Below are positions 1-64,000 of a stretch of 64,000 bases of DNA, piece after piece. The stretch is taken from NCBI RefSeq assembly GCF_004145405.1, contig NZ_SELQ01000003.1:248001-312000 (forward strand), read 5' to 3'. A program made the translations under genes and the position numbers. Origin of the DNA: Salipiger sp. IMCC34102. Its GTDB lineage: Bacteria; Pseudomonadota; Alphaproteobacteria; Rhodobacterales; Rhodobacteraceae. Numbering within the stretch: the stretch's first letter is position 1; each line of letters starts with the position of its first letter. The notes below the pieces were generated by a model that was not told the DNA's origin, ran no database searches, and worked only from the letters and a program-made list of their open reading frames with translations.

Positions 1-2
1 TG

Positions 3-407
3 GGGGCGGTGCTGGCCTTCGTCGTCGTCAGCCAGGTCGCCGACCGCGGTGATCTGTTGCGGGGCTGGAGCCTGAGCGATGCCTGGTGCGCGGCCTCAGG
101 CGCGATCGGCGGGATCCTGTCCTTCTACATTGGCCGCCGATGGCTGGGACGTTCCGGCGCGGTCGGCGCGATCCGGGCGCTCTGTGCCGTCGTCTGGATC
201 GGTTGTCTAACGGCCCTGATCGCGGGCACGCTGATCCTGCCGGGCTACGGCACGATGTTCGGCCCCATGCTTTTCGGAACGGTGATCCTGGCCCGTCCGG
301 CGCTGTTCCTGGCCTGGAGCTGCGGACTGATTCTGTCGCATCTTCTGGTGCGCGAATGGCGGATGGAACGTCTGCGGTTCGCCGAGCGGGCGGCGAACTG
401 GCACTGA
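3..407 (+). CDS. Hypothetical membrane protein, 5' end outside the window
   Basis: The reading frame is open to the window edge, so the true start probably lies upstream; a GTG at position 9 is the first possible internal start. The visible ~134 residues contain about four hydrophobic segments, including an N-terminal one (LAFVVVSQVA) and later stretches around ALIAGTLILPG and LFLAWSCGLIL, and end in a short basic cytoplasmic tail. It looks like a small integral membrane protein of the kind common in Rhodobacteraceae. I recognise no family and assign no function. Confidence 0.5.
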   Translation, partial: GAVLAFVVVSQVADRGDLLRGWSLSDAWCAASGAIGGILSFYIGRRWLGRSGAVGAIRALCAVVWIGCLTALIAGTLILPGYGTMFGPMLFGTVILARPALFLAWSCGLILSHLLVREWRMERLRFAERAANWH

Positions 408-494
408 TCCGTCCAGGCGCGCCGGTTCGCGGCGGTCAGTGCACGAACCGACGTCGGGACGACCGCGTGGCGGGGCAGGCCCCCCGCGCCCGCG

Positions 495-1139
495 TCAGTC
501 CTTCTCGCGGAAATTGCGGCTGGCCTTGAGCTGGTCCCAGGCCCAGACGACCTCTGCCAACTGCTCTTCCTGACTGCGGTCGCCACCGTTCATATCGGGG
601 TGCAGCACCTTGATGAGCGCCTTGTAGCACTTGCGGATCTCGGCCTTGGACATGCTGTCGCGGGCGTCGAGAATCTCGATCGCGCGGCGTTCGGTCGGCG
701 GCAGACGGCGGGTCGCGCCGGTGGAATCGGCGTTGCGGCCGGGATTGCGGGTCGCGTTCTCGCCCAGCACCTCGTGCGGGTCCTTCACGCCGAGACGGGC
801 CCAGGCCCGTTCCTCCGCCGATCGCTTGAACGGCCGGGTCGGGCGCTCCCAGGTCCGATCCCGGTCCATCTGGGCCATCAACTCGGCCTCCGAGGTGCTG
901 TCGAAGAAGTTCCACTTGAGGTTGTATTCGCGGATGTGTTCCTTGCAGAACCAGATGTAATCGTCGAGCGTATCGGGCGATTTCGGCGCGCGATACTTGC
1001 CCGGCTCGTTGCAGCCTTCGTGTTCGCACACGCGCGTCGAGGTTTCCGACGCGCCTGACATGCCACGCCGCCCGCGGGGGTTCTTCTTCTTGCTGTTCGA
1101 CACGGACATGTCGAATCCGAAGGGATCTTTTCTGTTCAT
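495..1139 (-). CDS. J-domain (DnaJ-like) molecular chaperone protein
   Basis: A 214-residue protein with a C-terminal J domain (about residues 148–212) carrying the HPD tripeptide in VLHPDMNGG, the motif that stimulates DnaK ATPase in this family. The middle (about residues 39–68) has paired Cys/His motifs, CEHEGC and FCKEH, that could bind a metal. It lacks the Gly/Phe region and CXXCXGXG repeats of true DnaJ, so it is a specialised co-chaperone. I prefer the ATG over a GTG two codons upstream because the AGGAAAG ribosome-binding site is then better spaced. It is divergent from the bolA-like gene next door. Confidence 0.85.
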   Translation of the reverse strand: MNRKDPFGFDMSVSNSKKKNPRGRRGMSGASETSTRVCEHEGCNEPGKYRAPKSPDTLDDYIWFCKEHIREYNLKWNFFDSTSEAELMAQMDRDRTWERPTRPFKRSAEERAWARLGVKDPHEVLGENATRNPGRNADSTGATRRLPPTERRAIEILDARDSMSKAEIRKCYKALIKVLHPDMNGGDRSQEEQLAEVVWAWDQLKASRNFREKD

Positions 1140-1211
1140 GGCCACTCTTTCCTCGTCGGAGACAGCACTCTAAACCAATGGGCGGGCAGGTGAAGAGCAC
1201 AGGAGAAAATA

Positions 1212-1466
1212 ATGGCACTTGACGAAGAAATTCGAAAGGCGCTCGAAACCGGACTGGCGCCGGAGCGGCTGGAGGTCGTGAACGAAAGCGCGCAGCACGC
1301 AGGCCACGCGGGCGACGACGGGTCCGGCGAAAGCCATTGGCGCGTGGTGATCGGGGCAAGCACGCTCGACGGCAAGAGCCGGATCGCCAAGCACCGCGCG
1401 GTTCACGCGGCATTGGGCCCGGACATCATCACGCGCATTCACGCTCTCGCGATCGAGATGGTCTGA
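1212..1466 (+). CDS. BolA family protein
   Basis: An 84-residue protein with the BolA fold pattern: an N-terminal helix, then SHWRVVIGAS and a conserved C-terminal block (IAKHRAVHAALG) with the conserved histidine. BolA-type proteins pair with monothiol glutaredoxins in iron–sulfur cluster handling and stress control. The length fits the short BolA class. A strong AGGAGA ribosome-binding site precedes the ATG. A monothiol glutaredoxin gene, the usual partner in alphaproteobacteria, is not in view, so the exact paralogue is open. Confidence 0.88.
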   Translation: MALDEEIRKALETGLAPERLEVVNESAQHAGHAGDDGSGESHWRVVIGASTLDGKSRIAKHRAVHAALGPDIITRIHALAIEMV

Positions 1467-1499
1467 CCACAATCGGTGAAGTGGCCCCTGAACCGACGT

Positions 1500-1937
1500 T
1501 CAGGTGTGGCGGTCGGCGGACTTGGCCGCTTCGGTCGATTCACCGGTTGTGCCGGAGGTTTCCGGTGCCGTCGGAGCGTCGGACACAGTCGATGCGGGTT
1601 CCTGCACGGGTGCCTGCTCGCCTCTGGCGCCGTCCGCGTCGCGCGCGTCGCTGTGGTCCTCGATCAGCGCGGGGGCGGTTTCCGGTGTATGGGCCTCCGT
1701 CGTCTTTGGGCGGCGGAACACCAGCAGGTTCTGGAACACGGTCACCCGGTTCATCATCAGGCCGTCACGTTCCTCCGCCGGAAGGGTGTCGGTGCGGAGG
1801 TATTCCCAGCCGTCGCTGGCGTAGCGGTTCAGGACGGTCGACATGGCCGCGGCGAACCGCAGCTCTACCCCCTTCATGCCCTTTTCCTTCAGCCCCTTAC
1901 GCGGGGCCGGGACGACGAGGTATTCGTAAAGGGCCAT
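1500..1937 (-). CDS. DUF4177-like small protein with disordered tail
   Basis: 145 residues. The first ~75 form a compact domain starting MALYEYLVVPAPRKG, with a GWEYLRTDTLP block that resembles DUF4177-type proteins. The last ~65 residues are rich in Ala, Glu, Thr and Pro and are probably disordered. AAGGAG lies seven bases before the ATG. It sits directly downstream of gatB on the same strand and may be co-transcribed. No function is known; the family match is by pattern only. Confidence 0.7.
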   Translation of the reverse strand: MALYEYLVVPAPRKGLKEKGMKGVELRFAAAMSTVLNRYASDGWEYLRTDTLPAEERDGLMMNRVTVFQNLLVFRRPKTTEAHTPETAPALIEDHSDARDADGARGEQAPVQEPASTVSDAPTAPETSGTTGESTEAAKSADRHT

Positions 1938-1974
1938 CGGGCGCTCCTTGAGGCGGCGGAGAGGGGATCAGACG

Positions 1975-3486
1975 TCAGGCAAGCTTTCTCGCGACGATCT
2001 CGTTTACGGCCTTGGGATTGGCCTTGCCGCCGGTGGCCTTCATGGTCTGGCCCACGAACCAGCCTGCCAGCTTGGGGTTCTGCTTGGCCTTCTCGACCTG
2101 CGCGGGGTTCTCGGCGATGATGCGGTCGACGGCGTCCTCGATGGCGCCGGTGTCGGTCACCTGCTCGAGGCCTTCGGTCTCGACGATCTCGTCGGGGTCG
2201 CGGCCTTGCGTGTAGGCGATGTCGAAGACGTCCTTGGCGATCTTGCCGCTGATGACGTCGGACTTGATCAGCGCCACGATCTGGCCCAGCCGGGCGGCGC
2301 TGATCGGGCTGTCCGCAATCGCACGATCGCCGTCCTTCCTCAGGCGCCCGAAGAGTTCGTTGATGACCCAGTTCGCGGCCAGCTTTCCGTCGCGGCCTTG
2401 CGCCACTTCCTCAAAGTAGGCGGCGTTGGCAACGTCCGCCGTGAGCACGCTCGCGTCGTAGTCCGACAGGCCGAAGGTCTCGATGAACCGCGCCTTCTTG
2501 GCGTCGGGCAGTTCGGGCAGGGCGGCGGCGATATCGTCGACCCAGGCCTGCTCAATCTCCAGCGGCAGAAGGTCGGGGTCGGGGAAGTAGCGGTAGTCAT
2601 GCGCCTCTTCCTTGGAGCGCATGGACCGCGTCTCGTTCCGGTCGGGATCGTAGAGGCGGGTTTCCTGCACGACCTCGCGGCCGTCCTCGATGAGCGCGAT
2701 CTGGCGGCGGGCCTCGACCTCGATCGCGGCCTGGATGAAGCGCATCGAGTTCATGTTCTTGATCTCGCACCGCGTGCCCAGATGGCCGAAGTCGCCGGTC
2801 TCGGAGAACCGCTCGTAATCGCCCGGGCGGCAGACGGAGACGTTCACGTCCGCGCGCAGGTTGCCGTTTTGCATGTTGCCATCGCAGGTGCCGAGGTAGC
2901 GCATGATCTGGCGCAGCTTGGCGACATAGGCCGCCGCTTCCTCGGGCGAGCGGATGTCGGGGCGGGAAACGATCTCCATCAAGGCGACGCCCGAGCGGTT
3001 GAGGTCCACGAAGGACATGTTGGGGTCCATGTCGTGGATCGACTTGCCTGCGTCCTGTTCGAGGTGGATCCGCTCGATCCGGACGCGGCGGGCGGTGCCG
3101 TCGCCCAGTTCGACCAGCACTTCGCCTTCGCCCACGATGGGGTGGTAGAGCTGGCTGATCTGGTAGCCCGAGGGTTGATCGGGGTAGAAGTAGTTCTTGC
3201 GATCGAAGGCCGAGCGCAGGTTGATCTGCGCCTTCAGCCCCAGCCCGGTGCGCACGGCCTGCGCGACGCAGCCTTCGTTGATGACCGGCAGCATCCCGGG
3301 CATGCCCGCGTCCACGAAGGCCACGTTCGAATTCGGCTGCGCCCCGAAGAGGGTCGAGGCGCCCGAGAACAGCTTGGCCGAGGTCGCGACCTGGGCGTGG
3401 ACCTCCAACCCGATCACCAGTTCCCAGTCGTGTTGCGCACCCGCGATCACCTTCGGGGCCGGGGCGTCATAATCCAGATCAAGCAT
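1975..3486 (-). CDS. gatB: Aspartyl/glutamyl-tRNA(Asn/Gln) amidotransferase subunit B
   Basis: 503 residues, the usual GatB length. GatB is the kinase and tRNA-binding subunit of GatCAB, which amidates Glu-tRNA(Gln) and Asp-tRNA(Asn) in organisms lacking the matching synthetase. The N terminus has the family motif VIGLEVHAQ, followed by the catalytic core ([22 protein letters not shown]) and a C-terminal YqeY-like helical domain ending in [14 protein letters not shown]. The ATG is preferred over a TTG two codons upstream because of GAGG spacing. gatA and gatC are not beside it, so the operon is split. Confidence 0.97.
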
Positions 3487-3585
3487 TGGCAACCTCTTTC
3501 GTTCCGGCGGTTCTATGCCACAGCCGCGAGTGGAACAAGAGGCGGGGACGGACCGTTGTCAGGCACATCCAATAGGAGACACGAC

Positions 3586-4146
3586 ATGACCGATATCGCA
3601 TCCGCCAAAGTCCTCATCCTTGCCACCGACGGCTTCGAGCAGTCCGAACTCGAGTTTCCCCGCGACCAGCTGCGCGCCAAGGGCGCAACGGTGCACGTGG
3701 CCACGCTCGACGGCGAAAGCATCAAGGGCTGGGAAGGCTCCGACTGGGGCAAGGACGCAGAGGCCGACCTGAAGATCGCCGACGCCAAGCTCGAGGATTA
3801 TGACGCCCTGGTCCTGCCGGGCGGCCAGATCAACCCCGACGTCCTGCGCGTCGAAGAAGACGTGATCACGCTGATCCAGGGGTTCGTGAAGTCCGGCAAG
3901 ATCGTCGGCGCCATCTGCCACGCGCCCTGGTTGCTGATTGAGGCCGGCGTCGTCGAGGGCCGCGAGATGACCTGCTACAAGTCGATCCGCACGGACCTCA
4001 AGAACGCGGGCGCCGACGTGGTCGACCAACAGGTCGCGACCTCGCGCGGGATCGTCACCAGCCGCAATCCAAACGATCTGGAGGCCTTCGTGTCCAAGCT
4101 GGTCGAGGAGATCGAGGAAGGCAAGCACGCGCGTCCCGCCGCCTGA
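3586..4146 (+). CDS. DJ-1/PfpI family protein (class I glutamine amidotransferase-like)
   Basis: 186 residues with the DJ-1/PfpI fold. The nucleophile elbow AICHAPW carries the reactive cysteine followed by histidine, and an upstream acidic residue lies in the FEQSELEFP block. The pattern is closest to the YhbO/PfpI branch, whose members are linked to stress survival and to glyoxalase or deglycase activity; which applies here cannot be told from sequence. AGGAGA precedes the ATG. The frame is open far upstream, opposite gatB, but that part is antisense to a real gene and was excluded. Confidence 0.92.
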   Translation: MTDIASAKVLILATDGFEQSELEFPRDQLRAKGATVHVATLDGESIKGWEGSDWGKDAEADLKIADAKLEDYDALVLPGGQINPDVLRVEEDVITLIQGFVKSGKIVGAICHAPWLLIEAGVVEGREMTCYKSIRTDLKNAGADVVDQQVATSRGIVTSRNPNDLEAFVSKLVEEIEEGKHARPAA

Positions 4147-4239
4147 TCTTTCGATTTACGAAAGGTGTGGGGCGTCCCTCCGGGGTCGCCCTTCGCCTAT
4201 GGGGGATTCAATTCTTGCCCTCGAGACGCGGTTCGGGCG

Positions 4240-5142
4240 ATGTATCGGGCCATGCCGAATCCAGCCTTTCTGATTGCCGTGCTGCTGATACTGGCGCCTC
4301 CCGCGACAGCCGCGCCGATGGAGCCGGTCGACAGTCCCGCCCCGAGGGTGGCCACGGTGCCGGCCCTGACGCCGGAGCAGGCCCGGCCCTTCGCCCGGGA
4401 AGACCTCGCCGTTCAGAGGCAGGACGCCAAGCGTAGGCGGTTGCAATCCGCGCGACCTTACGCACGACCGTTGCACATGATCCGCTATCCCGTTCAGGTC
4501 ATCGCCGGGCCGCCGCCGCTGCGTCCGGTGCTGCGGCCGAATTTCGTCCCCGAAACGCGCTGGGGCGGATCGAACCGTGCGCGGATGTGGACCCGCGCCA
4601 CGATGTCCGCGATCGCGCAGCACGGTCTGGACGACATCGTCCCCCGCGATATCGAGGACTGGTGCCCCGCTTACGCGCAGAACTCGCCGGTGATGCGCCG
4701 GGCCTTCTGGGTCGGCATGATGTCCGCGCTGACCAAGCACGAAAGCAGGCACAACCCCGATGCCGTTGGCGGGGGCGGTCTGTGGTACGGGCTCTTGCAG
4801 ATCCTGCCCGCGACCGCGCGCGGCTACGGTTGCCGGGCCACGACCGGCGGGGCGCTGAAGGATCCGATCCTGAACCTGTCCTGTGCCGCGCGGATCATGG
4901 CGCGCACCGTGTCGCGCGACCGGGCCGTGGCCTTGCGCGACGGGCGCTGGCGCGGCGTCGCCGCCGACTGGGGCCCGATGACCAGGCCCGCGAAACGGGC
5001 CGAGATGTCGGCCTGGACCCGCGCGCAGGATTACTGCGTGATCCCCGAGAGGCCGCGCCCGCGCCTGCGCCCCGCCGGGCTCGTGCCGGTCACGACCGCC
5101 ACGGCGGACGACACGCGGCCCCGGCCGCGGCCCGCCGATTGA
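4240..5142 (+). CDS. Lytic transglycosylase-like (SLT/lysozyme-fold) exported protein
   Basis: About 300 residues with an N-terminal hydrophobic signal (FLIAVLLILAPPATAAP), so exported. The C-terminal half has an SLT-type core: ALTKHESRHNPDA provides the likely catalytic Glu, followed by GLLQILPATARGYGC and the NLSCAARIMART block. Such enzymes cleave peptidoglycan glycan strands in the periplasm. The N-terminal ~100 residues are Pro/Arg-rich linker. Two in-frame ATGs four codons apart could both serve as start. It converges with the acyltransferase gene, with only a few bases between the stops. Confidence 0.82.
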   Translation: MYRAMPNPAFLIAVLLILAPPATAAPMEPVDSPAPRVATVPALTPEQARPFAREDLAVQRQDAKRRRLQSARPYARPLHMIRYPVQVIAGPPPLRPVLRPNFVPETRWGGSNRARMWTRATMSAIAQHGLDDIVPRDIEDWCPAYAQNSPVMRRAFWVGMMSALTKHESRHNPDAVGGGGLWYGLLQILPATARGYGCRATTGGALKDPILNLSCAARIMARTVSRDRAVALRDGRWRGVAADWGPMTRPAKRAEMSAWTRAQDYCVIPERPRPRLRPAGLVPVTTATADDTRPRPRPAD

Positions 5143-5145
5143 GGC

Positions 5146-6018
5146 TTAGTCCGCCGGCCTGGACAGGAAGGGCGACCGCGTCATCCGGACCAGGCTGACC
5201 GCCGGTGCATCGGCCCCGCCCAACGCCAGCGTCTTGCGCTTGAGATAGGCGATCCCGTCGTCCTTGGGGATCTGTGCCGCCTGAATCGGCGGTCCGACGG
5301 TGATCCGGTAGGGTTGACGGTCCTTGTTCAGGGTCTCGTGGAACAGGGTCACGTCGCGCAGGGTCGGGTGCAGCTTGTCGAAGAGGTAGAACAGCGCCGA
5401 GTTGCGCGCCTGCACGTTCACGGGAATGACCGGCAGGTCGAACTTGCGTGCCAGCATCGCGGCCGACGGCATCCAGTCGCGCTCGTGCAGCTTGAGCTTG
5501 CGACGCTTGGCCAGCCGTCCGGAGGGGAAGATGATCCCCAGGCGGCCTTGCACGGTCGCCTCCTTCACGTAGGCCAGCGTCTCGCGCGTCTTCACGCGGC
5601 TGCGCTTGTCCTCGCGCCACTCGACCGGGCAGATCGTGTCGGACATCTGCGGCATGATCCGCAGGATGTCGCTGTTGGCGAAGAAATACATGTCCGGGCG
5701 GATGCTGCGGATCACGTGCCACATCATGATCCCGTCGGCGATGCCGGTCGGATGGTTAACCACGATCAGGGCCGGACCTTCCTTCGGGATGTGACGCAGC
5801 CCCTCGGATACGACCAGCTTGGCAAGCCTGTCGGCCATCTCGTCCATGATCTGCGGCGAGGGCGCGTCCTTCAGCCGTTCCGCGATCTCCACCGTGCGGT
5901 CGTAGCCCAGCGCGAGGTGCAGGAGACCGCGCAGCAGCCGGACCCCGGGAATGCTGCTGTAAAGCCAGGGCGCGCGCTCGGTGATCAACGGATCGATCCG
6001 GTCTCTCATCTCGCTCAT
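5146..6018 (-). CDS. 1-acylglycerol-3-phosphate acyltransferase-like protein (PlsC superfamily)
   Basis: 290 residues of the LPLAT superfamily. The catalytic block is NHPTGIADG, an H-X5-D variant of the HX4D motif, and the second conserved block is IIFPSGRLAKR. The architecture fits a cytoplasmic-face membrane acyltransferase using acyl-ACP or acyl-CoA in glycerolipid or ornithine-lipid synthesis. The acceptor cannot be predicted. The spacing of the HX5D motif departs from classic PlsC, so this is probably a side branch of the superfamily rather than the main PlsC. Confidence 0.83.
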   Translation of the reverse strand: MSEMRDRIDPLITERAPWLYSSIPGVRLLRGLLHLALGYDRTVEIAERLKDAPSPQIMDEMADRLAKLVVSEGLRHIPKEGPALIVVNHPTGIADGIMMWHVIRSIRPDMYFFANSDILRIMPQMSDTICPVEWREDKRSRVKTRETLAYVKEATVQGRLGIIFPSGRLAKRRKLKLHERDWMPSAAMLARKFDLPVIPVNVQARNSALFYLFDKLHPTLRDVTLFHETLNKDRQPYRITVGPPIQAAQIPKDDGIAYLKRKTLALGGADAPAVSLVRMTRSPFLSRPAD

Positions 6019-6077
6019 GGCCTGATCCTCGCTTCCCGGTCATGACGTAGCGGAGAATTGATCTACGTCCAAGCGCG

Positions 6078-8627
6078 TTAACCCAGGATACGGCTGACCA
6101 TCTCGGCGCTGTCGCGGGACAGGTCGGGCCGCGCGCGCAACCGTTCGAGCGCGTGCCGCATGGCGGCCTGCCGGTCCGCGTCGTAGCGGGCCCAGGTCTC
6201 GAAGGCCGTGACCATGCGCGCGGCGGTCTGCGGGTTCACCGGGTCGAGTCGAATGAGCCAGTCCACCAGCAGGTCGTAGGCCGCGCCGCCAGGGGCGTGG
6301 AAGCCCGCCGGATGACCTGCGAGCGCGCCGAAGACGCTGCGGAACCGATTCGGATTCTTCCAATCAAAGGCCGGGTCCTGCGCAAGCTTTGCCGCGAGGG
6401 GGGCGGCCTCGGCGGGGGTGGCGCGCGCAATCTGCAGCGAGAACCACTTGTTCATCACCAGCCGGTCGTCCTGCCAGCGGTCCCGGAACCGGGCAAGCTC
6501 GGCGCCCCCGTCGCGGATGTCGAGCAAGGAGGAAAGCGCGCCCAGCTGCTGCGTCATGTCGCGGGCGGCCTCGAATTGCGACCGCGCCCGGGAGGGTCCT
6601 TCAAGGTGCGTAAGGTAGGACAACGCGAGATTGCCCAGCGTGCGCATGCCCGCCTGCTCCGCGCCGGGATCATAGGGCGCTGCGATCTGCATGGCCGCAA
6701 AGGTCTCTGCCAATGCGTCGTGCAGGTGCGCGCCGACGATGTCGCGCAGGTCCGCGCGGGTTTCGTGGATCTGCATCGGATCGGGGGTCCGCCCTGCGGC
6801 CGCGACCGCCTCGGTCAGCTCCTCCTCGCTCGGCAGGGTCAGGACGCGGGCGCGGAAGGCGGGATCGAGCGTGTCGTTCGTCAAGGTTGCCTTCAAACCG
6901 TCGAGGAACGCCGGGTCGGGGTCCGCCCCATGCTGCAACCGGTCGAGCAGTGCTGCGCGCGCGAGCGCACGGCCCGCCTGCCAGCGGTTGAACGGATCGG
7001 TGTCGTTCGCCAGCAGCAAGGCGCGCTCCGCCGGGCTTTGGTCGTGTCGCAGGATCACGGGGGCCGAGAAATCCCGCAAGAGGGAGGCTATGGGCCGTTC
7101 GGGCAGGTCGGGGAAGGTGAAGGTCTGCTCTGCTTCGGTCAGTTCGAGCACGCGGGTGGGCAGCACTTCGGTCCCGTCCGGCGCCAGCAGGCCGACGGCC
7201 ACGGGGATGTGCACCGGTGCCTTGTCGGGCTGGCCTGGGGTGGGCGGAGTCTCTTGTCGCAACGTCAGCGCGAAGGTGCCGTCCGCGTGGCTTTCGGTGG
7301 CGGTGACGACCGGGGTACCGGCCTGTTCGTACCAGCGCGCGAACTGCGTCAGGTCCCGGCCCGTGGCATCCGCGAAACAGGCCAGCCAATCCTCGATCGT
7401 GACGGCCTGCCCATCGTGGCGGTCGAAATAGAGCGCGAGTGCGGCGTCGTACCCTTCCGCGCCGACGAGCCGCTTGAGCATGCCGACCAGCTCTGCCCCT
7501 TTTTCGTAGACGGTGACGGTGTAGAAGTTGTTGATCTCGACGAAGCTTGCGGGCCGGACCGGGTGGGCGAGGGGACCTGCATCCTCGCGGAACTGGCGCG
7601 CCCGCAGAAGCTGGGCGTCGTCGATGCGCTTGACCGCGTGACCGCGCAGATCGCCGGTGAAGCTTTGATCGCGAAAGACGGTCAGGCCTTCCTTGAGGCA
7701 TAGCTGGAACCAGTCGCGGCAGGTGATGCGGTTGCCGGTCCAGTTGTGGAAATATTCGTGGGCGATGATTGCCTCGATCCGCTCGAAGTCGGCATCGGTC
7801 GAGGTTTCGGGATTGGCCAGCACGCAGGACGAGTTGAAGATGTTCAACCCCTTGTTCTCCATCGCGCCCATGTTGAAATCGTCGACGGCCACGATGTTGA
7901 ACACGTCGAGGTCGTAGGCGCGCCCGTAGGTCGCCTCGTCCCAGGCCATGGACGACTTGAGCGCGCGCATCCCGAAGGCGCATTTGTCCAGATCGCCCGG
8001 GCGCACCCAGATGTTGAGCGCCACGTCGCGCCCTTCAAGGGTCGTGAATCGATCGGCGTGGGCCACGAGTTCGCCCGCGACCAGCGCGAAGAGGTAGGCA
8101 GGCTTGGGCCAGGGGTCGTGCCACTCGGCCCAGCCGTTGCCCTGGTCCGTGGCGTTTCCGTTCGACAAGAGCACCGGCAGGTCGCTTTCGATCCGCACGG
8201 TGAAGATGCCCATGACGTCGGGACGGTCGGGGTAGTAGGTGATCTTGCGAAAGCCCTCGGCCTCGCATTGGGTGCAATACATGCCGTTCGACATGTAGAG
8301 CCCTTCAAGCGCGGTGTTGCGCGCCGGCGCGATCTCGACCTCCGCCTCCCAGACGAACGGGGCGTCGGGAACGGCGCAGGTCAGACCCTTTTCGCTGATT
8401 ACGGGCTCTGCCGGCATCCCGTCGATGCGCGCCCATTTCAGGTCAAGCTCTTCCCCGTGCAGGAAAAAGTCGCGCGTGACCGCATCCGGGTTGGGGCGGA
8501 ACGCGATGCGCGACGTCACGCGCGTGGCATTGGGGTCCAGCCGGAAGATGAGCGAGACCGTGTCCACCAGGTAGGCCGGCGGCGTGTAGTCGGCCAGGCG
8601 GATGGTTTGCGGGGCGCTGTCTTTCAT
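6078..8627 (-). CDS. pepN: Aminopeptidase N
   Basis: 849 residues, an M1-family zinc aminopeptidase of typical alphaproteobacterial PepN size. It has the exopeptidase motif GAMENKG and the zinc site IIAHEYFHNWTGNR (HEXXH with the downstream Glu in LKEGLTVFRD), then the C-terminal helical domains. It removes N-terminal residues from peptides in the cytoplasm. The ATG beginning MKDSAPQ is chosen; a TTG 21 codons upstream would add a stretch unlike the family. The start region faces the small membrane protein gene divergently. Confidence 0.96.
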   Translation of the reverse strand: MKDSAPQTIRLADYTPPAYLVDTVSLIFRLDPNATRVTSRIAFRPNPDAVTRDFFLHGEELDLKWARIDGMPAEPVISEKGLTCAVPDAPFVWEAEVEIAPARNTALEGLYMSNGMYCTQCEAEGFRKITYYPDRPDVMGIFTVRIESDLPVLLSNGNATDQGNGWAEWHDPWPKPAYLFALVAGELVAHADRFTTLEGRDVALNIWVRPGDLDKCAFGMRALKSSMAWDEATYGRAYDLDVFNIVAVDDFNMGAMENKGLNIFNSSCVLANPETSTDADFERIEAIIAHEYFHNWTGNRITCRDWFQLCLKEGLTVFRDQSFTGDLRGHAVKRIDDAQLLRARQFREDAGPLAHPVRPASFVEINNFYTVTVYEKGAELVGMLKRLVGAEGYDAALALYFDRHDGQAVTIEDWLACFADATGRDLTQFARWYEQAGTPVVTATESHADGTFALTLRQETPPTPGQPDKAPVHIPVAVGLLAPDGTEVLPTRVLELTEAEQTFTFPDLPERPIASLLRDFSAPVILRHDQSPAERALLLANDTDPFNRWQAGRALARAALLDRLQHGADPDPAFLDGLKATLTNDTLDPAFRARVLTLPSEEELTEAVAAAGRTPDPMQIHETRADLRDIVGAHLHDALAETFAAMQIAAPYDPGAEQAGMRTLGNLALSYLTHLEGPSRARSQFEAARDMTQQLGALSSLLDIRDGGAELARFRDRWQDDRLVMNKWFSLQIARATPAEAAPLAAKLAQDPAFDWKNPNRFRSVFGALAGHPAGFHAPGGAAYDLLVDWLIRLDPVNPQTAARMVTAFETWARYDADRQAAMRHALERLRARPDLSRDSAEMVSRILG

Positions 8628-8736
8628 CGGGCATCCAGTGCTTTCGGTCGCGTTCGATCCGGTGTTAAGCTTGCCGTTGATAACCTTCAAGGCGCGCTAG
8701 ATTCTGCCTTGACTACGCATTCAGGGAGATCCGCGC

Positions 8737-8958
8737 ATGTCCGCACCGAAGACCAACCTCGACAAGCAGAAAAGCCGCCACCGCGGGGCGATGACCGGAA
8801 TCATCACGGTCGTGGTCTTCGCGCTGATCCTGCTGGCGGGTCTGATCTTTTTCATCTCGGCCAACGGCAACACGCCCGAAGGTGCGGAGACGCAGATCGA
8901 AGGCACCACCGGGGCCGAAGTTCCGGCCGATGGCGACGAAGACGGCGCCGTAGACTGA
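8737..8958 (+). CDS. Small single-span membrane protein
   Basis: 73 residues: a basic N terminus (about 20 residues), one transmembrane helix ([19 protein letters not shown]), and an acidic C-terminal tail rich in Glu, Gly and Asp. The orientation should be N-in with the tail in the periplasm. It lies just before the DUF2256 gene and could share its transcript. No function is recognised; small proteins of this layout are common in Rhodobacterales. Confidence 0.68.
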
Positions 8959-8969
8959 TCGTGCCGCGG

Positions 8970-9125
8970 ATGCGCAAGAAGGCCGATCTTCCGGTCAAGA
9001 CTTGTGCCGTCTGCGGGCGCCCGTTCACCTGGCGCAAGTCCTGGGCCAAGGTCTGGGACGAGGTGAAGTATTGCTCCGACCGCTGCCGGTCGGAGCGTCA
9101 CAAGACATCTGGGGATATTTCATGA
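8970..9125 (+). CDS. DUF2256 small zinc-ribbon-like protein
   Basis: A 51-residue protein with a [14 protein letters not shown] block followed by [10 protein letters not shown], giving two Cys pairs that can bind zinc. This matches the DUF2256 family found across proteobacteria with no assigned role. Its TGA overlaps the malate synthase ATG in an ATGA junction, so the two are translationally coupled. A GTG three codons upstream is an alternative start. Confidence 0.8.
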
Positions 9126-11254
9126 CGCAACGCACGCAAAAGGCCAATTTGCACGTGGCCGATCCCTTGGTTCGCTTCATCGAGGATGACGTTCTTCCCG
9201 GCACCGGTATCGCGCCGCAGACGTTCTGGAACGGGCTGTCGGATCTTGTCGCCACCTACGGCCCGCGCAATGCCGAGGCGCTGCAGCGGCGCGAGGATCT
9301 GCAGGGGCAGATCGACACTTGGCACCAGGACCACCGGGGCGACGCCTTCGAGGCCGAAGCCTACCGCGCCTTCCTGCGCGAGATCGGCTACCTCGTCGAC
9401 GAAGGCCCGGCCTTCGAGATCGGAACCACCGGCGTCGATCCAGAGATTGCGTCGATCCCCGGTCCGCAGCTGGTCGTGCCGATCATGAACGCCCGCTTCG
9501 CGCTCAATGCCGCGAACGCGCGCTGGGGCAGCCTTTACGATGCGCTTTACGGCACCGACGCGCTGGGTGATCTGCCGCAAGGCAAGGGCTACGACGCCGA
9601 ACGTGGCGCGCGGGCCATCGCCTGGGGCCGCCAGCACCTCGACGCCGTGGCCCCCCTCGCCAGCATGTCCTGGGCGGAGGTCGACCGGCTTTCGGTCGAG
9701 GGCGGCATCTTGACCCCGCAGCTTGCCGATCAGGGGCAATTCGCGGGCTACAGCGGGTCGGGTGACAGCCTGACCGTGCTCTTGCGTGTCAACGGTCTGC
9801 TGATCGAGATCGAGGTCGATCCCCGCGGCGAAATCGGCCAGCAGGACCGCGCGGGCATCAGCGATATCCGTCTGGAATCCGCCGTCTCGACCATCATGGA
9901 CTGCGAGGATTCCGTCGCCGCCGTGGATGCCGAAGACAAGGTCCTTGGCTATTCCAATTGGCTTGGACTGATGCGCGGTGACCTGACCGAAGAGGTCACC
10001 AAGAACGGCGAGACGTTTACCCGCGCGCTGAAGGGCGACCGCAGCTTCACCACCCCCGACGGGGGGGAGATGACGGTGAAAGGCCGCTCGCTCATGCTGG
10101 TGCGCAACGTGGGTCACCTGATGACCACGCCTGCCGTGTTGGACGACGATGGGAACGAGATCGGTGAAGGGCTGGTCGATGCGATGTGCACCGTCACCAT
10201 CGCCCTGCACGATCTGCAGAAGACCGATGGGGCGCGCAATTCGACCACCGGATCGGTCTACGTGGTCAAACCCAAGATGCACGGCCCCGAGGAAGTGAAG
10301 CTCACCGACGACATCTTCGCTCACGTGGAAAAGGTGCTGGGGCTGCAGCCCAATACCGTGAAGCTGGGCATCATGGACGAGGAACGGCGCACCAGCGTGA
10401 ACCTGGCCGAATGCATCCGGGCGGCGAAAGACCGGGTCGCCTTCATCAATACGGGCTTCCTCGACCGGACGGGGGACGAGATCCACACCTCGATGGAAGC
10501 GGGTCCGATGATCCCCAAGGGCGAGATGAAGAACGCCCCCTGGATCAAGGCCTACGAGGATCGCAACGTGGACATCGGTCTGGCCTGCGGGCTGCGGGGG
10601 CGCGCGCAGATCGGCAAGGGCATGTGGGCCATGCCCGACCGCATGGAAGAGATGCTGGAGGCCAAGATCGGCCACCCCAGGGCCGGGGCCACCTGCGCCT
10701 GGGTTCCGTCGCCCACCGCCGCCACGTTGCACGCGACGCATTACCACCACGTCGACGTGCTGGACCTTCAGGAGAAGCTCGCCGAAGGCGGCCCGCGCGG
10801 CGCGCTGGACGATCTGCTGACGATCCCCGTGGCCAAAGGGCGCAACTGGTCCGAGGACGAGATCACCCGCGAGATCGAGAACAACGCGCAGGGCATCCTG
10901 GGCTACGTGGTGCGCTGGGTCGACCAGGGGATCGGCTGCTCTAAGGTGCCGGACATCAACGACGTGGGCCTTATGGAGGACCGCGCGACCTGCCGCATCA
11001 GCTCTCAGGCGCTGGCGAACTGGCTGCTTCACGACGTCGTGGACGAGGCGCGCATGATGGACACGATGCAGAAGATGGCCGCCGTCGTGGACCGCCAGAA
11101 CGAAGGTGATCCCGCCTACACGCCGATGGCCCCCGATTTCGACGGCGCCGCGTTCCAGGCGGCCTGCGACCTTGTCTTCAAGGGGCGCGTGCAGCCCTCC
11201 GGCTACACCGAACCCGTCCTCCACCGCTGGCGGCAGAAAGCGAAAGGCGATTGA
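9122..11254 (+). CDS. glcB: Malate synthase G
   Basis: 710 residues, right for the monomeric G isoform. It condenses glyoxylate with acetyl-CoA to malate in the glyoxylate shunt. Family blocks include [37 protein letters not shown] with its conserved acidic residues, [18 protein letters not shown], and the [16 protein letters not shown] region. The start overlaps the DUF2256 stop. An isocitrate lyase gene is not in view, so it may serve the shunt or C2 assimilation from another locus. Confidence 0.97.
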
Positions 11255-12093
11255 CCAAAGTCAAAGCGAGACAGGGTTTCGTTTACGTCATGTCGGCTCC
11301 TGGTTACTCGGGTGTAAAGATCGGCCGAAGTGACCGCGCCCCTCACTTCAGGGCGAAGGAATTGTCGGCTGATCCGGTATACCGTCAGCACGGAAAATGG
11401 ACTGTCGTCGATTACAGGCAGGTCGAGGACATGTTTGCGACGGAGTCGGCGTTGCACCGCCGTTTTAGGTCCGTAAACGAAATCCAATACGAACCCGCGC
11501 GAGAACTCTTCAGACTTTCAAAAAGTGAAGCGGTCGAAGCCTTGCTTGAGACAGCAGAGGCAGGATTGCTTGGCGCGGCTCCGCTCGGGCGGCTTCGGCT
11601 CGACCGGGATTTGGTGGATTATCTTTTGCGACTTTTCCGCGAAACCGGCTTGTCTCAATTCATGGATTTGCAGGAGATGTGGACGATGTCGCTGTACCCT
11701 TCGACAGCCAGCGGGCGCTATTTTACTCTCAATATTGATCGCCACGAGGTTGCCTTTTCCGCGCCGCTTAGAGGGACAGGAAAGTCGGTCCATATGATCT
11801 ATCTTGATCCTCGGATTCTGGATAATGAAATGACCTATGAGTGGTTCGACGCGCGCGATGGTCAAGTAAGTACAGGCGATTATCTCAGCGCTGCAGATGC
11901 AGGGTGCTCTGTTTCCTGGATAGGCACACTGTCTGATGCAGTGACGTTTTTCGATCTTCCGATGGCTCGCCGTGCCGTTATCGCTTATTGGTATGACAGC
12001 CTGCTTAACCTCCGGGATCGCGGAAAGCGAAGTTTTTTTGCAAGATTCCATAACCATAATGCGGTGCAAGAGCTTTCGCGCCTTGCATCCTAA
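11251..12093 (+). CDS. MUG113/T5orf172 (GIY-YIG-like) domain protein, probably acquired
   Basis: 280 residues. The N-terminal ~90 match the T5orf172/MUG113 pattern, a GIY-YIG nuclease relative: [19 protein letters not shown], then a conserved Arg in HFRAKELS and a Glu/His block [10 protein letters not shown]. The remaining ~190 residues are not recognised. Translation probably begins at a TTG overlapping the glcB stop, since the first ATG would cut the domain. Base composition is clearly more AT-rich than the neighbours (for example the runs near 11880 and 12030), which suggests recent transfer between two metabolic genes. A nuclease role is inference. Confidence 0.72.
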
Positions 12094-12108
12094 AAGGATT
12101 GTGACCCC

Positions 12109-12534
12109 ATGACCCAGATCACGAGCGCGCAGGCGCAGACCATCATCGACACCTGCATGGCGAAGGGGGCCGAGATGGGCTTGCGGCCGCTTGCGGTCGT
12201 GGTGCTGGACGCGGGCGGTCACGTGAAGGCCTTCGCCCGGGCCGACGGGGCTTCGCCGGGTCGGTTCAAGATCGCGCACGGCAAGGCCTACGGGTCGGTC
12301 ATGCTGGGCATGCCCGGAAGCGCGCAGATGAAGCGGGCCGAGGAGCAGGCCTATTTCATGGCCGCGGTGAACGGCGTCTACGACGGCCAGGTGATCCCGG
12401 TCCCCGGCGGCGTTCTGGTCAAGGACGGTGAAGAGGTCATCGGCGCCGTCGGCGTGACCGGCGACACCTCGGAGAACGACGCGGATTGCGCTCTTGCGGG
12501 ACTTGCCGCGGCAGGGCTCCACGGGGTGGCCTGA
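12109..12534 (+). CDS. GlcG/HbpS-like (DUF336) protein
   Basis: 141 residues of the GlcG/HbpS family: VVVLDAGGHVKAFARADGA near the N terminus and a Gly-rich GGVLVKDGEEVIGAVGVTG block. Members bind haem or small ligands, and some are encoded with glycolate genes, which fits the position near malate synthase. The biochemical role is not settled. A good ribosome-binding site (AAAGGA) precedes the ATG. The MUG113-type gene appears to have separated it from glcB. Confidence 0.85.
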   Translation: MTQITSAQAQTIIDTCMAKGAEMGLRPLAVVVLDAGGHVKAFARADGASPGRFKIAHGKAYGSVMLGMPGSAQMKRAEEQAYFMAAVNGVYDGQVIPVPGGVLVKDGEEVIGAVGVTGDTSENDADCALAGLAAAGLHGVA

Positions 12535-12601
12535 GGCGCCCTTTGCAGCTGCGGCATGAATCCGTTACACTTCCGTCGATCCCCTCGACCGGAGAACTTC
12601 C

Positions 12602-13378
12602 TTGCCCCGTCCCCTCATCGGCATCGTCTCGAATTCGCACATGATCAACGACACCTATGCCGTACAGGCGGTGGGTGACATGAACATCGAGGCGGTGGCC
12701 GAAGTCTGCGACGCGCTGCCGGTGCTGGTACCGGCCTTGCCGAAGGCCGCCGGGATCGAGGACCTGGTCGACAGTTTCGACGGTTTCATCTTCCCCGGCG
12801 GGCGGCCCAACGTGCATCCGGCCGAATACGGGGAGGAGCCGACGCCCGCGCACGGCGACTTCGACACCAACCGCGACGCGGTCGCCCTTCCGCTGATCCG
12901 GGCCTGCGTCGACGTGGGCCTGCCGGTCCTCGGGATCTGCCGCGGCTTTCAGGAGATGAACGTAGCCTTCGGCGGATCCCTCTACCCGGAGATCCGGGAC
13001 CTGCCGGGCCGCGACAACCACCGGATGCCCCCCGACGGCACCATCGAGGAAAAATTCGCCATGCGTCACGAGATTTCGCTGACGCCGGGCGGAGTGTTCT
13101 CGCGGATCTTCGGGTCCGACACCGTGATGACCAATTCGTTGCACGGGCAGGGGATCAAGGTCGCGGGCAAGCGTGTCGTCATCGAAGGCCATGCCCCCGA
13201 CGGCACGCCGGAGGCGATCCACATCGCCGGCGCCACGGGTTTCGCGCTGGGCGTCCAGTGGCACCCGGAGTACCGCGCCGGAGAGGACATGGTCTCTCGC
13301 CCGCTCTTTGCTGCCTTCGGGGCGGCCGCGGCCGCCTGGTCGCAAGGCCGTCGCCAGCCCGCGCGCGAGATCGCCTGA
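12602..13378 (+). CDS. Gamma-glutamyl-gamma-aminobutyrate hydrolase family protein (PuuD-like)
   Basis: 258 residues with a class I glutamine-amidotransferase fold. The nucleophile elbow is GICRGFQEMN and the catalytic His/Glu lie in GVQWHPEY. The overall pattern, including FPGGRPNVHP, fits PuuD-type hydrolases that release GABA from gamma-glutamyl-GABA in putrescine breakdown. Start is a TTG with a GGAGA site upstream. No other puu genes are adjacent, so the substrate is uncertain. Confidence 0.87.
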   Translation: MPRPLIGIVSNSHMINDTYAVQAVGDMNIEAVAEVCDALPVLVPALPKAAGIEDLVDSFDGFIFPGGRPNVHPAEYGEEPTPAHGDFDTNRDAVALPLIRACVDVGLPVLGICRGFQEMNVAFGGSLYPEIRDLPGRDNHRMPPDGTIEEKFAMRHEISLTPGGVFSRIFGSDTVMTNSLHGQGIKVAGKRVVIEGHAPDGTPEAIHIAGATGFALGVQWHPEYRAGEDMVSRPLFAAFGAAAAAWSQGRRQPAREIA

Positions 13379-13447
13379 ACGCAGGTCCCGAGGCCGCAAG
13401 GCTTTCGATCGGGCGCGAACGACATGGCGTCGGCGCGTTGTCCCCGC

Positions 13448-16400
13448 CTAGAGCAGCAGCCGGGCCTCGTGCCGCTTGAGGCAACGCCGGGCCGTCTTGC
13501 CGTAGGCGTTCACATCCGCCCTCAGTTCGGGGAAGATCGCGAAAAGCTCATCGCGCGCCGCCTCGCTGACGGCGGTCAGACCGATCGAGCCGGGGTGGAA
13601 GCTTTCCGACGGGGCGCCGTTGGCGAAGACCACCTCGTGCTGGTCGAACATCATGTGGATGTAGGTGACGGTCTCTCCCTCGTCCTGGGTGACGAGCTTG
13701 CCGTCGATCAGGTGCTTGGCCGGGACGAGCACCTCGGATTCTCCGAAGAGCAGTTCGGCCCGGTAGCCCTGGAACAGCATCCGGTGTTGCGGCGAAACGA
13801 GCAGGTCGCCGTCCTGCCCGGACAGCACGCCGGGACGGATTCGCACCGGGGCGAAGCGGCCGCGGGCGGGCACGCTGCGCGCGCGGATCCAGCGGATCGG
13901 CTGCAAACCGTGGTCGCGGGTCAGCACGAGGTCGCCCTTGCGCAGGTCCGCGATGTCCCGCGTCCCCGTCGGCGTCACGATCTGGGTGCCGGGGGTGAAG
14001 CAAATGATGTTCTCGATCTCGTCGAAGGCGATGACGGTGCCGTCGTCCAGCGTCGCGGTGCCCGAAAAACTGCCGGTGCCGTCGTCGTTCGCATTCTCCA
14101 ACACCTCGCGCAGGTTGCCGCGGGTGCCGAGCTTCAGGGTATCGCCCACCGTCTCGTCGCCGGCCCCGCCCGAGATCGTGCGCCCCGGCTCTCCCGTGGT
14201 GTCGTCCAGGGTGAAGACGTCGTCTCCCGCACCGCCAAAGGCGCTGTCGCCTGCGCCGACGGTCAGCTGGTCGTCGCCCGCGCCACCGAAGAGCGTGTCG
14301 CGACCGGCCCCGCCTTGCAGGATGTCGTCACCTGCGCCGCCGAAGAGCGTATCGTCGCCGGCCCCCCCGAAGAGGGTGTCGTTCCCGGTGCCGCCGTAGA
14401 CCTCGTCATCGCCGTCGCCCGCGCGCACGGTGTCGTCGCCCGCGCCGGCTTCGATCAGATCGTCAGCGCCGCTGTCGCCCGGAAGGATCGCGTCGTCGCC
14501 GTCCACCCGGTCGCCGTCCTGGTCGACGTAGCCCGGTGCGATCACGTCGTCGCCCGCGGTGCCCGAAACGGTGCCGTCCGTCAGGGGAATGCCCATCGCG
14601 TTCAGGTAAAAGGGATTGCCGGCCTCGGCCGCGCCGATCCCGTTCAGCGTGATGCTTTCGCCGCCCGGAAACGTCAGGACCGCGTGGCCATCGGCCTCGC
14701 TGACCGTGACGTCTGCCACGTTGACCGGATCGCCATTGCCGTCGAAGAGGTTCGTCACGTCCAACTGGTCGCGGCCGGTGAAGGTGCCGTCGCCGTTGTC
14801 GACCGGTGCCTCGAACCCCAGGATCGTGTCCTGGCCGCTGCCGTTCTCCAGCACCACCGTGTCGATGGCCCCGTCGTCCGTGCCGAGGTCGATCGTATCG
14901 TCACCGGCCCCGCCCTGAACCCGGTCCGCACCGGCCCCGGCCGAGACGTAGTCGTCACCCGCGCCGCCGACGAAGCTGTCGTCGCCGTCGCGCAGGAATA
15001 CGCTGACCCCATCGGCGGTCGCGCTTGCATCGACGGTGTCGTCGTAGTCGGTCAGCATGACCTGCTCGATTTCCGAGAAGGCGACATGCGCGTCGGTGCC
15101 GTCGAAGCTGGCGGTCCCCGTTTCCGCATCGGAATAGACCAGCGTGGCCCCCTCCGTGCTGGTGAAATTGTAGAGGCCCAGCGTATCGACGTCGGTATCG
15201 CCTTCGTCCTCGCCACCCACGACGGTGTTGCTGCCGTGATCGTCGGTCACCGCGATGTAGTCGCTGCCCGCGCCGCCGTAGATCGTGTCGGTGCCGGTGC
15301 CTCCGGTCAGCAGGTCGTCGCCGTCGCCACCGTAGACCGTGTCGTTGCCTGCGCCGCCAAGGATGCGGTCGTTCCCCGCGCCGCCGTAGAGGACGTCGTT
15401 GCCGCCCTCGTCGTCGAAACCGCCGATGACGTCATCACCCGCGCCGCCATAGATCGTGTCGTCCCCGGCGCCGCCCACGAGGGTGTCGTTTTCGGACCCG
15501 CCGTAGAGGTGATCGTTGCCGGTCCCGCCGTGCAGCGAATCCTCGCCCGCGCCGCCGTAGAGCGTGTCGTTGCCCGCACCGCCTTCCAGCCTGTCGCGAC
15601 CTTCGCCGCCCGAAAGTGTATCGTTACCCGCGCCGCCGAAGAGGCGGTCGTCCCCGTCGCCGCCGTCGATCGTGTCGTCGCCGCCGGTCGGCACGACCGT
15701 GGTGAAAGCGATGTCGCTGACGAAGACGGCGTGGTTCGTCGTGCCGCCGTCGGCATTCCTGAACCCGATGACGATGGAACTCACGGGACCGGGGATCTGC
15801 ACGTAGGCAGCCCCGTCGGCCTCGTTCGCCTCGTCGTTGTTGAGCGAGCCGGTGACGGTCTGACCGGAGCGTGTATCGTTGCTGCCCGCGGGCAGGGTGA
15901 TCGTGACGGGAACTTCGTTGCCGTCGGAATCGAATGCGGTGACCGTGACCTGGTCGACAAAGTTGTTGGCCTGGTCCCGGACGCCGTCGATGTCGGTGAT
16001 CCAGAAGCCCACGTCGCGCACGGCATCGGTGACGCCGCTCTCGGGATCGGCGGCGAAATCGATGGTGGTGGTGCCGGTCTCTCCGCCACCGCCTCGGATG
16101 AAGAGCGAGGAATTGGGCGCCGTCGCGGTGTTGCCGGTGTAGATCGCCGTGTTCGAACTCGTGGTTTCGGCGAGGCTGCCGTCGTCGCGGAAGCTGACGG
16201 AGACGTTGACCGACCCGGTGTCCTGCGTGAAGCCCTGCCGCAGGTCCGTGCCGGAGGCGCCTTGCGTCGTCCAGCGAAGCGTTTCGGTCGTGGCGGCGGC
16301 GGGGGCGGGGTCGTCGCCGTAGAGCGTGTCGTTTCCCGCACCGCCGAAGATCACGTCGGATCCGGCCTCGCCGTAGACGGTGTCGTTCCCGGCGCCGGCC

Positions 16401-17116
16401 TCGATGGTGTCCGCGCTGTCACCGCCATAGATGGTATCGTCGCCATCGCCGGCCCGGATGCTGTCGCGACCGGCATTGCCAAAGAGGGTATCCGCGCCCG
16501 ATCCAGCCGTGATGCTGTCGTTGCCGGTACCGCCCGCGACCCGGTTCGCCCCGGGGCCTGCGTCGATGACATCGTTGCCCGCGCCGCCGTCGATGCGGTC
16601 GGCCCCCTCGCCACCGAAGATCGAGTCGGCCCCCATTCCGCCCGAAAGGGAGTCGTTCCCCGAACCGCCATAGAGGACGTCGCGCCCGGCGCCGCCGAAG
16701 ACCGTATCGGCACCGTCGCCGGCAAAGACGGTATCGTTGCCGGATCCGGCGTCGATGGTGTCCGACCCGGTGCCCGTCTCCCGCGCGGTGCTGCCACCGT
16801 AGATGTAATCGTCGGTCGAAGCCCCGGACAATGCGGTGTCGTTCGCGTCGGTGCCGCGGTAGATGCTGACCTCGGGGGCCGTGCGAACCGTGACGGTCTG
16901 CTGACCCGGCGGGAAGGCCGTGTCGGCCACGAAATAGACGTTGCCGTCCGTGCCGATCTGGTAATTCCCGGTGAGCGTTCTCTCGCCGCCGGAGTAGGAG
17001 ACACGGACGGTGCCGGGGCCGATGACCTGCGCCGTCTCGAACGAGGCGAAGGCGGTCGCCGGGTCGCCGCTGTTCAGGCGGTTCCCACGCAGGTCCAGGA
17101 GTACTCCGTTTGGCAT
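13448..17116 (-). CDS. Giant RTX (haemolysin-type Ca-binding repeat) protein with C-terminal Hint domain
   Basis: 1222 residues. After ~85 residues of N-terminal domain come many blocks of the nonapeptide GGXGXDXXX, for example [11 protein letters not shown] and [11 protein letters not shown], which form calcium-binding beta rolls. They are interrupted by two non-repeat domains (roughly residues 265–445 and 650–850). The last ~180 residues form a Hint module starting [14 protein letters not shown] with FVSPQHRM-like and [12 protein letters not shown] blocks, as in self-processing hedgehog/intein proteins. There is no Sec signal; type I secretion is expected for RTX proteins. Type I exporter genes are not adjacent. 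The Hint domain may cut or ligate the protein, which is inference. Confidence 0.9.
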
Positions 17117-17406
17117 GACGATATCCCACCCAATCTCTTTACGCGGCCGGAAGGACGACCGGATTAATCACTAGGCAGGGTGAAGGCCCGAATTCGGGCT
17201 GGTGTTGGGAAATTTCTTGGCAAATCGCTAGAATGAGGCGAAAACTGCGCAGATCGTGGCGTAGCGCTTTGAGCCCTTCGATATCCGAACCGGATCGGGA
17301 CAGACCGGCGGGTCGGTCTGCTCTTGAAGACGCACCGCACCCTGCATACTGTCATCGGGACTTTGAAAGACGCCGACGACAGGTGTCCCCCAAGAGAGGC
17401 GCTCCG

Positions 17407-18027
17407 ATGCAAGACCCCACTGAGACCTACATGAACCTCGTCCCCATGGTGGTCGAACAGACCGCGCGGGGCGAGCGCGCCTACGACATCTTCAGCCGCC
17501 TGCTGAAGGAGCGCATCATCTTCGTGAACGGCCCCGTCCACGACGGCATGAGCCAGCTGATCGTGGCCCAGCTTCTTCACCTGGAGGCCGAGAACCCCAA
17601 GAAGGAAATCTCGATGTACATCAACTCGCCCGGCGGCAGCGTCGTGGCGGGGATGAGCATCTACGACACCATGCAGTACATCCGGCCCAAGGTCTCGACC
17701 CTGGTGTGCGGCCTGGCGGCGTCCATGGGATCGGTGATCTCGATCGGGGGCGAGGCGGGCATGCGCTTCGCGCTGCCCAACGCGGAGTTCCTGGTCCACC
17801 AGCCCTCGGGCGGCGCGCGCGGCACGGCGGAGGACATCCTGATCTCGGCCAAGAGCATCGAGGCCACCCGCGAGCGGATGTACAAGCTTTACCAAAAGCA
17901 CACCGGCCAGTCCTACAAGGAAGTGCAGAAGGCGCTGGACCGCGACAAGTGGATGACCCCCGAGGAAGCGCTGGAATGGGGCCACATCGACGAGATCGTG
18001 ACCAGCCGCGACAAGGCCGAAGACTGA
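17407..18027 (+). CDS. clpP: ATP-dependent Clp protease proteolytic subunit
   Basis: 206 residues. The catalytic triad is visible: Ser in GLAASMGSV, His in FLVHQPSGG, and Asp in the [11 protein letters not shown] region. ClpP forms the two-ring barrel protease fed by ClpX or ClpA. The start follows an AGAGG site; an open frame upstream has no family similarity and is excluded. clpX follows after 156 bases in the same direction, the classic pair. Confidence 0.97.
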
Positions 18028-18032
18028 TCCCC

Positions 18033-18064
18033 GCGTGATCGCCGCGCTTATGAGGCGATCACGC
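18033..18064. terminator. Perfect stem-loop between clpP and clpX
   Basis: Two 11-base arms (GCGTGATCGCC and its exact complement) flank a 10-base loop starting five bases after the clpP stop. No T-run follows, so it is not a standard intrinsic terminator; it could be a weak terminator or an mRNA-stabilising structure that sets clpP to clpX ratios. Confidence 0.55.
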
Positions 18065-18183
18065 ATACCTGATTTGGGTCGCTTTAACGCCGATTTGGCG
18101 TTGTGACCCCAAACGCGCTGTCCTAGTCTTCATGCCCAAGACAGCGCGACCTCAAACCGGCGCCCGGCGCGATAGGACAAGAC

Positions 18184-19449
18184 ATGGCAAGCACGACCGG
18201 CAGCGACAGCAAGAACACCCTGTACTGTAGCTTCTGCGGAAAAAGTCAGCACGAGGTGCGCAAGCTGATCGCGGGGCCCACCGTGTTCATCTGCGACGAA
18301 TGCGTCGAGCTGTGCATGGACATCATCCGTGAGGAGACGAAGAGCGCCTCGCTCAAGTCCGGTGACGGCGTGCCGACCCCGCGCGAGATTTGCCAGGTCC
18401 TCGACGATTACGTGATCGGCCAGATGCATGCCAAGCGCGTGCTCTCGGTCGCCGTGCACAACCACTACAAGCGCCTGAACAATTCCGACAAGTCGGAGAT
18501 CGAGCTGGCGAAGTCCAACATCATGCTGATCGGTCCCACGGGTTGCGGCAAGACGCTGCTGGCGCAGACGCTCGCCCGCATCCTCGACGTGCCCTTCACG
18601 ATGGCCGATGCCACGACCCTGACGGAAGCAGGCTACGTTGGTGAGGATGTCGAAAACATCATCCTCAAGCTGCTGCAGGCCAGCGAGTACAACGTCGAAC
18701 GCGCGCAGCGCGGCATCGTCTACATCGACGAGGTCGACAAGATCACCCGCAAGTCCGACAACCCCTCGATCACCCGCGACGTCAGCGGCGAGGGCGTGCA
18801 GCAGGCGCTTTTGAAGATCATGGAAGGCACCGTCGCGAGCGTCCCCCCGCAGGGCGGGCGCAAGCATCCCCAGCAGGAGTTCCTGCAGGTGGACACGACC
18901 AACATCCTGTTCATCTGCGGCGGCGCCTTCGCGGGCCTCGACAAGATCATCGCGCAGCGTGGCAAGGGGTCCGCCATGGGCTTCGGCGCCGACGTGAAGG
19001 ACAACGACGACCGCGGCGTGGGAGAGACCTTCATGGACCTCGAACCCGAGGATCTGCTGAAATACGGTCTGATCCCCGAATTCGTGGGTCGCCTGCCGGT
19101 GATCGCCACGCTGACCGACCTCGACGAGGAAGCCCTGATCACCATTCTGACCGGGCCCAAGAACGCCCTCGTCAAGCAGTACCAGCGCCTGTTCGAACTG
19201 GAGGACACCAAGCTGTCCTTCACCGAAGACGCGCTGACCGCCATCGCCAAGCGCGCGATCGAACGCAAGACCGGTGCGCGCGGGCTGCGCTCCATCATGG
19301 AGGACATCCTGCTGGACACGATGTTCGACCTGCCCGGCATGGATACGGTGACCGAGGTGGTCGTCAATGAAGAGGCTGTCGGTCCCGACGCGTCCCCGCT
19401 GATGATCCACGACGAGAAGAAGAAAGAGAAAGAGACCGCGAGCGCCTGA
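18184..19449 (+). CDS. clpX: ATP-dependent Clp protease ATP-binding subunit ClpX
   Basis: 421 residues, full length. An N-terminal zinc finger (CSFCGKSQ and CDECVEL) precedes the AAA+ core with Walker [11 protein letters not shown], Walker [10 protein letters not shown] and the GYVG pore loop. It unfolds tagged substrates and feeds them to ClpP. It has its own upstream gap, so it may also have its own promoter. The tail ends in a Lys/Glu-rich stretch. Confidence 0.98.
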
Positions 19450-19472
19450 TGGCGCGCCGGTCGGAACGCAAG

Positions 19473-19498
19473 GGCCGCCCCGGCAGGGGGCGGCCTTT
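19473..19498 (+). terminator. Intrinsic terminator after clpX
   Basis: A GC-rich hairpin, GGCCGCCCC paired with GGGGCGGCC across a short loop, followed directly by TTT. It lies 23 bases after the clpX stop and is placed to end the clpP–clpX transcript. Confidence 0.75.
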
Positions 19499-19519
19499 CG
19501 CATGTGAAGGGGTCCGCGC

Positions 19520-19904
19520 ATGAGCGTCCGCCATATCTCGACCGGAAGCCCCTTCGAGGCGCGTATCGGGTATTCCCGCGCGGTGGTGGCGGACGGCTGG
19601 GTCTTCGTCGCGGGCACGACGGGCTACGATTACGCGACGATGACCATGCCCGAAGGCATCGTCGATCAATGCCGCAATACACTGGCCACCATCGACCGCG
19701 TCTTGCAGGAGGCCGGCAGCGGCCTGGATCACGTCGTGCGGGCCCACCTACATCCTGCCCGACGCCAGCCTCTGGGAGGCCTGCTGGCCCATCCTGTCGG
19801 AGGCCTTCCGCACCGCGCGTCCGGCCGCCACCATGATGGTCGCGGGCCTGCAGGCGCCCGAAATGAAGATAGAGATAGAGGTCACGGCACGACTCGCCCC
19901 GTGA
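19520..19904 (+). pseudogene. RidA (YjgF/YER057c/UK114) family gene broken by a one-base insertion
   Basis: The first ~74 codons encode a normal RidA-family start ([39 protein letters not shown]). After DHVVRA the frame is lost. Removing one C from the CCC at 19743–19745 restores TYILPD, then [19 protein letters not shown] and a proper C terminus ending VTARLAP at 19904. RidA proteins hydrolyse reactive enamine/imine intermediates. Either the gene is inactivated or the extra C is a sequencing error. The rest of the reading frame is well preserved, which points to a very recent change or an error. Confidence 0.8.
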
Positions 19905-19966
19905 TGCCGCTGGACCTTTGCGTCCGTCTGCGGCATGACGGACCCACCCTCAGACCGGAGAAGATC

Positions 19967-20350
19967 ATGGGAGCCCTTCGCAAAATCGCACGCCTGTTCA
20001 ACTGGTGGGACGGTCAGACCCTGGCCACGCAGTTCTGGACTTGGCGCAAGGGTGAACGGGTCGGCGAGGACGGGCAGGGCAACGTCTTCTACCGCAACGC
20101 CGACGACAGCCGTCGCTGGGTGATCTACAACGGCGAGGCCGAGGCCTCCCGCGTGGCACCCGAATGGCACGGCTGGCTGCACCGGACCTGGGACGAACCG
20201 CCGACCGAGGCGAACCTGATCCACCAGCCGTGGGAACAGCCGCATCTGCCCAACCGGACCGGCACGGACGCGGCCTATGCGCCGACCGGATCGCTGCGGC
20301 GCGCGGATCCCCAGCCGGTCAGCGACTACGAGGCCTGGAGCCCCGAATGA
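19967..20350 (+). CDS. NADH:ubiquinone oxidoreductase 17.2 kDa accessory subunit (NDUFA12 homologue)
   Basis: 127 residues with the NDUFA12 pattern: [20 protein letters not shown], then [20 protein letters not shown] and EWHGWLHRT. This supernumerary complex I subunit is shared by alphaproteobacteria and mitochondria and binds the peripheral arm. GGAG lies upstream of the chosen ATG. It overlaps the next gene by ATGA; the nuo operon itself is elsewhere. Confidence 0.93.
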
Positions 20351-20700
20351 TCCGCGCGCTCGCCTTTCTGGCGCTGCTGCCGGGCGCTGCATCGGCCCAA
20401 GAGGCCCTGTCGCAGCCGGGCGGCGAATTGCGCGTGCTCGACAAGGTCACGGGGCAGGTGAGCGACGTGACGATCGCAAGCGGCCGGGCCGAGGCCTTGG
20501 GCCGCCTCGTGATCCAGCTGAACGAATGCCGCGTGCCCGCCGATAATCCCAGCGGCGACGCCTTCGCGGAACTCACCGTGACCTACGCCAATGGTGAAAC
20601 CCCGGTGTTTTCGGGCTGGATGATCGCCTCCTCGCCCGCGCTGAACGCGATGGATCACCCGCGCTACGACGTCTGGGTCATGCGCTGCACCAACGCCTGA
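20347..20700 (+). CDS. DUF2155 exported protein
   Basis: 117 residues with an N-terminal signal peptide ([14 protein letters not shown]). The mature part holds the DUF2155 core: [16 protein letters not shown], a conserved CRVP block, and [24 protein letters not shown]. The family is found in alphaproteobacteria, often coupled to the NDUFA12-like gene as here, and has no established function. Its 3' end overlaps the 3' end of aat on the other strand by 37 bases. Confidence 0.88.
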
Positions 20701-21305
20701 TCGACCGGCACCGGACCCGGCCCGCCGAAGGCCGCCTGATTTGTCAGGGCTTCGGCGAGCAGCACCTCGTAGCGGGCGCGCGGGATCTCGATCCCGCCGA
20801 GCGAGGCCAGATGCGCCGTCAGGAACTGCGTGTCGAAAAGTGTGAAGCCTGCGCGCCGCAACCGGTCCACGGCGCACAGAAGTGCGACCTTCGAGGCATC
20901 GGTGCGGGTCGAGAACATGCTTTCCCCGAAGAACGCGGCCCCGATGGCCACACCATAGACCCCGCCGACCAGCGTTTTCTCCGCCCAGATCTCGACCGAA
21001 TGGGCGTGACCTTCTGCGTGCAACTTTCGGTAGACGTCGAAGATGGGGCCGTTGATCCAGGTCTCCTCCCGGTCGGCGCAACCTTCGACGACGGCCTCGA
21101 AGGCCATGTCGGCGGTGGCGGTGAACCCGCCGCGCCGCACCGTCTTCGCCAGCGAGCGGGAGACGTGGAAACCGTTCAGCGGCAGGATTCCGCGAAACCG
21201 GGGGCGCACCCAGAAGACCTCGGTCGCGTTGCGGTCCTCGGCCATCGGAAAGACACCTTTCCGGTAGGCTTCGAGCAGCAGGTCGGATGTCAGCAGGTCG
21301 CTCAC
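20664..21305 (-). CDS. aat: Leucyl/phenylalanyl-tRNA–protein transferase
   Basis: 213 residues. Aat adds Leu or Phe to proteins with N-terminal Arg or Lys, marking them for ClpS/ClpAP. Family blocks: LLLEAYRKGVFPMAED, WVRPRFRGILPL, HSVEIW, LVGGVYGVAIGAAFFGESMFS and LFDTQFLTAHL. Start is a GTG lying seven bases after the accC stop, so it is the last gene of an accB–accC–aat run, an arrangement common in alphaproteobacteria. Confidence 0.95.
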   Translation of the reverse strand: MSDLLTSDLLLEAYRKGVFPMAEDRNATEVFWVRPRFRGILPLNGFHVSRSLAKTVRRGGFTATADMAFEAVVEGCADREETWINGPIFDVYRKLHAEGHAHSVEIWAEKTLVGGVYGVAIGAAFFGESMFSTRTDASKVALLCAVDRLRRAGFTLFDTQFLTAHLASLGGIEIPRARYEVLLAEALTNQAAFGGPGPVPVDQALVQRMTQTS

Positions 21306-21312
21306 GGGCGCG

Positions 21313-22659
21313 CTAGCCCAGGTTCGTTTCCAGCCAGTGTTCCAACCAGTGGATGTTGTAGGTCCCGGCCTGGATGTCCTCTTCGGCCAGCAGCGCGTCG
21401 AAGAGCGGCACGGTCGTCTCCACCCCGTCGACGATCAGCTCTCCCAGCGCGCGGCTGAGGCGCGCCAGTGCTTCGGGCCGGTCCGCGCCGTGCACGATCA
21501 GCTTGGCGATCAGGCTGTCGTAATAGGGCGGAATCCGGTAACCTTGGTAAAGTGCGCTGTCCATCCGCACGCCCAGGCCGCCCGGCGCGTGGTACTGGCT
21601 GATCGTTCCGGGCGATGGCTGGAAGTTTGGCAGCTTCTCGGCGTTGATCCGAACCTCGATGCTGTGGCCGTTGATCTTGAGGTTGTCCTGTTCCAGCGTC
21701 ATGGGCAGACCGGCGGCGACGTTGATCTGCTCGCGCACGAGATCGACGTTGAAGATCGCCTCGGTCACCGGGTGTTCGACCTGCAGGCGGGTGTTCATCT
21801 CGATGAAGTAGAATTCGTCGTTCTCGAAGAGGAACTCGATGGTGCCGGCGCCGATGTAGTTGATCTGGGCCACGGCATCCGCGCAGACCTTGCCGATGCG
21901 GGCGCGCAACTCGGGCGTGATCGCGGGGCCGGGGGCCTCTTCCAGCACCTTCTGGTGGCGGCGCTGTAGGCTGCAATCCCGTTCGCCCAGGTGCACCGCA
22001 CGTCCCTTGCCGTCGCCGAAGACCTGAATCTCGACGTGGCGCGGGGTGGTCAGGTACTTCTCGATGTAGACTTCGTCGTTGCCGAAGGCGGCCTTCGCCT
22101 CCGCACGGGCGGAGTGGAATGCCTTTTCCATGTCGGCGGCGGTCTGAGCCACCTTCATGCCGCGTCCGCCGCCGCCGGCGGTGGCCTTGATGATGACCGG
22201 GTAGCCGATCTCCTCGCCGATGCGGCGGGCGTCATCGAGCGTCGGCACGCCGCCGTCGGAGCCGGGCACGCAAGGCACGCCGAGGGCCTTCATCGTGTCC
22301 TTGGCGGTGATCTTGTCGCCCATGACGCGGATGTGCTCGGCGGTGGGGCCGATGAAGGTCAGGCCGTGATCCTCGACCACCTGCACGAAGCTCGCGTTTT
22401 CCGACAGGAATCCGTAGCCCGGGTGGATCGCCTGGGCGCCCGTGATCTCGCAGGCGGAGATGATTGCGGGAAAGTTCAGGTAGGATTGCGCCGAGGAGGG
22501 CGGGCCGATGCAGACCGCCTCGTCGGCCATGCGCACGTGCATGGCGTCCGAATCGGCGGTGGAATGCACGGCCACGCTCTGGATGCCCATCTCGCGGCAG
22601 GCGCGGATGACCCGTAGCGCGATCTCGCCCCGGTTGGCGATGAGGATTTTGTCGAACAT
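21313..22659 (-). CDS. accC: Acetyl-CoA carboxylase biotin carboxylase subunit
   Basis: 448 residues, standard AccC size. It carboxylates biotin on AccB using ATP and bicarbonate in the first step of fatty acid synthesis. N-terminal [16 protein letters not shown], the ATP-grasp glycine loop [12 protein letters not shown], and the [14 protein letters not shown] block are all present. It follows accB after 12 bases. Confidence 0.98.
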
Positions 22660-22671
22660 GGGACCGGCGCC

Positions 22672-23169
22672 TTATTCGATGATCATCAAGGGCGCGCCGA
22701 ATTCCACCGGCCCGCCGTCTTCGGCGAGGATGCGCTTGACGGTGCCGGAGCGCGGGGCGGGGATGTGGTTCATCGTCTTCATCGCCTCGATGATCAGCAG
22801 CGTGTCGCCTTCGTTGACCGTCTGGCCGGTCGTGGCGAAGGGTTTGCCACCCGGTTCGGGCGCCATGTAGACGGTGCCGACCATGGGCGAGGTCACGGCA
22901 CCGGGATGGGATGCGGGATCCTCGACCGCGGCCGGGGCGGCAGCCTGGGGCGCGGGCGACGGGGCGGCGGCCGCGGCCGGCAGGGGGGCCGGGGCGGGGG
23001 CCGAAGACGCAGGTGCGGGATGGGTCAGGCGGCTGACACGGACGTTCAGGCTGTCGTTCTCGCCGTAGTCGCGCTTGACCTGAAGTTCGGTCAGATCGTT
23101 GGCGTGCAGAAGTTCGGCAAGAGCCTGGATGAAGCTGACGTCGCTGTCCTGCGGGGTCTGGTTACCCAT
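22672..23169 (-). CDS. accB: Acetyl-CoA carboxylase biotin carboxyl carrier protein
   Basis: 165 residues. An N-terminal helical domain is joined by a long Ala/Pro-rich flexible linker (about residues 55–90) to the C-terminal biotinyl domain. The biotinylated lysine is in EAMKTMNHI. It carries carboxybiotin between AccC and the carboxyltransferase. The ATG before GNQTPQD is chosen; the frame stays open upstream but without similarity. Confidence 0.97.
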
Positions 23170-23484
23170 ATTTGGCCGTGTCCTTGCGTAATGATCCATA
23201 TGCGCGACGCCGAGTGACGCAGCGTCTCTTTCGCGGACCGTATAGAACAAGGGGCGACCGGGCGAAAGTGCCGCAGCGATCCCCGACCTACCTTTGGGGC
23301 CAAGCTGTTGCATCCGGGTGCGCGAGGGCCTGGAACATCCCCTTGGTCGCTCACGGACCCCGGTGCAGGTCGGCCAGGTTCGGAAGGAGACGATGACGCG
23401 CGCACCCAGCGACAAGTGCTCATGCCGCCTGTCTTGCCGGGCACTCCTGCCCAAGCGCTCGGCCGACCCCCTTATCCCCGCGCG
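23170..23484. other. Intergenic gap upstream of accB
   Basis: About 315 bases between accB and the ABC-transporter operon on the same strand. It must hold the accBC-aat promoter, but I see no clear promoter boxes, RNA gene or convincing coding frame in it. Confidence 0.5.
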
Positions 23485-24234
<750 letters not shown>

Positions 24235-24305
24235 CAAATCATCCTGCGTGTTCGACGGATCTTCGCGCGAAGACCGATCGGGGAATGGTGCCAGTGACAG
24301 TCTGC

Positions 24306-25064
24306 TCAGACCTGCGCCTCGCCCAGGTAGGCTTCGCGGACCTTGGGGTGACCCTTGATGTTCTCGGGCGTCTCCTCGACCAGCGGCGTGCCCTGGGCCA
24401 GGACGGTGATCCGCTCGGCCAGGCTGAAGACCACGTGCATGTCGTGCTCGATGATACACATGGTGATGTCGCGCTTGGCCTTGATTTCCTTGAGAAGCTC
24501 GATCGTGTTGTTGGTATCCGCCCGCGCCATTCCGGCGGTGGGTTCGTCCAGCAGCAGAAGCCGCGGCTCCTGCACCAGGCACATCGCCATTTCCAGCCGC
24601 CGCTTGTCGCCGCGCGACAGCGACGAGGCGATCATCTCGCTCTTCTCCAGCATCGACACGTCCGACAGGATCGCCTTCGCCTGTGCTATGATATCGCCCT
24701 CGTGCCGGGTGCTTTCGATCGCGTGCATCCGGAAAGCCCCGTCGCGCTTGGCGAAACAGGGGATCATCACGTTCTCCAGCACGGTGAGATCGGCGAAGAT
24801 CTCGGGCGTCTGGAACACGCGGCTGATGCCCATCTGGTTGATCTCGTGCGGCTTGCGGCCCAGCACCGACTGCCCGTCGAACATGACGGAACCGGAATCC
24901 GGGATCAGCTTGCCCACCAGGCAGTTGAGCAGCGTGGACTTGCCGGCCCCGTTCGGTCCGATGATGGCGTGGACGGTGTTTTCCTTCACGCTGAGGTTCA
25001 CGTCCCCCAGCGCCTGCAGACCGCCGAAGCGCTTGTTGACGCCTTTGACTTCGAGAATGCCCAT
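24306..25064 (-). CDS. Branched-chain-type ABC transporter ATPase (LivG-like)
   Basis: 252 residues. Walker A GPNGAGKSTLLN, Walker B LLLLDEPTAGM, then IEHDMHVVFSLAERITVL as in LivG. The ABC signature reads LSRGDKRRLEMAM, so the usual Gln is Asp and the usual second Gly region is altered; this variant seems to mark a sub-branch rather than a dead enzyme, since the rest is intact. It starts four bases after the LivM-like stop. Confidence 0.93.
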   Translation of the reverse strand: MGILEVKGVNKRFGGLQALGDVNLSVKENTVHAIIGPNGAGKSTLLNCLVGKLIPDSGSVMFDGQSVLGRKPHEINQMGISRVFQTPEIFADLTVLENVMIPCFAKRDGAFRMHAIESTRHEGDIIAQAKAILSDVSMLEKSEMIASSLSRGDKRRLEMAMCLVQEPRLLLLDEPTAGMARADTNNTIELLKEIKAKRDITMCIIEHDMHVVFSLAERITVLAQGTPLVEETPENIKGHPKVREAYLGEAQV

Positions 25065-25068
25065 GCGC

Positions 25069-26280
25069 TTACTCCGCCGGTGTGTTGGGGTTCTGTGCGG
25101 CAGCGTCGGCTTCGACACCGCTCGCGTTGCGGGACTTGCGGCTGAACATCGCGCCGACCCGCTGGCCGCCCTCGACCAGCCCGCCGGGCAGGAAGATGAC
25201 GACGACCATGAACAACAGGCCCAGCGTCAGGTGCCAGCCTTCGCCGACGAAGGGATGCACGACGCCGATCAGGACGTTCTCCAGCCCGTCGGGAAGGGCG
25301 GCGAACCACTGGTGGAGGATGTTCTCGTTGATCTTCGAGACGATGTTCTCGAGGTACTTGATGATCCCCGATCCGACGACCGGCCCGATCAGAGTGCCGA
25401 CGCCGCCCAGGATCGCCATGACGACGATTTCGCCCGACGCGGTCCAGTACATCCGCTCGGCCCCCGTCAGCGGGTCCATCGCGGCCAGAAGGCCACCGGC
25501 GAGGCCCGCATACATGCCAGAGATGATGAAGGCCGCGAGCGTGTAGGGGCGCGAGTTCAGGCCGGTGTAGTTCATCCGGGTCTGGTTCGACTTGATCGCC
25601 CGCAGCATCATCCCGAACGGCGAGCGGAAGATGCGGATCGACAGGTAGAACGCCGCGATCAGCATGATTGCGCAAAGGTAGTAGCCGACCTCGAAGGTCC
25701 AGGTCCAGGGACCCACGCGCACCACCTCGGCGGTGTTCATCTGCAGCCCGAAGAGGTGCGGCACCACCGGATCGCCCGGCGACATCAGGACCTGCGGGTC
25801 GGAGGTATAGACCTGCAGGCCCGTCTCTCCGTTTGTGAGCGGCGTGAACACCGAATAGGCCAGCGCGTAGCACATCTGCGCGAAGGCCAGTGTCAGGATC
25901 GAGAAGTAGATGCCCGAGCGCCGCAGCGAGACGTATCCGATCACGACCGAGAAGAGGCCTGCAACGATGATGCTGAGCACGATGGCGGGGACGATGTTGT
26001 AGCTCAGCAGCTTGAACATCCAGACCGCGGCATAGGAGCCCACGCCGAGGAAGGCCGCGTGACCGAAGGACAGGTAGCCCGTCAGGCCGAAGAGGATATT
26101 GAAGCCCACCACCAGGATGCCGAAGATCGCGAACCGCTGCATCAGCGCGGGGTAGCCCGCGTTGAAGCTGGCCCCGAGCGCGCTGCCGGTGGGGAAGGGG
26201 TTCAGGATGATCGGTGCGAGCAGCGTCAGCGCGCAGACGATCGCGAAGAGCGTGAAGTCTCTGGATGTCAGTCCCAGCAT
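25069..26280 (-). CDS. Branched-chain-type ABC transporter permease (LivM-like)
   Basis: 403 residues with about ten hydrophobic segments and the LivM hallmark [22 protein letters not shown] and a [15 protein letters not shown] block near the C terminus. A hydrophilic tail of ~30 residues follows. It forms the membrane pore with the LivH-like permease. Confidence 0.93.
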
Positions 26281-26284
26281 GGGA

Positions 26285-27316
26285 TTAGTCCTCCATCACG
26301 CCGCGGCGGCCCATCAGGCCACGGGGACGTGTCAGCAGAATGATGATGGCGACGAGGTAGATGACGATCTGGTCGATCCCCGGCAGGACGGCCTTGACCT
26401 CGTTCATCGAGGCGAACCCCTGCAGGATGCCCAGCAGGAAACCCGCGGCGACGGCGCCGGGCAGGCTGCCCATGCCGCCCACCACGACCACGACGAAGGA
26501 CAGCACCAGGAAGTCCATGCCCATGTGGTAGTTGGGGCTGAGGATCGGCGCGTACATCGCCCCCGCCATGCCGGCGACGACGGCCGCGAGGCCGAACATG
26601 AAGGTGAAGCGCTTGTCGATGTCGATGCCCAGCATGCCCACCGTCTCGCGGTCGGCCATGCCCGCGCGCACGACCATCCCGAAGGTGGTGAACTGCAGGA
26701 AGGCGAAGACGGCGGCGATGATGATCGCCGAGAAGAAGAAGTAGACCAGCCGCCAGATCGGGTAGACGATCGCGTTGGCCTGAAAGCCCAGGTAGGTGCC
26801 CAGATCGACCGAGCCCGAGAAGAGGGGCGGGGCGGGCGACTGAATCGGGTTGGCACCGTACATGGCGCGGATGATCTCCTGCAGCACGATGGCCAGGCCG
26901 AAGGTCACGAGGATCTGGTCCGCGTGGGGGCGCTTGTAGAAATGCTTGATCAACCCGCGCTCGATGGCCCAGCCGACCAGCAGCATCACCGGGATGACCA
27001 GCAGGACCGACAGCGGCACCGACCAGTTGATGAGGGCCTGGCCCAGTTCCTCTCCGAAGATGGAGTTCACGTAAGGGACGTTGACCGCCAGCGGGTTGCC
27101 AAGGAAATCGGTCTGGCTCTCGTCCACGACGACGTGGCTGAGCGTCAGCAGCCGTTGCATGGTGACGGCGCAGAAGGCGCCGATCATGAACAGCGCGCCA
27201 TGGGCGAAGTTCACGACGCCCAGCGTGCCGAAGATCAGTGTCAGCCCTAGCGCGATCAGGGCATAAGCCGATCCCTTGTCGAGGCCATTGAGAATTTGGA
27301 GGATGATCGCATCCAT
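26285..27316 (-). CDS. Branched-chain-type ABC transporter permease (LivH-like)
   Basis: 343 residues, longer than the ~300 of typical LivH owing to an extra periplasmic stretch near residues 65–95. Hallmarks are [20 protein letters not shown] and [17 protein letters not shown]. Four bases separate its stop from the LivM-like start. Confidence 0.93.
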
Positions 27317-27377
27317 CGGTCCGCTCCTGTCAGGGGTCCGGCATCAAGTCGTGGGGCAGGGAAGCTGCGTGCGGAAG

Positions 27378-27400
27378 GCGGCCCCGCGCGGGGGCCGCCC
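27378..27400 (-). terminator. Stem-loop between the binding-protein and permease genes
   Basis: A GC-rich hairpin (GGCGGCCCC with its complement, short GCGC loop) lies in the ~100-base gap after the substrate-binding gene. The minus-strand transcript continues with TTCC rather than a U-run. Such hairpins commonly let the binding protein be made in excess over the permeases by partial termination or mRNA protection. Confidence 0.6.
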
Positions 27401-27413
27401 TTGTAGGGCGCGC

Positions 27414-28769
27414 TCAGGCGCCCGGGTTGCACTCGCCCAGGCTGCCGCCGGCGAACATCGGGTGATCGGGCTCGTACTCGACCTGCGCGCGCGGGGTCTG
27501 CTCGACCAGTTCGAGCGTGTCGTATCCGACCATGTTGGCGTTGCCGGAACCCGCGACGCCGCGCATGACCAGCACGTCCTTGAAGCACTGGTGGTCCGCC
27601 CCGCGGTAGAGCGTCGGGCCGTTGCCCATGCCGTCGAACTCGAAGTCCTCCAGCGCCTCGACCACGGCGCAGGGGTTGAACGACCCCGCGCGGGTCACGG
27701 CATCCGCGTAGAGCAGCGTCTGCACGTAGCAGGTGTGCGCGGCGTTGGACGGCGGGAAGCCGTATTTCTCGCCGAAGGACCGCACGAAGGCCTGCGTGCC
27801 CTCGTCCTGCAATTGCCAGTTCCAGTTCATCGAGCCGAAGACGCCCTCGATGTTGGAGCCTGCACCCTTGGCCATCAGCTCGGAATAGAGCGGCACGATG
27901 ATCTCGAAGTTCTTGCCGTTGACCTGCTTGTCCTTGAGGCCGAACTGAACCGCCTGCGTCAGCGAGTTCACCATGTCCCCGCCGTAGTGGTTCAGGACCA
28001 GGACGTCGGCGCCCGAGTTCAGGACCGGCGCGATGTAGGAGCTGAAGTCGCCCGCACCGACGGGCGTGCGCACGTCCTGCACGGTCTCCCAGCCCAGTGC
28101 CTCGGTCGCGGCGGCGATGGATTCCTGCTGCGTCCAGCCCCAGGTGTAGTCGGCCGTCAGGTGATAGGCGCGCCGGTCGGAGCCGTAGGCGTTCTGCAGC
28201 ACGGGGGCCAGCGCCGCGCCGGACATGTAGCCGTTGAAGAAGTGACGGAAGCCGTTGGCCTTGCGGTCCTTGCCGGTCGTGTCGTTGGAGTGGGTGAGAC
28301 CCGCCATGAAGATGACGCCGGCCTCCTGGCACAGGCCCTGCACGGCCACGGCGACGCCCGAGGACGACCCGCCGTTGATCATGATGCAGCCGTCCTTCTG
28401 GATCATCGACTGCGCCGAGGCGCGGGCGACGTCGGACTTTGTCTGGGTGTCGCCGGTCACGAACTCCACCCGCTTGCCCATGATCCCCGTGCCGTCGAGG
28501 TTCTTCTGGCTGAAGGTGTTCAGCATGCCGCCGTCACCGCCGCCGTTCAGGTGCTCGACCGCGAGTTCCTGCGCGCGCAGCTCGTCGAGACCTTCCTCGG
28601 CGTAGGGTCCGGTCTGCGGCACGTTGAAGCCGATGGTCACGGTGTCGCCCTGGGGGGCGTTGGTGAAGCCCGATTCCTGGGCGCGCAGATAGGTCGGCAG
28701 CATCAGGCCCGTGCCCGCCACGGCACTGGTCTTGAGCACCCGACGGCGCGAATACGTCGTCTTTGTCAT
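27414..28769 (-). CDS. ABC transporter substrate-binding protein (Peripla_BP, LivK/AmiC-like)
   Basis: 451 residues. The N terminus has a twin-arginine signal (SRRRVLKTSAVAGTGLML), so it is probably folded before export. The mature part is a two-lobed type I periplasmic binding protein: VTIGFNVPQTGPYAEEG, GGSSSGVAVAVQGL, ADYTWGWTQQESI. It is the first gene of the operon. Members of this group bind amides, urea or branched-chain amino acids; the ligand cannot be read from sequence. The neighbouring acyl-CoA-type regulator hints at a carbon-source role. Confidence 0.9.
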   Translation of the reverse strand: MTKTTYSRRRVLKTSAVAGTGLMLPTYLRAQESGFTNAPQGDTVTIGFNVPQTGPYAEEGLDELRAQELAVEHLNGGGDGGMLNTFSQKNLDGTGIMGKRVEFVTGDTQTKSDVARASAQSMIQKDGCIMINGGSSSGVAVAVQGLCQEAGVIFMAGLTHSNDTTGKDRKANGFRHFFNGYMSGAALAPVLQNAYGSDRRAYHLTADYTWGWTQQESIAAATEALGWETVQDVRTPVGAGDFSSYIAPVLNSGADVLVLNHYGGDMVNSLTQAVQFGLKDKQVNGKNFEIIVPLYSELMAKGAGSNIEGVFGSMNWNWQLQDEGTQAFVRSFGEKYGFPPSNAAHTCYVQTLLYADAVTRAGSFNPCAVVEALEDFEFDGMGNGPTLYRGADHQCFKDVLVMRGVAGSGNANMVGYDTLELVEQTPRAQVEYEPDHPMFAGGSLGECNPGA

Positions 28770-28896
28770 GGTTTCCTCCCATTATGTCGGCTGCGGCGGG
28801 CCCTCCAGCCCGGCAGCGGCACGTGACGTGCTGGACGAAGCATGGCGGGCGGTCTTGCATGCGACAACACGGGGGTTGCGCCGCGATTGACGTTTG

Positions 28897-28910
28897 GTCA
28901 ATAAATCGAC
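28897..28910. promoter_or_regulatory. Near-palindromic operator candidate in the divergent promoter
   Basis: The site GTCAATAAATCGAC is a near-perfect inverted repeat (one mismatch) in the 187-base gap between the binding-protein gene and the regulator. It matches the pattern of a second site before the response-regulator gene: both read G-N-CAATAAAT-N-G-N-C. Shared sequence and placement suggest binding by the ScfR-type regulator encoded here. Confidence 0.5.
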
Positions 28911-28956
28911 AGGCGTCGTGCGGTGGTTGTAAATCGCTTTGCCAGGGGGGAGGGGA

Positions 28957-30243
28957 ATGGACCGGATCGGAGAGCGGATCAGGGCGCGTCGCATGGACGT
29001 CGGGCTGTCGCAACGGGACCTCGCCGAGGCGGTGGGGGTCTCGCCGAGTTACCTCAACCTGATCGAACACGGCAAACGTGCGGCGGGCGGATCGCTGGTC
29101 CGCAAGCTGGCGCTGGCGATGCAACTCGATGTGCAGCTCTTGTCCGCGCGCGAGGACGAGGCGCTGGTGGAACGAGTCCGTACCGCCGCCGCGCGCCTGT
29201 CAGAGATCGCGACGGAGACCGCGCGGACCGAGGCCTTCGTCAGCCGTTATCCGGGCTTCGCACGGCTGGTGGCGGAACAGGCCGCGCGGATCGAGGCGCT
29301 GGACACGCGCCTGCGGATGCTCAGCGACCGGATCACCTACGACCCGGAATTGGCGCGGGCTTTGCACGGCGTGATCTCCTCGGTGACGGCGATCCAGAGT
29401 GCGGCCGGGATCCTGACCAGCGACGACAGCCTCGACGCGGATTGGCAGGCGCGCTTTCACCGCAACATCCACGACGACGCCCGGCGCCTGGCCGAGACGA
29501 GCCGCGCGCTGATCGCCTATCTCGACGTGCCGCATGATGCCGACCGGGGGCTGATGACGCCGCTCGAAGCCCGCAGCGCGGCGTTGGCGCGCACCGGTTT
29601 CCATCGCGCACATCTGGAAACCGGGGGATCGAGGCGAAGCGGCGCTCCCGTGGACCAGGCGGAGGATCCGCTGCTCGCCCGCCACGATGCGCAATACGCG
29701 AAAGACGCCGCGGCATTGCCGCTGGACACGTTCCGGCGCACCGCCGACCGGCTGGACTACGATCCGTTGCGGCTGTCGGCGGAACTGGGGGCACCGCTTG
29801 CGCGCATCATGCGCCGCCTGGCCAGCCTGCCGTCCCGTCCCGGGACGCCGGATCACGGGTTGATGGTGATCGACGGGGCGGGGGCGGTGACGCTTGCGAA
29901 GCCTGTCGAGGGGTTCAACCCGTCGCAGGGGCGCGGTTGTTCGATGTGGCCGATCTTCGGCGCCCTGGGCCAGCCGGGGCGGGCTGCCACGGGGACGGTG
30001 GTGTTGCCGGGGGAGACCGCGCGCCACTTCGCCGTGCACGCGCTGGCCGAGGCTGCCCCGCATCCGGGCGGCGCGCATCTGGCGCCCCTGATCCAGGCCA
30101 CGATGCTCCTGCGAGCAGTGCCCGGCGACGCGGGACCGCTTGCTATCCCTGCCGGGCTGGACTGCCGCATCTGCCAGCGCAGCACCTGTGCCGCGCGCCG
30201 CGAACCCTCGACCGTGACGCCGCCGCGACGCCAGGACCTTTGA
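28957..30243 (+). CDS. XRE-family short-chain acyl-CoA regulator (ScfR type)
   Basis: 428 residues. An N-terminal helix-turn-helix (residues ~5–60: GLSQRDLAEAVGVSPSYLNLIEHG) is followed by a long middle region and a C-terminal DUF2083-type domain with EGFNPSQGRGCSMWPIFGALG and the Cys cluster CRICQRSTC. Characterised relatives such as PccR and RamB control short-chain acyl-CoA or acetate metabolism and are thought to sense acyl-CoA. A strong AGGGGA site sets the start. It is divergent from the ABC operon and upstream of a two-component module, which it may control. Confidence 0.88.
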   Translation: MDRIGERIRARRMDVGLSQRDLAEAVGVSPSYLNLIEHGKRAAGGSLVRKLALAMQLDVQLLSAREDEALVERVRTAAARLSEIATETARTEAFVSRYPGFARLVAEQAARIEALDTRLRMLSDRITYDPELARALHGVISSVTAIQSAAGILTSDDSLDADWQARFHRNIHDDARRLAETSRALIAYLDVPHDADRGLMTPLEARSAALARTGFHRAHLETGGSRRSGAPVDQAEDPLLARHDAQYAKDAAALPLDTFRRTADRLDYDPLRLSAELGAPLARIMRRLASLPSRPGTPDHGLMVIDGAGAVTLAKPVEGFNPSQGRGCSMWPIFGALGQPGRAATGTVVLPGETARHFAVHALAEAAPHPGGAHLAPLIQATMLLRAVPGDAGPLAIPAGLDCRICQRSTCAARREPSTVTPPRRQDL

Positions 30244-30259
30244 CAGATGCCCCCGCCTG

Positions 30260-30273
30260 GGCAATAAATTGCC
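30260..30273. promoter_or_regulatory. Palindromic operator candidate before the response-regulator gene
   Basis: GGCAATAAATTGCC, perfect six-base arms around AA, 16 bases after the regulator stop and ~60 bases before the response-regulator start. It resembles the site in the divergent promoter, so both promoters may answer to one regulator. Confidence 0.5.
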
Positions 30274-30334
30274 TACACCGCATCCGGGAGGGGGGCGGCG
30301 ATCCAATCGTGACATCGCCTGGAAAGGGACGCCG

Positions 30335-30703
30335 GTGGCCAAGCGCATCCTGCTGATCGAGGACGAGCCCAATATCGTCGAGGCGCTCAGCTTCATTCTG
30401 TCGCGCGACGGGTTCACCGTGCACATCCACGAGGACGGTGAGACCGCGCTGGGCCGGATCACGGCCGGGGCACCGGACATGATCATCCTCGATGCGATGC
30501 TGCCCGGTCGGTCGGGCTTCGACATCCTGCGCGACCTGCGCGCCGACAGTGCCACGCGCGATCTGCCGGTGATGATGCTGACCGCGCGCGGCCAGGCCAA
30601 GGACCGGCAGATGGCCGAGGATCTGGGCGTCGATCACTTCATGACGAAGCCCTTCGCCAACGAGGAGGTCCTGGCCCAGGTGCACGCGCTGATCGGCTCA
30701 TGA
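30335..30703 (+). CDS. Single-domain response regulator
   Basis: 122 residues, a lone receiver domain with no output domain. The acidic pair is in LIEDEPN, the phospho-accepting Asp in IILDAMLPG, the Thr in MMLTARG, and the Lys in MTKPF. Start is a GTG with GGAAAGGGA upstream. The next gene overlaps its stop by ATGA, and the kinase two genes on is the obvious partner. Confidence 0.93.
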   Translation: MAKRILLIEDEPNIVEALSFILSRDGFTVHIHEDGETALGRITAGAPDMIILDAMLPGRSGFDILRDLRADSATRDLPVMMLTARGQAKDRQMAEDLGVDHFMTKPFANEEVLAQVHALIGS

Positions 30704-31110
30704 CGCCTGCAGATCGCCCCTCAGGACTCGATCCGGCCCGCGCGGTCGAAAACGACGGGGCAGCCGCGCGGGGGGAGAGGCCCTCTTTCGACCATCTCGG
30801 CCTGCGTGATCCGAACGATGGACCCCGGCCGCGCGGTCCGGGCGCCGCGGCACCGCTGTTTCTGGCCCGCAACCGCTACCGCGCCCGCCGCCTGCGGGAC
30901 GTGGCGCGGCTCATGCCGGTGCTGGCCGCCCTTGTCTGGCTCTTTCCGCTGCTCTGGCGCGGGGATCTGCCCGGGATGGGCGGCACCGCGCGTTCGGCGG
31001 TCTTCCTCTTCGCCGGCTGGGCCGTGTTGATCGTGGGGACGGTCCTGCTGTCGCGGCGGATCGAGCTTTCCGATCCGGCAGAGGCCACGCCCACGGACCC
31101 GCCCGCCTGA
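30700..31110 (+). CDS. Small membrane protein linked to the SSS-type kinase
   Basis: 136 residues. About 65 disordered residues precede two transmembrane helices (LMPVLAALVWLFPLLW and AVFLFAGWAVLIVGTVLL). Layout and place recall the small DUF485/DUF4212-like partners of sodium/solute symporters such as acetate permease, but I see no clear family match. It overlaps both neighbours, so it is probably a partner of the kinase's transporter domain. Confidence 0.7.
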   Translation: MTPADRPSGLDPARAVENDGAAARGERPSFDHLGLRDPNDGPRPRGPGAAAPLFLARNRYRARRLRDVARLMPVLAALVWLFPLLWRGDLPGMGGTARSAVFLFAGWAVLIVGTVLLSRRIELSDPAEATPTDPPA

Positions 31111-33818
31111 TGTCGTTCAACGCGCTGATCCTGGCGGCGCTGGTCTATGTCGCGTTCCTGTTCAGCATCGCCTTCCTGGCCGAGCGACAGGCGCGGCGCG
31201 GGCGGGACCGCTGGCTGCGGCTGCCGCTGGTCTATACGCTGTCGCTGTCGATCTACTGCACGGCCTGGACGTTCTACGGGGCCGTGGGCTACGCGGCCCG
31301 GTCGGGGCTTGAGTACGTGACGATCTACCTTGGCCCGACGCTGGTGATGGTTGGCTGGTGGACCATCCTGCGCAAGCTGGTGCGGATCGGCAGGACGCAG
31401 GGGATCACCTCGATCGCGGACCTGATTTCCTCCCGGTTCGGCAAGTCGACGACGCTGGGCATGATCGTCACCGTGATGGCCGTGGTGGCGGCCACACCCT
31501 ATATCGCCCTGCAGTTGCAGTCGGTGGTGCTGAGCGTCGAGGTCTTCGCCCGCGTCGGCGGCTCCGACTGGGGGCCGCAGGACCTGCGGATCGCGGCGAT
31601 CTTCGTGGCGGTGGGATTGGCCGTCTTCACGATTCTCTTCGGCACCCGACACGTCGACGCGGGCGAGCGCCACAACGGGATCGTCATCGCCATCGCGGTC
31701 GAGGCGGTCGTGAAACTGGTGGCGCTGCTGGCCGTGGGCCTCTTCGTGGTCTGGGGGCTTTCCGACGGCCCGACCGCCATCCTGCAAGAGATCGACGCCT
31801 CCCGCATCGGGACCTGGTCCCAGCCGGGGGGGCGCTGGGTGGGGCTGATCTTCCTCTCCGCCGCGGCCTTCCTGTGCCTGCCGCGCATGTTCCAGGTGCT
31901 GGTGGTCGAGAACGCGGACGAGGCGCATCTGAAGACCGCATCCTGGGCCTTTCCGCTCTACATGCTGCTGATGAGCCTGTTCGTCCTGCCCATCGCGGTG
32001 GTCGGGTTGCGGCTGATGCCGGAGGGCGCCAACCCCGATCTCTTCGTCCTTACGCTGCCGCTCGCGCAGGACCGGCAGGGGCTGGCGGTGCTGGCGTTCC
32101 TCGGGGGGTTTTCCTCTGCCACGTCGATGGTGATCGTGGCGACCATCGCACTGGCCACGATGGTCTCGAACCACGTGGTCCTGCCGGTCTGGATGCGCAG
32201 CCGCGGGCCCGAGCGGGCGACTATGTCGGGCGACGTGCGCTGGGTCGCGGTCCTGACGCGGCGTCTGGCCATCGTCGGGACGCTGGCGCTGGGGTGGCTC
32301 TACTACAGCCTTTCCGGGGGTGGGGCCGCGCTTGCGGCGATCGGGTTGGTGTCGTTCTCCGGCGTGGTGCAGGTGCTGCCGGTGCTGCTCGGCGGGATCT
32401 TCTGGCGCGGGGCGACCCGGACCGGCGCGATCCTGGGGCTGACCCTGGGCGGGGCGCTTTGGGTCTGGACGCTGTTCCTGCCCAGTTTCGGCGAGGGGGC
32501 CATCCTGTCCGCCCGGATTTTGGCCGAAGGCCCATGGGGCATCGGGGCGCTCAGACCGCAGGCCTTGCTGGGTATCGAGGGGATCGATCCGCTGCTGCAC
32601 GGGCTGCTGTGGTCGCTGCTGGTCAATACCGGCGCGTTCATCGCAGGCTCGGTGCTGAGCTTTCCCGCCCCGCTGGAACGCTTGCAGGGGGCGCAGTTCG
32701 TCAACGTCTTCGAAGGGGCGACCTCCGGTCAGGCATGGAAGCGCTCGGTCGCCACGGCCGAGGATCTGTTGATCCTGTCGCAGCGCATCATCGGGGCGCA
32801 GCAGTCGCAGGCCATGTTCCAGCGCGCGGCCCGGGCGCAGGGCAAGACCGATCTTCTGCCGGACGTCACCCCCGCCTTCCTCGAAGGGCTGGAACGCACG
32901 CTCGCGGGCTCCGTCGGGGCGGCGACGGCCCATGCGATGATCGCGCAGCTGGCACAGGGCACCAGCGTCACGGTGGACGATTTGTTTGCGCTGGCCGACG
33001 AGACGGCGCAAATCCTCGAATACTCGGGCCGGCTGGAGGCGAAGAGCGCCGAACAGGAACGCACGGCACTCGCCCTGCGCGAGGCGAACGAAAAACTGGT
33101 TGCCCTGTCCGCCCAGAAGGATGCCTTCCTCAGCCAGGTCAGCCACGAGTTGCGCACGCCGATGACCTCGATCCGGGCGTTCTCGGGGATCCTGACGCAG
33201 CACGGGCTGAACCCGGAGGAGACCGCGCGCATGGCCGGCATCATCAACGCCGAGGCGCTGCGGCTCACGCGCCTGCTGGACGATCTGCTCGATCTGTCGG
33301 TGCTGGAGGCGGGACAGGTCAGCCTGCAGGTCCAGGACGGGCAGCTGGGTGCCGTGCTCGACCGGGCGATCGCGGCGGCGGGCGCGGGGGCGCAGGCCCT
33401 CGACCTCGACCGTGTGCCCGAGGAGGAGGCGATTGCCGTCTCGACGGACCTCGACCGCCTGGCGCAGGTGTTCATCAACCTCGTGTCGAATGCCGCGAAG
33501 TATTGCGATGCCACGCGTCCCCGGCTGACGATCCGGGTCACCCGCTCCGGCGATTGGGTCCAGGTCGATTTCACGGACAACGGCTCCGGCATCGCGCGGC
33601 AGGACGCGGCGGTCATCTTCGAGAAGTTCTCGCGCCTGACCGATTCCGCGCGGGCCGGGGGGGCCGGGCTGGGACTCGCGATCTGCCGCGAGTTGATGAC
33701 CCGCATGGGCGGACAGATCGACTATGTCGATGCCGGACCGGGGGCGACGTTCCGCGTGAAACTGCCGCAAAGGTCACCTCTCGCGGGCACGACATCTCGC
33801 GTCTTCACCGCGCGCTAA
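31110..33818 (+). CDS. Sensor histidine kinase with N-terminal sodium/solute-symporter domain (CbrA/CrbS-like)
   Basis: 902 residues. The first ~520 form an SSS-type transporter with about 13 helices (TAWTFYGAVGYAARSGLEY, ITSIADLISSRFGKS). A linker and coiled coil lead to HisKA with H-box FLSQVSHELRTPMTSI and a HATPase domain with FINLVSNAAKYC, DNGSGI and GGAGLGLAIC. CbrA and CrbS relatives sense histidine or acetate. There is no attached receiver, matching the separate response regulator upstream. An acetyl-CoA synthetase gene, a usual target, is not in the window. Confidence 0.92.
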   Translation: MSFNALILAALVYVAFLFSIAFLAERQARRGRDRWLRLPLVYTLSLSIYCTAWTFYGAVGYAARSGLEYVTIYLGPTLVMVGWWTILRKLVRIGRTQGITSIADLISSRFGKSTTLGMIVTVMAVVAATPYIALQLQSVVLSVEVFARVGGSDWGPQDLRIAAIFVAVGLAVFTILFGTRHVDAGERHNGIVIAIAVEAVVKLVALLAVGLFVVWGLSDGPTAILQEIDASRIGTWSQPGGRWVGLIFLSAAAFLCLPRMFQVLVVENADEAHLKTASWAFPLYMLLMSLFVLPIAVVGLRLMPEGANPDLFVLTLPLAQDRQGLAVLAFLGGFSSATSMVIVATIALATMVSNHVVLPVWMRSRGPERATMSGDVRWVAVLTRRLAIVGTLALGWLYYSLSGGGAALAAIGLVSFSGVVQVLPVLLGGIFWRGATRTGAILGLTLGGALWVWTLFLPSFGEGAILSARILAEGPWGIGALRPQALLGIEGIDPLLHGLLWSLLVNTGAFIAGSVLSFPAPLERLQGAQFVNVFEGATSGQAWKRSVATAEDLLILSQRIIGAQQSQAMFQRAARAQGKTDLLPDVTPAFLEGLERTLAGSVGAATAHAMIAQLAQGTSVTVDDLFALADETAQILEYSGRLEAKSAEQERTALALREANEKLVALSAQKDAFLSQVSHELRTPMTSIRAFSGILTQHGLNPEETARMAGIINAEALRLTRLLDDLLDLSVLEAGQVSLQVQDGQLGAVLDRAIAAAGAGAQALDLDRVPEEEAIAVSTDLDRLAQVFINLVSNAAKYCDATRPRLTIRVTRSGDWVQVDFTDNGSGIARQDAAVIFEKFSRLTDSARAGGAGLGLAICRELMTRMGGQIDYVDAGPGATFRVKLPQRSPLAGTTSRVFTAR

Positions 33819-33867
33819 CGTATTTGCGCGACTGTCCGCGCATCACAGGCCGAAATCAGGACAGCAG

Positions 33868-34869
33868 ATGACACCCCAGGTTATCGACCGCTTGGTGCGG
33901 CGTCCCGCAAAGGACCCGCAGGACCCACCGTTGAGCGCGCCCCGTGCGGTCGGCATTTCCGTCGCGCGCGCGGCCCAGCAGGCGCTGGGCCTGAGCGTGC
34001 GAGTCGGCGCCATCGCCGAGGAGGACGGCGATCTCGACGCGCTCGTGGACGGGCTCGATGACGCGCTTCTGATCCTGTCCATCGCGCGGGCCGACGGCGG
34101 GACCGGCATGATGGCCTGCAATGCCGACCTGGTCGCCGCGGCGCTGGAGGCGCTGACGACCGGCCGCATCGGGGCCGCGCCGCAGCCGGCGCGGGCGGTG
34201 ACCAACACGGATGCCCTGCTGATCCGGCCCTGGTTCACGCAGATCCTGGAGGACCTCGCGCAGACCTGCGACGGTTCGGAGATGGAAGGATGGTCGGCGG
34301 CCTGCACGGTCGGCGCACGCTACGAGACGGTCCGTGCGGTGGAGTTCGCATTGCAGGATTGTACCTACCGCATCCTGCGGATCGAGATCTCGGACGGGAC
34401 GGAAAGCCGCCGGCCGGAGCTGATCGTCGCCCTGCCGCGCAAGGATGCCACGGTCCGCGACACGCCTCAGGACGACACGGACAACTGGGCGACGTGCCTG
34501 TCGGACTGCGTCATGGGTGCACCGCTCGCCCTGGACGCGGTGCTGGGGCAGGTAAGGATGAGTCTTGCGCAATTGACCGGCCTGGAGGTGGGGGACAGTG
34601 TCCCGCTGACGGTGAAAGGTCTCGACGGGATCGCTCTGACGGCCTCCGACGGATTCGTGGTCGCACGCGGGCGCCTGGGTCAGCTCGACGGGCGCATCGC
34701 GGTGCGGGTGGATCTGGAAGAAGAACACCTAGAGCGGGACATGGACGCCTATCCGCGACCCGGCGCCCATCGGATCACGACGGTGGAACAAGAGTTGCAG
34801 AGCGAGGCCGAAGCGCCTTCCCTCGCGGAAGAAGAGTTCGTACCTCAGGCGTTCGCGCAAGAGGCGTGA
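33868..34869 (+). CDS. Orphan FliM/FliN-like (SpoA-domain) protein
   Basis: 333 residues. The C-terminal part (about residues 225–285: RMSLAQLTGLEVGDSVPLTV and VVARGRLGQLDGRIAVRV) fits the SpoA/FliM C-terminal fold, and the middle resembles the FliM CheC-like domain of Rhodobacterales proteins. FliM is the flagellar switch protein, but no other flagellar gene is visible here. A C-terminal acidic tail of ~50 residues is unusual. It may be a divergent switch protein or have another role. Confidence 0.68.
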   Translation: MTPQVIDRLVRRPAKDPQDPPLSAPRAVGISVARAAQQALGLSVRVGAIAEEDGDLDALVDGLDDALLILSIARADGGTGMMACNADLVAAALEALTTGRIGAAPQPARAVTNTDALLIRPWFTQILEDLAQTCDGSEMEGWSAACTVGARYETVRAVEFALQDCTYRILRIEISDGTESRRPELIVALPRKDATVRDTPQDDTDNWATCLSDCVMGAPLALDAVLGQVRMSLAQLTGLEVGDSVPLTVKGLDGIALTASDGFVVARGRLGQLDGRIAVRVDLEEEHLERDMDAYPRPGAHRITTVEQELQSEAEAPSLAEEEFVPQAFAQEA

Positions 34870-34933
34870 GACGGATCATCCTCCATCGGTCACATGACCC
34901 GAGGCCCGGGTCACGCCCGCGCCGCAGGCTTGG

Positions 34934-35347
34934 TCAGGACAGGGTTTCCAGTTGCGGCCGCATACCGGACAGATCGTAGCCCGCCTTGGCCGCGGTCTCG
35001 ATGATCTCGTCCACCGGCATCCGTCCAGCCTGGCCCATCGCCCAGACGATGGTCGATCGTGTGCCGGAAGCGCAGTAGGCCAACGTCTTGCCGTTCTGCG
35101 CCGCGGCGCTTTGCGCGTCGACCATGTCCATGTTCAGACCCTGGTGCGTGACCGGGTTGTCGACGAAGGTCAGCCCTTCCGCCTCGACCGCCGCGCGCAT
35201 GGCGTCGGACCGGACGGCGGGCGGCACTTCGGCGTCGGGGCGGTTGCAGATCACGGTCTCGAACCCCTGCGCCTTGATCTCCGCCGCGTCGGCAGGGTCG
35301 ATCTGGGGGGAGACGGAATAGGCGGGGGTGAGGGTGCGAATGTCCAT
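34934..35347 (-). CDS. TIGR01244 family phosphatase/sulfurtransferase-like protein
   Basis: 137 residues. The active-site loop YCASGTRST is a CX5R motif of the dual-specificity phosphatase/rhodanese type, and the N terminus (YSVSPQIDPADAAEIKAQGF and VICNRPD) is typical of TIGR01244. The same domain occurs as the N-terminal part of Blh sulfide-related proteins. Substrate is unknown. Confidence 0.85.
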   Translation of the reverse strand: MDIRTLTPAYSVSPQIDPADAAEIKAQGFETVICNRPDAEVPPAVRSDAMRAAVEAEGLTFVDNPVTHQGLNMDMVDAQSAAAQNGKTLAYCASGTRSTIVWAMGQAGRMPVDEIIETAAKAGYDLSGMRPQLETLS

Positions 35348-35591
35348 GATGCAGGCGTAGCGCGCGCCGCGCTTCGGGTCCAGAGTGCAGTTACAGCGAA
35401 AGGGAGCGCGACCGGAGCCGCAAACGCCGGGCTTTCAGACGCCGCGATCCTTTAGCGGTGGCCCTTCGTTCGATCACGGGACCACCGTGCCTCTTGTCAC
35501 ACGGATTGCGGAAGGCAGAGCTTCGAACCCGTTTCCATGCTCCATGCGAAATCCATCCGGCGCATCGGGATCCCTGTTCCCCGCCTTGCCG

Positions 35592-36842
35592 TCATTCCGC
35601 CCGGTCCTTTCGGCCGGTCATCGCGATACCGGCGGTGAACCCGTGTCCGATCGTCGACAGCAGGATCGTGAACCCCACCAGCGCCCAAAGCGCCTCGACA
35701 TCCCAGAAGTCGACGTGGCCCACGGCGTAGGCCAGATAGTAGATCGAGCCTACGCCGCGCACGCCGTAGAAGGCGACCACCCAGCGGTCCTGCCTTCCCA
35801 GGTCGGACCTGGCCAGGGACAGCCACCCCACCAAGGGCCGCAGGACGAGGATGAGCACCAGTGCGATCGCGGCATTGGCGAGCGTGAGCCCCTCCAGCAG
35901 TTGCGGCATGACCGCGCCCAGCGCGAAGAGGAGGCCTGCGGTCAGCGCGTGCTCGATCGATTCGGTGAAATCGTGAAGCTGGCGGTGGAAGTCGTGGTCC
36001 GCTTCGACACGGCGCAGCGTGATCCCGGCGACAGCCACGGCGATGAAACCGTAGCCCTCGACCAGTTCCGTCGACCCGTAGCACAACAAGACCCCCGCCA
36101 CGGCCACCACGCCCGAGGCGGTGTCGGCCAACACGGCCTTGCGCGGCACGTAGAACAGCACCTGTCCCATGATCCAGCCGCCCGCGGCCCCCATCGCGGC
36201 ACCGACGGCGATGCGCCAGGCGACGTCGCGGGCCAGCCACTCGAGCGCCCAACTGCCCGGCGACAGCCCCTCCACCGCGACAAGCAGGCCGAGGTAGACG
36301 AAGGGAAAGGCAAGCCCGTCGTTCAGGGCCGCCTCGGTGGTGAGCGCGAAGCGGACCGGGTGTTCCCCGCCTTCGAGCGGCGGGCCCACCTGCACGTCGC
36401 CTGCCAGAACGGGATCGGTCGGTGACATGACCGCGCCAAGCAGGATCGCCCCCGCGGCGGTCATCCCCGCCAGCGTGTACCCCAAGAGGGCGACGACGAT
36501 GATCGTGAGCGGCATGGCGACAGCAAGAAGGCGGATCGTCGGCCCCCAGCGCGCCATGCGCGACAGGTTGTCGATCCGCAACCCGGTCGCGAAGAGGGCG
36601 ATGATGACCGTCAGTTCGGCGACGACCTCCCACATGTAGGGGTTTTCACGCGGGTCCGGTATCGCCGGCAGACCCGGCACGATTGCGAAAATGGCCATCC
36701 CCAGCAGGATCAGCAGGCCCGAAGCAGCCGGTTCGTGGCGGCTGACGAAGCGGGGCAGCCAATAGGCCAGGATCACGGCCGCCCCGATCGCGGTCAGTCC
36801 CACGTGATAAGGGTAGAGGCCGAAAAAGGGCGCGTCGTTCAT
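35592..36842 (-). CDS. Cation:proton antiporter (NhaP/CPA1-type)
   Basis: 416 residues with about 12 hydrophobic segments. The conserved ion-binding region is AVMSPTDPVLAGDVQVGPP followed by EAALNDGLAFPFVYLGLL, as in CPA1 Na+/H+ antiporters, with an Arg block in VAFYGVRGVGSIYYL. It should exchange Na+ or K+ for protons at the inner membrane. The ATG at MNDAPFFG is chosen; longer frames upstream are not membrane-like. Confidence 0.92.
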   Translation of the reverse strand: MNDAPFFGLYPYHVGLTAIGAAVILAYWLPRFVSRHEPAASGLLILLGMAIFAIVPGLPAIPDPRENPYMWEVVAELTVIIALFATGLRIDNLSRMARWGPTIRLLAVAMPLTIIVVALLGYTLAGMTAAGAILLGAVMSPTDPVLAGDVQVGPPLEGGEHPVRFALTTEAALNDGLAFPFVYLGLLVAVEGLSPGSWALEWLARDVAWRIAVGAAMGAAGGWIMGQVLFYVPRKAVLADTASGVVAVAGVLLCYGSTELVEGYGFIAVAVAGITLRRVEADHDFHRQLHDFTESIEHALTAGLLFALGAVMPQLLEGLTLANAAIALVLILVLRPLVGWLSLARSDLGRQDRWVVAFYGVRGVGSIYYLAYAVGHVDFWDVEALWALVGFTILLSTIGHGFTAGIAMTGRKDRAE

Positions 36843-37195
36843 GTCGAATCGTCTTTCCGCGAAGTCAAAGTGCGCCCGGGTGGTCCCGACGATAGCTGCC
36901 CTGCACCGAACCAGTACCAAGGGGCCTGTGCCAATGGTTGGGTGCGTGAAGGCTCGAGCTTTTCGGCAATCGCGACAGGACGCCGGCAAGCCTGGATCGT
37001 GATGAAGGTCTTGTCGGTTCCTGCATGCAAACCAAAATGCCGTGACAGCCGTTTCGGTTCCGCGCGCGATCACGGTGCACTTCCAATCAAGGCCGCAGCC
37101 GAACGCAGAAACAGCACGGGTGGGATTGATCCGCCTCGAACGGTTTTCCTCGGATCGACCATTCCGCGTGATCCTAAGTTCAATTATGGAACGGC
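36843..37195. other. Intergenic region between antiporter and copper genes
   Basis: About 350 bases separating two divergent units. It should hold both promoters. I see no RNA gene, strong repeat or credible coding frame. Confidence 0.5.
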
Positions 37196-37546
37196 ATGCT
37201 TGCGCCTTTGGCCCGTTTCCTGATCATGTCCCTCGCCGCCGCCTGTCTCGTGGCGCTCAGCGTGGTGTCGGCGTCCGGCATGGCGCCCGATCGCGAAACG
37301 ATTCAGCAGCAGAACCTGGCGCGCGCGCTCGGGGTCGGCTTCGAGGATTTCTGCGGGGGCGGTCAATCGAACGGAACCGATTGTCCGTTCTGTCACAAGC
37401 TGCCGGAACCGCCGGCCCCGTCGGCCCCGCTGGTCGAACGCCAGCTTGCCTACCGGATTCCGCCAAACTTCCGGGACGATCTGATCATCGGCCCGCGGCA
37501 GCTCCAGTTCGACGCGCCGCCGCGCGCACCACCAGTCACCGTCTGA
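37196..37546 (+). CDS. Small exported Cys-containing protein (DUF2946-like)
   Basis: 116 residues with an N-terminal hydrophobic signal (FLIMSLAAACLVALSVVSASG) and a DCPFCHKL motif (CXXCH), which could bind copper or be redox-active. Its position ahead of a copper-delivery fusion and SCO1 fits the DUF2946 group often found with copper genes. Similarity is weak; a role in copper handling is inferred mainly from context. Confidence 0.6.
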   Translation: MLAPLARFLIMSLAAACLVALSVVSASGMAPDRETIQQQNLARALGVGFEDFCGGGQSNGTDCPFCHKLPEPPAPSAPLVERQLAYRIPPNFRDDLIIGPRQLQFDAPPRAPPVTV

Positions 37547-37638
37547 TCTTCCAAAGTCGACGCCTGTCCGGACGACCGGACCGGCCCCTGCAGGCGCCCG
37601 AATCCCGGGACGTCCTGAGATTCCTCACGGAGACAGAC

Positions 37639-38622
37639 ATGCTTATCAAGACCAACCTGACCGCTCTGGCGGCCGTTCTCGCGCTGACCGGAGCCGCCAG
37701 CGCCCATGCAACGCTCGAGCAGGACACCGCCGTCGTCGGTGCCAGCACGAAGATCACCCTGCGCGTGCCGCACGGCTGCGATGGTGAAGCCACCAACACC
37801 GTCCGGATCGAGATCCCCGACGGCTTCTACGCCGTGAAACCCATGCCGAAGGCCGGATGGGACCTGACCACCGAAACCGGTCCCTACGCGGAACCCTTCG
37901 ACAACCACGGCAGGGAAATGACCGAATGTGTCCGTGCCGTGATCTGGTCGAATGGCGATCTGGCCGACGATCATTACGACGAGTTCACCCTGCGCGGCTC
38001 GGTCGGACCGGACATGACAGCGGGAGAGGCCATGTTCTTCCCCGCCGTCCAGACCTGCGCCAACGGCACCGCGGATTGGACCGATACCAGCGGATCCAAC
38101 GATGTCCCGAACCCCGCGCCCAAGCTCGACCTGGTGGCGGGCAATGCCGCTCAGGATCACGCGCATGGTCACGGTCACGGATCCCATGGTGAAGCCGCCG
38201 CGGAGGTCACGACACTTGGCGATCTGGAAATCGCGACACCTTTCGCGCGCGCGACATTGCCGAACCAGCCCGTGGCCGGCAGCTTCATGACGATCACCAA
38301 CACCGGTGCTGCGGACGACGTGCTGATCGCCGTCAGCTCCCCTGCGGCGGGTCGGATGGAGGTCCACGAGATGGCGATGGACGGCGACGTGATGCGCATG
38401 CGCGAACTCGACGGCGGGCTTCCGATTCCGGCCGGTGAGACCGTCACGCTGGCGCCGGGCGGCTTTCACGTCATGTTCATGGATCTTGCCGGACCGCTCG
38501 TCGAAGGCGACAGCGTCGAGGTCACGCTGACGTTCGAGACGTCGGGCGACGTCAGCCTGACGGTCCCGGTCACGGGGATCGACGACGGCGCCATGGATCA
38601 TTCCGGTCACGGAGGGCACTGA
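37639..38622 (+). CDS. YcnI (DUF1775)–PCuAC fusion, periplasmic copper chaperone
   Basis: 327 residues. After a signal peptide ending ASA, the mature protein starts HATLEQ, giving an N-terminal His as in copper-binding YcnI domains. Residues ~20–170 are DUF1775, then a His-rich linker (HAHGHGHGSHGE), then a PCuAC domain (residues ~195–305) with the Met/His motif set HEMAMDGDVMRMRE and GGFHVMFM. A His-rich tail ends the protein. PCuAC passes Cu(I) to cytochrome oxidase assembly with SCO1, whose gene overlaps its stop (TGATG). Confidence 0.92.
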   Translation: MLIKTNLTALAAVLALTGAASAHATLEQDTAVVGASTKITLRVPHGCDGEATNTVRIEIPDGFYAVKPMPKAGWDLTTETGPYAEPFDNHGREMTECVRAVIWSNGDLADDHYDEFTLRGSVGPDMTAGEAMFFPAVQTCANGTADWTDTSGSNDVPNPAPKLDLVAGNAAQDHAHGHGHGSHGEAAAEVTTLGDLEIATPFARATLPNQPVAGSFMTITNTGAADDVLIAVSSPAAGRMEVHEMAMDGDVMRMRELDGGLPIPAGETVTLAPGGFHVMFMDLAGPLVEGDSVEVTLTFETSGDVSLTVPVTGIDDGAMDHSGHGGH

Positions 38623-39221
38623 TGACACCGATCCGCAAGATCGCACTTGCAGCTTGGGGAGGAGTCGCCGTCATGGCGCTCCTCTTGCTGGGCTGGATTT
38701 ACGTGCTCGAACCACGGCTCAACCCGTCGGTGGCGGACACGTTCGGGCAGGGGGGCTACGACCTCGTCACGACGGACGGTGGCCGGTTCACGCAGGAGAC
38801 GCTGAAGGGCGCACCCTCCGCCGTGTTCTTCGGCTTCACCCACTGCCCGGAGGTGTGCCCCACCACGCTCGGCGACATTGCCGGCTGGCAGGATGCGCTT
38901 TCACGGGACGGGACACCGCCCTTGCGCACCTTCTTCGTCACAGTCGATCCAGAGCGCGACACGTCGGAGCTGCTGGACGACTATGTCTCCTGGGTGCCGG
39001 GTGTCACGGGCGTGACCGGCGCACCGGATGAGATCGGCGAGGCAATCGAGGCGTTCCGCGTCTATGCGCGCAAGGTGCCGCTCGACGGGGGAGGATACAC
39101 GATGGATCACTCGGCGATGGTCCTCCTCTTCGATGCCGAGGGCCGGCTCTTCGAACCGATCGGTTATCAGGAGGGGACCGACCGGGCGATCGGCAAGATC
39201 CGTCGTCTGCTGTCCAGCTAG
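38622..39221 (+). CDS. SCO1/SenC family copper chaperone
   Basis: 199 residues. One N-terminal membrane anchor (VAVMALLLLGWIYVL), then a thioredoxin fold with the copper-binding pair CPEVCP and the distal His in YTMDHSAMV. SCO proteins build the Cu(A) centre of cytochrome c oxidase. Translationally coupled to the YcnI–PCuAC fusion, so the three genes form a copper-delivery unit. Confidence 0.95.
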   Translation: MTPIRKIALAAWGGVAVMALLLLGWIYVLEPRLNPSVADTFGQGGYDLVTTDGGRFTQETLKGAPSAVFFGFTHCPEVCPTTLGDIAGWQDALSRDGTPPLRTFFVTVDPERDTSELLDDYVSWVPGVTGVTGAPDEIGEAIEAFRVYARKVPLDGGGYTMDHSAMVLLFDAEGRLFEPIGYQEGTDRAIGKIRRLLSS

Positions 39222-39277
39222 GCGGGACCATATACCGCCGGGACGGTATCTGCGATCTGGCGCGTGGTTGGGGCAGA

Positions 39278-40606
39278 TCACCCGAGGCTCTCACGGGCGT
39301 ATCTCTCCACCACCGTCGCAAGGTCGACCCGTGCCCTCAGACGCGCGGCCAGAAGGTACATCCCGGCCACCTTGCGCTGGATGAGAAGCGCCGTCACCGG
39401 CGGGACGTGGGTGGCGGTGCGCTCGTCCCCCATCTCGAGCCCCATGTCGCGCAGGCGCCGTGGCAGATCGGAGGCGCCGAAATCGAAGGCGCCGGGGGTG
39501 CGGAGGGGCGTCATGGCAAGGTCGAACATCGACAGCACGGTCTCGCGCTGACGCGTGGAGAGACCGGGACCGATGAGGCCCGTCTCCTCCAGCGCGGCTT
39601 CGGCGGCGGTGCGGTCGCGGGACAGCCCGGCGTGCATCAAGCGGCGGAAGGCGGTCTGGACCTCTGGCGGAATATCCCGGACCGCGCCGAAATCGAGCAG
39701 CACGATCCGCCCGCCGTCCTCCACGAGGTAATTCGCGAAGTTCGGGTCGGTCTGCATCCGGCCCAGCACGAAGAGTTCGCGCAGCGTCAGATCGACGAGC
39801 CTACGGGCGGTCTCATCGCGCAGGTCCTGCGGCGCTGTGGTGCGCCGTTCGACAGGCGTGCCGGGGGCGAAGTCCATTGCAAGGACATTCGGGGTACACA
39901 GATCCGGGTGACGCGCGGGCACGCGGAACGCCGGATCGTCGCCCAGCATGGCGGCGAAGGCATCGAGGTTCCGCCCTTCGCGCGCGTAATCGGCCTCCTC
40001 GTGCAGTTGCGCGCGGGCGTCTGCCATCAAGGGCGCCAGGTCCATCCCCTTCGGTGCGGCGCCCGACCATTTGATCAGCCCCGCGATATTGGCGATATCG
40101 CTGTCGATACTCGCGCGCACGCCCGGATACTGGACCTTCAGCGCCAGGTCCCGTCCGTCCTTCGTGACGGCGCGGTGGACCTGCCCGATGGAGGCCGCCG
40201 CGATCGGTCGCACGTCGAACCGCCGGAAGCGTTGCAGCCAGTCGCGCCCCCATTCGGCGTTCAGCACCTCCCGCAGCTGGCGGGGCGGCATGGGATCGGC
40301 ATCGCTGCGCAGCCGGTCGAGGAGGGTCGCGATCTCGGGCGGCAAGACCTCGCCCGCATCCATCGAGAGAAGCTGGCCGACCTTCATCGCGGCCCCGCGC
40401 ATCTTGGCGAGCTCCCCCGCGATGCGCTGCGCGTTGGCCGGGGTGAGCAGAAGATCACGCGGATCCAACCCCTTGCCACCTGCGATCTGCTTCAGGCCGC
40501 CGTAGGCCGCGCGCCCCGCGATGCCGCCGGCGAGCCCCCCCAGCCGGGCCATGCGCGACAGGCGCCCCGCGGGCACCCGCACGCCGGGGCGGTCGGGATC
40601 CGTCAC
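39278..40606 (-). CDS. ABC1/UbiB-family atypical kinase
   Basis: 442 residues. Family motifs: KMRGAAMKVGQLLSMD (the KxGQ inhibitory motif), AAASIGQVHRA in place of the glycine-rich loop, catalytic YLVEDGGRIVLLDFGAVR. Relatives (UbiB, COQ8) support ubiquinone synthesis; this branch, without a clear C-terminal membrane anchor, is less defined. The GTG start overlaps the DUF427 stop (GTGA), which settles it against longer frames. Confidence 0.9.
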   Translation of the reverse strand: MTDPDRPGVRVPAGRLSRMARLGGLAGGIAGRAAYGGLKQIAGGKGLDPRDLLLTPANAQRIAGELAKMRGAAMKVGQLLSMDAGEVLPPEIATLLDRLRSDADPMPPRQLREVLNAEWGRDWLQRFRRFDVRPIAAASIGQVHRAVTKDGRDLALKVQYPGVRASIDSDIANIAGLIKWSGAAPKGMDLAPLMADARAQLHEEADYAREGRNLDAFAAMLGDDPAFRVPARHPDLCTPNVLAMDFAPGTPVERRTTAPQDLRDETARRLVDLTLRELFVLGRMQTDPNFANYLVEDGGRIVLLDFGAVRDIPPEVQTAFRRLMHAGLSRDRTAAEAALEETGLIGPGLSTRQRETVLSMFDLAMTPLRTPGAFDFGASDLPRRLRDMGLEMGDERTATHVPPVTALLIQRKVAGMYLLAARLRARVDLATVVERYARESLG

Positions 40607-41076
40607 CACCCTTCGGTCCCCGGTGCGCCCTTGATCCGTCCGCGCAGGTTGGACGTGACCCAGCCGCCGTAGAAGTCCCCGGGTTGCGGAATGACGCGCG
40701 CGTCGCCCACGAAACAGGCCTCCATCCGGCCCGCGTAGAAGGCAAGGGTTCCGGCGATGTCCGCGAACGCGGGCGAGGGGGCGTCGTAGCTCCAGGCGGC
40801 ACGGCGCGCGGACGTGCCGCCCGAGGTCACGTCGAAGTAGCGCGCGCGGCCTTTCCATTCGCAGAAACTGCCCCCCGCAACCGGGGTCAGCCGGGCCGCG
40901 ACATCCTCGCGCGGAATATAGTAGGTCGGCGCGTGATGGGTTTCGAGCACGCGCAGCCCCCGGGTCGTGTCGGCCACGACGGCCCCGCCGAGGCGCACGA
41001 GGAGCCGCTGCGGCACCTGCTCGAGCCGCGGTGGGCGAGGGTAATCCTGGACGGTTTCGACGGGAAGTTCGCGCAT
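40603..41076 (-). CDS. DUF427 domain protein
   Basis: 157 residues with the DUF427 pattern: VVADTTRGLRVLETHHAPTY, IPREDV, FCEWKGRARYFDV, AWSYDAP and FYAGRMEACFVGD. The fold is small and beta-rich with no proven activity. Coupled to the ABC1 kinase gene by a GTGA overlap. The ATG before RELPVE is the only start consistent with the family. Confidence 0.9.
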   Translation of the reverse strand: MRELPVETVQDYPRPPRLEQVPQRLLVRLGGAVVADTTRGLRVLETHHAPTYYIPREDVAARLTPVAGGSFCEWKGRARYFDVTSGGTSARRAAWSYDAPSPAFADIAGTLAFYAGRMEACFVGDARVIPQPGDFYGGWVTSNLRGRIKGAPGTEGW

Positions 41077-41347
41077 GGCCTTCAGATAGGTCCCCGGCCG
41101 CCTCCGACAAAGGGACGGATGCGCGCAGGGGCGGGGAGATCCAAGGGGGCGGTCGCCGCTCGAGCACGCAACTCGATCCCGTTCGCCCGGAAGGTCGAGA
41201 AACGCGACGAGGATCGTCGTTCGAGTGAAGTTCGGCCCGATCCCTAGGGCGATGCACCTGCCGGCCCAAACCCGCATCATGACACCGTCAAAGCGAAGGT
41301 GAACCGCACGGGGCGGATGACGTACAAACCAAGCTGGGGAGGGCGGA

Positions 41348-41422
41348 TGGTGCTGTGAGAGAGGATTGAACTCTCGACCTCACCCTTACCAAGGGTGTGC
41401 TCTACCACTGAGCTACCACAGC
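41348..41422 (-). tRNA. tRNA-Thr (anticodon GGT)
   Basis: 75 bases on the minus strand including an encoded CCA. The acceptor pairs GCTGTGG with TCACAGC, the D-loop has AGTGGTAGA, the anticodon loop is TTGGTAA (GGT), and the T-arm carries GTTCAATCC. Cloverleaf is complete. Confidence 0.95.
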
Positions 41423-41507
41423 ATCCGTGGGCGGGGAATTAGCGAAAGCTGCGACGGCGTGCAAGCCCCGACTGGACGGTTTTTCGCAAGCGCGGTAGAA
41501 CCGGTCC

Positions 41508-41654
41508 GTGAGCGACAGAACCGACAAACCGAAGCGTCCCGCAGCCCCCGAAAGACGGGAGGACCGCCTGAAGGCGGCGCTGAAGGCCAACATGGCCAAG
41601 CGCAAGGCCCAGGCGCGGGCGCGGGCGGAAAAGCCACGGGACGACGATCGGTAG
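41508..41654 (+). CDS. Small basic protein upstream of murA
   Basis: 48 residues from a GTG start: very basic and Ala/Arg/Lys-rich, including ERREDRLKAALKANMAKRKA. I recall a similar small protein ahead of murA in other Rhodobacterales, which suggests it is real, but no function is known. It starts 86 bases from the tRNA-Thr gene. A start-site check by comparison would be decisive. Confidence 0.6.
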   Translation: MSDRTDKPKRPAAPERREDRLKAALKANMAKRKAQARARAEKPRDDDR

Positions 41655-41726
41655 GGACGCTTGCTGGACGAAGGGCGCGCGGCGGGCTAGCAGGGTATCC
41701 GCAGGCAGCAAGAATAGGGCAGCACC

Positions 41727-42995
41727 ATGGATTCCATCATCGTGTCGGGCGGCACGCCGTTGAACGGGGATATTCCGATCGCGGGTGCCAAGAACGCGGC
41801 ACTTGCCCTGATGCCCGCGACCCTGCTCTCGGGCGCGCCGCTGACGCTGACCAACGTGCCGCGCCTGTCGGACATCAAGACGATGACGGCCTTGCTGGAA
41901 TCGCTTGGGGTCGAGGTGACCTCGATGCAGGGCGGCAAGGTGCAGGTGCTGTCGAGCCACGCGATGACCTCGACCCGCGCCGACTACGAGATCGTGCGCA
42001 AGATGCGCGCCTCGAACCTGGTACTGGGACCGCTTCTGGCGCGGCACCACGAGGCGATCGTCTCTTTGCCCGGTGGCTGCGCCATCGGGGCGCGGCCGAT
42101 GGATATCCATATCGATGCGCTGGAACTGATGGGCGCGCAGATCGAATTGCGCGACGGCTATTTGCACGCTGTGGCGCCGGGCGGCCTGAAGGGCGCGCGG
42201 GTGCCGCTGCGCTTCGCCTCCGTCGGTGCGACCGAGAACGTGGCTATGGCCGCCACGCTGGCGAAGGGCACCACCGTGATCGAGAACGCCGCCCGCGAGC
42301 CGGAGATCGTGGACCTCGTCCGTTGCCTGCGCGCGATGGGGGCGCAGATCGAGGGGGAGGGGACCTCGACCATCGAGATCCAGGGCGTCGAGGCGCTGGG
42401 CGCTGCAACCCATCCCGTGGTGACCGACCGAATCGAGTTGGGCACCTACATGCTGGCCCCCGTCTTCTGCGGCGGAGAGGTGACCTGTCTGGGCGGCACG
42501 CTGGATCTCGTCACCTCCTTCGTCGAGAAGCTGGACGCCGCCGGCGTCGACGTCTCGGAAAGCGATCGCGGATTGACGGTGAAGCTGCGCGGCGACCGGC
42601 CCCGGGCGGTCGATGTCGTGACCGAACCGTTTCCGGGATTTCCCACCGATCTGCAGGCGCAGATGATGGCGATGCTCTGCCTCGCCGACGGGACCAGCAA
42701 GCTGGAGGAACGGATCTTCGAGAACCGCTTCATGCACGCTCCGGAACTCGTGCGCATGGGTGCAAACATCGAGGTTCAGGGCGGCCAGGCGACGGTGCAC
42801 GGGGTGGCGCGTCTGAAAGGCGCGCCGGTGATGGCCACGGACCTGCGCGCGAGTGTGTCGCTGATACTTGCAGGCCTCGCCGCCGAGGGGGAAACGCGGG
42901 TGAACCGGGTCTACCACCTTGATCGCGGGTATGAGCACGTGGAAGACAAGTTGAGCGCCGTGGGCGCACGGATCGAACGGGTACAGGAACGATGA
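41727..42995 (+). CDS. murA: UDP-N-acetylglucosamine 1-carboxyvinyltransferase
   Basis: 422 residues. MurA transfers enolpyruvate from PEP to UDP-GlcNAc, the first committed step of peptidoglycan synthesis. The catalytic Cys lies in [12 protein letters not shown]; other blocks are [25 protein letters not shown] and [11 protein letters not shown]. The presence of Cys suggests fosfomycin sensitivity. It overlaps the DUF2948 gene by ATGA. Confidence 0.98.
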
Positions 42996-43456
42996 CGGAC
43001 GCGCGGTTCGAAGACGGGGTCGACAAGCCCCTTCGCCTGATGGCTTGGGACGCGGAGGATCTGCAGGTGCTGGCCTCTTTGGCGCAGGACGCGGTCTTCC
43101 TGGCCTCCGACACCCGGTGGAACGCGAGCGACCGGCATTTCGCGGTCCTCCTCAACCGGGTCCGCTGGGAAGAGACGGCACCGCAGGGCACGCCCGAACG
43201 GGTGCGCGCCGTGCTGCTGATCGAGGACGTGACGGGCGTGCGGTCCCAGGGCGTGCAGAAGGGCGATCCCGACACCGTCCTATCGCTCCTGGACATCACC
43301 TTCGAGCCCGGCCCCGACGGGACCGGCGAGGTGGTGCTGACCCTGGCGGGCGACGGCCTGATCTCCTGCGCGGTGGAGACGCTGGGCGTGCGGCTGAAGG
43401 ACGTGACGCAGCCCTATGGCGCGGTCTCGGGCCGGCGTCCCTCGCACCCGGACTGA
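42992..43456 (+). CDS. DUF2948 family protein
   Basis: 154 residues with the DUF2948 pattern: [19 protein letters not shown], the [11 protein letters not shown] block, and a C-terminal [15 protein letters not shown]-like stretch. The family sits between murA and hisD in alphaproteobacteria, as here, and has no assigned function. Coupled to murA. Confidence 0.88.
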
Positions 43457-43528
43457 ACCAGCGGAGCGACTGCGCCGCGCGACATTTTTCGTCCGCCCCT
43501 GGCTGGCGGCAAGGCGATGGAGGGCGCG

Positions 43529-44830
43529 ATGCCCGTTTTTCTGAACTACGATGACGCGGATTTCGAAGCGCGCTTCGCGGACCTGCTGGCCGCCAAGCGC
43601 GAGGATGCGCCGGACGTGGACGACGCCGCAGCCGCGATCATCGCGCGGGTCAGGGCCGAGGGCGATGCGGCGCTCATCGCGCTGACCCAGCAATACGACC
43701 GGCTTGCCCTCACCCCCGACACCTTGCGGATCGCTGTGGAAGAGATCGACGCGGCCTGTGCGCAGATCGACGCGGAGGACCGTGCGGCGCTCGAACTGGC
43801 CGCGAGCCGTATCTGGGCCTATCACGAACGGCAACTGCCGGGCGATGCCCGGTGGGAGGACGACACCGGGGCAACCTTGGGCTGGCGCTGGACGCCGGTG
43901 TCCTCGGCGGGTCTCTACGTGCCGGGGGGGACGGCGAGCTATCCGTCCTCGGTCCTGATGAACGCCGTGCCCGCAAAGGTGGCGGGGGTCGGGCGGCTGG
44001 CGATGGTCGTGCCCACGCCCGACGGCGTGCTCAACCCGTTGGTCCTGGCCGCCGCGCGGATCGCGGGCGTGGACGAGATCTACCGGATCGGTGGCGCCCA
44101 GGCCATCGCGGCCCTGGCCTACGGGACCGAAAGCATCGCCCCGGTCGACAAGATCACCGGCCCGGGCAACGCCTATGTCGCGGCCGCCAAGCGGCGCGTC
44201 TTCGGCAAGGTGGGCATCGACATGATCGCAGGCCCGTCCGAGATCCTGGTGATCGCCGATGCCGACAACGATCCGGACTGGATCGCGCTGGACCTGATGT
44301 CCCAGGCCGAGCACGACCGCAGCGCTCAGTCGATCCTGATCACCACCGACGCGGCCTTCGGTCAGGCGGTCGCGAAAGCCGTCGATGCGCGCCTCGAAAC
44401 GCTGGACCGGCGGGACATCGCGGGCGACAGCTGGCGCGATTTCGGTGCGGTCATCACGGTGCCCGACCTTGACGTGGCGGTGGCGCTGTCGGACCGGATC
44501 GCGCCGGAGCACCTGGAGCTTTGCGTGGCAAAGGCTGAGTCGCTGTCGGACCGTATCACCCATGCCGGTGCCATCTTCATCGGCGGCTGGACGCCGGAGG
44601 CGATCGGCGATTACGTTGGTGGCCCTAACCATGTGCTGCCGACCGCGCGGTCGGCGCGCTTTTCCAGCGGGCTGTCGGTCATGGATTTCCTCAAGCGCAC
44701 GACGCTCGCCCGGATGACGCCCGCCGCCTTGCGCGCGGTGGGCCCTGCCGCGGCGCGCCTCGCGGCGTCCGAAAGCCTCGAGGCGCATGGGCTGAGCGTT
44801 CTGGCGCGTCTCGATCGGTTGAACGAATGA
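43529..44830 (+). CDS. hisD: Histidinol dehydrogenase
   Basis: 433 residues. It oxidises histidinol to histidine in two NAD-dependent steps. Blocks: VPGGTASYPSSVLMNAVPAK, ITGPGNAYVAAAKRRVFG, IDMIAGPSEILVIAD, MSQAEHDRSAQSILIT (catalytic/zinc residues) and PEHLELC. The ATG after GGAGGG is chosen over one four codons upstream. It overlaps the UPF0262 gene. Confidence 0.97.
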   Translation: MPVFLNYDDADFEARFADLLAAKREDAPDVDDAAAAIIARVRAEGDAALIALTQQYDRLALTPDTLRIAVEEIDAACAQIDAEDRAALELAASRIWAYHERQLPGDARWEDDTGATLGWRWTPVSSAGLYVPGGTASYPSSVLMNAVPAKVAGVGRLAMVVPTPDGVLNPLVLAAARIAGVDEIYRIGGAQAIAALAYGTESIAPVDKITGPGNAYVAAAKRRVFGKVGIDMIAGPSEILVIADADNDPDWIALDLMSQAEHDRSAQSILITTDAAFGQAVAKAVDARLETLDRRDIAGDSWRDFGAVITVPDLDVAVALSDRIAPEHLELCVAKAESLSDRITHAGAIFIGGWTPEAIGDYVGGPNHVLPTARSARFSSGLSVMDFLKRTTLARMTPAALRAVGPAAARLAASESLEAHGLSVLARLDRLNE

Positions 44831-45306
44831 GCCGCATCGCGGACATCAAGCTCGACGACCGGGGCCTTCCGCCGCCCACGGCGGAGATCGAGCAGGAGCG
44901 CCGCGTCGCGATCTTCGATCTGCTGGAGGACAACAGTTTCACGCTGCCCCCCCGCGACGGGCGCGACGTGCCGCCCGGTCCTTATGCGCTGGCGCTGTCG
45001 ATCCGCGAGCGTCGCCTCGTCTTCGACGTGACCGACCCCGAACAGGGGGAGGCCGCGTCGTTCCATTTGTCGCTGGGGCCGTTCAGGCAGGTCGTGAAGG
45101 ACTACTTCCAGATCTGCGAAAGCTACTTCACCGCCGTGAAGACCGCCGCACCTAGTCAGATCGAGACCATCGACATGGCCCGGCGCGGGATCCACAACGA
45201 AGGCGCGCGTGTGCTGCGCGAACGCCTGGACGGCAAGGCGGAGGTCGATATCGACACCGCCCGGCGGCTCTTTACCCTGATCTGCGTGCTGCATTTTGGT
45301 GGATGA
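44827..45306 (+). CDS. UPF0262 family protein
   Basis: 159 residues: IADIKLDDRGLPPPT, VAIFDLLEDNSF and PFRQVVKDYFQICESYF, matching UPF0262. The family follows hisD in alphaproteobacteria. Function is unknown. It starts in an ATGA overlap with hisD and its end overlaps the phosphatase start. Confidence 0.93.
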   Translation: MSRIADIKLDDRGLPPPTAEIEQERRVAIFDLLEDNSFTLPPRDGRDVPPGPYALALSIRERRLVFDVTDPEQGEAASFHLSLGPFRQVVKDYFQICESYFTAVKTAAPSQIETIDMARRGIHNEGARVLRERLDGKAEVDIDTARRLFTLICVLHFGG

Positions 45307-45772
45307 GCCGACCCCGGCGGCCTTGCCGCAGTCGGTTCTGTTCTGCTGCGATCACAACGCGGTGCGCTCCCCGATGGCCGAGGGGATCATGAAGAAGCTC
45401 TACGGCACGCGAACTTACGTCCAGTCGGTCGGTGTCAACAACGACATGGAGATCGACGGCTTCGCCATCGCGGTCTGCGCGGAAATCGGGGTCGAGTTGC
45501 ACCGCCACCGGTCCCGCAGTTTCGACGAGATGGAACAATGGGGCGACGACCTGTCGTCCTTCGATCTGGTGCTTGCGCTGTCGCCGGCCAGTCAGCGCCG
45601 GGCGCTGGACCTGACGCAGTTCTATCACCTCGATGTCGAGTACTGGCCACTTCTGGATCCGACCGGCATGGCGGACGCGCGCGAGACCAAGTTGCAGCTC
45701 TACCGCCAGACCCGCGACCAGATCGTGGCCCGCCTGACAGAGCGGTTCGGCCCTCCGAAAGATGCGCAGTAG
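45299..45772 (+). CDS. Low-molecular-weight protein-tyrosine-phosphatase-like protein
   Basis: 157 residues. The P-loop LFCCDHNAVRSPMAEG keeps the CX5R-S of low-molecular-weight phosphatases, though CDHNAVR replaces the usual CXGNXCR, and a DPTG block replaces the DPY motif. That loss of the Tyr suggests a non-standard substrate or arsenate-reductase-like use. Start is a GTG inside the UPF0262 gene (a TTG one codon upstream is possible). Confidence 0.88.
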   Translation: MDEPTPAALPQSVLFCCDHNAVRSPMAEGIMKKLYGTRTYVQSVGVNNDMEIDGFAIAVCAEIGVELHRHRSRSFDEMEQWGDDLSSFDLVLALSPASQRRALDLTQFYHLDVEYWPLLDPTGMADARETKLQLYRQTRDQIVARLTERFGPPKDAQ

Positions 45773-45874
45773 GCCGCAATCAAGCTTCGCAGGAACCTGA
45801 AGGGCAGGCCTCTTCCCCTCATGCGGTTCGCATCTGCCTAAACTCGCACGCGCTTTTGCGACCGGACGCGCAAA

Positions 45875-45903
45875 GAAAAACGGCCGCCCCGAGGGGCGGC
45901 CGT
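45875..45903 (-). terminator. Intrinsic terminator of the PRC-barrel gene
   Basis: An 11-base-pair perfect GC stem (ACGGCCGCCCC and complement) with a two-base loop, followed on the minus strand by TTTTTC. It lies just past the PRC-barrel gene stop. Confidence 0.88.
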
Positions 45904-45926
45904 CCTGTCCGAAACAAGGTCAGGAA

Positions 45927-47531
45927 TTATTCCTGGTATTCGGGCATGTTCTGCAGGCGATCTTCGGTCTCGTCGACGAAGACGCGGATGCTGTCGTTCT
46001 CATCCGCAAGGATGGTCAGCTGGTCCATCGGAACTTCGACCGCGTGCTCGCCCAAGCCGAGGAAACCACCGACGCGCAGCACCAGGCTGCTGACGCGGGC
46101 GTCGTCACCGATCAGGACGGAGCCGACTTCGCCGATCTCGTCACCGCTGGTACCGTAGATCGGAGCGTTTTCCAGCATCTCGGCGCTCAGCATGTTCATC
46201 GGAGCGGGGGAGTAGCCTTCCATCTCGATGGCCGGGCCGTTGAGGCCGGCACCGTCCGTCGCCATGGCGGTCTCGGCTTCGTTCATCTCCTGATCGACTT
46301 CGGCAGCGGCTTCATCCGTTGCGGCGTCGACTTCGGCAGCAGCCTCGTCCGTGGCGGCATCGACTTCGGCAGCCGTTTCTTCGGCTTCCTGCTCGACTTC
46401 GTCACCGGCGTTCTCAAGTGCCGTTTCGGCATCCGTCTCGGTGTCGGCCATCGCCTCGTCACCTTCGGCCATCGCGCCGTCTTCCATCATGGCCTCGTCG
46501 TCCATCATGGCTTCGTCGCTCTCGTCCATCGCGGGCTGAGCGGTGTCGTCACCCTCGGCTTCGCTGTCGGAGGCTGCGTTGATCGTCACGGTGGGCTCAC
46601 CGGTCTGGACCATCTCGACGGTGGCTTCGCCCGACTGCTCGACCATGACCTGGGGCTCGGCGGCCTCGAACGTCACGGTGGGCTCGGAACGGTTGATGAC
46701 CGGCTCGCGTGCTTCGCCGTCCTGGATGACGACATTCGGCTCGGAGCTCGTCACGTTGACCGTGGTGTCGCTCAGCTCGGCGGCTTCACCGGTTTCGCCC
46801 GCGGCAATGGTCTCGCCGGTCGCGCGGTCGGTCACCTGCGTCGTGGTGTCGGCGCCTTCCTCGACTTCCTGCAGTTCAAGCGCCACGATGGGAGCGGCCT
46901 GCATGACCGACACGGTGGGCTCGGCCTGGCGAACTTCGACGGTCGGCTGGCTGGAGGCCACGTCGACACCCGGCTCGGGCATGGTGATGATGATCTCGGG
47001 GGCCGGCTGCTCGATGCGGATCGTGGGCTGCGTCATCATGACGGTCACGTTCGCGGGCTGCTGGCGGACGACGATCTCGGCCTGGCCTTCGTTCACGGTC
47101 ACTTCGGGCTGGTCGTTGGAAACGGTCACTTCCGTCTCGCCTTCCTGCAGGTCGACTTCGGCCGGCTGGCGGTCGAGGTATACGAGACCTTGCACGGTGA
47201 TCTGGTCTTCAAGATCGACGGTCAGGCTTTCGGTGTCTTCAAGCGTCGCTTCTTCGGTTTCGCTTTCGACGGCCGTTCCGTTGTCGGTTTCGGTCTCGCT
47301 CTCGCTCTCGACAGCTTCGACGGCAACCAGCTCGACGTCACAGGCGGCGGCATCGTCGGCGTCGATGACGGCCTGGATGCGCTCGGGATCGTCGAACATC
47401 TCGGTGTCGCCGCTTTCGATCAGGGCTTCGAGCTGCTGGCAGGATTCGGTGGTGGCCTGCGCGGAAGCGGCGGTGGCCATCGGGACACAAAGGGCTGTGG
47501 TCAGCATCAGCCGGGTCAGGGTCGGTGTCAT
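45927..47531 (-). CDS. Exported repetitive protein with C-terminal PRC barrel
   Basis: 534 residues. A Sec signal (LMLTTALCVPMATAASA) is followed by an acidic stretch, a beta-rich region of short Val/Thr repeats (QPTVEVRQ, EPTVSVMQ, QPEVTVNE, EPNVVIQDG), an acidic Ala/Glu-rich segment with repeated AAAEVDAATDE units (about residues 385–435), and a PRC-barrel domain in the last ~85 residues (YGTSGDEIGEVGSVLIGDD). PRC barrels often mediate protein contacts. It interrupts the usual phosphatase–infA neighbourhood on the opposite strand and has its own terminator. Confidence 0.85.
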   Translation of the reverse strand: MTPTLTRLMLTTALCVPMATAASAQATTESCQQLEALIESGDTEMFDDPERIQAVIDADDAAACDVELVAVEAVESESETETDNGTAVESETEEATLEDTESLTVDLEDQITVQGLVYLDRQPAEVDLQEGETEVTVSNDQPEVTVNEGQAEIVVRQQPANVTVMMTQPTIRIEQPAPEIIITMPEPGVDVASSQPTVEVRQAEPTVSVMQAAPIVALELQEVEEGADTTTQVTDRATGETIAAGETGEAAELSDTTVNVTSSEPNVVIQDGEAREPVINRSEPTVTFEAAEPQVMVEQSGEATVEMVQTGEPTVTINAASDSEAEGDDTAQPAMDESDEAMMDDEAMMEDGAMAEGDEAMADTETDAETALENAGDEVEQEAEETAAEVDAATDEAAAEVDAATDEAAAEVDQEMNEAETAMATDGAGLNGPAIEMEGYSPAPMNMLSAEMLENAPIYGTSGDEIGEVGSVLIGDDARVSSLVLRVGGFLGLGEHAVEVPMDQLTILADENDSIRVFVDETEDRLQNMPEYQE

Positions 47532-47787
47532 GTGGTCGTCTCCTTGGGTGTCGGTTACGACAAGAGAACGAGGCCGCGGTGACAGCGTTCCACGTAAAAT
47601 CGCGTTTCCGTGATTAACTAAAACCACTTTAAGTTGCGACACCTCGACGCGACCGGGAACCGATTGCCGCACCATCGCGGAACGCCTCCCTTGCGCTTGC
47701 GGGCATTGCCCCTTGAAAACCGTGGCGTTCGGGCGCATTTAGACGCCGGTGCCGCAACGGGGCATCTGACAGTATACAGGAGACCAC

Positions 47788-48006
47788 ATGGCCAAGGATG
47801 AACTTCTCGAATTTCCGGGCGTCGTGAAGGAACTGCTGCCGAATGCGACATTCCGGGTCGAGTTGGAAAACGGCCATGAGATCATCGCGCATACGGCAGG
47901 CAAGATGCGCAAGAACCGCATCCGGGTCCTCGCGGGCGACAAGGTACAGGTCGAGATGACCCCCTACGATCTGACCAAGGGCCGGATCAATTACCGCTTC
48001 AAGTAA
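47788..48006 (+). CDS. infA: Translation initiation factor IF-1
   Basis: 72 residues, complete S1-type OB fold: [38 protein letters not shown], and [16 protein letters not shown]-1 binds the 30S A site during initiation. Preceded by AGGAGA. It starts a maf–RNase–yacG run. Confidence 0.98.
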
Positions 48007-48015
48007 GGTCTGCGC

Positions 48016-48603
48016 ATGACCGCGCGGCCCAGGCTGATCCTCGGCTCCGGTTCGCCCCGGCGGTTGAAGCTTTTGGCGCAGATCGGCGTCGTTCCGGATG
48101 ACGTGGCCCCTCCCGACATCGACGAAAGCCCCGCGAAGGGCGAGCTTCCGCGCGACTACGTCAAGCGGATCGCGCGCGCCAAGGCGCAGGCTGTCGCGGG
48201 CGGCGACGCGGTGGTGCTGTGCGCCGACACCACGGTGGCCGCCGGTCGCCGGATCTTGGGCAAACCCGAAAACGAGGAGGAGGCGCGCGCCTTCCTCGCG
48301 CTCCTGTCGGGGCGCAGGCATTCGGTCATCACCGCCGTCGCCGTGACACGGGGCGAAAGGATCTGGACCCGCGACGTGCTGACGGCCGTGAAGCTCAAGC
48401 GCCTCACCGAGGCCGAGGTCGACGCCTATATCGCCAGCGACGATTGGCGCGGCAAGGCCGGCGGCTACGCGATCCAGGGCCCCGCCGCCGCCTTCGTGCC
48501 CTGGATCAACGGAAGCTACACCGCCGTGGTCGGATTGCCGCTCGCCGAAACCGCGACCTTGTTGCAGGCGGCAGGCTATCCCCTGACGGGAGGTTCGGCA
48601 TGA
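48016..48603 (+). CDS. maf: Maf-family nucleotide pyrophosphatase
   Basis: 195 residues: [23 protein letters not shown], the [15 protein letters not shown] block and [11 protein letters not shown]. Maf proteins hydrolyse non-canonical or canonical nucleoside triphosphates. The gene starts nine bases after infA and overlaps the RNase gene by ATGA. Confidence 0.95.
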
Positions 48604-49616
48604 AGGGGCGCACCATCGTCCTCGATCACCTGAACGGGATCGAAGCCGCTGCCTTCCTGGTGGACGGGCATCTCGACGATCTTCTGGTGGACACCGATGC
48701 GCCGCGTCCCGGTGCCATCTTTCGCGGGATCTGCGATCGCCCCTTGAAAGGGCAGGGCGGGATGATGCTGCGTCTGCCCGAGGGCGAGACGGCGTTCCTG
48801 CGGCAAGGGCGCGGCCTGCGCCCCGGTCAGCCGCTTCTCGTGCAGGTGACCGGCTATGCCGAGGACGGCAAGGCGATCCCGGTCACCGACCGCGTGTTGT
48901 TCAAAAGCCGCTACGCCATCGTCACGCCGGGCAAACCCGGCGTGAACGTCAGCCGCCAGATCGCCGACGACGAAGAACGGGATCGGCTGAAGGTTCTGGC
49001 CTTGGAGACCTTCGACAGCGACATGGGCCTCATCCTGCGCTCCGCCTGCGAAGGCGCCCCAGAGGAAGAGGTTGCGGAGGATATCACCGCGATGCTGGAC
49101 CTTGCGCTGGCGGTGCTGGCCGATGCCGAGGGCCGCGAACCCGAAGCCCTGACCGAGGGCGACGGACCCCATGCGCTCGCCTGGCGGGACTGGACCGTCC
49201 CGGCTGAGGTCGTCACGCGCCCGGGCGCCTTCGCGGATCTGGGCGTGATCGACCAGATCGAGGGGCTCGCTTCCCCCCGCGTGGCGCTCGATGGCGGTTC
49301 CATGTTCGTCGAACCGACACGTGCGCTGGTGGCGGTCGACGTGAATACTGGCGGCGACACCTCTCCGGCGGCCGCGCTGAAGGCAAACCTAGCCGCCGCA
49401 CGGCTTTTGCCGCGGGCCTTGCGCCTGCGCGGCCTCGGCGGTCAGATCGCCGTCGATTTCGCGCCCATGTCCAAGGCCCACCGCCGTCAGGTGGAGCAAT
49501 CCCTGCGCGCGGCCTTCCGGGCCGACTCGGTCGAGACCTCTCTCGTGGGCTGGACCACCATGGGCCTGTTCGAATTGCAAAGAAAACGCGAGCGGCTGCC
49601 GCTGGGGGTGTCATGA
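48600..49616 (+). CDS. RNase E/G-family endoribonuclease (short form)
   Basis: 338 residues, much shorter than E. coli RNase G (489). The catalytic acidic motifs are present in [11 protein letters not shown] and IAVDFAPM, with a C-terminal [10 protein letters not shown] block. The N-terminal ~120 residues ([15 protein letters not shown] and [15 protein letters not shown]) appear S1-like. It lacks the zinc-link CxxC and the long scaffold of RNase E. It is the typical companion of maf and yacG in Rhodobacterales. Confidence 0.92.
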
Positions 49617-49798
49617 GCTGTCCGATTTGCGACCGCGAGACCGACCCGAAGTTCCGCCCCTTCTGTTCCAAGCGCTGTGCGGACATCGACCTTGCCCGCT
49701 GGCTGAGCGGGTCCTACGCGATCCCCGCGGGCGTCGAGGAACAGGGCGACGACGATCCCGTGGAAGGGTTTGGCGAAGGGTCGGAAAAACCTCACTGA
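49613..49798 (+). CDS. yacG: DNA gyrase inhibitor YacG (DUF329)
   Basis: 61 residues with the four-Cys zinc site: CPICD, then FCSKRCADIDLARWL. YacG binds GyrB and blocks DNA binding in E. coli. The ATG overlaps the RNase stop. It ends ~80 bases before tRNA-Phe. Confidence 0.93.
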   Translation: MSCPICDRETDPKFRPFCSKRCADIDLARWLSGSYAIPAGVEEQGDDDPVEGFGEGSEKPH

Positions 49799-49876
49799 TC
49801 GGGTCGGAATGGCTCTGGACACCCCTGGTGTCATTGCCTAGAACGCCGCTACCCGACGGATGCGTCCGTCCCCGGT

Positions 49877-49951
49877 GCCTGGGTAGCTCAGGGGTAGAGC
49901 AGTGGATTGAAAATCCTCGTGTCGGCAGTTCGATTCTGCCCCCGGGCACCA
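49877..49951 (+). tRNA. tRNA-Phe (anticodon GAA), integration target
   Basis: 75 bases with encoded CCA. Acceptor GCCTGGG pairs with CCCGGGC (one G·T), anticodon loop TTGAAAA (GAA), T-arm GTTCGATTC. The 3' portion is duplicated at the right end of the island, so insertion kept the tRNA intact. Confidence 0.96.
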
Positions 49952-49953
49952 TT
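49904..49953 (+). repeat. attL: 50-bp direct repeat in the tRNA-Phe 3' end
   Basis: Starts in the anticodon arm and runs two bases past the CCA. An identical copy lies 9.77 kb downstream. This is the left attachment site of the element. Confidence 0.92.
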
Positions 49954-50003
49954 CAAGCGATTGTTATTGCTAGAGCTTTCCATATCTCTACTGGATAGTC
50001 TCC

Positions 50004-51095
50004 TTAAGGTTTGACGCTTTTGGTGAAGGGTTTGACAACCTGTGATCGCCGTTCGTTCTCTTCCTCGAGCGTTTCCATCGTTTGCCGGTTGCGCTCTGCG
50101 AGGTTGGCAGATCGGGAATAGTGCCGCGCCATCGCCGGGGTCTTCTGCCCCAACAGGTCGGCTATCTGTCGCTCTTCAAGCCCCGCCTCGCGCAGCGTCG
50201 TGGCGACGGTATGGCGAAGGCCCTTAAGGGTCAGTCCCGGTTGCACGACACCCTCGGCTTCCAGCTTCTTCTTGAAGCGGTGCCAGACCGTCGAGAACCC
50301 GTCATAGGTCCAGGGCTTCCCCTTGGAGTTTGCGAGGATCGTCACCGCGTCGTGGCGCGGCGCAGCGTCCAGCGCCCTCTGCAATGTCGGGCCAATCGGG
50401 ATTGCGATCTCTTCGCCGGTCTTGCCGCGAACGCCCCAGATCGTGCTGCCGTCAATCTGGCTGCGCATGAGCTTGAGGGCGTCGGATGGATCGAGGCCCG
50501 TGTTCATGATCAGCGCGACCGTCACGCGCACGTGCGGAGCGGTGCGTTCCAGCACCGCGGCGCGCTCTTCCGGTGTCCAGGGGCGGTTTGCGTAGGGGCG
50601 ATCCTTCGGCCTGGGTTTTGGAATGACGCCTGCCGAATAGTCACGGTCGATCAGCCCTTTCGGAATGGCGAACCGGAACACCTGGCCAAGGAACGTGCGG
50701 ACCATGTTGGCCCGCCGCCAGCCGATTTTCTGCGCAGCCTTGTCGTGAATACCGGCGATCAGCGGCGTGTTGATCGCGGAAACCGGGGTATCCCTGATCG
50801 GGTGAAGGAAGTCTGCGCACTTGCGGTAATCGCGTTGCGTCGCGGCTGCGCGGTTCTTGAAGTGCTCGGTTCCGAAATAGACCAGGATCAGCCCGCCAAG
50901 TGTCCCCGGCTTCGGTTCTTGATTCTTTCGCGCCTCCGCGATTGCCTGGATCCGTGCGCACTCCGCAAAGAAAACGGCCGAGCCGAGCGGGGCCTTATCC
51001 AGGTCAATCTTGTGGCCGGTCGAGCGGTGGTAGCAGCGCGGTTTCCCGTGCCGATCTTCGAAGATCTTGAAGCCCCTCACCTTGATCCGTGTCAT
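50004..51095 (-). CDS. Tyrosine recombinase (integrase) of the island
   Basis: 363 residues. The C-terminal catalytic domain ends with LKGLRHTVATTLREAG and LLGQKTPAMARHYSRS, giving the box II Arg and the nucleophilic Tyr. The box I motif reads NTGLDPSDALKL: an Asp sits where the catalytic Arg usually is (TGxR), and Lys replaces the first box II His. I recall similar motifs in other Rhodobacterales integrases, so it may be active. Its 3' end faces the tRNA target, and its start shares one base with the AlpA-like stop (TGATG). Confidence 0.93.
   Translation of the reverse strand: MTRIKVRGFKIFEDRHGKPRCYHRSTGHKIDLDKAPLGSAVFFAECARIQAIAEARKNQEPKPGTLGGLILVYFGTEHFKNRAAATQRDYRKCADFLHPIRDTPVSAINTPLIAGIHDKAAQKIGWRRANMVRTFLGQVFRFAIPKGLIDRDYSAGVIPKPRPKDRPYANRPWTPEERAAVLERTAPHVRVTVALIMNTGLDPSDALKLMRSQIDGSTIWGVRGKTGEEIAIPIGPTLQRALDAAPRHDAVTILANSKGKPWTYDGFSTVWHRFKKKLEAEGVVQPGLTLKGLRHTVATTLREAGLEERQIADLLGQKTPAMARHYSRSANLAERNRQTMETLEEENERRSQVVKPFTKSVKP
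50007..50037 (+). repeat. Left pair of GGTTTGAC repeats (integrase arm-site candidates)
   Basis: Two direct copies of GGTTTGAC (AGGTTTGACGC and GGGTTTGACA), 21 bases apart, within the 3' end of the integrase gene and ~55 bases from attL. Three similar copies lie next to attR in the same orientation. Confidence 0.55.
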
Positions 51096-51331
51096 CAGAG
51101 CTTGCCGAGAATTGCGTCTCGCGTCGTCATCTCGGCCCCTCCCTTCATGTCATCAATCCAGCGGTCCAGGTCGCGCTTGTCCCATGACCTCGCACCGGGC
51201 CGAATTTCGAGCGGCTGGACCGGACACGTCGCCTTGAAGTGTTTCTGGGGCAGTCCGGTGTATGCAGCGGCTTCGGTCAGGCTCAGCATCCGTTTGTCGA
51301 TGACGCTGATATTCAGGTTCGCATTGCCCAT
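51095..51331 (-). CDS. AlpA-like/MerR-type small DNA-binding protein
   Basis: 78 residues with a winged-helix excisionase-like start: MLSLTEAAAYTGLPQKHFKA, then SWDKRDLDRWIDDM. Such proteins act as excisionases or activators of satellite integrase genes. It directly precedes and overlaps the integrase gene, the usual place for AlpA in PICIs. Confidence 0.82.
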   Translation of the reverse strand: MGNANLNISVIDKRMLSLTEAAAYTGLPQKHFKATCPVQPLEIRPGARSWDKRDLDRWIDDMKGGAEMTTRDAILGKL

Positions 51332-51407
51332 TTCTCGTCAACCTCGACTCGGTTCTTGATCCTTGGGAGAGGGCCGGGCGGACGAACCCGAACGACCTTC
51401 GCTCTCG

Positions 51408-51884
51408 TTACTCTTCACCAGCCCATTGCTTGTAGCGCGCGCGCACCTGCTGACGGATACCGTCGATGGAAAAGCAGATAGTCGCGACTTCGGAGCCGGT
51501 GTCGTTCGGCCCCCAAAAGCTCGGGGCGTCCCCTTCGGCGCGGGCAACGCATCCATCGTTGAACCCATCCAGCGGGAAGTCGAAGCGGCCGGTCGCGTCG
51601 GGGTCCGCCCGCAGCGCGGCCAGGACAGCTTCGGCATACATGCCCGCCACCCGCTTGCTGATCGCGGGCTTTCGGGTCGCCTGTTCGACGCCGTAGACGT
51701 TCATCATAAACGAATAAACGCGCAGGGCGCACATATCCGCCTCATCCCAAAACCTGCCGGTGCGGGCATGTGCCCGCGGGGCGCAGGGATATGCGCCAGA
51801 CGCGATATCTTCATTGAGCCGCTGCCGGTCGATGTTCAAAACGTCGCAGACTGCGAGGGTCGGAAGTTTCTGGTTCGGTTTCAT
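51408..51884 (-). CDS. Probable regulator with N-terminal helix-turn-helix
   Basis: 158 residues. The first ~65 look like a MerR-type DNA-binding segment (AVCDVLNIDRQRLNEDIASG, then GRFWDEADMCALRVYSFM). The rest is helical with a C-terminal stretch SIDGIRQQVRARYKQW. It sits under a nested palindrome that could be its own operator. Function as master regulator of the island is inference; no family is recognised. Confidence 0.65.
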   Translation of the reverse strand: MKPNQKLPTLAVCDVLNIDRQRLNEDIASGAYPCAPRAHARTGRFWDEADMCALRVYSFMMNVYGVEQATRKPAISKRVAGMYAEAVLAALRADPDATGRFDFPLDGFNDGCVARAEGDAPSFWGPNDTGSEVATICFSIDGIRQQVRARYKQWAGEE

Positions 51885-51922
51885 GGCTGAGCTTCCCTGT
51901 GCCGTGTGACGCCATAGCTAGA

Positions 51923-51977
51923 GCGGGAGTTTGTGTAACGCAATACAAAATTTTGTATTCGACTGGCAAACTCCCGC
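51923..51977. promoter_or_regulatory. Nested palindrome, probable operator of the regulator gene
   Basis: An 18-base perfect palindrome AATACAAAATTTTGTATT is centred inside a wider inverted repeat with 11-base arms (GCGGGAGTTTG / CAAACTCCCGC), within half a base of the same centre. It ends ~38 bases upstream of the regulator start. No U-run follows, so an operator is likelier than a terminator. Confidence 0.62.
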
Positions 51978-51993
51978 CTATTAGCTCTTGGCG

Positions 51994-52425
51994 TCAAGAA
52001 TATGCACAAGGCCGCCCAGGCTTGCCGCTCGCAGCGCGCCAGAGCGCGGCAATCATCTTGATATCGGGAAAGTCGCATTGCCGTTGGTAGTCCGGACTAT
52101 TCACGATAGCGGTTGGCCCGAAGGACTCCCAAACCATATGGGCAAGAGCTGCCATGCCGTCCGAGCTACAGGGCGTTAGCTCGGCCGCGGCGTTGAAGGC
52201 GGCATCCTCCCGGGCGGCAGCTTCCAAAGATCGCGGATCATCAAAGTCCGCATTGCTTGGAAGCTTGGCCAGCTCGTACCATTCCGCGCGGGCCGCAAGC
52301 CATTGGTGGTAGAGCGGCACGACGGGATCGAGGACTTGCGCTTGGATGGGGAATGGGGTCGCAAGGGCTATCCCGGAAACGGGAAGCGCGGTCAGCACCG
52401 CACGGCGGGTCAGTTGGTTGGTCAT
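51994..52425 (-). CDS. Exported hypothetical protein with twin-arginine signal
   Basis: 143 residues. The start LTRRAVLTALPVSGIALATP is a twin-arginine-type signal, with likely cleavage after IQAQ. The mature part is helical with LYHQWLAARAEWYELA and Cys residues near the end. It is not a phage structural gene and looks like cargo. I recall proteins of this look in Rhodobacterales islands but no function. Start set by the signal peptide; longer frames are excluded. Confidence 0.68.
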   Translation of the reverse strand: MTNQLTRRAVLTALPVSGIALATPFPIQAQVLDPVVPLYHQWLAARAEWYELAKLPSNADFDDPRSLEAAAREDAAFNAAAELTPCSSDGMAALAHMVWESFGPTAIVNSPDYQRQCDFPDIKMIAALWRAASGKPGRPCAYS

Positions 52426-52792
52426 GGTGGTTCTCTCGGTTGGCGGCTTTCTAGGGCCTTGCCAGCGACGGACTGGCGCCGGGGTGCTAGAAACTTGCCG
52501 AGAGACAAGCGTGACGTTTTTCCCGCGAGGGTCTTGTATGACGCCACCACCCCGACATAAGTTATCGGAGAGCGAACGCCGCCAAGCGTCATCGCAGTTC
52601 GACCGGCTCCCGCGCCAACGGGGGTAATCCTGCACAGGATATCGGTCTATCTCGGTCCGGGTTTCTAGGCCCGCGGACACCTTTGCGCAGATCAGCAGCA
52701 CAATCAAGCCCGCCATTGGCGGAGCTGATGCCATGTTGACTTTTCAGGCGGCAATACTCAATTCGATGGGAACGATTTGAAAGGAATGATTC
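52426..52792. other. Gap between two divergent island genes
   Basis: About 370 bases. It should hold promoters for both flanking genes; a TTGACT at 52736–52741 could be a -35 box for the downstream small gene, but the -10 is weak. No other structure is seen. Confidence 0.45.
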
Positions 52793-53017
52793 ATGATCAA
52801 ACATTTAGACGCTTTAGCACTGGGCGGTATTGCACTAAAGGGCGGCAGCTTGGAGGTTGATGGATCGCAGTTCGACGCTCTCGCACTCGGCGGCATTGCG
52901 CAAAAGCTCCAACCTGGCGCTCACTTAAAAATTCACAATTCGGCTAGACTCAACGCCTTGGCGATGGGCGGCATTGCTTCGAAAGCTGGCACGGGTGCTA
53001 CGGTCATCTTTTGCTGA
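52793..53017 (+). CDS. Small three-repeat protein (LDALALGGIAxK)
   Basis: 74 residues with an AAGGAA ribosome-binding site six bases before the ATG. Three copies of a near-identical unit occur: LDALALGGIALK, FDALALGGIAQK and LNALAMGGIASK, spaced ~22–26 residues, separated by polar strands. It lacks a signal peptide and charged motifs. The regular repeats suggest a small beta-solenoid or membrane/lipid-binding strip. I do not recognise the family. It is the only clear plus-strand gene in the island. Confidence 0.62.
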   Translation: MIKHLDALALGGIALKGGSLEVDGSQFDALALGGIAQKLQPGAHLKIHNSARLNALAMGGIASKAGTGATVIFC

Positions 53018-53138
53018 AAAGAAGCTGCGCGCCACGCCGACCAAGGAAGTCGGCCGCGCGCTCTCGGGGTTTTCCCACTCACCGAGTAACGGGGTCGCTT
53101 GGTGGAACCGGACGACCACCCGCCGCGACCTGGCTATC

Positions 53139-54218
53139 TCATGCCGCGTTGTCGCCCTCTCCCCAGTTGACCAGCGTCATGACCGCGCCCAGCTCGTCGC
53201 TGGTCAGGCCACCGGCCTTGGCTTCCGCGATCGTCTTGACCAGGGCCGATGCAGCGCGGGCGCGGCCGCCCACGTCATAGGCCTGCACCGGGCGCATAAG
53301 GTCGATCATCACTTCCCCGCCCAGCTTGGCCGTCGCCTCCTCTGCCAGGAGCATCGCGATCGGTTGCAAGGTCCACCCGGCAAGGTGGCGCTGCGCCTCC
53401 CGCACCACAGGGCCGGTCGCAGCATGGTTCGCCAGCGCGGGCAGAACGCCGAAGGCCATGAAGATCCCCGCGCGCGCCGCCTGCAACGTCTCGGCCGTCA
53501 TCGACTTTGACAGGTCAGGCGACAGCTGGTCAGGCTTCTGACCGATCTGGGGGTTCATCCCGGCCGCGGTTGCCTGGGCCACGCCCCCGATCACAAGCGA
53601 TGCCCCCCGGTTCCCCTTCAGCGCGGCCCGGATCGTCTCCATGTCCTCTTCGCCGGTGTCCGGCATGGGCACGATCTGCGAACCGAGCGGGGCGTTCTCG
53701 AATGTCTCGGCAAGCGCGGATTCCACCGCGTGAAGCATCCCGCCGGTCAGACTGGACCGCCGCAGCGGCGCGGTGCCGACCCACGGCGTCACCGGGTCCG
53801 ATGCGATCCGCAGGTGCAGGACCTCGCCCGCCAGGGCGGTGACCATCCGCCCGCCGTTCGCTTCGGGGATCGTCATGCGGTAGGCGCGGGGTTCGCCGTC
53901 GCGTGTCGTCACGTCCCAGTCGATCGCGGGGACCAGGCCACGGCTACCGATCAGGAAGACCGCATCGCCATTCAGCGCCACCGACCGCGCCGCCAGTGCC
54001 AGAACGCGGCGGGTCAGCAGATCGGTGCCTTGCACGTCGCCCAGGGCGAACGCGCCTTCCCACAGGCTGACGCAGGTCTGCGCGGTCGAGGTCAGCTCTG
54101 CCACGCCGCGACGGCCCGAGATGAAGGTTTCCCGCGTCGCCATGAGCTGCGCGGTGTAGCTCGAACCGCTCGCGCGGGTCTCAGTCGGTTGCAGCATGGT
54201 CTGAAGCCACTTAAGCAT
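53139..54218 (-). CDS. HK97-family phage portal protein
   Basis: 359 residues, typical of HK97 portals: TLARRVLALAARSVALNGDA-like helices and VALNGDAVFLIGS, EVLHLRIASDPVTPWVG, and GVLPALANHAATGP near the C terminus. The portal ring is the DNA entry channel of the head. GGAGGTGA precedes the ATG. Gene order is capsid–protease–portal, reverse of the usual portal–protease–capsid. Confidence 0.92.
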   Translation of the reverse strand: MLKWLQTMLQPTETRASGSSYTAQLMATRETFISGRRGVAELTSTAQTCVSLWEGAFALGDVQGTDLLTRRVLALAARSVALNGDAVFLIGSRGLVPAIDWDVTTRDGEPRAYRMTIPEANGGRMVTALAGEVLHLRIASDPVTPWVGTAPLRRSSLTGGMLHAVESALAETFENAPLGSQIVPMPDTGEEDMETIRAALKGNRGASLVIGGVAQATAAGMNPQIGQKPDQLSPDLSKSMTAETLQAARAGIFMAFGVLPALANHAATGPVVREAQRHLAGWTLQPIAMLLAEEATAKLGGEVMIDLMRPVQAYDVGGRARAASALVKTIAEAKAGGLTSDELGAVMTLVNWGEGDNAA

Positions 54219-54222
54219 GGCG

Positions 54223-54774
54223 TCACCTCCATCGGGTCGCGTGAGAGAATGCAAGCGCGCGGCGGGCCACGTCACCGATCGGTTGCCAGTTGCGGGCTTC
54301 GATCTGCGCTTCGGAATAGGCGGGGCGTGTCACGGCCGAGACTTCGAACAGCTCGGCCGAGGCGATCGTGCGCAGGATGCCGTTGCCGCGCCGTTCGATC
54401 CACTCGCCACCTTTCGACACACGGAACCCGGGCGAGAGACCCCGGACCAGTCCGCCGCCGTGCGCCGCAAGAAAGTCGCGGGCCCAGCTCGTGCCGGTGT
54501 CGATGGTTGCCGTGATCATCAGGGCGTCGTCGCCATCGGTCAGCGTCAGGGTGCCGGCAGACCTGGACGCCAGCGGTCGATTGAAGTCGTGTCCTGCCAG
54601 CAGGTGAATTTCCGCGCCGCTGTCGATCCGGGCGCGGAATGCGCGGGGGGCGATCACCTCGTGCCGCCCCGCCGCGATCTCGGTTTCCCGACCGTATGGG
54701 AACCGGGCCGTCAGGCGGGTTGCCCCGCCGTCCGATCGCAGCTCGAGGCTGCCGTTATGACCGCCCCAGAGCAT
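54223..54774 (-). CDS. HK97-family prohead protease
   Basis: 183 residues of the S78 type. Catalytic His62 lies in LLAGHDFNRPLASR and Ser114 in RGLSPGF, with a Glu in AELFEVSAV. It cleaves the capsid delta domain and scaffold during maturation. Start shares one base with the capsid gene stop (TGATG). Confidence 0.93.
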   Translation of the reverse strand: MLWGGHNGSLELRSDGGATRLTARFPYGRETEIAAGRHEVIAPRAFRARIDSGAEIHLLAGHDFNRPLASRSAGTLTLTDGDDALMITATIDTGTSWARDFLAAHGGGLVRGLSPGFRVSKGGEWIERRGNGILRTIASAELFEVSAVTRPAYSEAQIEARNWQPIGDVARRALAFSHATRWR

Positions 54775-56009
54775 CAGACTGCGCCGATGCCGGTAAGGAT
54801 GCGGGTTTGCAGCCCGCGCGGCACGGTGAAGTCCGCCGTCACCAGGCCGGTCAGGATCAGCGCGCCGCTTCCCGCCTTCGTGTAGGGATCGCGGATCAGA
54901 TCAACGGCCCCGTAGATACCCAGATAGCCGGGTGCGACGCCTTGGACTGTGGCGGTCATGATCGCCGTCTGGTCGGGGATCACGTTGCTGACGGCGGGCG
55001 TCCCGACATGCTTGGTCAGGCGATCCCACTCGGACACCGCAGTGCCTGCGATCAGCGCGGCGTCGAGGTCAGCCCAGATCGCGGGGTCGAACCCGAGATT
55101 GACCTGCGACGCGGACGTGATCGCGTTCGCCTGCATGAACGCCACGACCTCGGCGCGGAAAGCGGCCCAACTGGCGGCCGCGCCCACGGCCGTCGCCGCG
55201 ATCCCGTAGGTCGCCGCGCCGGGGATGATGCCCAGGGGCTGACCGTCCGCGCCGCTGCCGTTGACCACGACGCGATCCAGCTCGGCACCGACCACCGCGT
55301 TCAGGTCGCGCCGGATCGCGCTTTCCAGTCCGTCGCCCGCCTGCTTCAACGCCTTGCGGCTGATGACCATCTGTGCGCCGCCGGTGTGATCCGGGTTCAG
55401 GTTGCGCTCGGAGGTTGCGAACTTCTGCGCCGCGCCGACATTGCCCAGCTCGTCCGTCTGCCAGCCGAAGACTGCGCCAGAGGTCGCAACCGGGAAGGCC
55501 AGCTCACCAGACGTGATGTTGATGTTCTGGACGCCCAGCTGCGCGGCAACGCTGCCGGGGAACAGCCGGTCGATGATCGGACGGATCTGGCGCGGGTTGA
55601 TCTGATCGCCCGCGACTGTCTCGCCAGCGCGGGTTTCCAGCGCCGCCAGTGGGATCGGGACGCCCTGATAGCCGCCAGCCTGCCGCAGCTCGTCCACAAT
55701 CTCTTTCGTGGCACCAGACAGGTCGCGGCCTTCGTCCAGGTTGAACGCGACCTGGCGCAGCTCGAACCGCCCGACCAGCTCCTGCCAGTCGCGATCGGAC
55801 CGGGTTTCCAGCTCGTCGCCCGCTTCGCGGCGCTCGGTGTCCTCGGCAATGAGGGCCGCACGATACCGGGTTTCGTTGGAACGGTATTCCCGATCCAGCG
55901 TGTCCATCTGACGGACTTCGTCCTCGGACGGGGTTTCCTTGCCCGCCAGCTCCGCCAGCGATTGGCGGATTTCGCTCTGGCGGCGAGCGATCTTCACAGA
56001 TTCCAGCAT
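54774..56009 (-). CDS. HK97-fold major capsid protein
   Basis: 411 residues. A helical, charged N-terminal ~110 residues (RQSLAELAGKETPSEDEV) act as the delta/scaffold region removed by the protease; then the HK97 core with QINPRQIRPIIDRLFPGSVA, GWQTDELGNVG and the C-terminal GYLGIYGAVDLIRDPYTKAG. Complete and undamaged, which argues the module is functional. Confidence 0.94.
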   Translation of the reverse strand: MLESVKIARRQSEIRQSLAELAGKETPSEDEVRQMDTLDREYRSNETRYRAALIAEDTERREAGDELETRSDRDWQELVGRFELRQVAFNLDEGRDLSGATKEIVDELRQAGGYQGVPIPLAALETRAGETVAGDQINPRQIRPIIDRLFPGSVAAQLGVQNINITSGELAFPVATSGAVFGWQTDELGNVGAAQKFATSERNLNPDHTGGAQMVISRKALKQAGDGLESAIRRDLNAVVGAELDRVVVNGSGADGQPLGIIPGAATYGIAATAVGAAASWAAFRAEVVAFMQANAITSASQVNLGFDPAIWADLDAALIAGTAVSEWDRLTKHVGTPAVSNVIPDQTAIMTATVQGVAPGYLGIYGAVDLIRDPYTKAGSGALILTGLVTADFTVPRGLQTRILTGIGAV

Positions 56010-56018
56010 GATTTATCC

Positions 56019-56351
56019 TTACATGGCCGGGTTGGGTTTTGTTGCCAGATCGGCAACGGCGTCCGCCCAAGCGTCACGCTCGGGCGATTGGATCGGTGCG
56101 GGATGCCCGCATTCGATCCGGGTCTTTCGTGTGTGGCAGGGACCGCAAAGCGCTTGCAGGTTGCCGGGGTCATAGGACAGCGCCGGGTGCGTTCGGACGG
56201 GCTTGATGTGATCGACCTCGAGCCGCCCACCGCAGCCGCAGGATCGACACCGGAACCTGTCGCGCTCGAGGATCTGCATTCGCAGCACCTTCCAGCGCTT
56301 CGAGCTGGTGACTTTCCGGGAATGCCGCCGGTGTTGCTTGCTCATAGCCAT
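56019..56351 (-). CDS. HNH endonuclease
   Basis: 110 residues. CRSCGCGG, then EVDHIKPVRTHPALSYDPGN and LCGPCHTRKT make the HNH core with its zinc Cys pairs. Phage HNH proteins next to terminase aid cos cleavage and packaging, suggesting a cos-type element. It overlaps the terminase 3' end by 10 bases. Confidence 0.93.
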   Translation of the reverse strand: MAMSKQHRRHSRKVTSSKRWKVLRMQILERDRFRCRSCGCGGRLEVDHIKPVRTHPALSYDPGNLQALCGPCHTRKTRIECGHPAPIQSPERDAWADAVADLATKPNPAM

Positions 56352-57991
56352 TGGACACGTCGCTTCTGTTGGGGCGCCGCCTTCATCCGAGCGCCCTGGG
56401 CCACGGCCAGCACCGTCGCCGCAGCCGCGTCGATCCGGCCCAGAGAACGGCCCTTGCCCAGCTTGGCATTCCCGGCCGGGTCGATCAGGGTCACGGCGTC
56501 CGCGAAGGCGAACCGCAGCAACAGCGACGGCACCGCCTTCACCTCGCCATCGAAGAGCGCGCGGCGGAACCGCTCGATATCCTCACTGCCGTCCTTCCAG
56601 CCGAACCCGCGCCAGATCAGGGGGACGCGGGCCAGCCCGGCGTTGTTCAGCGCCTCGGTGAATTCAGCGTGACGGAAGCGGTCCCCCACGATGCAGGCGG
56701 GCTGGATGCCGTCGAGCTGGCGGACGATTGCGGCCATCCAAGGCCCCGGCGGGACTGTGTTCTCGCCCATGACGGACAATTCGCCGCGCTCGAGCATCTC
56801 GGTGTAGCGCCCCGCCACGCCATCGGATGCGCCGCGATCTGCGAGCGACGGCGATGCCGGGAAGGTGCCCAGGGACTCGAGGCGACCCGTGTTCGGCCAG
56901 TAGAACGATGCGGCGGACATGCTGCGCGAGCCGCCCAGATCCACGCCCAAAACGCAGGGGCCGTCGCGCGGCGGCAGTTCGGCTGGTGACACCTCGGCCG
57001 ACAGCCATTCATCGACTGTGACCAGGACACTGCGGTTCTCGATCGAGACGCGCTCATTGCGGTTGAGGTTGCGGAAGCTGGTCAAGGCCGATCCGCCCCG
57101 CGCAATCGCGCTGCGCGCCTGCGACACCAGCCAGTCAGGCGTCGAACCAATGCCTTCGGACGCGCCGGGGTTCGCCTCGAGGAGCGACGGCAGATCGTCC
57201 GCAGGCAGTCCGAAGGCGGGCCGATGTTCCTGGACGTAGGCACCGGGCGGCGGTTCATCCAGCCATCGGGAAAAGGTGTTGGTGTCGTCGGCCGCTGACG
57301 TCGAGATGATCAGCGCGCGGCCGTCACGTTTGCCCAGGCCGGACAGGATCGCGTTCTCGAGGTTGTCGCCCTTCTCGCGTTCCCACGCCGCCCGTTCGTC
57401 CAGGATAGCCAGCGTAGGGGCACCGCCCAGGACCGACTTGCCATCGGCCGCGATGCAGCGCGCCAGACCGCCGCCGTTGCCCGCGAATTCGACCTCGAGC
57501 TTCGACCCGCGCCGGATGGTGAACATGGCCTGATCTTCGACGGGCAGACCAGCGATGTAGCCCAGCACGAAGTTGAAGGCGATGCGCGCCTGGTCACGGT
57601 TGCGGGCTGCGAAGATGATCTCTCGGTTCGGCTGGGGGGCTTCATCGAGAGCGCCCACCAGGTCCGCGAGGGCAAGCCCTGCCGAAAGTGCCGTCTTCGC
57701 GTTGCCGCGCCCGATGGACAGAACGCCGACCGTGACCTTCTTGCCGAATGCGCCTTTCACGAAACTGCGCTGGAAATTCGCCAGTTTCAGAGGTTTTCCG
57801 GCCTTTTTGCCCTCGGGAATGCGAAGAAGGCCCAGAAACTGAATTGCGCGGACGCCGGGCGATTTTCCCCGGATTTTTTCCAGAAGAGAGAAATGAACAC
57901 TCCCACCCCGGTAGCCAAGGTTAACTGAAGTCGCGGCATTGGGACCAGTTCCGAACAGATCAGCCGTCGCGCGGTCGGTGTGTTTTGTCAT
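56342..57991 (-). CDS. Terminase large subunit
   Basis: 549 residues. Walker A-like VGVLSIGRGNAKTAL, Walker B TLAILDERAAWE and the motor block IISTSAADDTNTFS are followed by a nuclease domain with VLGVDLGGSRSMSA and CIVGDRFRHAEF. The ATG after GAGGGAGA is chosen. It packages DNA into preformed heads. Intact. Confidence 0.94.
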   Translation of the reverse strand: MTKHTDRATADLFGTGPNAATSVNLGYRGGSVHFSLLEKIRGKSPGVRAIQFLGLLRIPEGKKAGKPLKLANFQRSFVKGAFGKKVTVGVLSIGRGNAKTALSAGLALADLVGALDEAPQPNREIIFAARNRDQARIAFNFVLGYIAGLPVEDQAMFTIRRGSKLEVEFAGNGGGLARCIAADGKSVLGGAPTLAILDERAAWEREKGDNLENAILSGLGKRDGRALIISTSAADDTNTFSRWLDEPPPGAYVQEHRPAFGLPADDLPSLLEANPGASEGIGSTPDWLVSQARSAIARGGSALTSFRNLNRNERVSIENRSVLVTVDEWLSAEVSPAELPPRDGPCVLGVDLGGSRSMSAASFYWPNTGRLESLGTFPASPSLADRGASDGVAGRYTEMLERGELSVMGENTVPPGPWMAAIVRQLDGIQPACIVGDRFRHAEFTEALNNAGLARVPLIWRGFGWKDGSEDIERFRRALFDGEVKAVPSLLLRFAFADAVTLIDPAGNAKLGKGRSLGRIDAAAATVLAVAQGARMKAAPQQKRRVQWL

Positions 57992-58104
57992 CGTCGTCTC
58001 CCTCGCGTGTGTTGCGCGCTGTCTGTTCTGTCTCACCTGCTCAATGGTGAGGTTCGGAGCGAAGGGCATAGGACGACTGCCCACGCTAGGAAGCGCGGCA
58101 GTCC

Positions 58105-58299
58105 CTATGCCCTCTGCGTGAAGTCCTGCTCAACGGAGCCGGTCCATCGCTTTAGGCCCAACTGGTCGTGCGTTTCCGCCAGTCGGTTGGCCGCTACTTT
58201 CGACGCGTAAACGCTGCGCCGGGGATCGGGCTTCGGCCTTTCGGACTGCCCTTTGCCTGTGATCCCGCCCGTGGTAGACAGAGACACGCGTGGTGCCAC
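58105..58299 (-). CDS. Possible small protein upstream of terminase
   Basis: About 64 residues from a GTG, in the otherwise empty ~370-base gap before terminase. The C-terminal part (RRSVYASKVAANRLAETHDQ) looks protein-like and helical, but ribosome-binding sites are weak and I recognise no family. It could be the missing small terminase-type protein, or noise. Confidence 0.3.
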   Translation of the reverse strand: MAPRVSLSTTGGITGKGQSERPKPDPRRSVYASKVAANRLAETHDQLGLKRWTGSVEQDFTQRA

Positions 58300-58361
58300 C
58301 GTTGTGACCCGAACCACCACTCGTGGCCCTGCATGAGGTGGCGTGCAGGGTCGCCCTTCGC

Positions 58362-58589
58362 TTACTCCTCGATCAGATCGAATTCGGGTTCCGGCGCGGC
58401 CGTCAGCTCTTCCACCATTCGGCGCATGACTTGGGCCTGCCGATAAGTCGGACGCCAGTTCTTCCGCTTGCCGTGGCGCGCGATCGACTTGGCGAAGCCA
58501 GCCTCCCATTCGTTGCCGACCGCGACGGCGCGCCGCACGACCATCGGCCAGCGGAACGTCAGCAGCTCGTCCAGCTCACGCTCGGTCAT
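58362..58589 (-). CDS. Small phage-type hypothetical protein
   Basis: 75 residues: GNEWEAGFAKSIARHGKRKN, then WRPTYRQAQVMRRMVEEL and an acidic tail. Proteins of this look occur in Rhodobacterales prophages next to packaging genes; role unknown. ATGA overlap with the connector gene shows co-translation. Confidence 0.75.
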   Translation of the reverse strand: MTERELDELLTFRWPMVVRRAVAVGNEWEAGFAKSIARHGKRKNWRPTYRQAQVMRRMVEELTAAPEPEFDLIEE

Positions 58590-59134
58590 AGCTGCACCCC
58601 GCGATACCTGGCCCCGATCACCGCAAGGTGTGGCGAGGTGCCGAAAAGCTTATCGGTCCAGTTTGACCGGCCGTCGTAAAGCAACGCGGCCTGATCCATG
58701 AGAGCTTGTGAGAGGTCCGCTGGCACGTCCGACGCCGCGATCCCGAACCCCGCCTGATACTCGACTTCGACCTGGCGCGGTGTCAGCGCGTGGTAGCTGT
58801 CGCGCCAACGGATGTAAGGCCGGTTGCCACCCACAAAGTCGAACGCGCTGAAAGCCGCGCTGTCGATTGTGACGGCCGGGGCGTCCCCATCCGCGACCGG
58901 GCCGATGGGCAGGCGCAAACCGCTTTGCGGTGCAGGATCAAAGATCGTCACGTGGATCGTCTGCGTCAGCAGCGCGATCTGTGCGAAGTGCTCGAGCTGC
59001 GCCGCCGCAGTCCGCCCCATCGTCTTGATCGCTTCGTTTTCCTCGTCAGCGTCAACCCGTATCTGTGCCTTGAGGTCGGCCAGCTCGAAAGGATCTGCGG
59101 CCGCGATAGGGGTTCGGGTTACAAGCATTTTCAT
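58586..59134 (-). CDS. Head–tail connector protein (gp6-like)
   Basis: 182 residues with an N-terminal LADLKAQIRVDADEENEAI start and a VEYQAGFGIAASDVPADLSQALMDQAALLYD-type C-terminal helix region, as in HK97 gp6/phiE125 gp8 connectors. It docks onto the portal and would receive a tail, which fits a satellite that borrows tails. Confidence 0.87.
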   Translation of the reverse strand: MKMLVTRTPIAAADPFELADLKAQIRVDADEENEAIKTMGRTAAAQLEHFAQIALLTQTIHVTIFDPAPQSGLRLPIGPVADGDAPAVTIDSAAFSAFDFVGGNRPYIRWRDSYHALTPRQVEVEYQAGFGIAASDVPADLSQALMDQAALLYDGRSNWTDKLFGTSPHLAVIGARYRGVQL

Positions 59135-59379
59135 GCTGCGGCCTCCCGCTCCTGGACGAAGGACAGAAAAGCCGTCTGGTCACGCGCCGGCATTGCCCGG
59201 AACGATGCCAGCGCGAAGGCCTTAAGTTCCTGCCTGGATGCGCGGGCGGCCCACCAGCGGGCGTCTTCCATCGCGTCGACCTCGGGCGGCAGAGGATACC
59301 CCGCACCTTTCAGGGCGCAGCTGGCAACGTCCTGTGCAGTCTCGCAGTCGAGCGATGCCAGCAAAGCGAACGCAAGCAT
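59131..59379 (-). CDS. Hypothetical island protein, start uncertain
   Basis: At least 82 residues (CETAQDVASCALKGAGYPLP, ARWWAARASRQELKAFALAS). The open frame continues upstream through the attR repeat with plausible protein-like sequence (KSKTTFGKLGLSRHK, FRARLTELERG) but no ATG, GTG or TTG. The true start may be non-canonical, or the 5' end was lost. ATGA overlap with the connector gene. Confidence 0.6.
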   Translation of the reverse strand: MLAFALLASLDCETAQDVASCALKGAGYPLPPEVDAMEDARWWAARASRQELKAFALASFRAMPARDQTAFLSFVQEREAAA

Positions 59380-59574
59380 CCCCCGTTCAAGCTCGGTGAG
59401 CCGCGCCCGAAAGATGACAGGAAGCCCGGCAAAGTCATCCGGCCCGCCCAGCGTCAGCGCGTAGGCGATCGACCGGGAAGCGGACTTGTGTCGGGAAAGG
59501 CCAAGTTTGCCGAATGTGGTCTTCGATTTACCACTGGACGAACCGAGTCTTTTACACGTCCGTTCGGTTTGTTT

Positions 59575-59626
59575 GGGTTTGACAATTACCGCGTAAGGGC
59601 TTGACGCATCGACGTGGGTTTGACGC
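59575..59626 (+). repeat. Right trio of GGGTTTGAC repeats
   Basis: Three direct copies (GGGTTTGAC, GGGCTTGAC, GGGTTTGAC), about 22 and 19 bases apart, 43 bases before attR. They match the left pair in sequence and orientation, as expected of integrase arm-binding sites. Confidence 0.58.
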
Positions 59627-59668
59627 GCAGGATCGCCGTAAGTGACTGATCTTTCACCGGATAGCGCC

Positions 59669-59718
59669 GGATTGAAAATCCTCGTGTCGGCAGTTCGATT
59701 CTGCCCCCGGGCACCATT
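59669..59718 (+). repeat. attR: 50-bp copy of the tRNA-Phe 3' end
   Basis: Identical over 50 bases to attL; lacks the 5' part of the tRNA so it is not a second tRNA gene. Confidence 0.92.
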
Positions 59719-59924
59719 TCAGCTCAAGTCGAGATTTGCGTGCCGCCTCCCGCCGTGCAGCATTGGAGCATTCGCCAAGCGAAGGGCGTTTCCCCTGGCG
59801 AGCATCGCAAAGCGACCGGACGAGCGGCGTGATCCAACGACAGCCTCCGCGCCGCCGCGCGTCCCCGCAAGCTCTTCATTTTGCCCATTGATCTTTGCCT
59901 TTGGGCGTTGGACGATGCCGCTCC

Positions 59925-60800
59925 ATGAGCAGTGGCAGCCCTCTTACCCAAGACCAGTCCCGGGCGATTCGCCTGATGGGTTTGCCCTTTGCCTATGCCC
60001 TGGCGTTGCTTGCGATCCCCCTGGGGGCGGTGCTGTTGTTCAGCTTCTGGACGCAGGACTTCATGACGGTCGACACGACCTTCACGCTCGACAACTATCG
60101 CGAAGTGGCGGAAAGCCCGATCTACGGCCTGCTGCTGCGACGCTCTCTGATGGTCTCGGGTCTGGTGACTTTGGTGACGGTCGTGCTGGCCTACCCGGTC
60201 GCCTATTTCGTCAGCTTCCACGTGGCGCCGTCGAAGAAGTCGCTCTGGCTCTTTTTGATCACGATTCCCTTCTGGACCAGCTACCTGATCCGCGTGTTCC
60301 TGTGGAAGGTCATCCTGGGCTACAACGGCGTCATCAACTCCGGTCTGACGCAGCTGGGCCTGATCGACGAGCCGCTGACCTTCATCCTCTACAATGTGAA
60401 CGCGGTCATCATCACGCTCGCCCACGCCTTCGCCCCCTTCGCGATCCTGCCGATCTTCGTGGTGCTGGAAAAGATCGACCGCTCCTTGCTGGAGGCGAGC
60501 CGTGATCTGGGCGAGACGAAGGTCTCCACCTTCTTCTGGGTGACCTTGCCGCTGTCGATGCCCGGCGTGGTGGGGGCGGCGCTGATCGTCTTCATCCCGA
60601 CGATCGGGGATTACGTGACACCAGAGCTGATGGGCGGGGCCGGTGGCAAGCTCATCGCCAACATGATCCAGACCCAGTTCCTGCAGCTCAACAACGCGCC
60701 CCTCGGTGCGGCCCTGGCCATCGTGGCGATGGTCTGCGTGGCGGGCATCTCGATCCTGTTCGTGCTGCTGAACCGCCGCTGGTTGAGGCGCCAGACATGA
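59925..60800 (+). CDS. Spermidine/putrescine-type ABC transporter permease (PotB-like)
   Basis: 291 residues, six hydrophobic helices, with the inner-membrane coupling loop SLLEASRDLGETKVSTFFWV. It imports polyamines or related solutes with the PotC-like and PotA-like partners that follow in overlap. No binding protein gene is adjacent. Confidence 0.9.
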   Translation: MSSGSPLTQDQSRAIRLMGLPFAYALALLAIPLGAVLLFSFWTQDFMTVDTTFTLDNYREVAESPIYGLLLRRSLMVSGLVTLVTVVLAYPVAYFVSFHVAPSKKSLWLFLITIPFWTSYLIRVFLWKVILGYNGVINSGLTQLGLIDEPLTFILYNVNAVIITLAHAFAPFAILPIFVVLEKIDRSLLEASRDLGETKVSTFFWVTLPLSMPGVVGAALIVFIPTIGDYVTPELMGGAGGKLIANMIQTQFLQLNNAPLGAALAIVAMVCVAGISILFVLLNRRWLRRQT

Positions 60801-61597
60801 GCCTGCGCGTCTACGCCATCGCCTACCTGATCTTTCTCTATGCGCCGATCGTGCTCTTGCCGATCTTCGCCTTCAACGACGCGACGATCATCGCCTTCCC
60901 GTTGTCGGGGGTGACGACCGAATGGTTCGGCGCCCTGGTGGGGAACCGGTCGCTGCAGTCCGCGCTGGTAAACTCGCTGATCATCGCAGGCTGCACGGCG
61001 GTGTTCGCGACGCTTCTGGGGATCTGCGCCGCGCGCGCGGGCGCCATGGCGGATTATCCGGGCAAGCGGGGCATCACGGGCTTCGTCATGCTGCCGCTGG
61101 TGCTGCCGGAAATCATCGTCGCCGTCTCCTTGCTGGTCATCCTGCGGCAGGTGCTGGGACTGGATCTCGGCAACTGGACGATCATCCTGGCGCATGTGCT
61201 GATCTGCACGCCGTTCTCCATCGCGATCCTGAACGGGGCCTTCGGCAACCTCGACCCTTCGATGGAGGAAGCGGCCCTCGATCTGGGATGTTCGCGGTGG
61301 GAGGCGTTCCGCCTCGTGACCCTGCCGCTGGTCATGCCGGGGATCATCTCCAGCCTGCTGATCTCCTTCACGATCTCGCTCGACGAGTTCATCATCGCCT
61401 TCTTCCTGACGGGGGCGAACCCCACGCTGCCGGTCTACATCTGGGGGCTGCTGCGGTTCCCCGCGCAGCTGCCCATCGTCATGGCGCTGGGAACGATCCT
61501 GGTCGGCCTGTCGATCATCCTTTTGACCATCGCCGAAATCTTTCGCCGCCGCGGCATCACCCGGTCCGGCGGCCAGGACACCGGAGGGTTCTTGTGA
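60797..61597 (+). CDS. Spermidine/putrescine-type ABC transporter permease (PotC-like)
   Basis: 266 residues, six helices, coupling loop SMEEAALDLGCSRWEAFRLV. It starts in an ATGA overlap with the PotB-like gene and ends in a GTGA overlap with the ATPase gene. Confidence 0.9.
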   Translation: MSLRVYAIAYLIFLYAPIVLLPIFAFNDATIIAFPLSGVTTEWFGALVGNRSLQSALVNSLIIAGCTAVFATLLGICAARAGAMADYPGKRGITGFVMLPLVLPEIIVAVSLLVILRQVLGLDLGNWTIILAHVLICTPFSIAILNGAFGNLDPSMEEAALDLGCSRWEAFRLVTLPLVMPGIISSLLISFTISLDEFIIAFFLTGANPTLPVYIWGLLRFPAQLPIVMALGTILVGLSIILLTIAEIFRRRGITRSGGQDTGGFL

Positions 61598-62823
61598 CGG
61601 ACCTCATCTCGCTCAAGGGCGTGCAGAAGTACTACGGCGACTACCACGCCCTGCGCGACATCGACCTGACCATCCGGGGCGGAGAGTTCTTTTCGCTGCT
61701 GGGCCCCTCGGGCTGCGGCAAGACCACGCTTCTGCGGGTCATCGCGGGGTTCGAGGAGGTCTCGGACGGCACGGTCGTCCTGTCGGGGCGCGACATGAAG
61801 GGCGTGCCGCCCAACGAGCGGCCGACGAACATGGTGTTCCAGTCCTACGCGATCTTCCCGCATCTGAGCGTGGCGCAGAACGTGGCCTTCGGGTTGCGCA
61901 AGCGCAAGGACATCGACAAGGCGTCCCGCAAGAGCCTTGTGGAAGAGGCGCTCAAGATGGTGGGGCTCGCGGGCTATGGCGACAGGCGGGCGCACGCCCT
62001 GTCGGGCGGGCAGCGGCAACGGGTGGCGCTGGCGCGCGCCCTGGTGCTGAAACCCAAGGTGCTGCTGCTCGACGAGCCGATGTCCGCGCTGGACCGCAAG
62101 ATGCGCGAGCACATGCAGGTGGAACTGATCCGCCTGCAGCGACACGTCGGCATCACCTTCGTGCTCGTGACCCACGACCAGGAAGAGGCGCTGGTGATGT
62201 CCGACCGGATCGCCGTCATGTTCGAGGGCGAGATCGGCCAGGTCGACGAGCCGGAAGCGCTCTACCGCCGCCCCAAGAGCCGCCGGGTCGCCGAGTTCAT
62301 CGGCAAGATGAACTTCCTTCCGGCGCGCGTGACGGGGATCGGACCGGGGGCGACGCCCGTTGCCCGGCCCGCGGCACAGGATGAGGTCGTGCCCGGCCGT
62401 ATCCCGCAAAGCCGGGCCGCCGTGAAGCTCTCGGGCCTCATGCGGCGAGGGGGTGAGCCGGCGGCGGACACGCCCGCCACGCCGGGCGAGGCGATGATCT
62501 CTCTCGATATCGCGGGTCTGGGACAGGCGCAGGTCCCGATGCACCAGGCGCCCGAAGGCGCGCGCGAAGGCGAGGTCGCCGTCGGCGTAAGGCCGGAAAC
62601 CCTGGCGATCCTGTTCGAAGGCGACCAGGCCCCGCGCCACGAATGCCCCGGCACCGTGGACGAGGTCGTCTACTACGGCGACATGACCTACTACGACGTG
62701 CGCGTGAAGGACGTCCCGCAACCCCTGACGATCGCGATGAAGAACCTGATGGGCCGCCCCGTGCTTGAGGTCGGGCAGAGCTGCCGCATCGGTTGGGACG
62801 ACCGCGCGCTGGTGGTGTTCTAG
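61594..62823 (+). CDS. Spermidine/putrescine-type ABC transporter ATPase (PotA-like)
   Basis: 409 residues from a GTG. Walker A LLGPSGCGKTTLL, signature LSGGQRQRVALARAL, Walker B VLLLDEPMSALD. The C-terminal TOBE region is present, but a ~65-residue Pro/Ala/Gly-rich insertion (near IPQSRAAVKLSGLMRRGG) separates the ATPase from TOBE and makes the protein longer than PotA (378). Confidence 0.92.
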   Translation: MTDLISLKGVQKYYGDYHALRDIDLTIRGGEFFSLLGPSGCGKTTLLRVIAGFEEVSDGTVVLSGRDMKGVPPNERPTNMVFQSYAIFPHLSVAQNVAFGLRKRKDIDKASRKSLVEEALKMVGLAGYGDRRAHALSGGQRQRVALARALVLKPKVLLLDEPMSALDRKMREHMQVELIRLQRHVGITFVLVTHDQEEALVMSDRIAVMFEGEIGQVDEPEALYRRPKSRRVAEFIGKMNFLPARVTGIGPGATPVARPAAQDEVVPGRIPQSRAAVKLSGLMRRGGEPAADTPATPGEAMISLDIAGLGQAQVPMHQAPEGAREGEVAVGVRPETLAILFEGDQAPRHECPGTVDEVVYYGDMTYYDVRVKDVPQPLTIAMKNLMGRPVLEVGQSCRIGWDDRALVVF

Positions 62824-62977
62824 GACGGCGCGGACGGCAGGTTTCGCTCCTGACCCTCGAGCGATGGTGGCGGCTGAGCCTGCGGGACGCCTCGCCGGCG
62901 GGGCGGATATTTTCAGAACAGAGATTCTCAGGCCGACGCCCGGTGGGGCCGCGGCGGTGCCAGGGGGGCTGACGAAG

Positions 62978-63592
62978 TCACTCGGGCGGCAGGAGGCCCA
63001 GACCGCGCAAATAGACGCCGATGCCGGTTTCGAGCAGGTCCTCGGGCGGGTAGGGGCACTGGCTGCCGGGCGCGCCGCGGGCGAAGAGCTCGACCACGCC
63101 ATGCGACAGGGCGCGGATGTGGGCCGCGAACATCTGCGGCGGCGGTCGCCTGTCCTGCGGAATGTGCTCCGACAGGTCGCGCGCCGCCTTCTCCAGTACG
63201 CCCAGGGCACGGGTCGCCGTGGTGTAGAGATCCGTGCTGCGATTGACCGAGATCCCGCTCTCGAACATCGCGATGTAGTGCCCGGGACGGTCCCGCGCGA
63301 AGGTAAGGTAGGTCTCGCCCGTGTTCAGGAAGGCCTTCAGGGCGGAGGGCTGTCCGTTGGCGTAGGCATCCTCCATCCGGTCGGCGAAGATGGCGTAGCC
63401 TTGCAGGGCGGCCTCTGCGATGAGGTCCTCGCGGCCTTCGAAGTGGCGGTAGACGGCCGCGGGGGTGACGCCCGCTTCGCGCGCGGCCTCGGACAAGGTG
63501 AAGCCCGTCGGGCCCTTCGCCTCGATCAGCTTCAGGCAGGCCTCGACCAGGGCCTGGGCCAGGTTGCCGTGGTGGTAGCCGCGTTTAGGCAT
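62978..63592 (-). CDS. TetR-family transcriptional regulator
   Basis: 204 residues. N-terminal helix-turn-helix: [22 protein letters not shown], then a ligand-binding domain with a TetR_C (WHG-type) feel ([16 protein letters not shown]). It overlaps the 3' end of the polyphosphate kinase gene by 8 bases, so the two are co-transcribed. Confidence 0.92.
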
Positions 63593-64000
63593 GACCGCGG
63601 GCGTGCCAGAGCTGCGGCGACCCGACCACCTGGTCGTCGATCTCGCCCAGGGCGGCCGGCTCCTTGCGGTCGTAGTCGATGCCACGCAGCACGGCCCGAA
63701 TCGCGTTCACCCGCGCGCGGCGCTTGTCGTCGGTCAGGATCACCGTCCAGGGGGCCGCATCGGTGTGGGTGCGGTCCAGCGTCTCTCCGATGGCGCGGGT
63801 ATAGTCGTCCCAGAGCGCCAGGCCCTTCACGTCGATGGAGCTGAGCTTCCATTGCTTGAGCGGATCGCGTTCGCGTTCGAGGAACCGGCGCAGCTGCTCC
63901 GCCCGTCCGACGGTCAGCCAGATCTTGAACAGCTGGATGCCGTCGTCGACCAGCATCCGCTCGAAGGGATTGACCTGCTCGAAGAATTGCGCGCGCTGAG
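63585..64000 (-). CDS. Polyphosphate kinase 2 (PPK2 family), 5' end outside the window
   Basis: The visible ~138 C-terminal residues hold PPK2 motifs: [29 protein letters not shown], and [13 protein letters not shown] with a C-terminal [15 protein letters not shown]2 enzymes make nucleotides from polyphosphate. The frame is open to the window edge. Downstream it runs into the TetR gene. Confidence 0.92.

What the first reader, a model, noticed from the sequence alone, without database searches (positions are those of the whole stretch)
49904..59718. Candidate capsid-forming phage-inducible island (cf-PICI) in tRNA-Phe
The 9.8 kb element has an integrase, an AlpA-like protein and a complete, intact HK97-type head and packaging set (TerL, HNH, connector, capsid, protease, portal), yet no tail, lysis or replication genes. 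Seen in sequence: gene content and perfect att repeats. Known: cf-PICIs make their own capsids and package their own DNA, using helper-phage tails. Inference: this is such an island in a Rhodobacteraceae-like host, where few are described.
Basis: partly seen in the sequence, partly recalled or inferred. Interest (0 to 1): 0.88.

Follow-up and report, generated by a model that had tools for sequence, protein, structure and literature searches.

The report
Head-making phage satellite with unknown RNAs
This 9.8 kb stretch looks like a parasite of phages that builds its own DNA-filled heads but must borrow tails from a helper phage; it belongs to a large family in alphaproteobacteria and carries two folded RNAs that the public RNA library does not know, one of them shared with an isolated phage.

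Summary
A 50-bp perfect repeat of the tRNA-Phe 3' end bounds a 9,765-bp element with integrase, AlpA-like protein, adaptor, TerL, HNH, HK97-type capsid, protease and portal; no tail, lysis or replication gene was recognised.
It is unlikely to be a wrecked prophage. The capsid recurs in 226 named-genome stretches (80 examined) and at least 540 in IMG/VR. The 51 elements with accepted bounds measure 9.7-11.8 kb, mostly at tRNA genes; three are circular contigs. The capsid matched no catalogued phage, and head genes are under purifying selection. I read it as a helper-dependent satellite that makes its own heads. It works like a cf-PICI but is smaller (10 against 14 kb), with no separate small terminase and no replication gene recognised.
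A minority of relatives carry it; so do satellite-like elements with another terminase type and Paracoccus phage Shpa, right after helicase and primase. None of the 51 elements has both p75 and a recognised replication gene. A second such RNA (RNA-2) follows the portal. Best guess, unproven: p75 and RNA-1 capture the helper's replication.

The parts
49877..49951 (+). tRNA-Phe (GAA), integration target, intact at this junction
   Evidence: ARAGORN; Rfam
49904..49953 (.). att repeat, tRNA copy (50 nt)
59669..59718 (.). att repeat, distal copy (50 nt, identical)
50004..51095 (-). tyrosine integrase, 363 aa
   Evidence: PF00589; phrog_1; 70% identical integrase in a relative also at tRNA-Phe (L035)
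51095..51331 (-). AlpA-like excisionase/regulator, 78 aa
   Evidence: phrog_66 E 0.0039 (weak); 67% identical copy beside the integrase in L035
51408..51884 (-). 158-aa protein of unknown function; similar proteins in some relatives
   Evidence: no Pfam/PHROG match; tblastn hits
51994..52425 (-). 143-aa protein with a signal-peptide-like start (by eye), cargo-like
   Evidence: no Pfam match; tblastn hits in L093, L097, L101, L102, L128
52470..52556 (-). sRNA-Xcc1 family RNA (RF02221), upstream of the 143-aa gene
   Evidence: 59 bits, gathering 53, E 7.6e-9
52793..53017 (+). 74-aa open frame with internal LDALALGGIA-type repeats; unknown
   Evidence: PHROG only E 0.32
53016..53139 (-). RNA-2: structured RNA that begins at the portal stop codon
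   Evidence: R2 105.9 bits; pair counts; no Rfam match over it
53139..54275 (-). portal protein (likely start near 54218, by eye)
   Evidence: PF04860
54223..54774 (-). prohead protease S78, 183 aa
   Evidence: PF04586
54774..56009 (-). major capsid protein, HK97 type, 411 aa
   Evidence: PF05065; family A1
56019..56351 (-). HNH endonuclease, 110 aa (also matches phrog_4581, named terminase small subunit, over the HNH part)
   Evidence: PF01844; phrog_144 2.7e-22 and phrog_4581 3.3e-14
56342..57991 (-). terminase large subunit (frame opens at 58084)
   Evidence: phrog_9 3.1e-52; PF03354
58099..58280 (-). RNA-1: pseudoknotted RNA between p75 and TerL
   Evidence: R1 197.5 bits (a training sequence); pair counts; no Rfam match over it
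58362..58589 (-). p75: 75-aa three-helix protein that accompanies RNA-1
   Evidence: alignment A8; AlphaFold2 pLDDT 89; co-occurrence
58586..59134 (-). head-tail adaptor (gp6-like), 182 aa
   Evidence: phrog_442 9.1e-17
59131..59379 (-). p82: small all-helical protein; here without the N-terminal part and start that relatives have
   Evidence: model made of a relative, L107

Best explanation
A mobile phage satellite that encodes its own small head and packaging motor and takes tails, and probably replication and lysis, from a helper phage. Shown by sequence: integration at tRNA-Phe, a conserved head and packaging operon under selection, a length near 10 kb across genera, and circular forms of relatives. 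Inferred: on helper infection the integrase with the AlpA-like protein excises the circle; the helper replisome copies it with the help of p75 and RNA-1, which lie where relatives carry a replication gene; TerL and HNH cut and fill small HK97-type heads with one ~10 kb genome; the adaptor joins helper tails. A role of RNA-2 in the 3' end of the head-gene message is a guess.
For: Att and gene set. The core genes found lie on one strand in the order TerL-HNH-capsid-protease-portal in the 80 named loci, apart from genes cut off in L076, L092, L108, L114 and L123 and an extra adaptor hit in L130. 49 of these 80 gave accepted bounds, 9,663-11,750 bp. Contigs with terminal repeats: 10,118-bp unit (Paracoccus binzhouensis), 10,340 bp (Gemmobacter serpentinus, title coverage 941), 9,970 bp (IMG/VR). 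Capsid: no match in 50,697 phage records. dN/dS medians over 13 pairs: capsid 0.18, TerL 0.16, portal 0.36. Replication link: of 51 elements 19 have p75, 16 a replication gene by my HMMs, none both, Fisher p 1e-4; Shpa has RNA-1 directly after helicase and primase, and another phage contig has it after a helicase and a p82-like gene, both named by eye.
Against: No induction, particle or transfer data. The helper is not identified; the host genome holds a P2-like prophage and a GTA-like cluster but nothing ties their tails to this adaptor. p82 lacks its usual start here. No empty site: in 7 of 8 other genomes of the genus the left flank was found, but the right flank was not next to it in the DNA fetched. 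The bounds filter accepted only spans above 9 kb (above 9 and under 12.5 kb for repeats not tied to a tRNA), so the size range is partly imposed; it removed one case, a 14-nt, 8.06-kb pair in L079. RNA-1 is in a minority of the capsid family, and 7 of the 19 p75 elements have no RNA-1 match. RNA-1 lies upstream of packaging genes as well as after replication genes. The exclusion statistic ignores shared ancestry, and p82 is not exclusive (in 5 of the 16 replication-gene elements).
Confidence: 0.8

Rival explanations
1. A defective prophage that has lost its tail, lysis and replication genes.
For: Missing modules; p82 has lost its usual start.
Against: Similar size, same core order and tRNA sites in many genera; no catalogued phage with this capsid; purifying selection; circular contigs of relatives.
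Confidence: 0.06
2. A tail-less transfer particle: heads released without tails, taken up by another route or paired with tails outside the cell.
For: No tail genes recognised; passages of one preprint describe cf-PICIs interacting with diverse phage tails.
Against: A gp6-like adaptor is encoded, which normally docks a neck or tail (recalled); head-closure proteins occur among relatives' genes.
Confidence: 0.08
3. RNA-1 is a leader of the downstream operon (processive antiterminator or translation control) rather than a replication element.
For: It lies 88-324 nt before the TerL match in 30 of 47 listed IMG/VR loci and between early genes and terminase in two large phage contigs (by eye).
Against: In Shpa it follows helicase and primase and is followed by small unknown genes; it also follows an integrase in islands where no head genes were recognised.
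Confidence: 0.35
4. RNA-1 or RNA-2 is really a cos or terminase-binding DNA site.
For: Both lie beside packaging genes.
Against: Compensatory and G-U pairs and pseudoknots point to RNA; RNA-1 also goes with sets that have their own Nu1-like TerS.
Confidence: 0.12

Closest known systems
Capsid-forming PICIs (cf-PICIs, e.g. EcCIEDL933)
   Same: Own capsid, protease, portal, connector, HNH and TerL, tails from a helper; small integrative element (described second-hand in passages of PMC10690885, PMC10803314, PMC13230959; capsid family PF05065 is named for the published cf-PICIs in the last).
   Different: ~10 kb against a 14 kb mean; no separate small terminase recognised; no primase here; hosts not among those listed in PMC10803314; carries RNA-1 and RNA-2. 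The original cf-PICI paper is not held, so gene order was not compared.
Mulch/Flayer capsid-encoding satellites of Streptomyces phages
   Same: Own capsid and packaging genes, no primase; MulchRoom's tail inferred to come from its helper (passages).
   Different: Those have TerS, direct terminal repeats, a scaffolding protein and virulent actinobacterial helpers.
cf-PISP satellite plasmids of Vibrio
   Same: Head-encoding element without tail genes, PF05065 capsid (passages).
   Different: 15.8 kb, episomal, with parA/repA, no integrase.
Paracoccus phage Shpa (NC_041868)
   Same: Carries RNA-1 at 33067-33232.
   Different: 38 kb phage, called lytic in PMC6536676, with its own helicase and primase; the RNA is annotated there as a hypothetical protein.
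RcGTA-like gene transfer agents
   Same: HK97-type head genes in the same group of hosts.
   Different: GTAs have tails and no integrase (recalled); the host's own GTA-like cluster is elsewhere (C19).

Membership tests
cf-PICI | own capsid, protease, portal and head-tail connector | tested here: met
cf-PICI | large terminase and HNH endonuclease | tested here: met
cf-PICI | small terminase subunit | tested here: inconclusive
   no separate TerS recognised in the window; the HNH protein matches phrog_4581, named terminase small subunit, over its HNH part (3.3e-14); none among the 25 of 90 families shown for 109 non-core proteins of relatives; a divergent one could be missed
cf-PICI | no tail genes; tails taken from a helper | tested here: inconclusive
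   no tail genes recognised; one phrog tail-fibre match among 109 proteins of relatives; use of helper tails not testable here
cf-PICI | integrase and AlpA-type regulator at an att site | tested here: met
   AlpA match weak
cf-PICI | own replication gene (primase), said of all known satellites before Mulch/Flayer in PMC10690885 | tested here: not met
   none recognised in the window; present in 16 of 51 elements by my HMMs, other kinds in more
cf-PICI | capsid within the published cf-PICI capsid clades | not tested
   reference capsids not available here
Defective prophage | a complete relative with the same module | tested here: not met

The most novel reading that the evidence does not exclude
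RNA-1 is a new class of large pseudoknotted RNA that, with the helix protein p75, marks a DNA circle for copying by a phage replisome. It belongs to tailed phages such as Shpa and was captured as an interchangeable module by several unrelated satellite types, which drop their own replication genes when they have it; satellite and helper are thus linked by a shared RNA that could be used to predict helper pairs.
Probability: 0.3. Interest if true: 0.93.

Novelty: new variant of a known kind. Interest (0 to 1): 0.8.

Why it matters
It points to a large, uniform group of head-making satellites in alphaproteobacteria, including genomes whose prophages were catalogued in a paper that does not mention satellites, and it exposes two structured RNA families without a match in Rfam 15. 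One of these is shared between satellites with different packaging machines and an isolated phage, which gives a concrete, testable handle on how satellites latch on to helpers.

Tried and rejected
Remnant prophage: judged unlikely. RNA-1 as a replacement for TerS or as a packaging RNA: attractive because it sits where TerS would be, but p75 and RNA-1 also precede another terminase type (GpA-like, named by eye) that has its own small terminase, Nu1-like in Pfam at 1.4e-4, below the curated cut-off (L282; similar sets in L343, L345, L355, L356). u58105, first treated as a protein in my tblastn query set, is a translation of RNA-1. Folds of p75 and p82: usable models (pLDDT 89 and 82) but no PDB match at E 0.001. 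A DnaT-domain hint for p75 is 2 of 46 members, best E 0.027; other Pfam matches were RMI1_N_N in 6 (best 0.0034) and MST in 3 (best 2.1e-6), none used. Empty site in the genus: not found. Single-sequence folding is not unusual for either RNA (z -1.25 and -1.61).

Limits of the counts. Bounds: repeats of 14-16 nt in some loci could be chance, although each accepted one lies at a tRNA end; loci reach at most 10 kb to either side. Non-core scan: 109 of 174 cluster representatives of at least 75 aa (from 472 non-core frames of 50 elements) were given, mainly same-strand ones. The 95 sources hold some elements twice (for example L025 and L100).

I did not fetch a real cf-PICI for gene-order comparison: the prototype lies in an O157 strain, whose prophages carry a listed toxin (recalled), and no coordinates were at hand. 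Eight paper searches were used; they do not cover most subscription journals, so absence from print is not claimed.
Full report
What is there. tRNA-Phe at 49877-49951 is followed by an element bounded by two identical 50-nt repeats (49904-49953, 59669-59718). Family scans find integrase, portal, S78 protease, HK97-type capsid, HNH, TerL and a gp6-like adaptor. No tail, lysis or replication family was matched by the window proteins scanned. The only match to a family named small terminase is the HNH protein to phrog_4581 over its HNH part. IMG/VR already holds this stretch as a viral record: L291 is 100% identical to window 50004-59379.

Relatives. A capsid match is in 22 of 198 genomes of the family (16 at 51% identity or more), in 4 of 385 of the class at 1e-20 (two of them distant) and in 12 of 398 of the phylum at 1e-10, the strong ones within the class. 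A named-genome scan confirmed 226 of 253 stretches and kept 80: Paracoccus is closest (up to 83%), with other Rhodobacteraceae and also Aliihoeflea, Chelatococcus, Hansschlegelia, Jiella, Altererythrobacter and Hyphomonas. No phage record matched at 1e-5; four plasmid records did, one strongly (58.6%, Pseudorhodobacter turbinis). The host's P2-like prophage has a distant capsid match (C10:335676, 5.1e-16).

Order and size. In the 80 named loci the core genes found lie on one strand in the order TerL-HNH-capsid-protease-portal; L076, L092, L108, L114 and L123 are cut, and L130 shows an adaptor hit between TerL and HNH. For 49 of 80 a bounding repeat was accepted, spans 9,663-11,750 bp. The script accepted only spans above 9 kb, or 9-12.5 kb when no tRNA was tied to the repeat; that removed one 14-nt pair (L079, 8.06 kb). 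The other 31 gave no accepted repeat. Targets include tRNA-Asn, Phe, Cys, Arg, Lys, Ser, His, Thr and Glu. Two of the 49 are contigs with terminal repeats, that is, circles, and a third circle is an IMG/VR record. dN/dS against 13 relatives is 0.09-0.54 for six head and packaging genes (one adaptor pair saturated) and 0.18-0.76 for p75; silent divergence is high, so the values are rough, and the relatives are not independent.

Host family. The relative G026 is marked 'same family' and its contig length equals that of Szabonella alba L107, so the host is placed in Rhodobacteraceae by inference.

Two layouts. Some relatives start with integrase, AlpA and a replication gene upstream of TerL; others, like the window, start with p82, adaptor and p75 and end with AlpA and integrase. 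Over 51 distinct elements (49 named, the window, L133), p75 occurs in 19, a RepA-like or primase gene by my HMMs in 16, both in none, neither in 16 (its table lists two elements twice). Fisher p is 1e-4, with no correction for kinship. p82 occurs in both kinds. The 16 'neither' include several with other replication-like frames, named by eye from a cut output. A scan of 109 non-core proteins of relatives lists replication initiators, O-like, DnaD-like and primase families, head closure Hc1, and one tail-fibre match; 25 of 90 families are shown.

RNA-1. The interval between p75 and TerL is conserved as RNA. On 20 sequences, 36 pairs in 7 helices are 98.2% formed, 23 pairs have double changes, and the covariation score is 0.522 against 0.177 in shuffles (0 of 500) and 0.05-0.09 when slid. 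A trimmed alignment with a third pseudoknot and two 3' helices has 47 pairs, 96.8% formed; the two 3' helices there show no double changes. Pseudoknot helices were left out of model R1. On 46 further matches they form in 96.9% of cells; no shuffle of 500 reached the covariation score, though 34 of 500 reached the count of pair types. 4 of these 46 are identical to training sequences and 14 at least 95% alike; on the other 32 the helices form in 370 of 384 cells, covariation 0.435 against 0.141, 0 of 200 shuffles. The helix at columns 49-52:99-102 forms in every row. Rfam 15 gives no match over RNA-1 in the window at E 5 and none at all in six other loci at E 1.

Distribution of RNA-1. Of 95 sources (window and 94 loci, some elements twice) 14 score at least 148 bits and nine 32-41 bits, a variant sharing the 3' domain. 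Of the 80 IMG/VR loci drawn by the capsid, eight are in the training set and 72 others gave two weak matches. A motif scan of IMG/VR gave 98 stretches; of 93 searched, 46 score at least 94 bits. In Rhodobacteraceae 24 of 248 genomes match at 1e-3. The 12 elements among the 51 with an RNA-1 match (one of them weak, E 0.007) all have p75. p82-p75-RNA-1 also precedes another terminase type, GpA-like by eye, in G634 a few kb from an HK97-type relative (L345), and in some places stands without recognised head genes. It occurs in Paracoccus phage Shpa at 33067-33232, after DNA helicase gp45 and primase gp46 (166 bits); the IMG/VR record of L322 has the same length and position and is probably the same phage. 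Two other large phage contigs have it between early genes and terminase, named by eye (L320 at 169 bits, L324 at 66.7).

RNA-2. From the portal stop codon, ~124 nt: 26 sequences, 27 pairs, 91.4% formed (the second helix 73.1%), 18 with double changes, covariation 0.394 against 0.144 (0 of 500). It is in 39 of 95 sources at E 0.01 and in 5 of 34 further loci, all five of the GpA-like type, in L233 directly after TerL; none in the tailed-phage or host prophage loci among those 34. No Rfam match over it.

Helper. The host genome has a P2-like prophage (C10:330-350 kb; sheath by Pfam, the rest by eye), a GTA-like cluster (C19; terminase by Pfam, the rest by eye) and a tape-measure gene near a contig end (C40:386675). 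None is shown to be the helper.

Literature. cf-PICI features were taken from passages of PMC10690885, PMC10803314, PMC11389934, PMC13230959, PMC12846349 and PMC13345588. The 2019 Paracoccus virome paper PMC6536676 (outline and passages) lists prophages, the smallest in the passages seen 32.8 kb, and does not hold the word satellite; P. denitrificans DSM 413, P. yeei ATCC BAA-599, P. sediminis DSM 26170 and P. sphaerophysae HAMBI 3106 are in both its table and my loci. PMC12324425 (abstract) describes other, 4.6-kb elements.

Verdict. A widespread, probably active, helper-dependent head-making satellite; a variant of the cf-PICI way of life rather than a proven cf-PICI; most interesting for the two RNA families.

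Noticed in passing
window 52470-52556 (-): sRNA-Xcc1 (RF02221) above its gathering score, upstream of a cargo-like gene; similar DNA in L023 and L030, seen through translated frames.
   Followed up: partly
window 52793-53017 (+): Plus-strand frame in the element with LDALALGGIA/LNALAMGGIA-type repeats; no family match better than E 0.32.
   Followed up: no
L345 (G634:C1:1200000-1219000): Two satellite-like sets of different packaging type near each other, HK97-type and GpA-like, the second with p82-p75-RNA-1.
   Followed up: partly
L109 (Gemmobacter serpentinus): Circular 10.3 kb contig with title coverage 941, as if multicopy; coverage of the other contigs unknown.
   Followed up: no
L086 and L122: Proteins near TerL that look like ADP-ribosyl transferases by eye; one of 109 scanned proteins matched Pfam Arr-ms. 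Possible cargo.
   Followed up: no
L353, L348, L349: RNA-1 shortly after an integrase (with an AlpA-like gene in L353 and L348, by eye) in islands with no recognised head genes.
   Followed up: partly
NC_041868 33048-33227: gp47 of phage Shpa, annotated as a hypothetical protein, coincides with RNA-1 and is probably not a gene.
   Followed up: yes
G000:C10:330000-349900: P2-like prophage in the host genome with sheath, tape measure and other tail-like genes (by eye except the sheath).
   Followed up: partly
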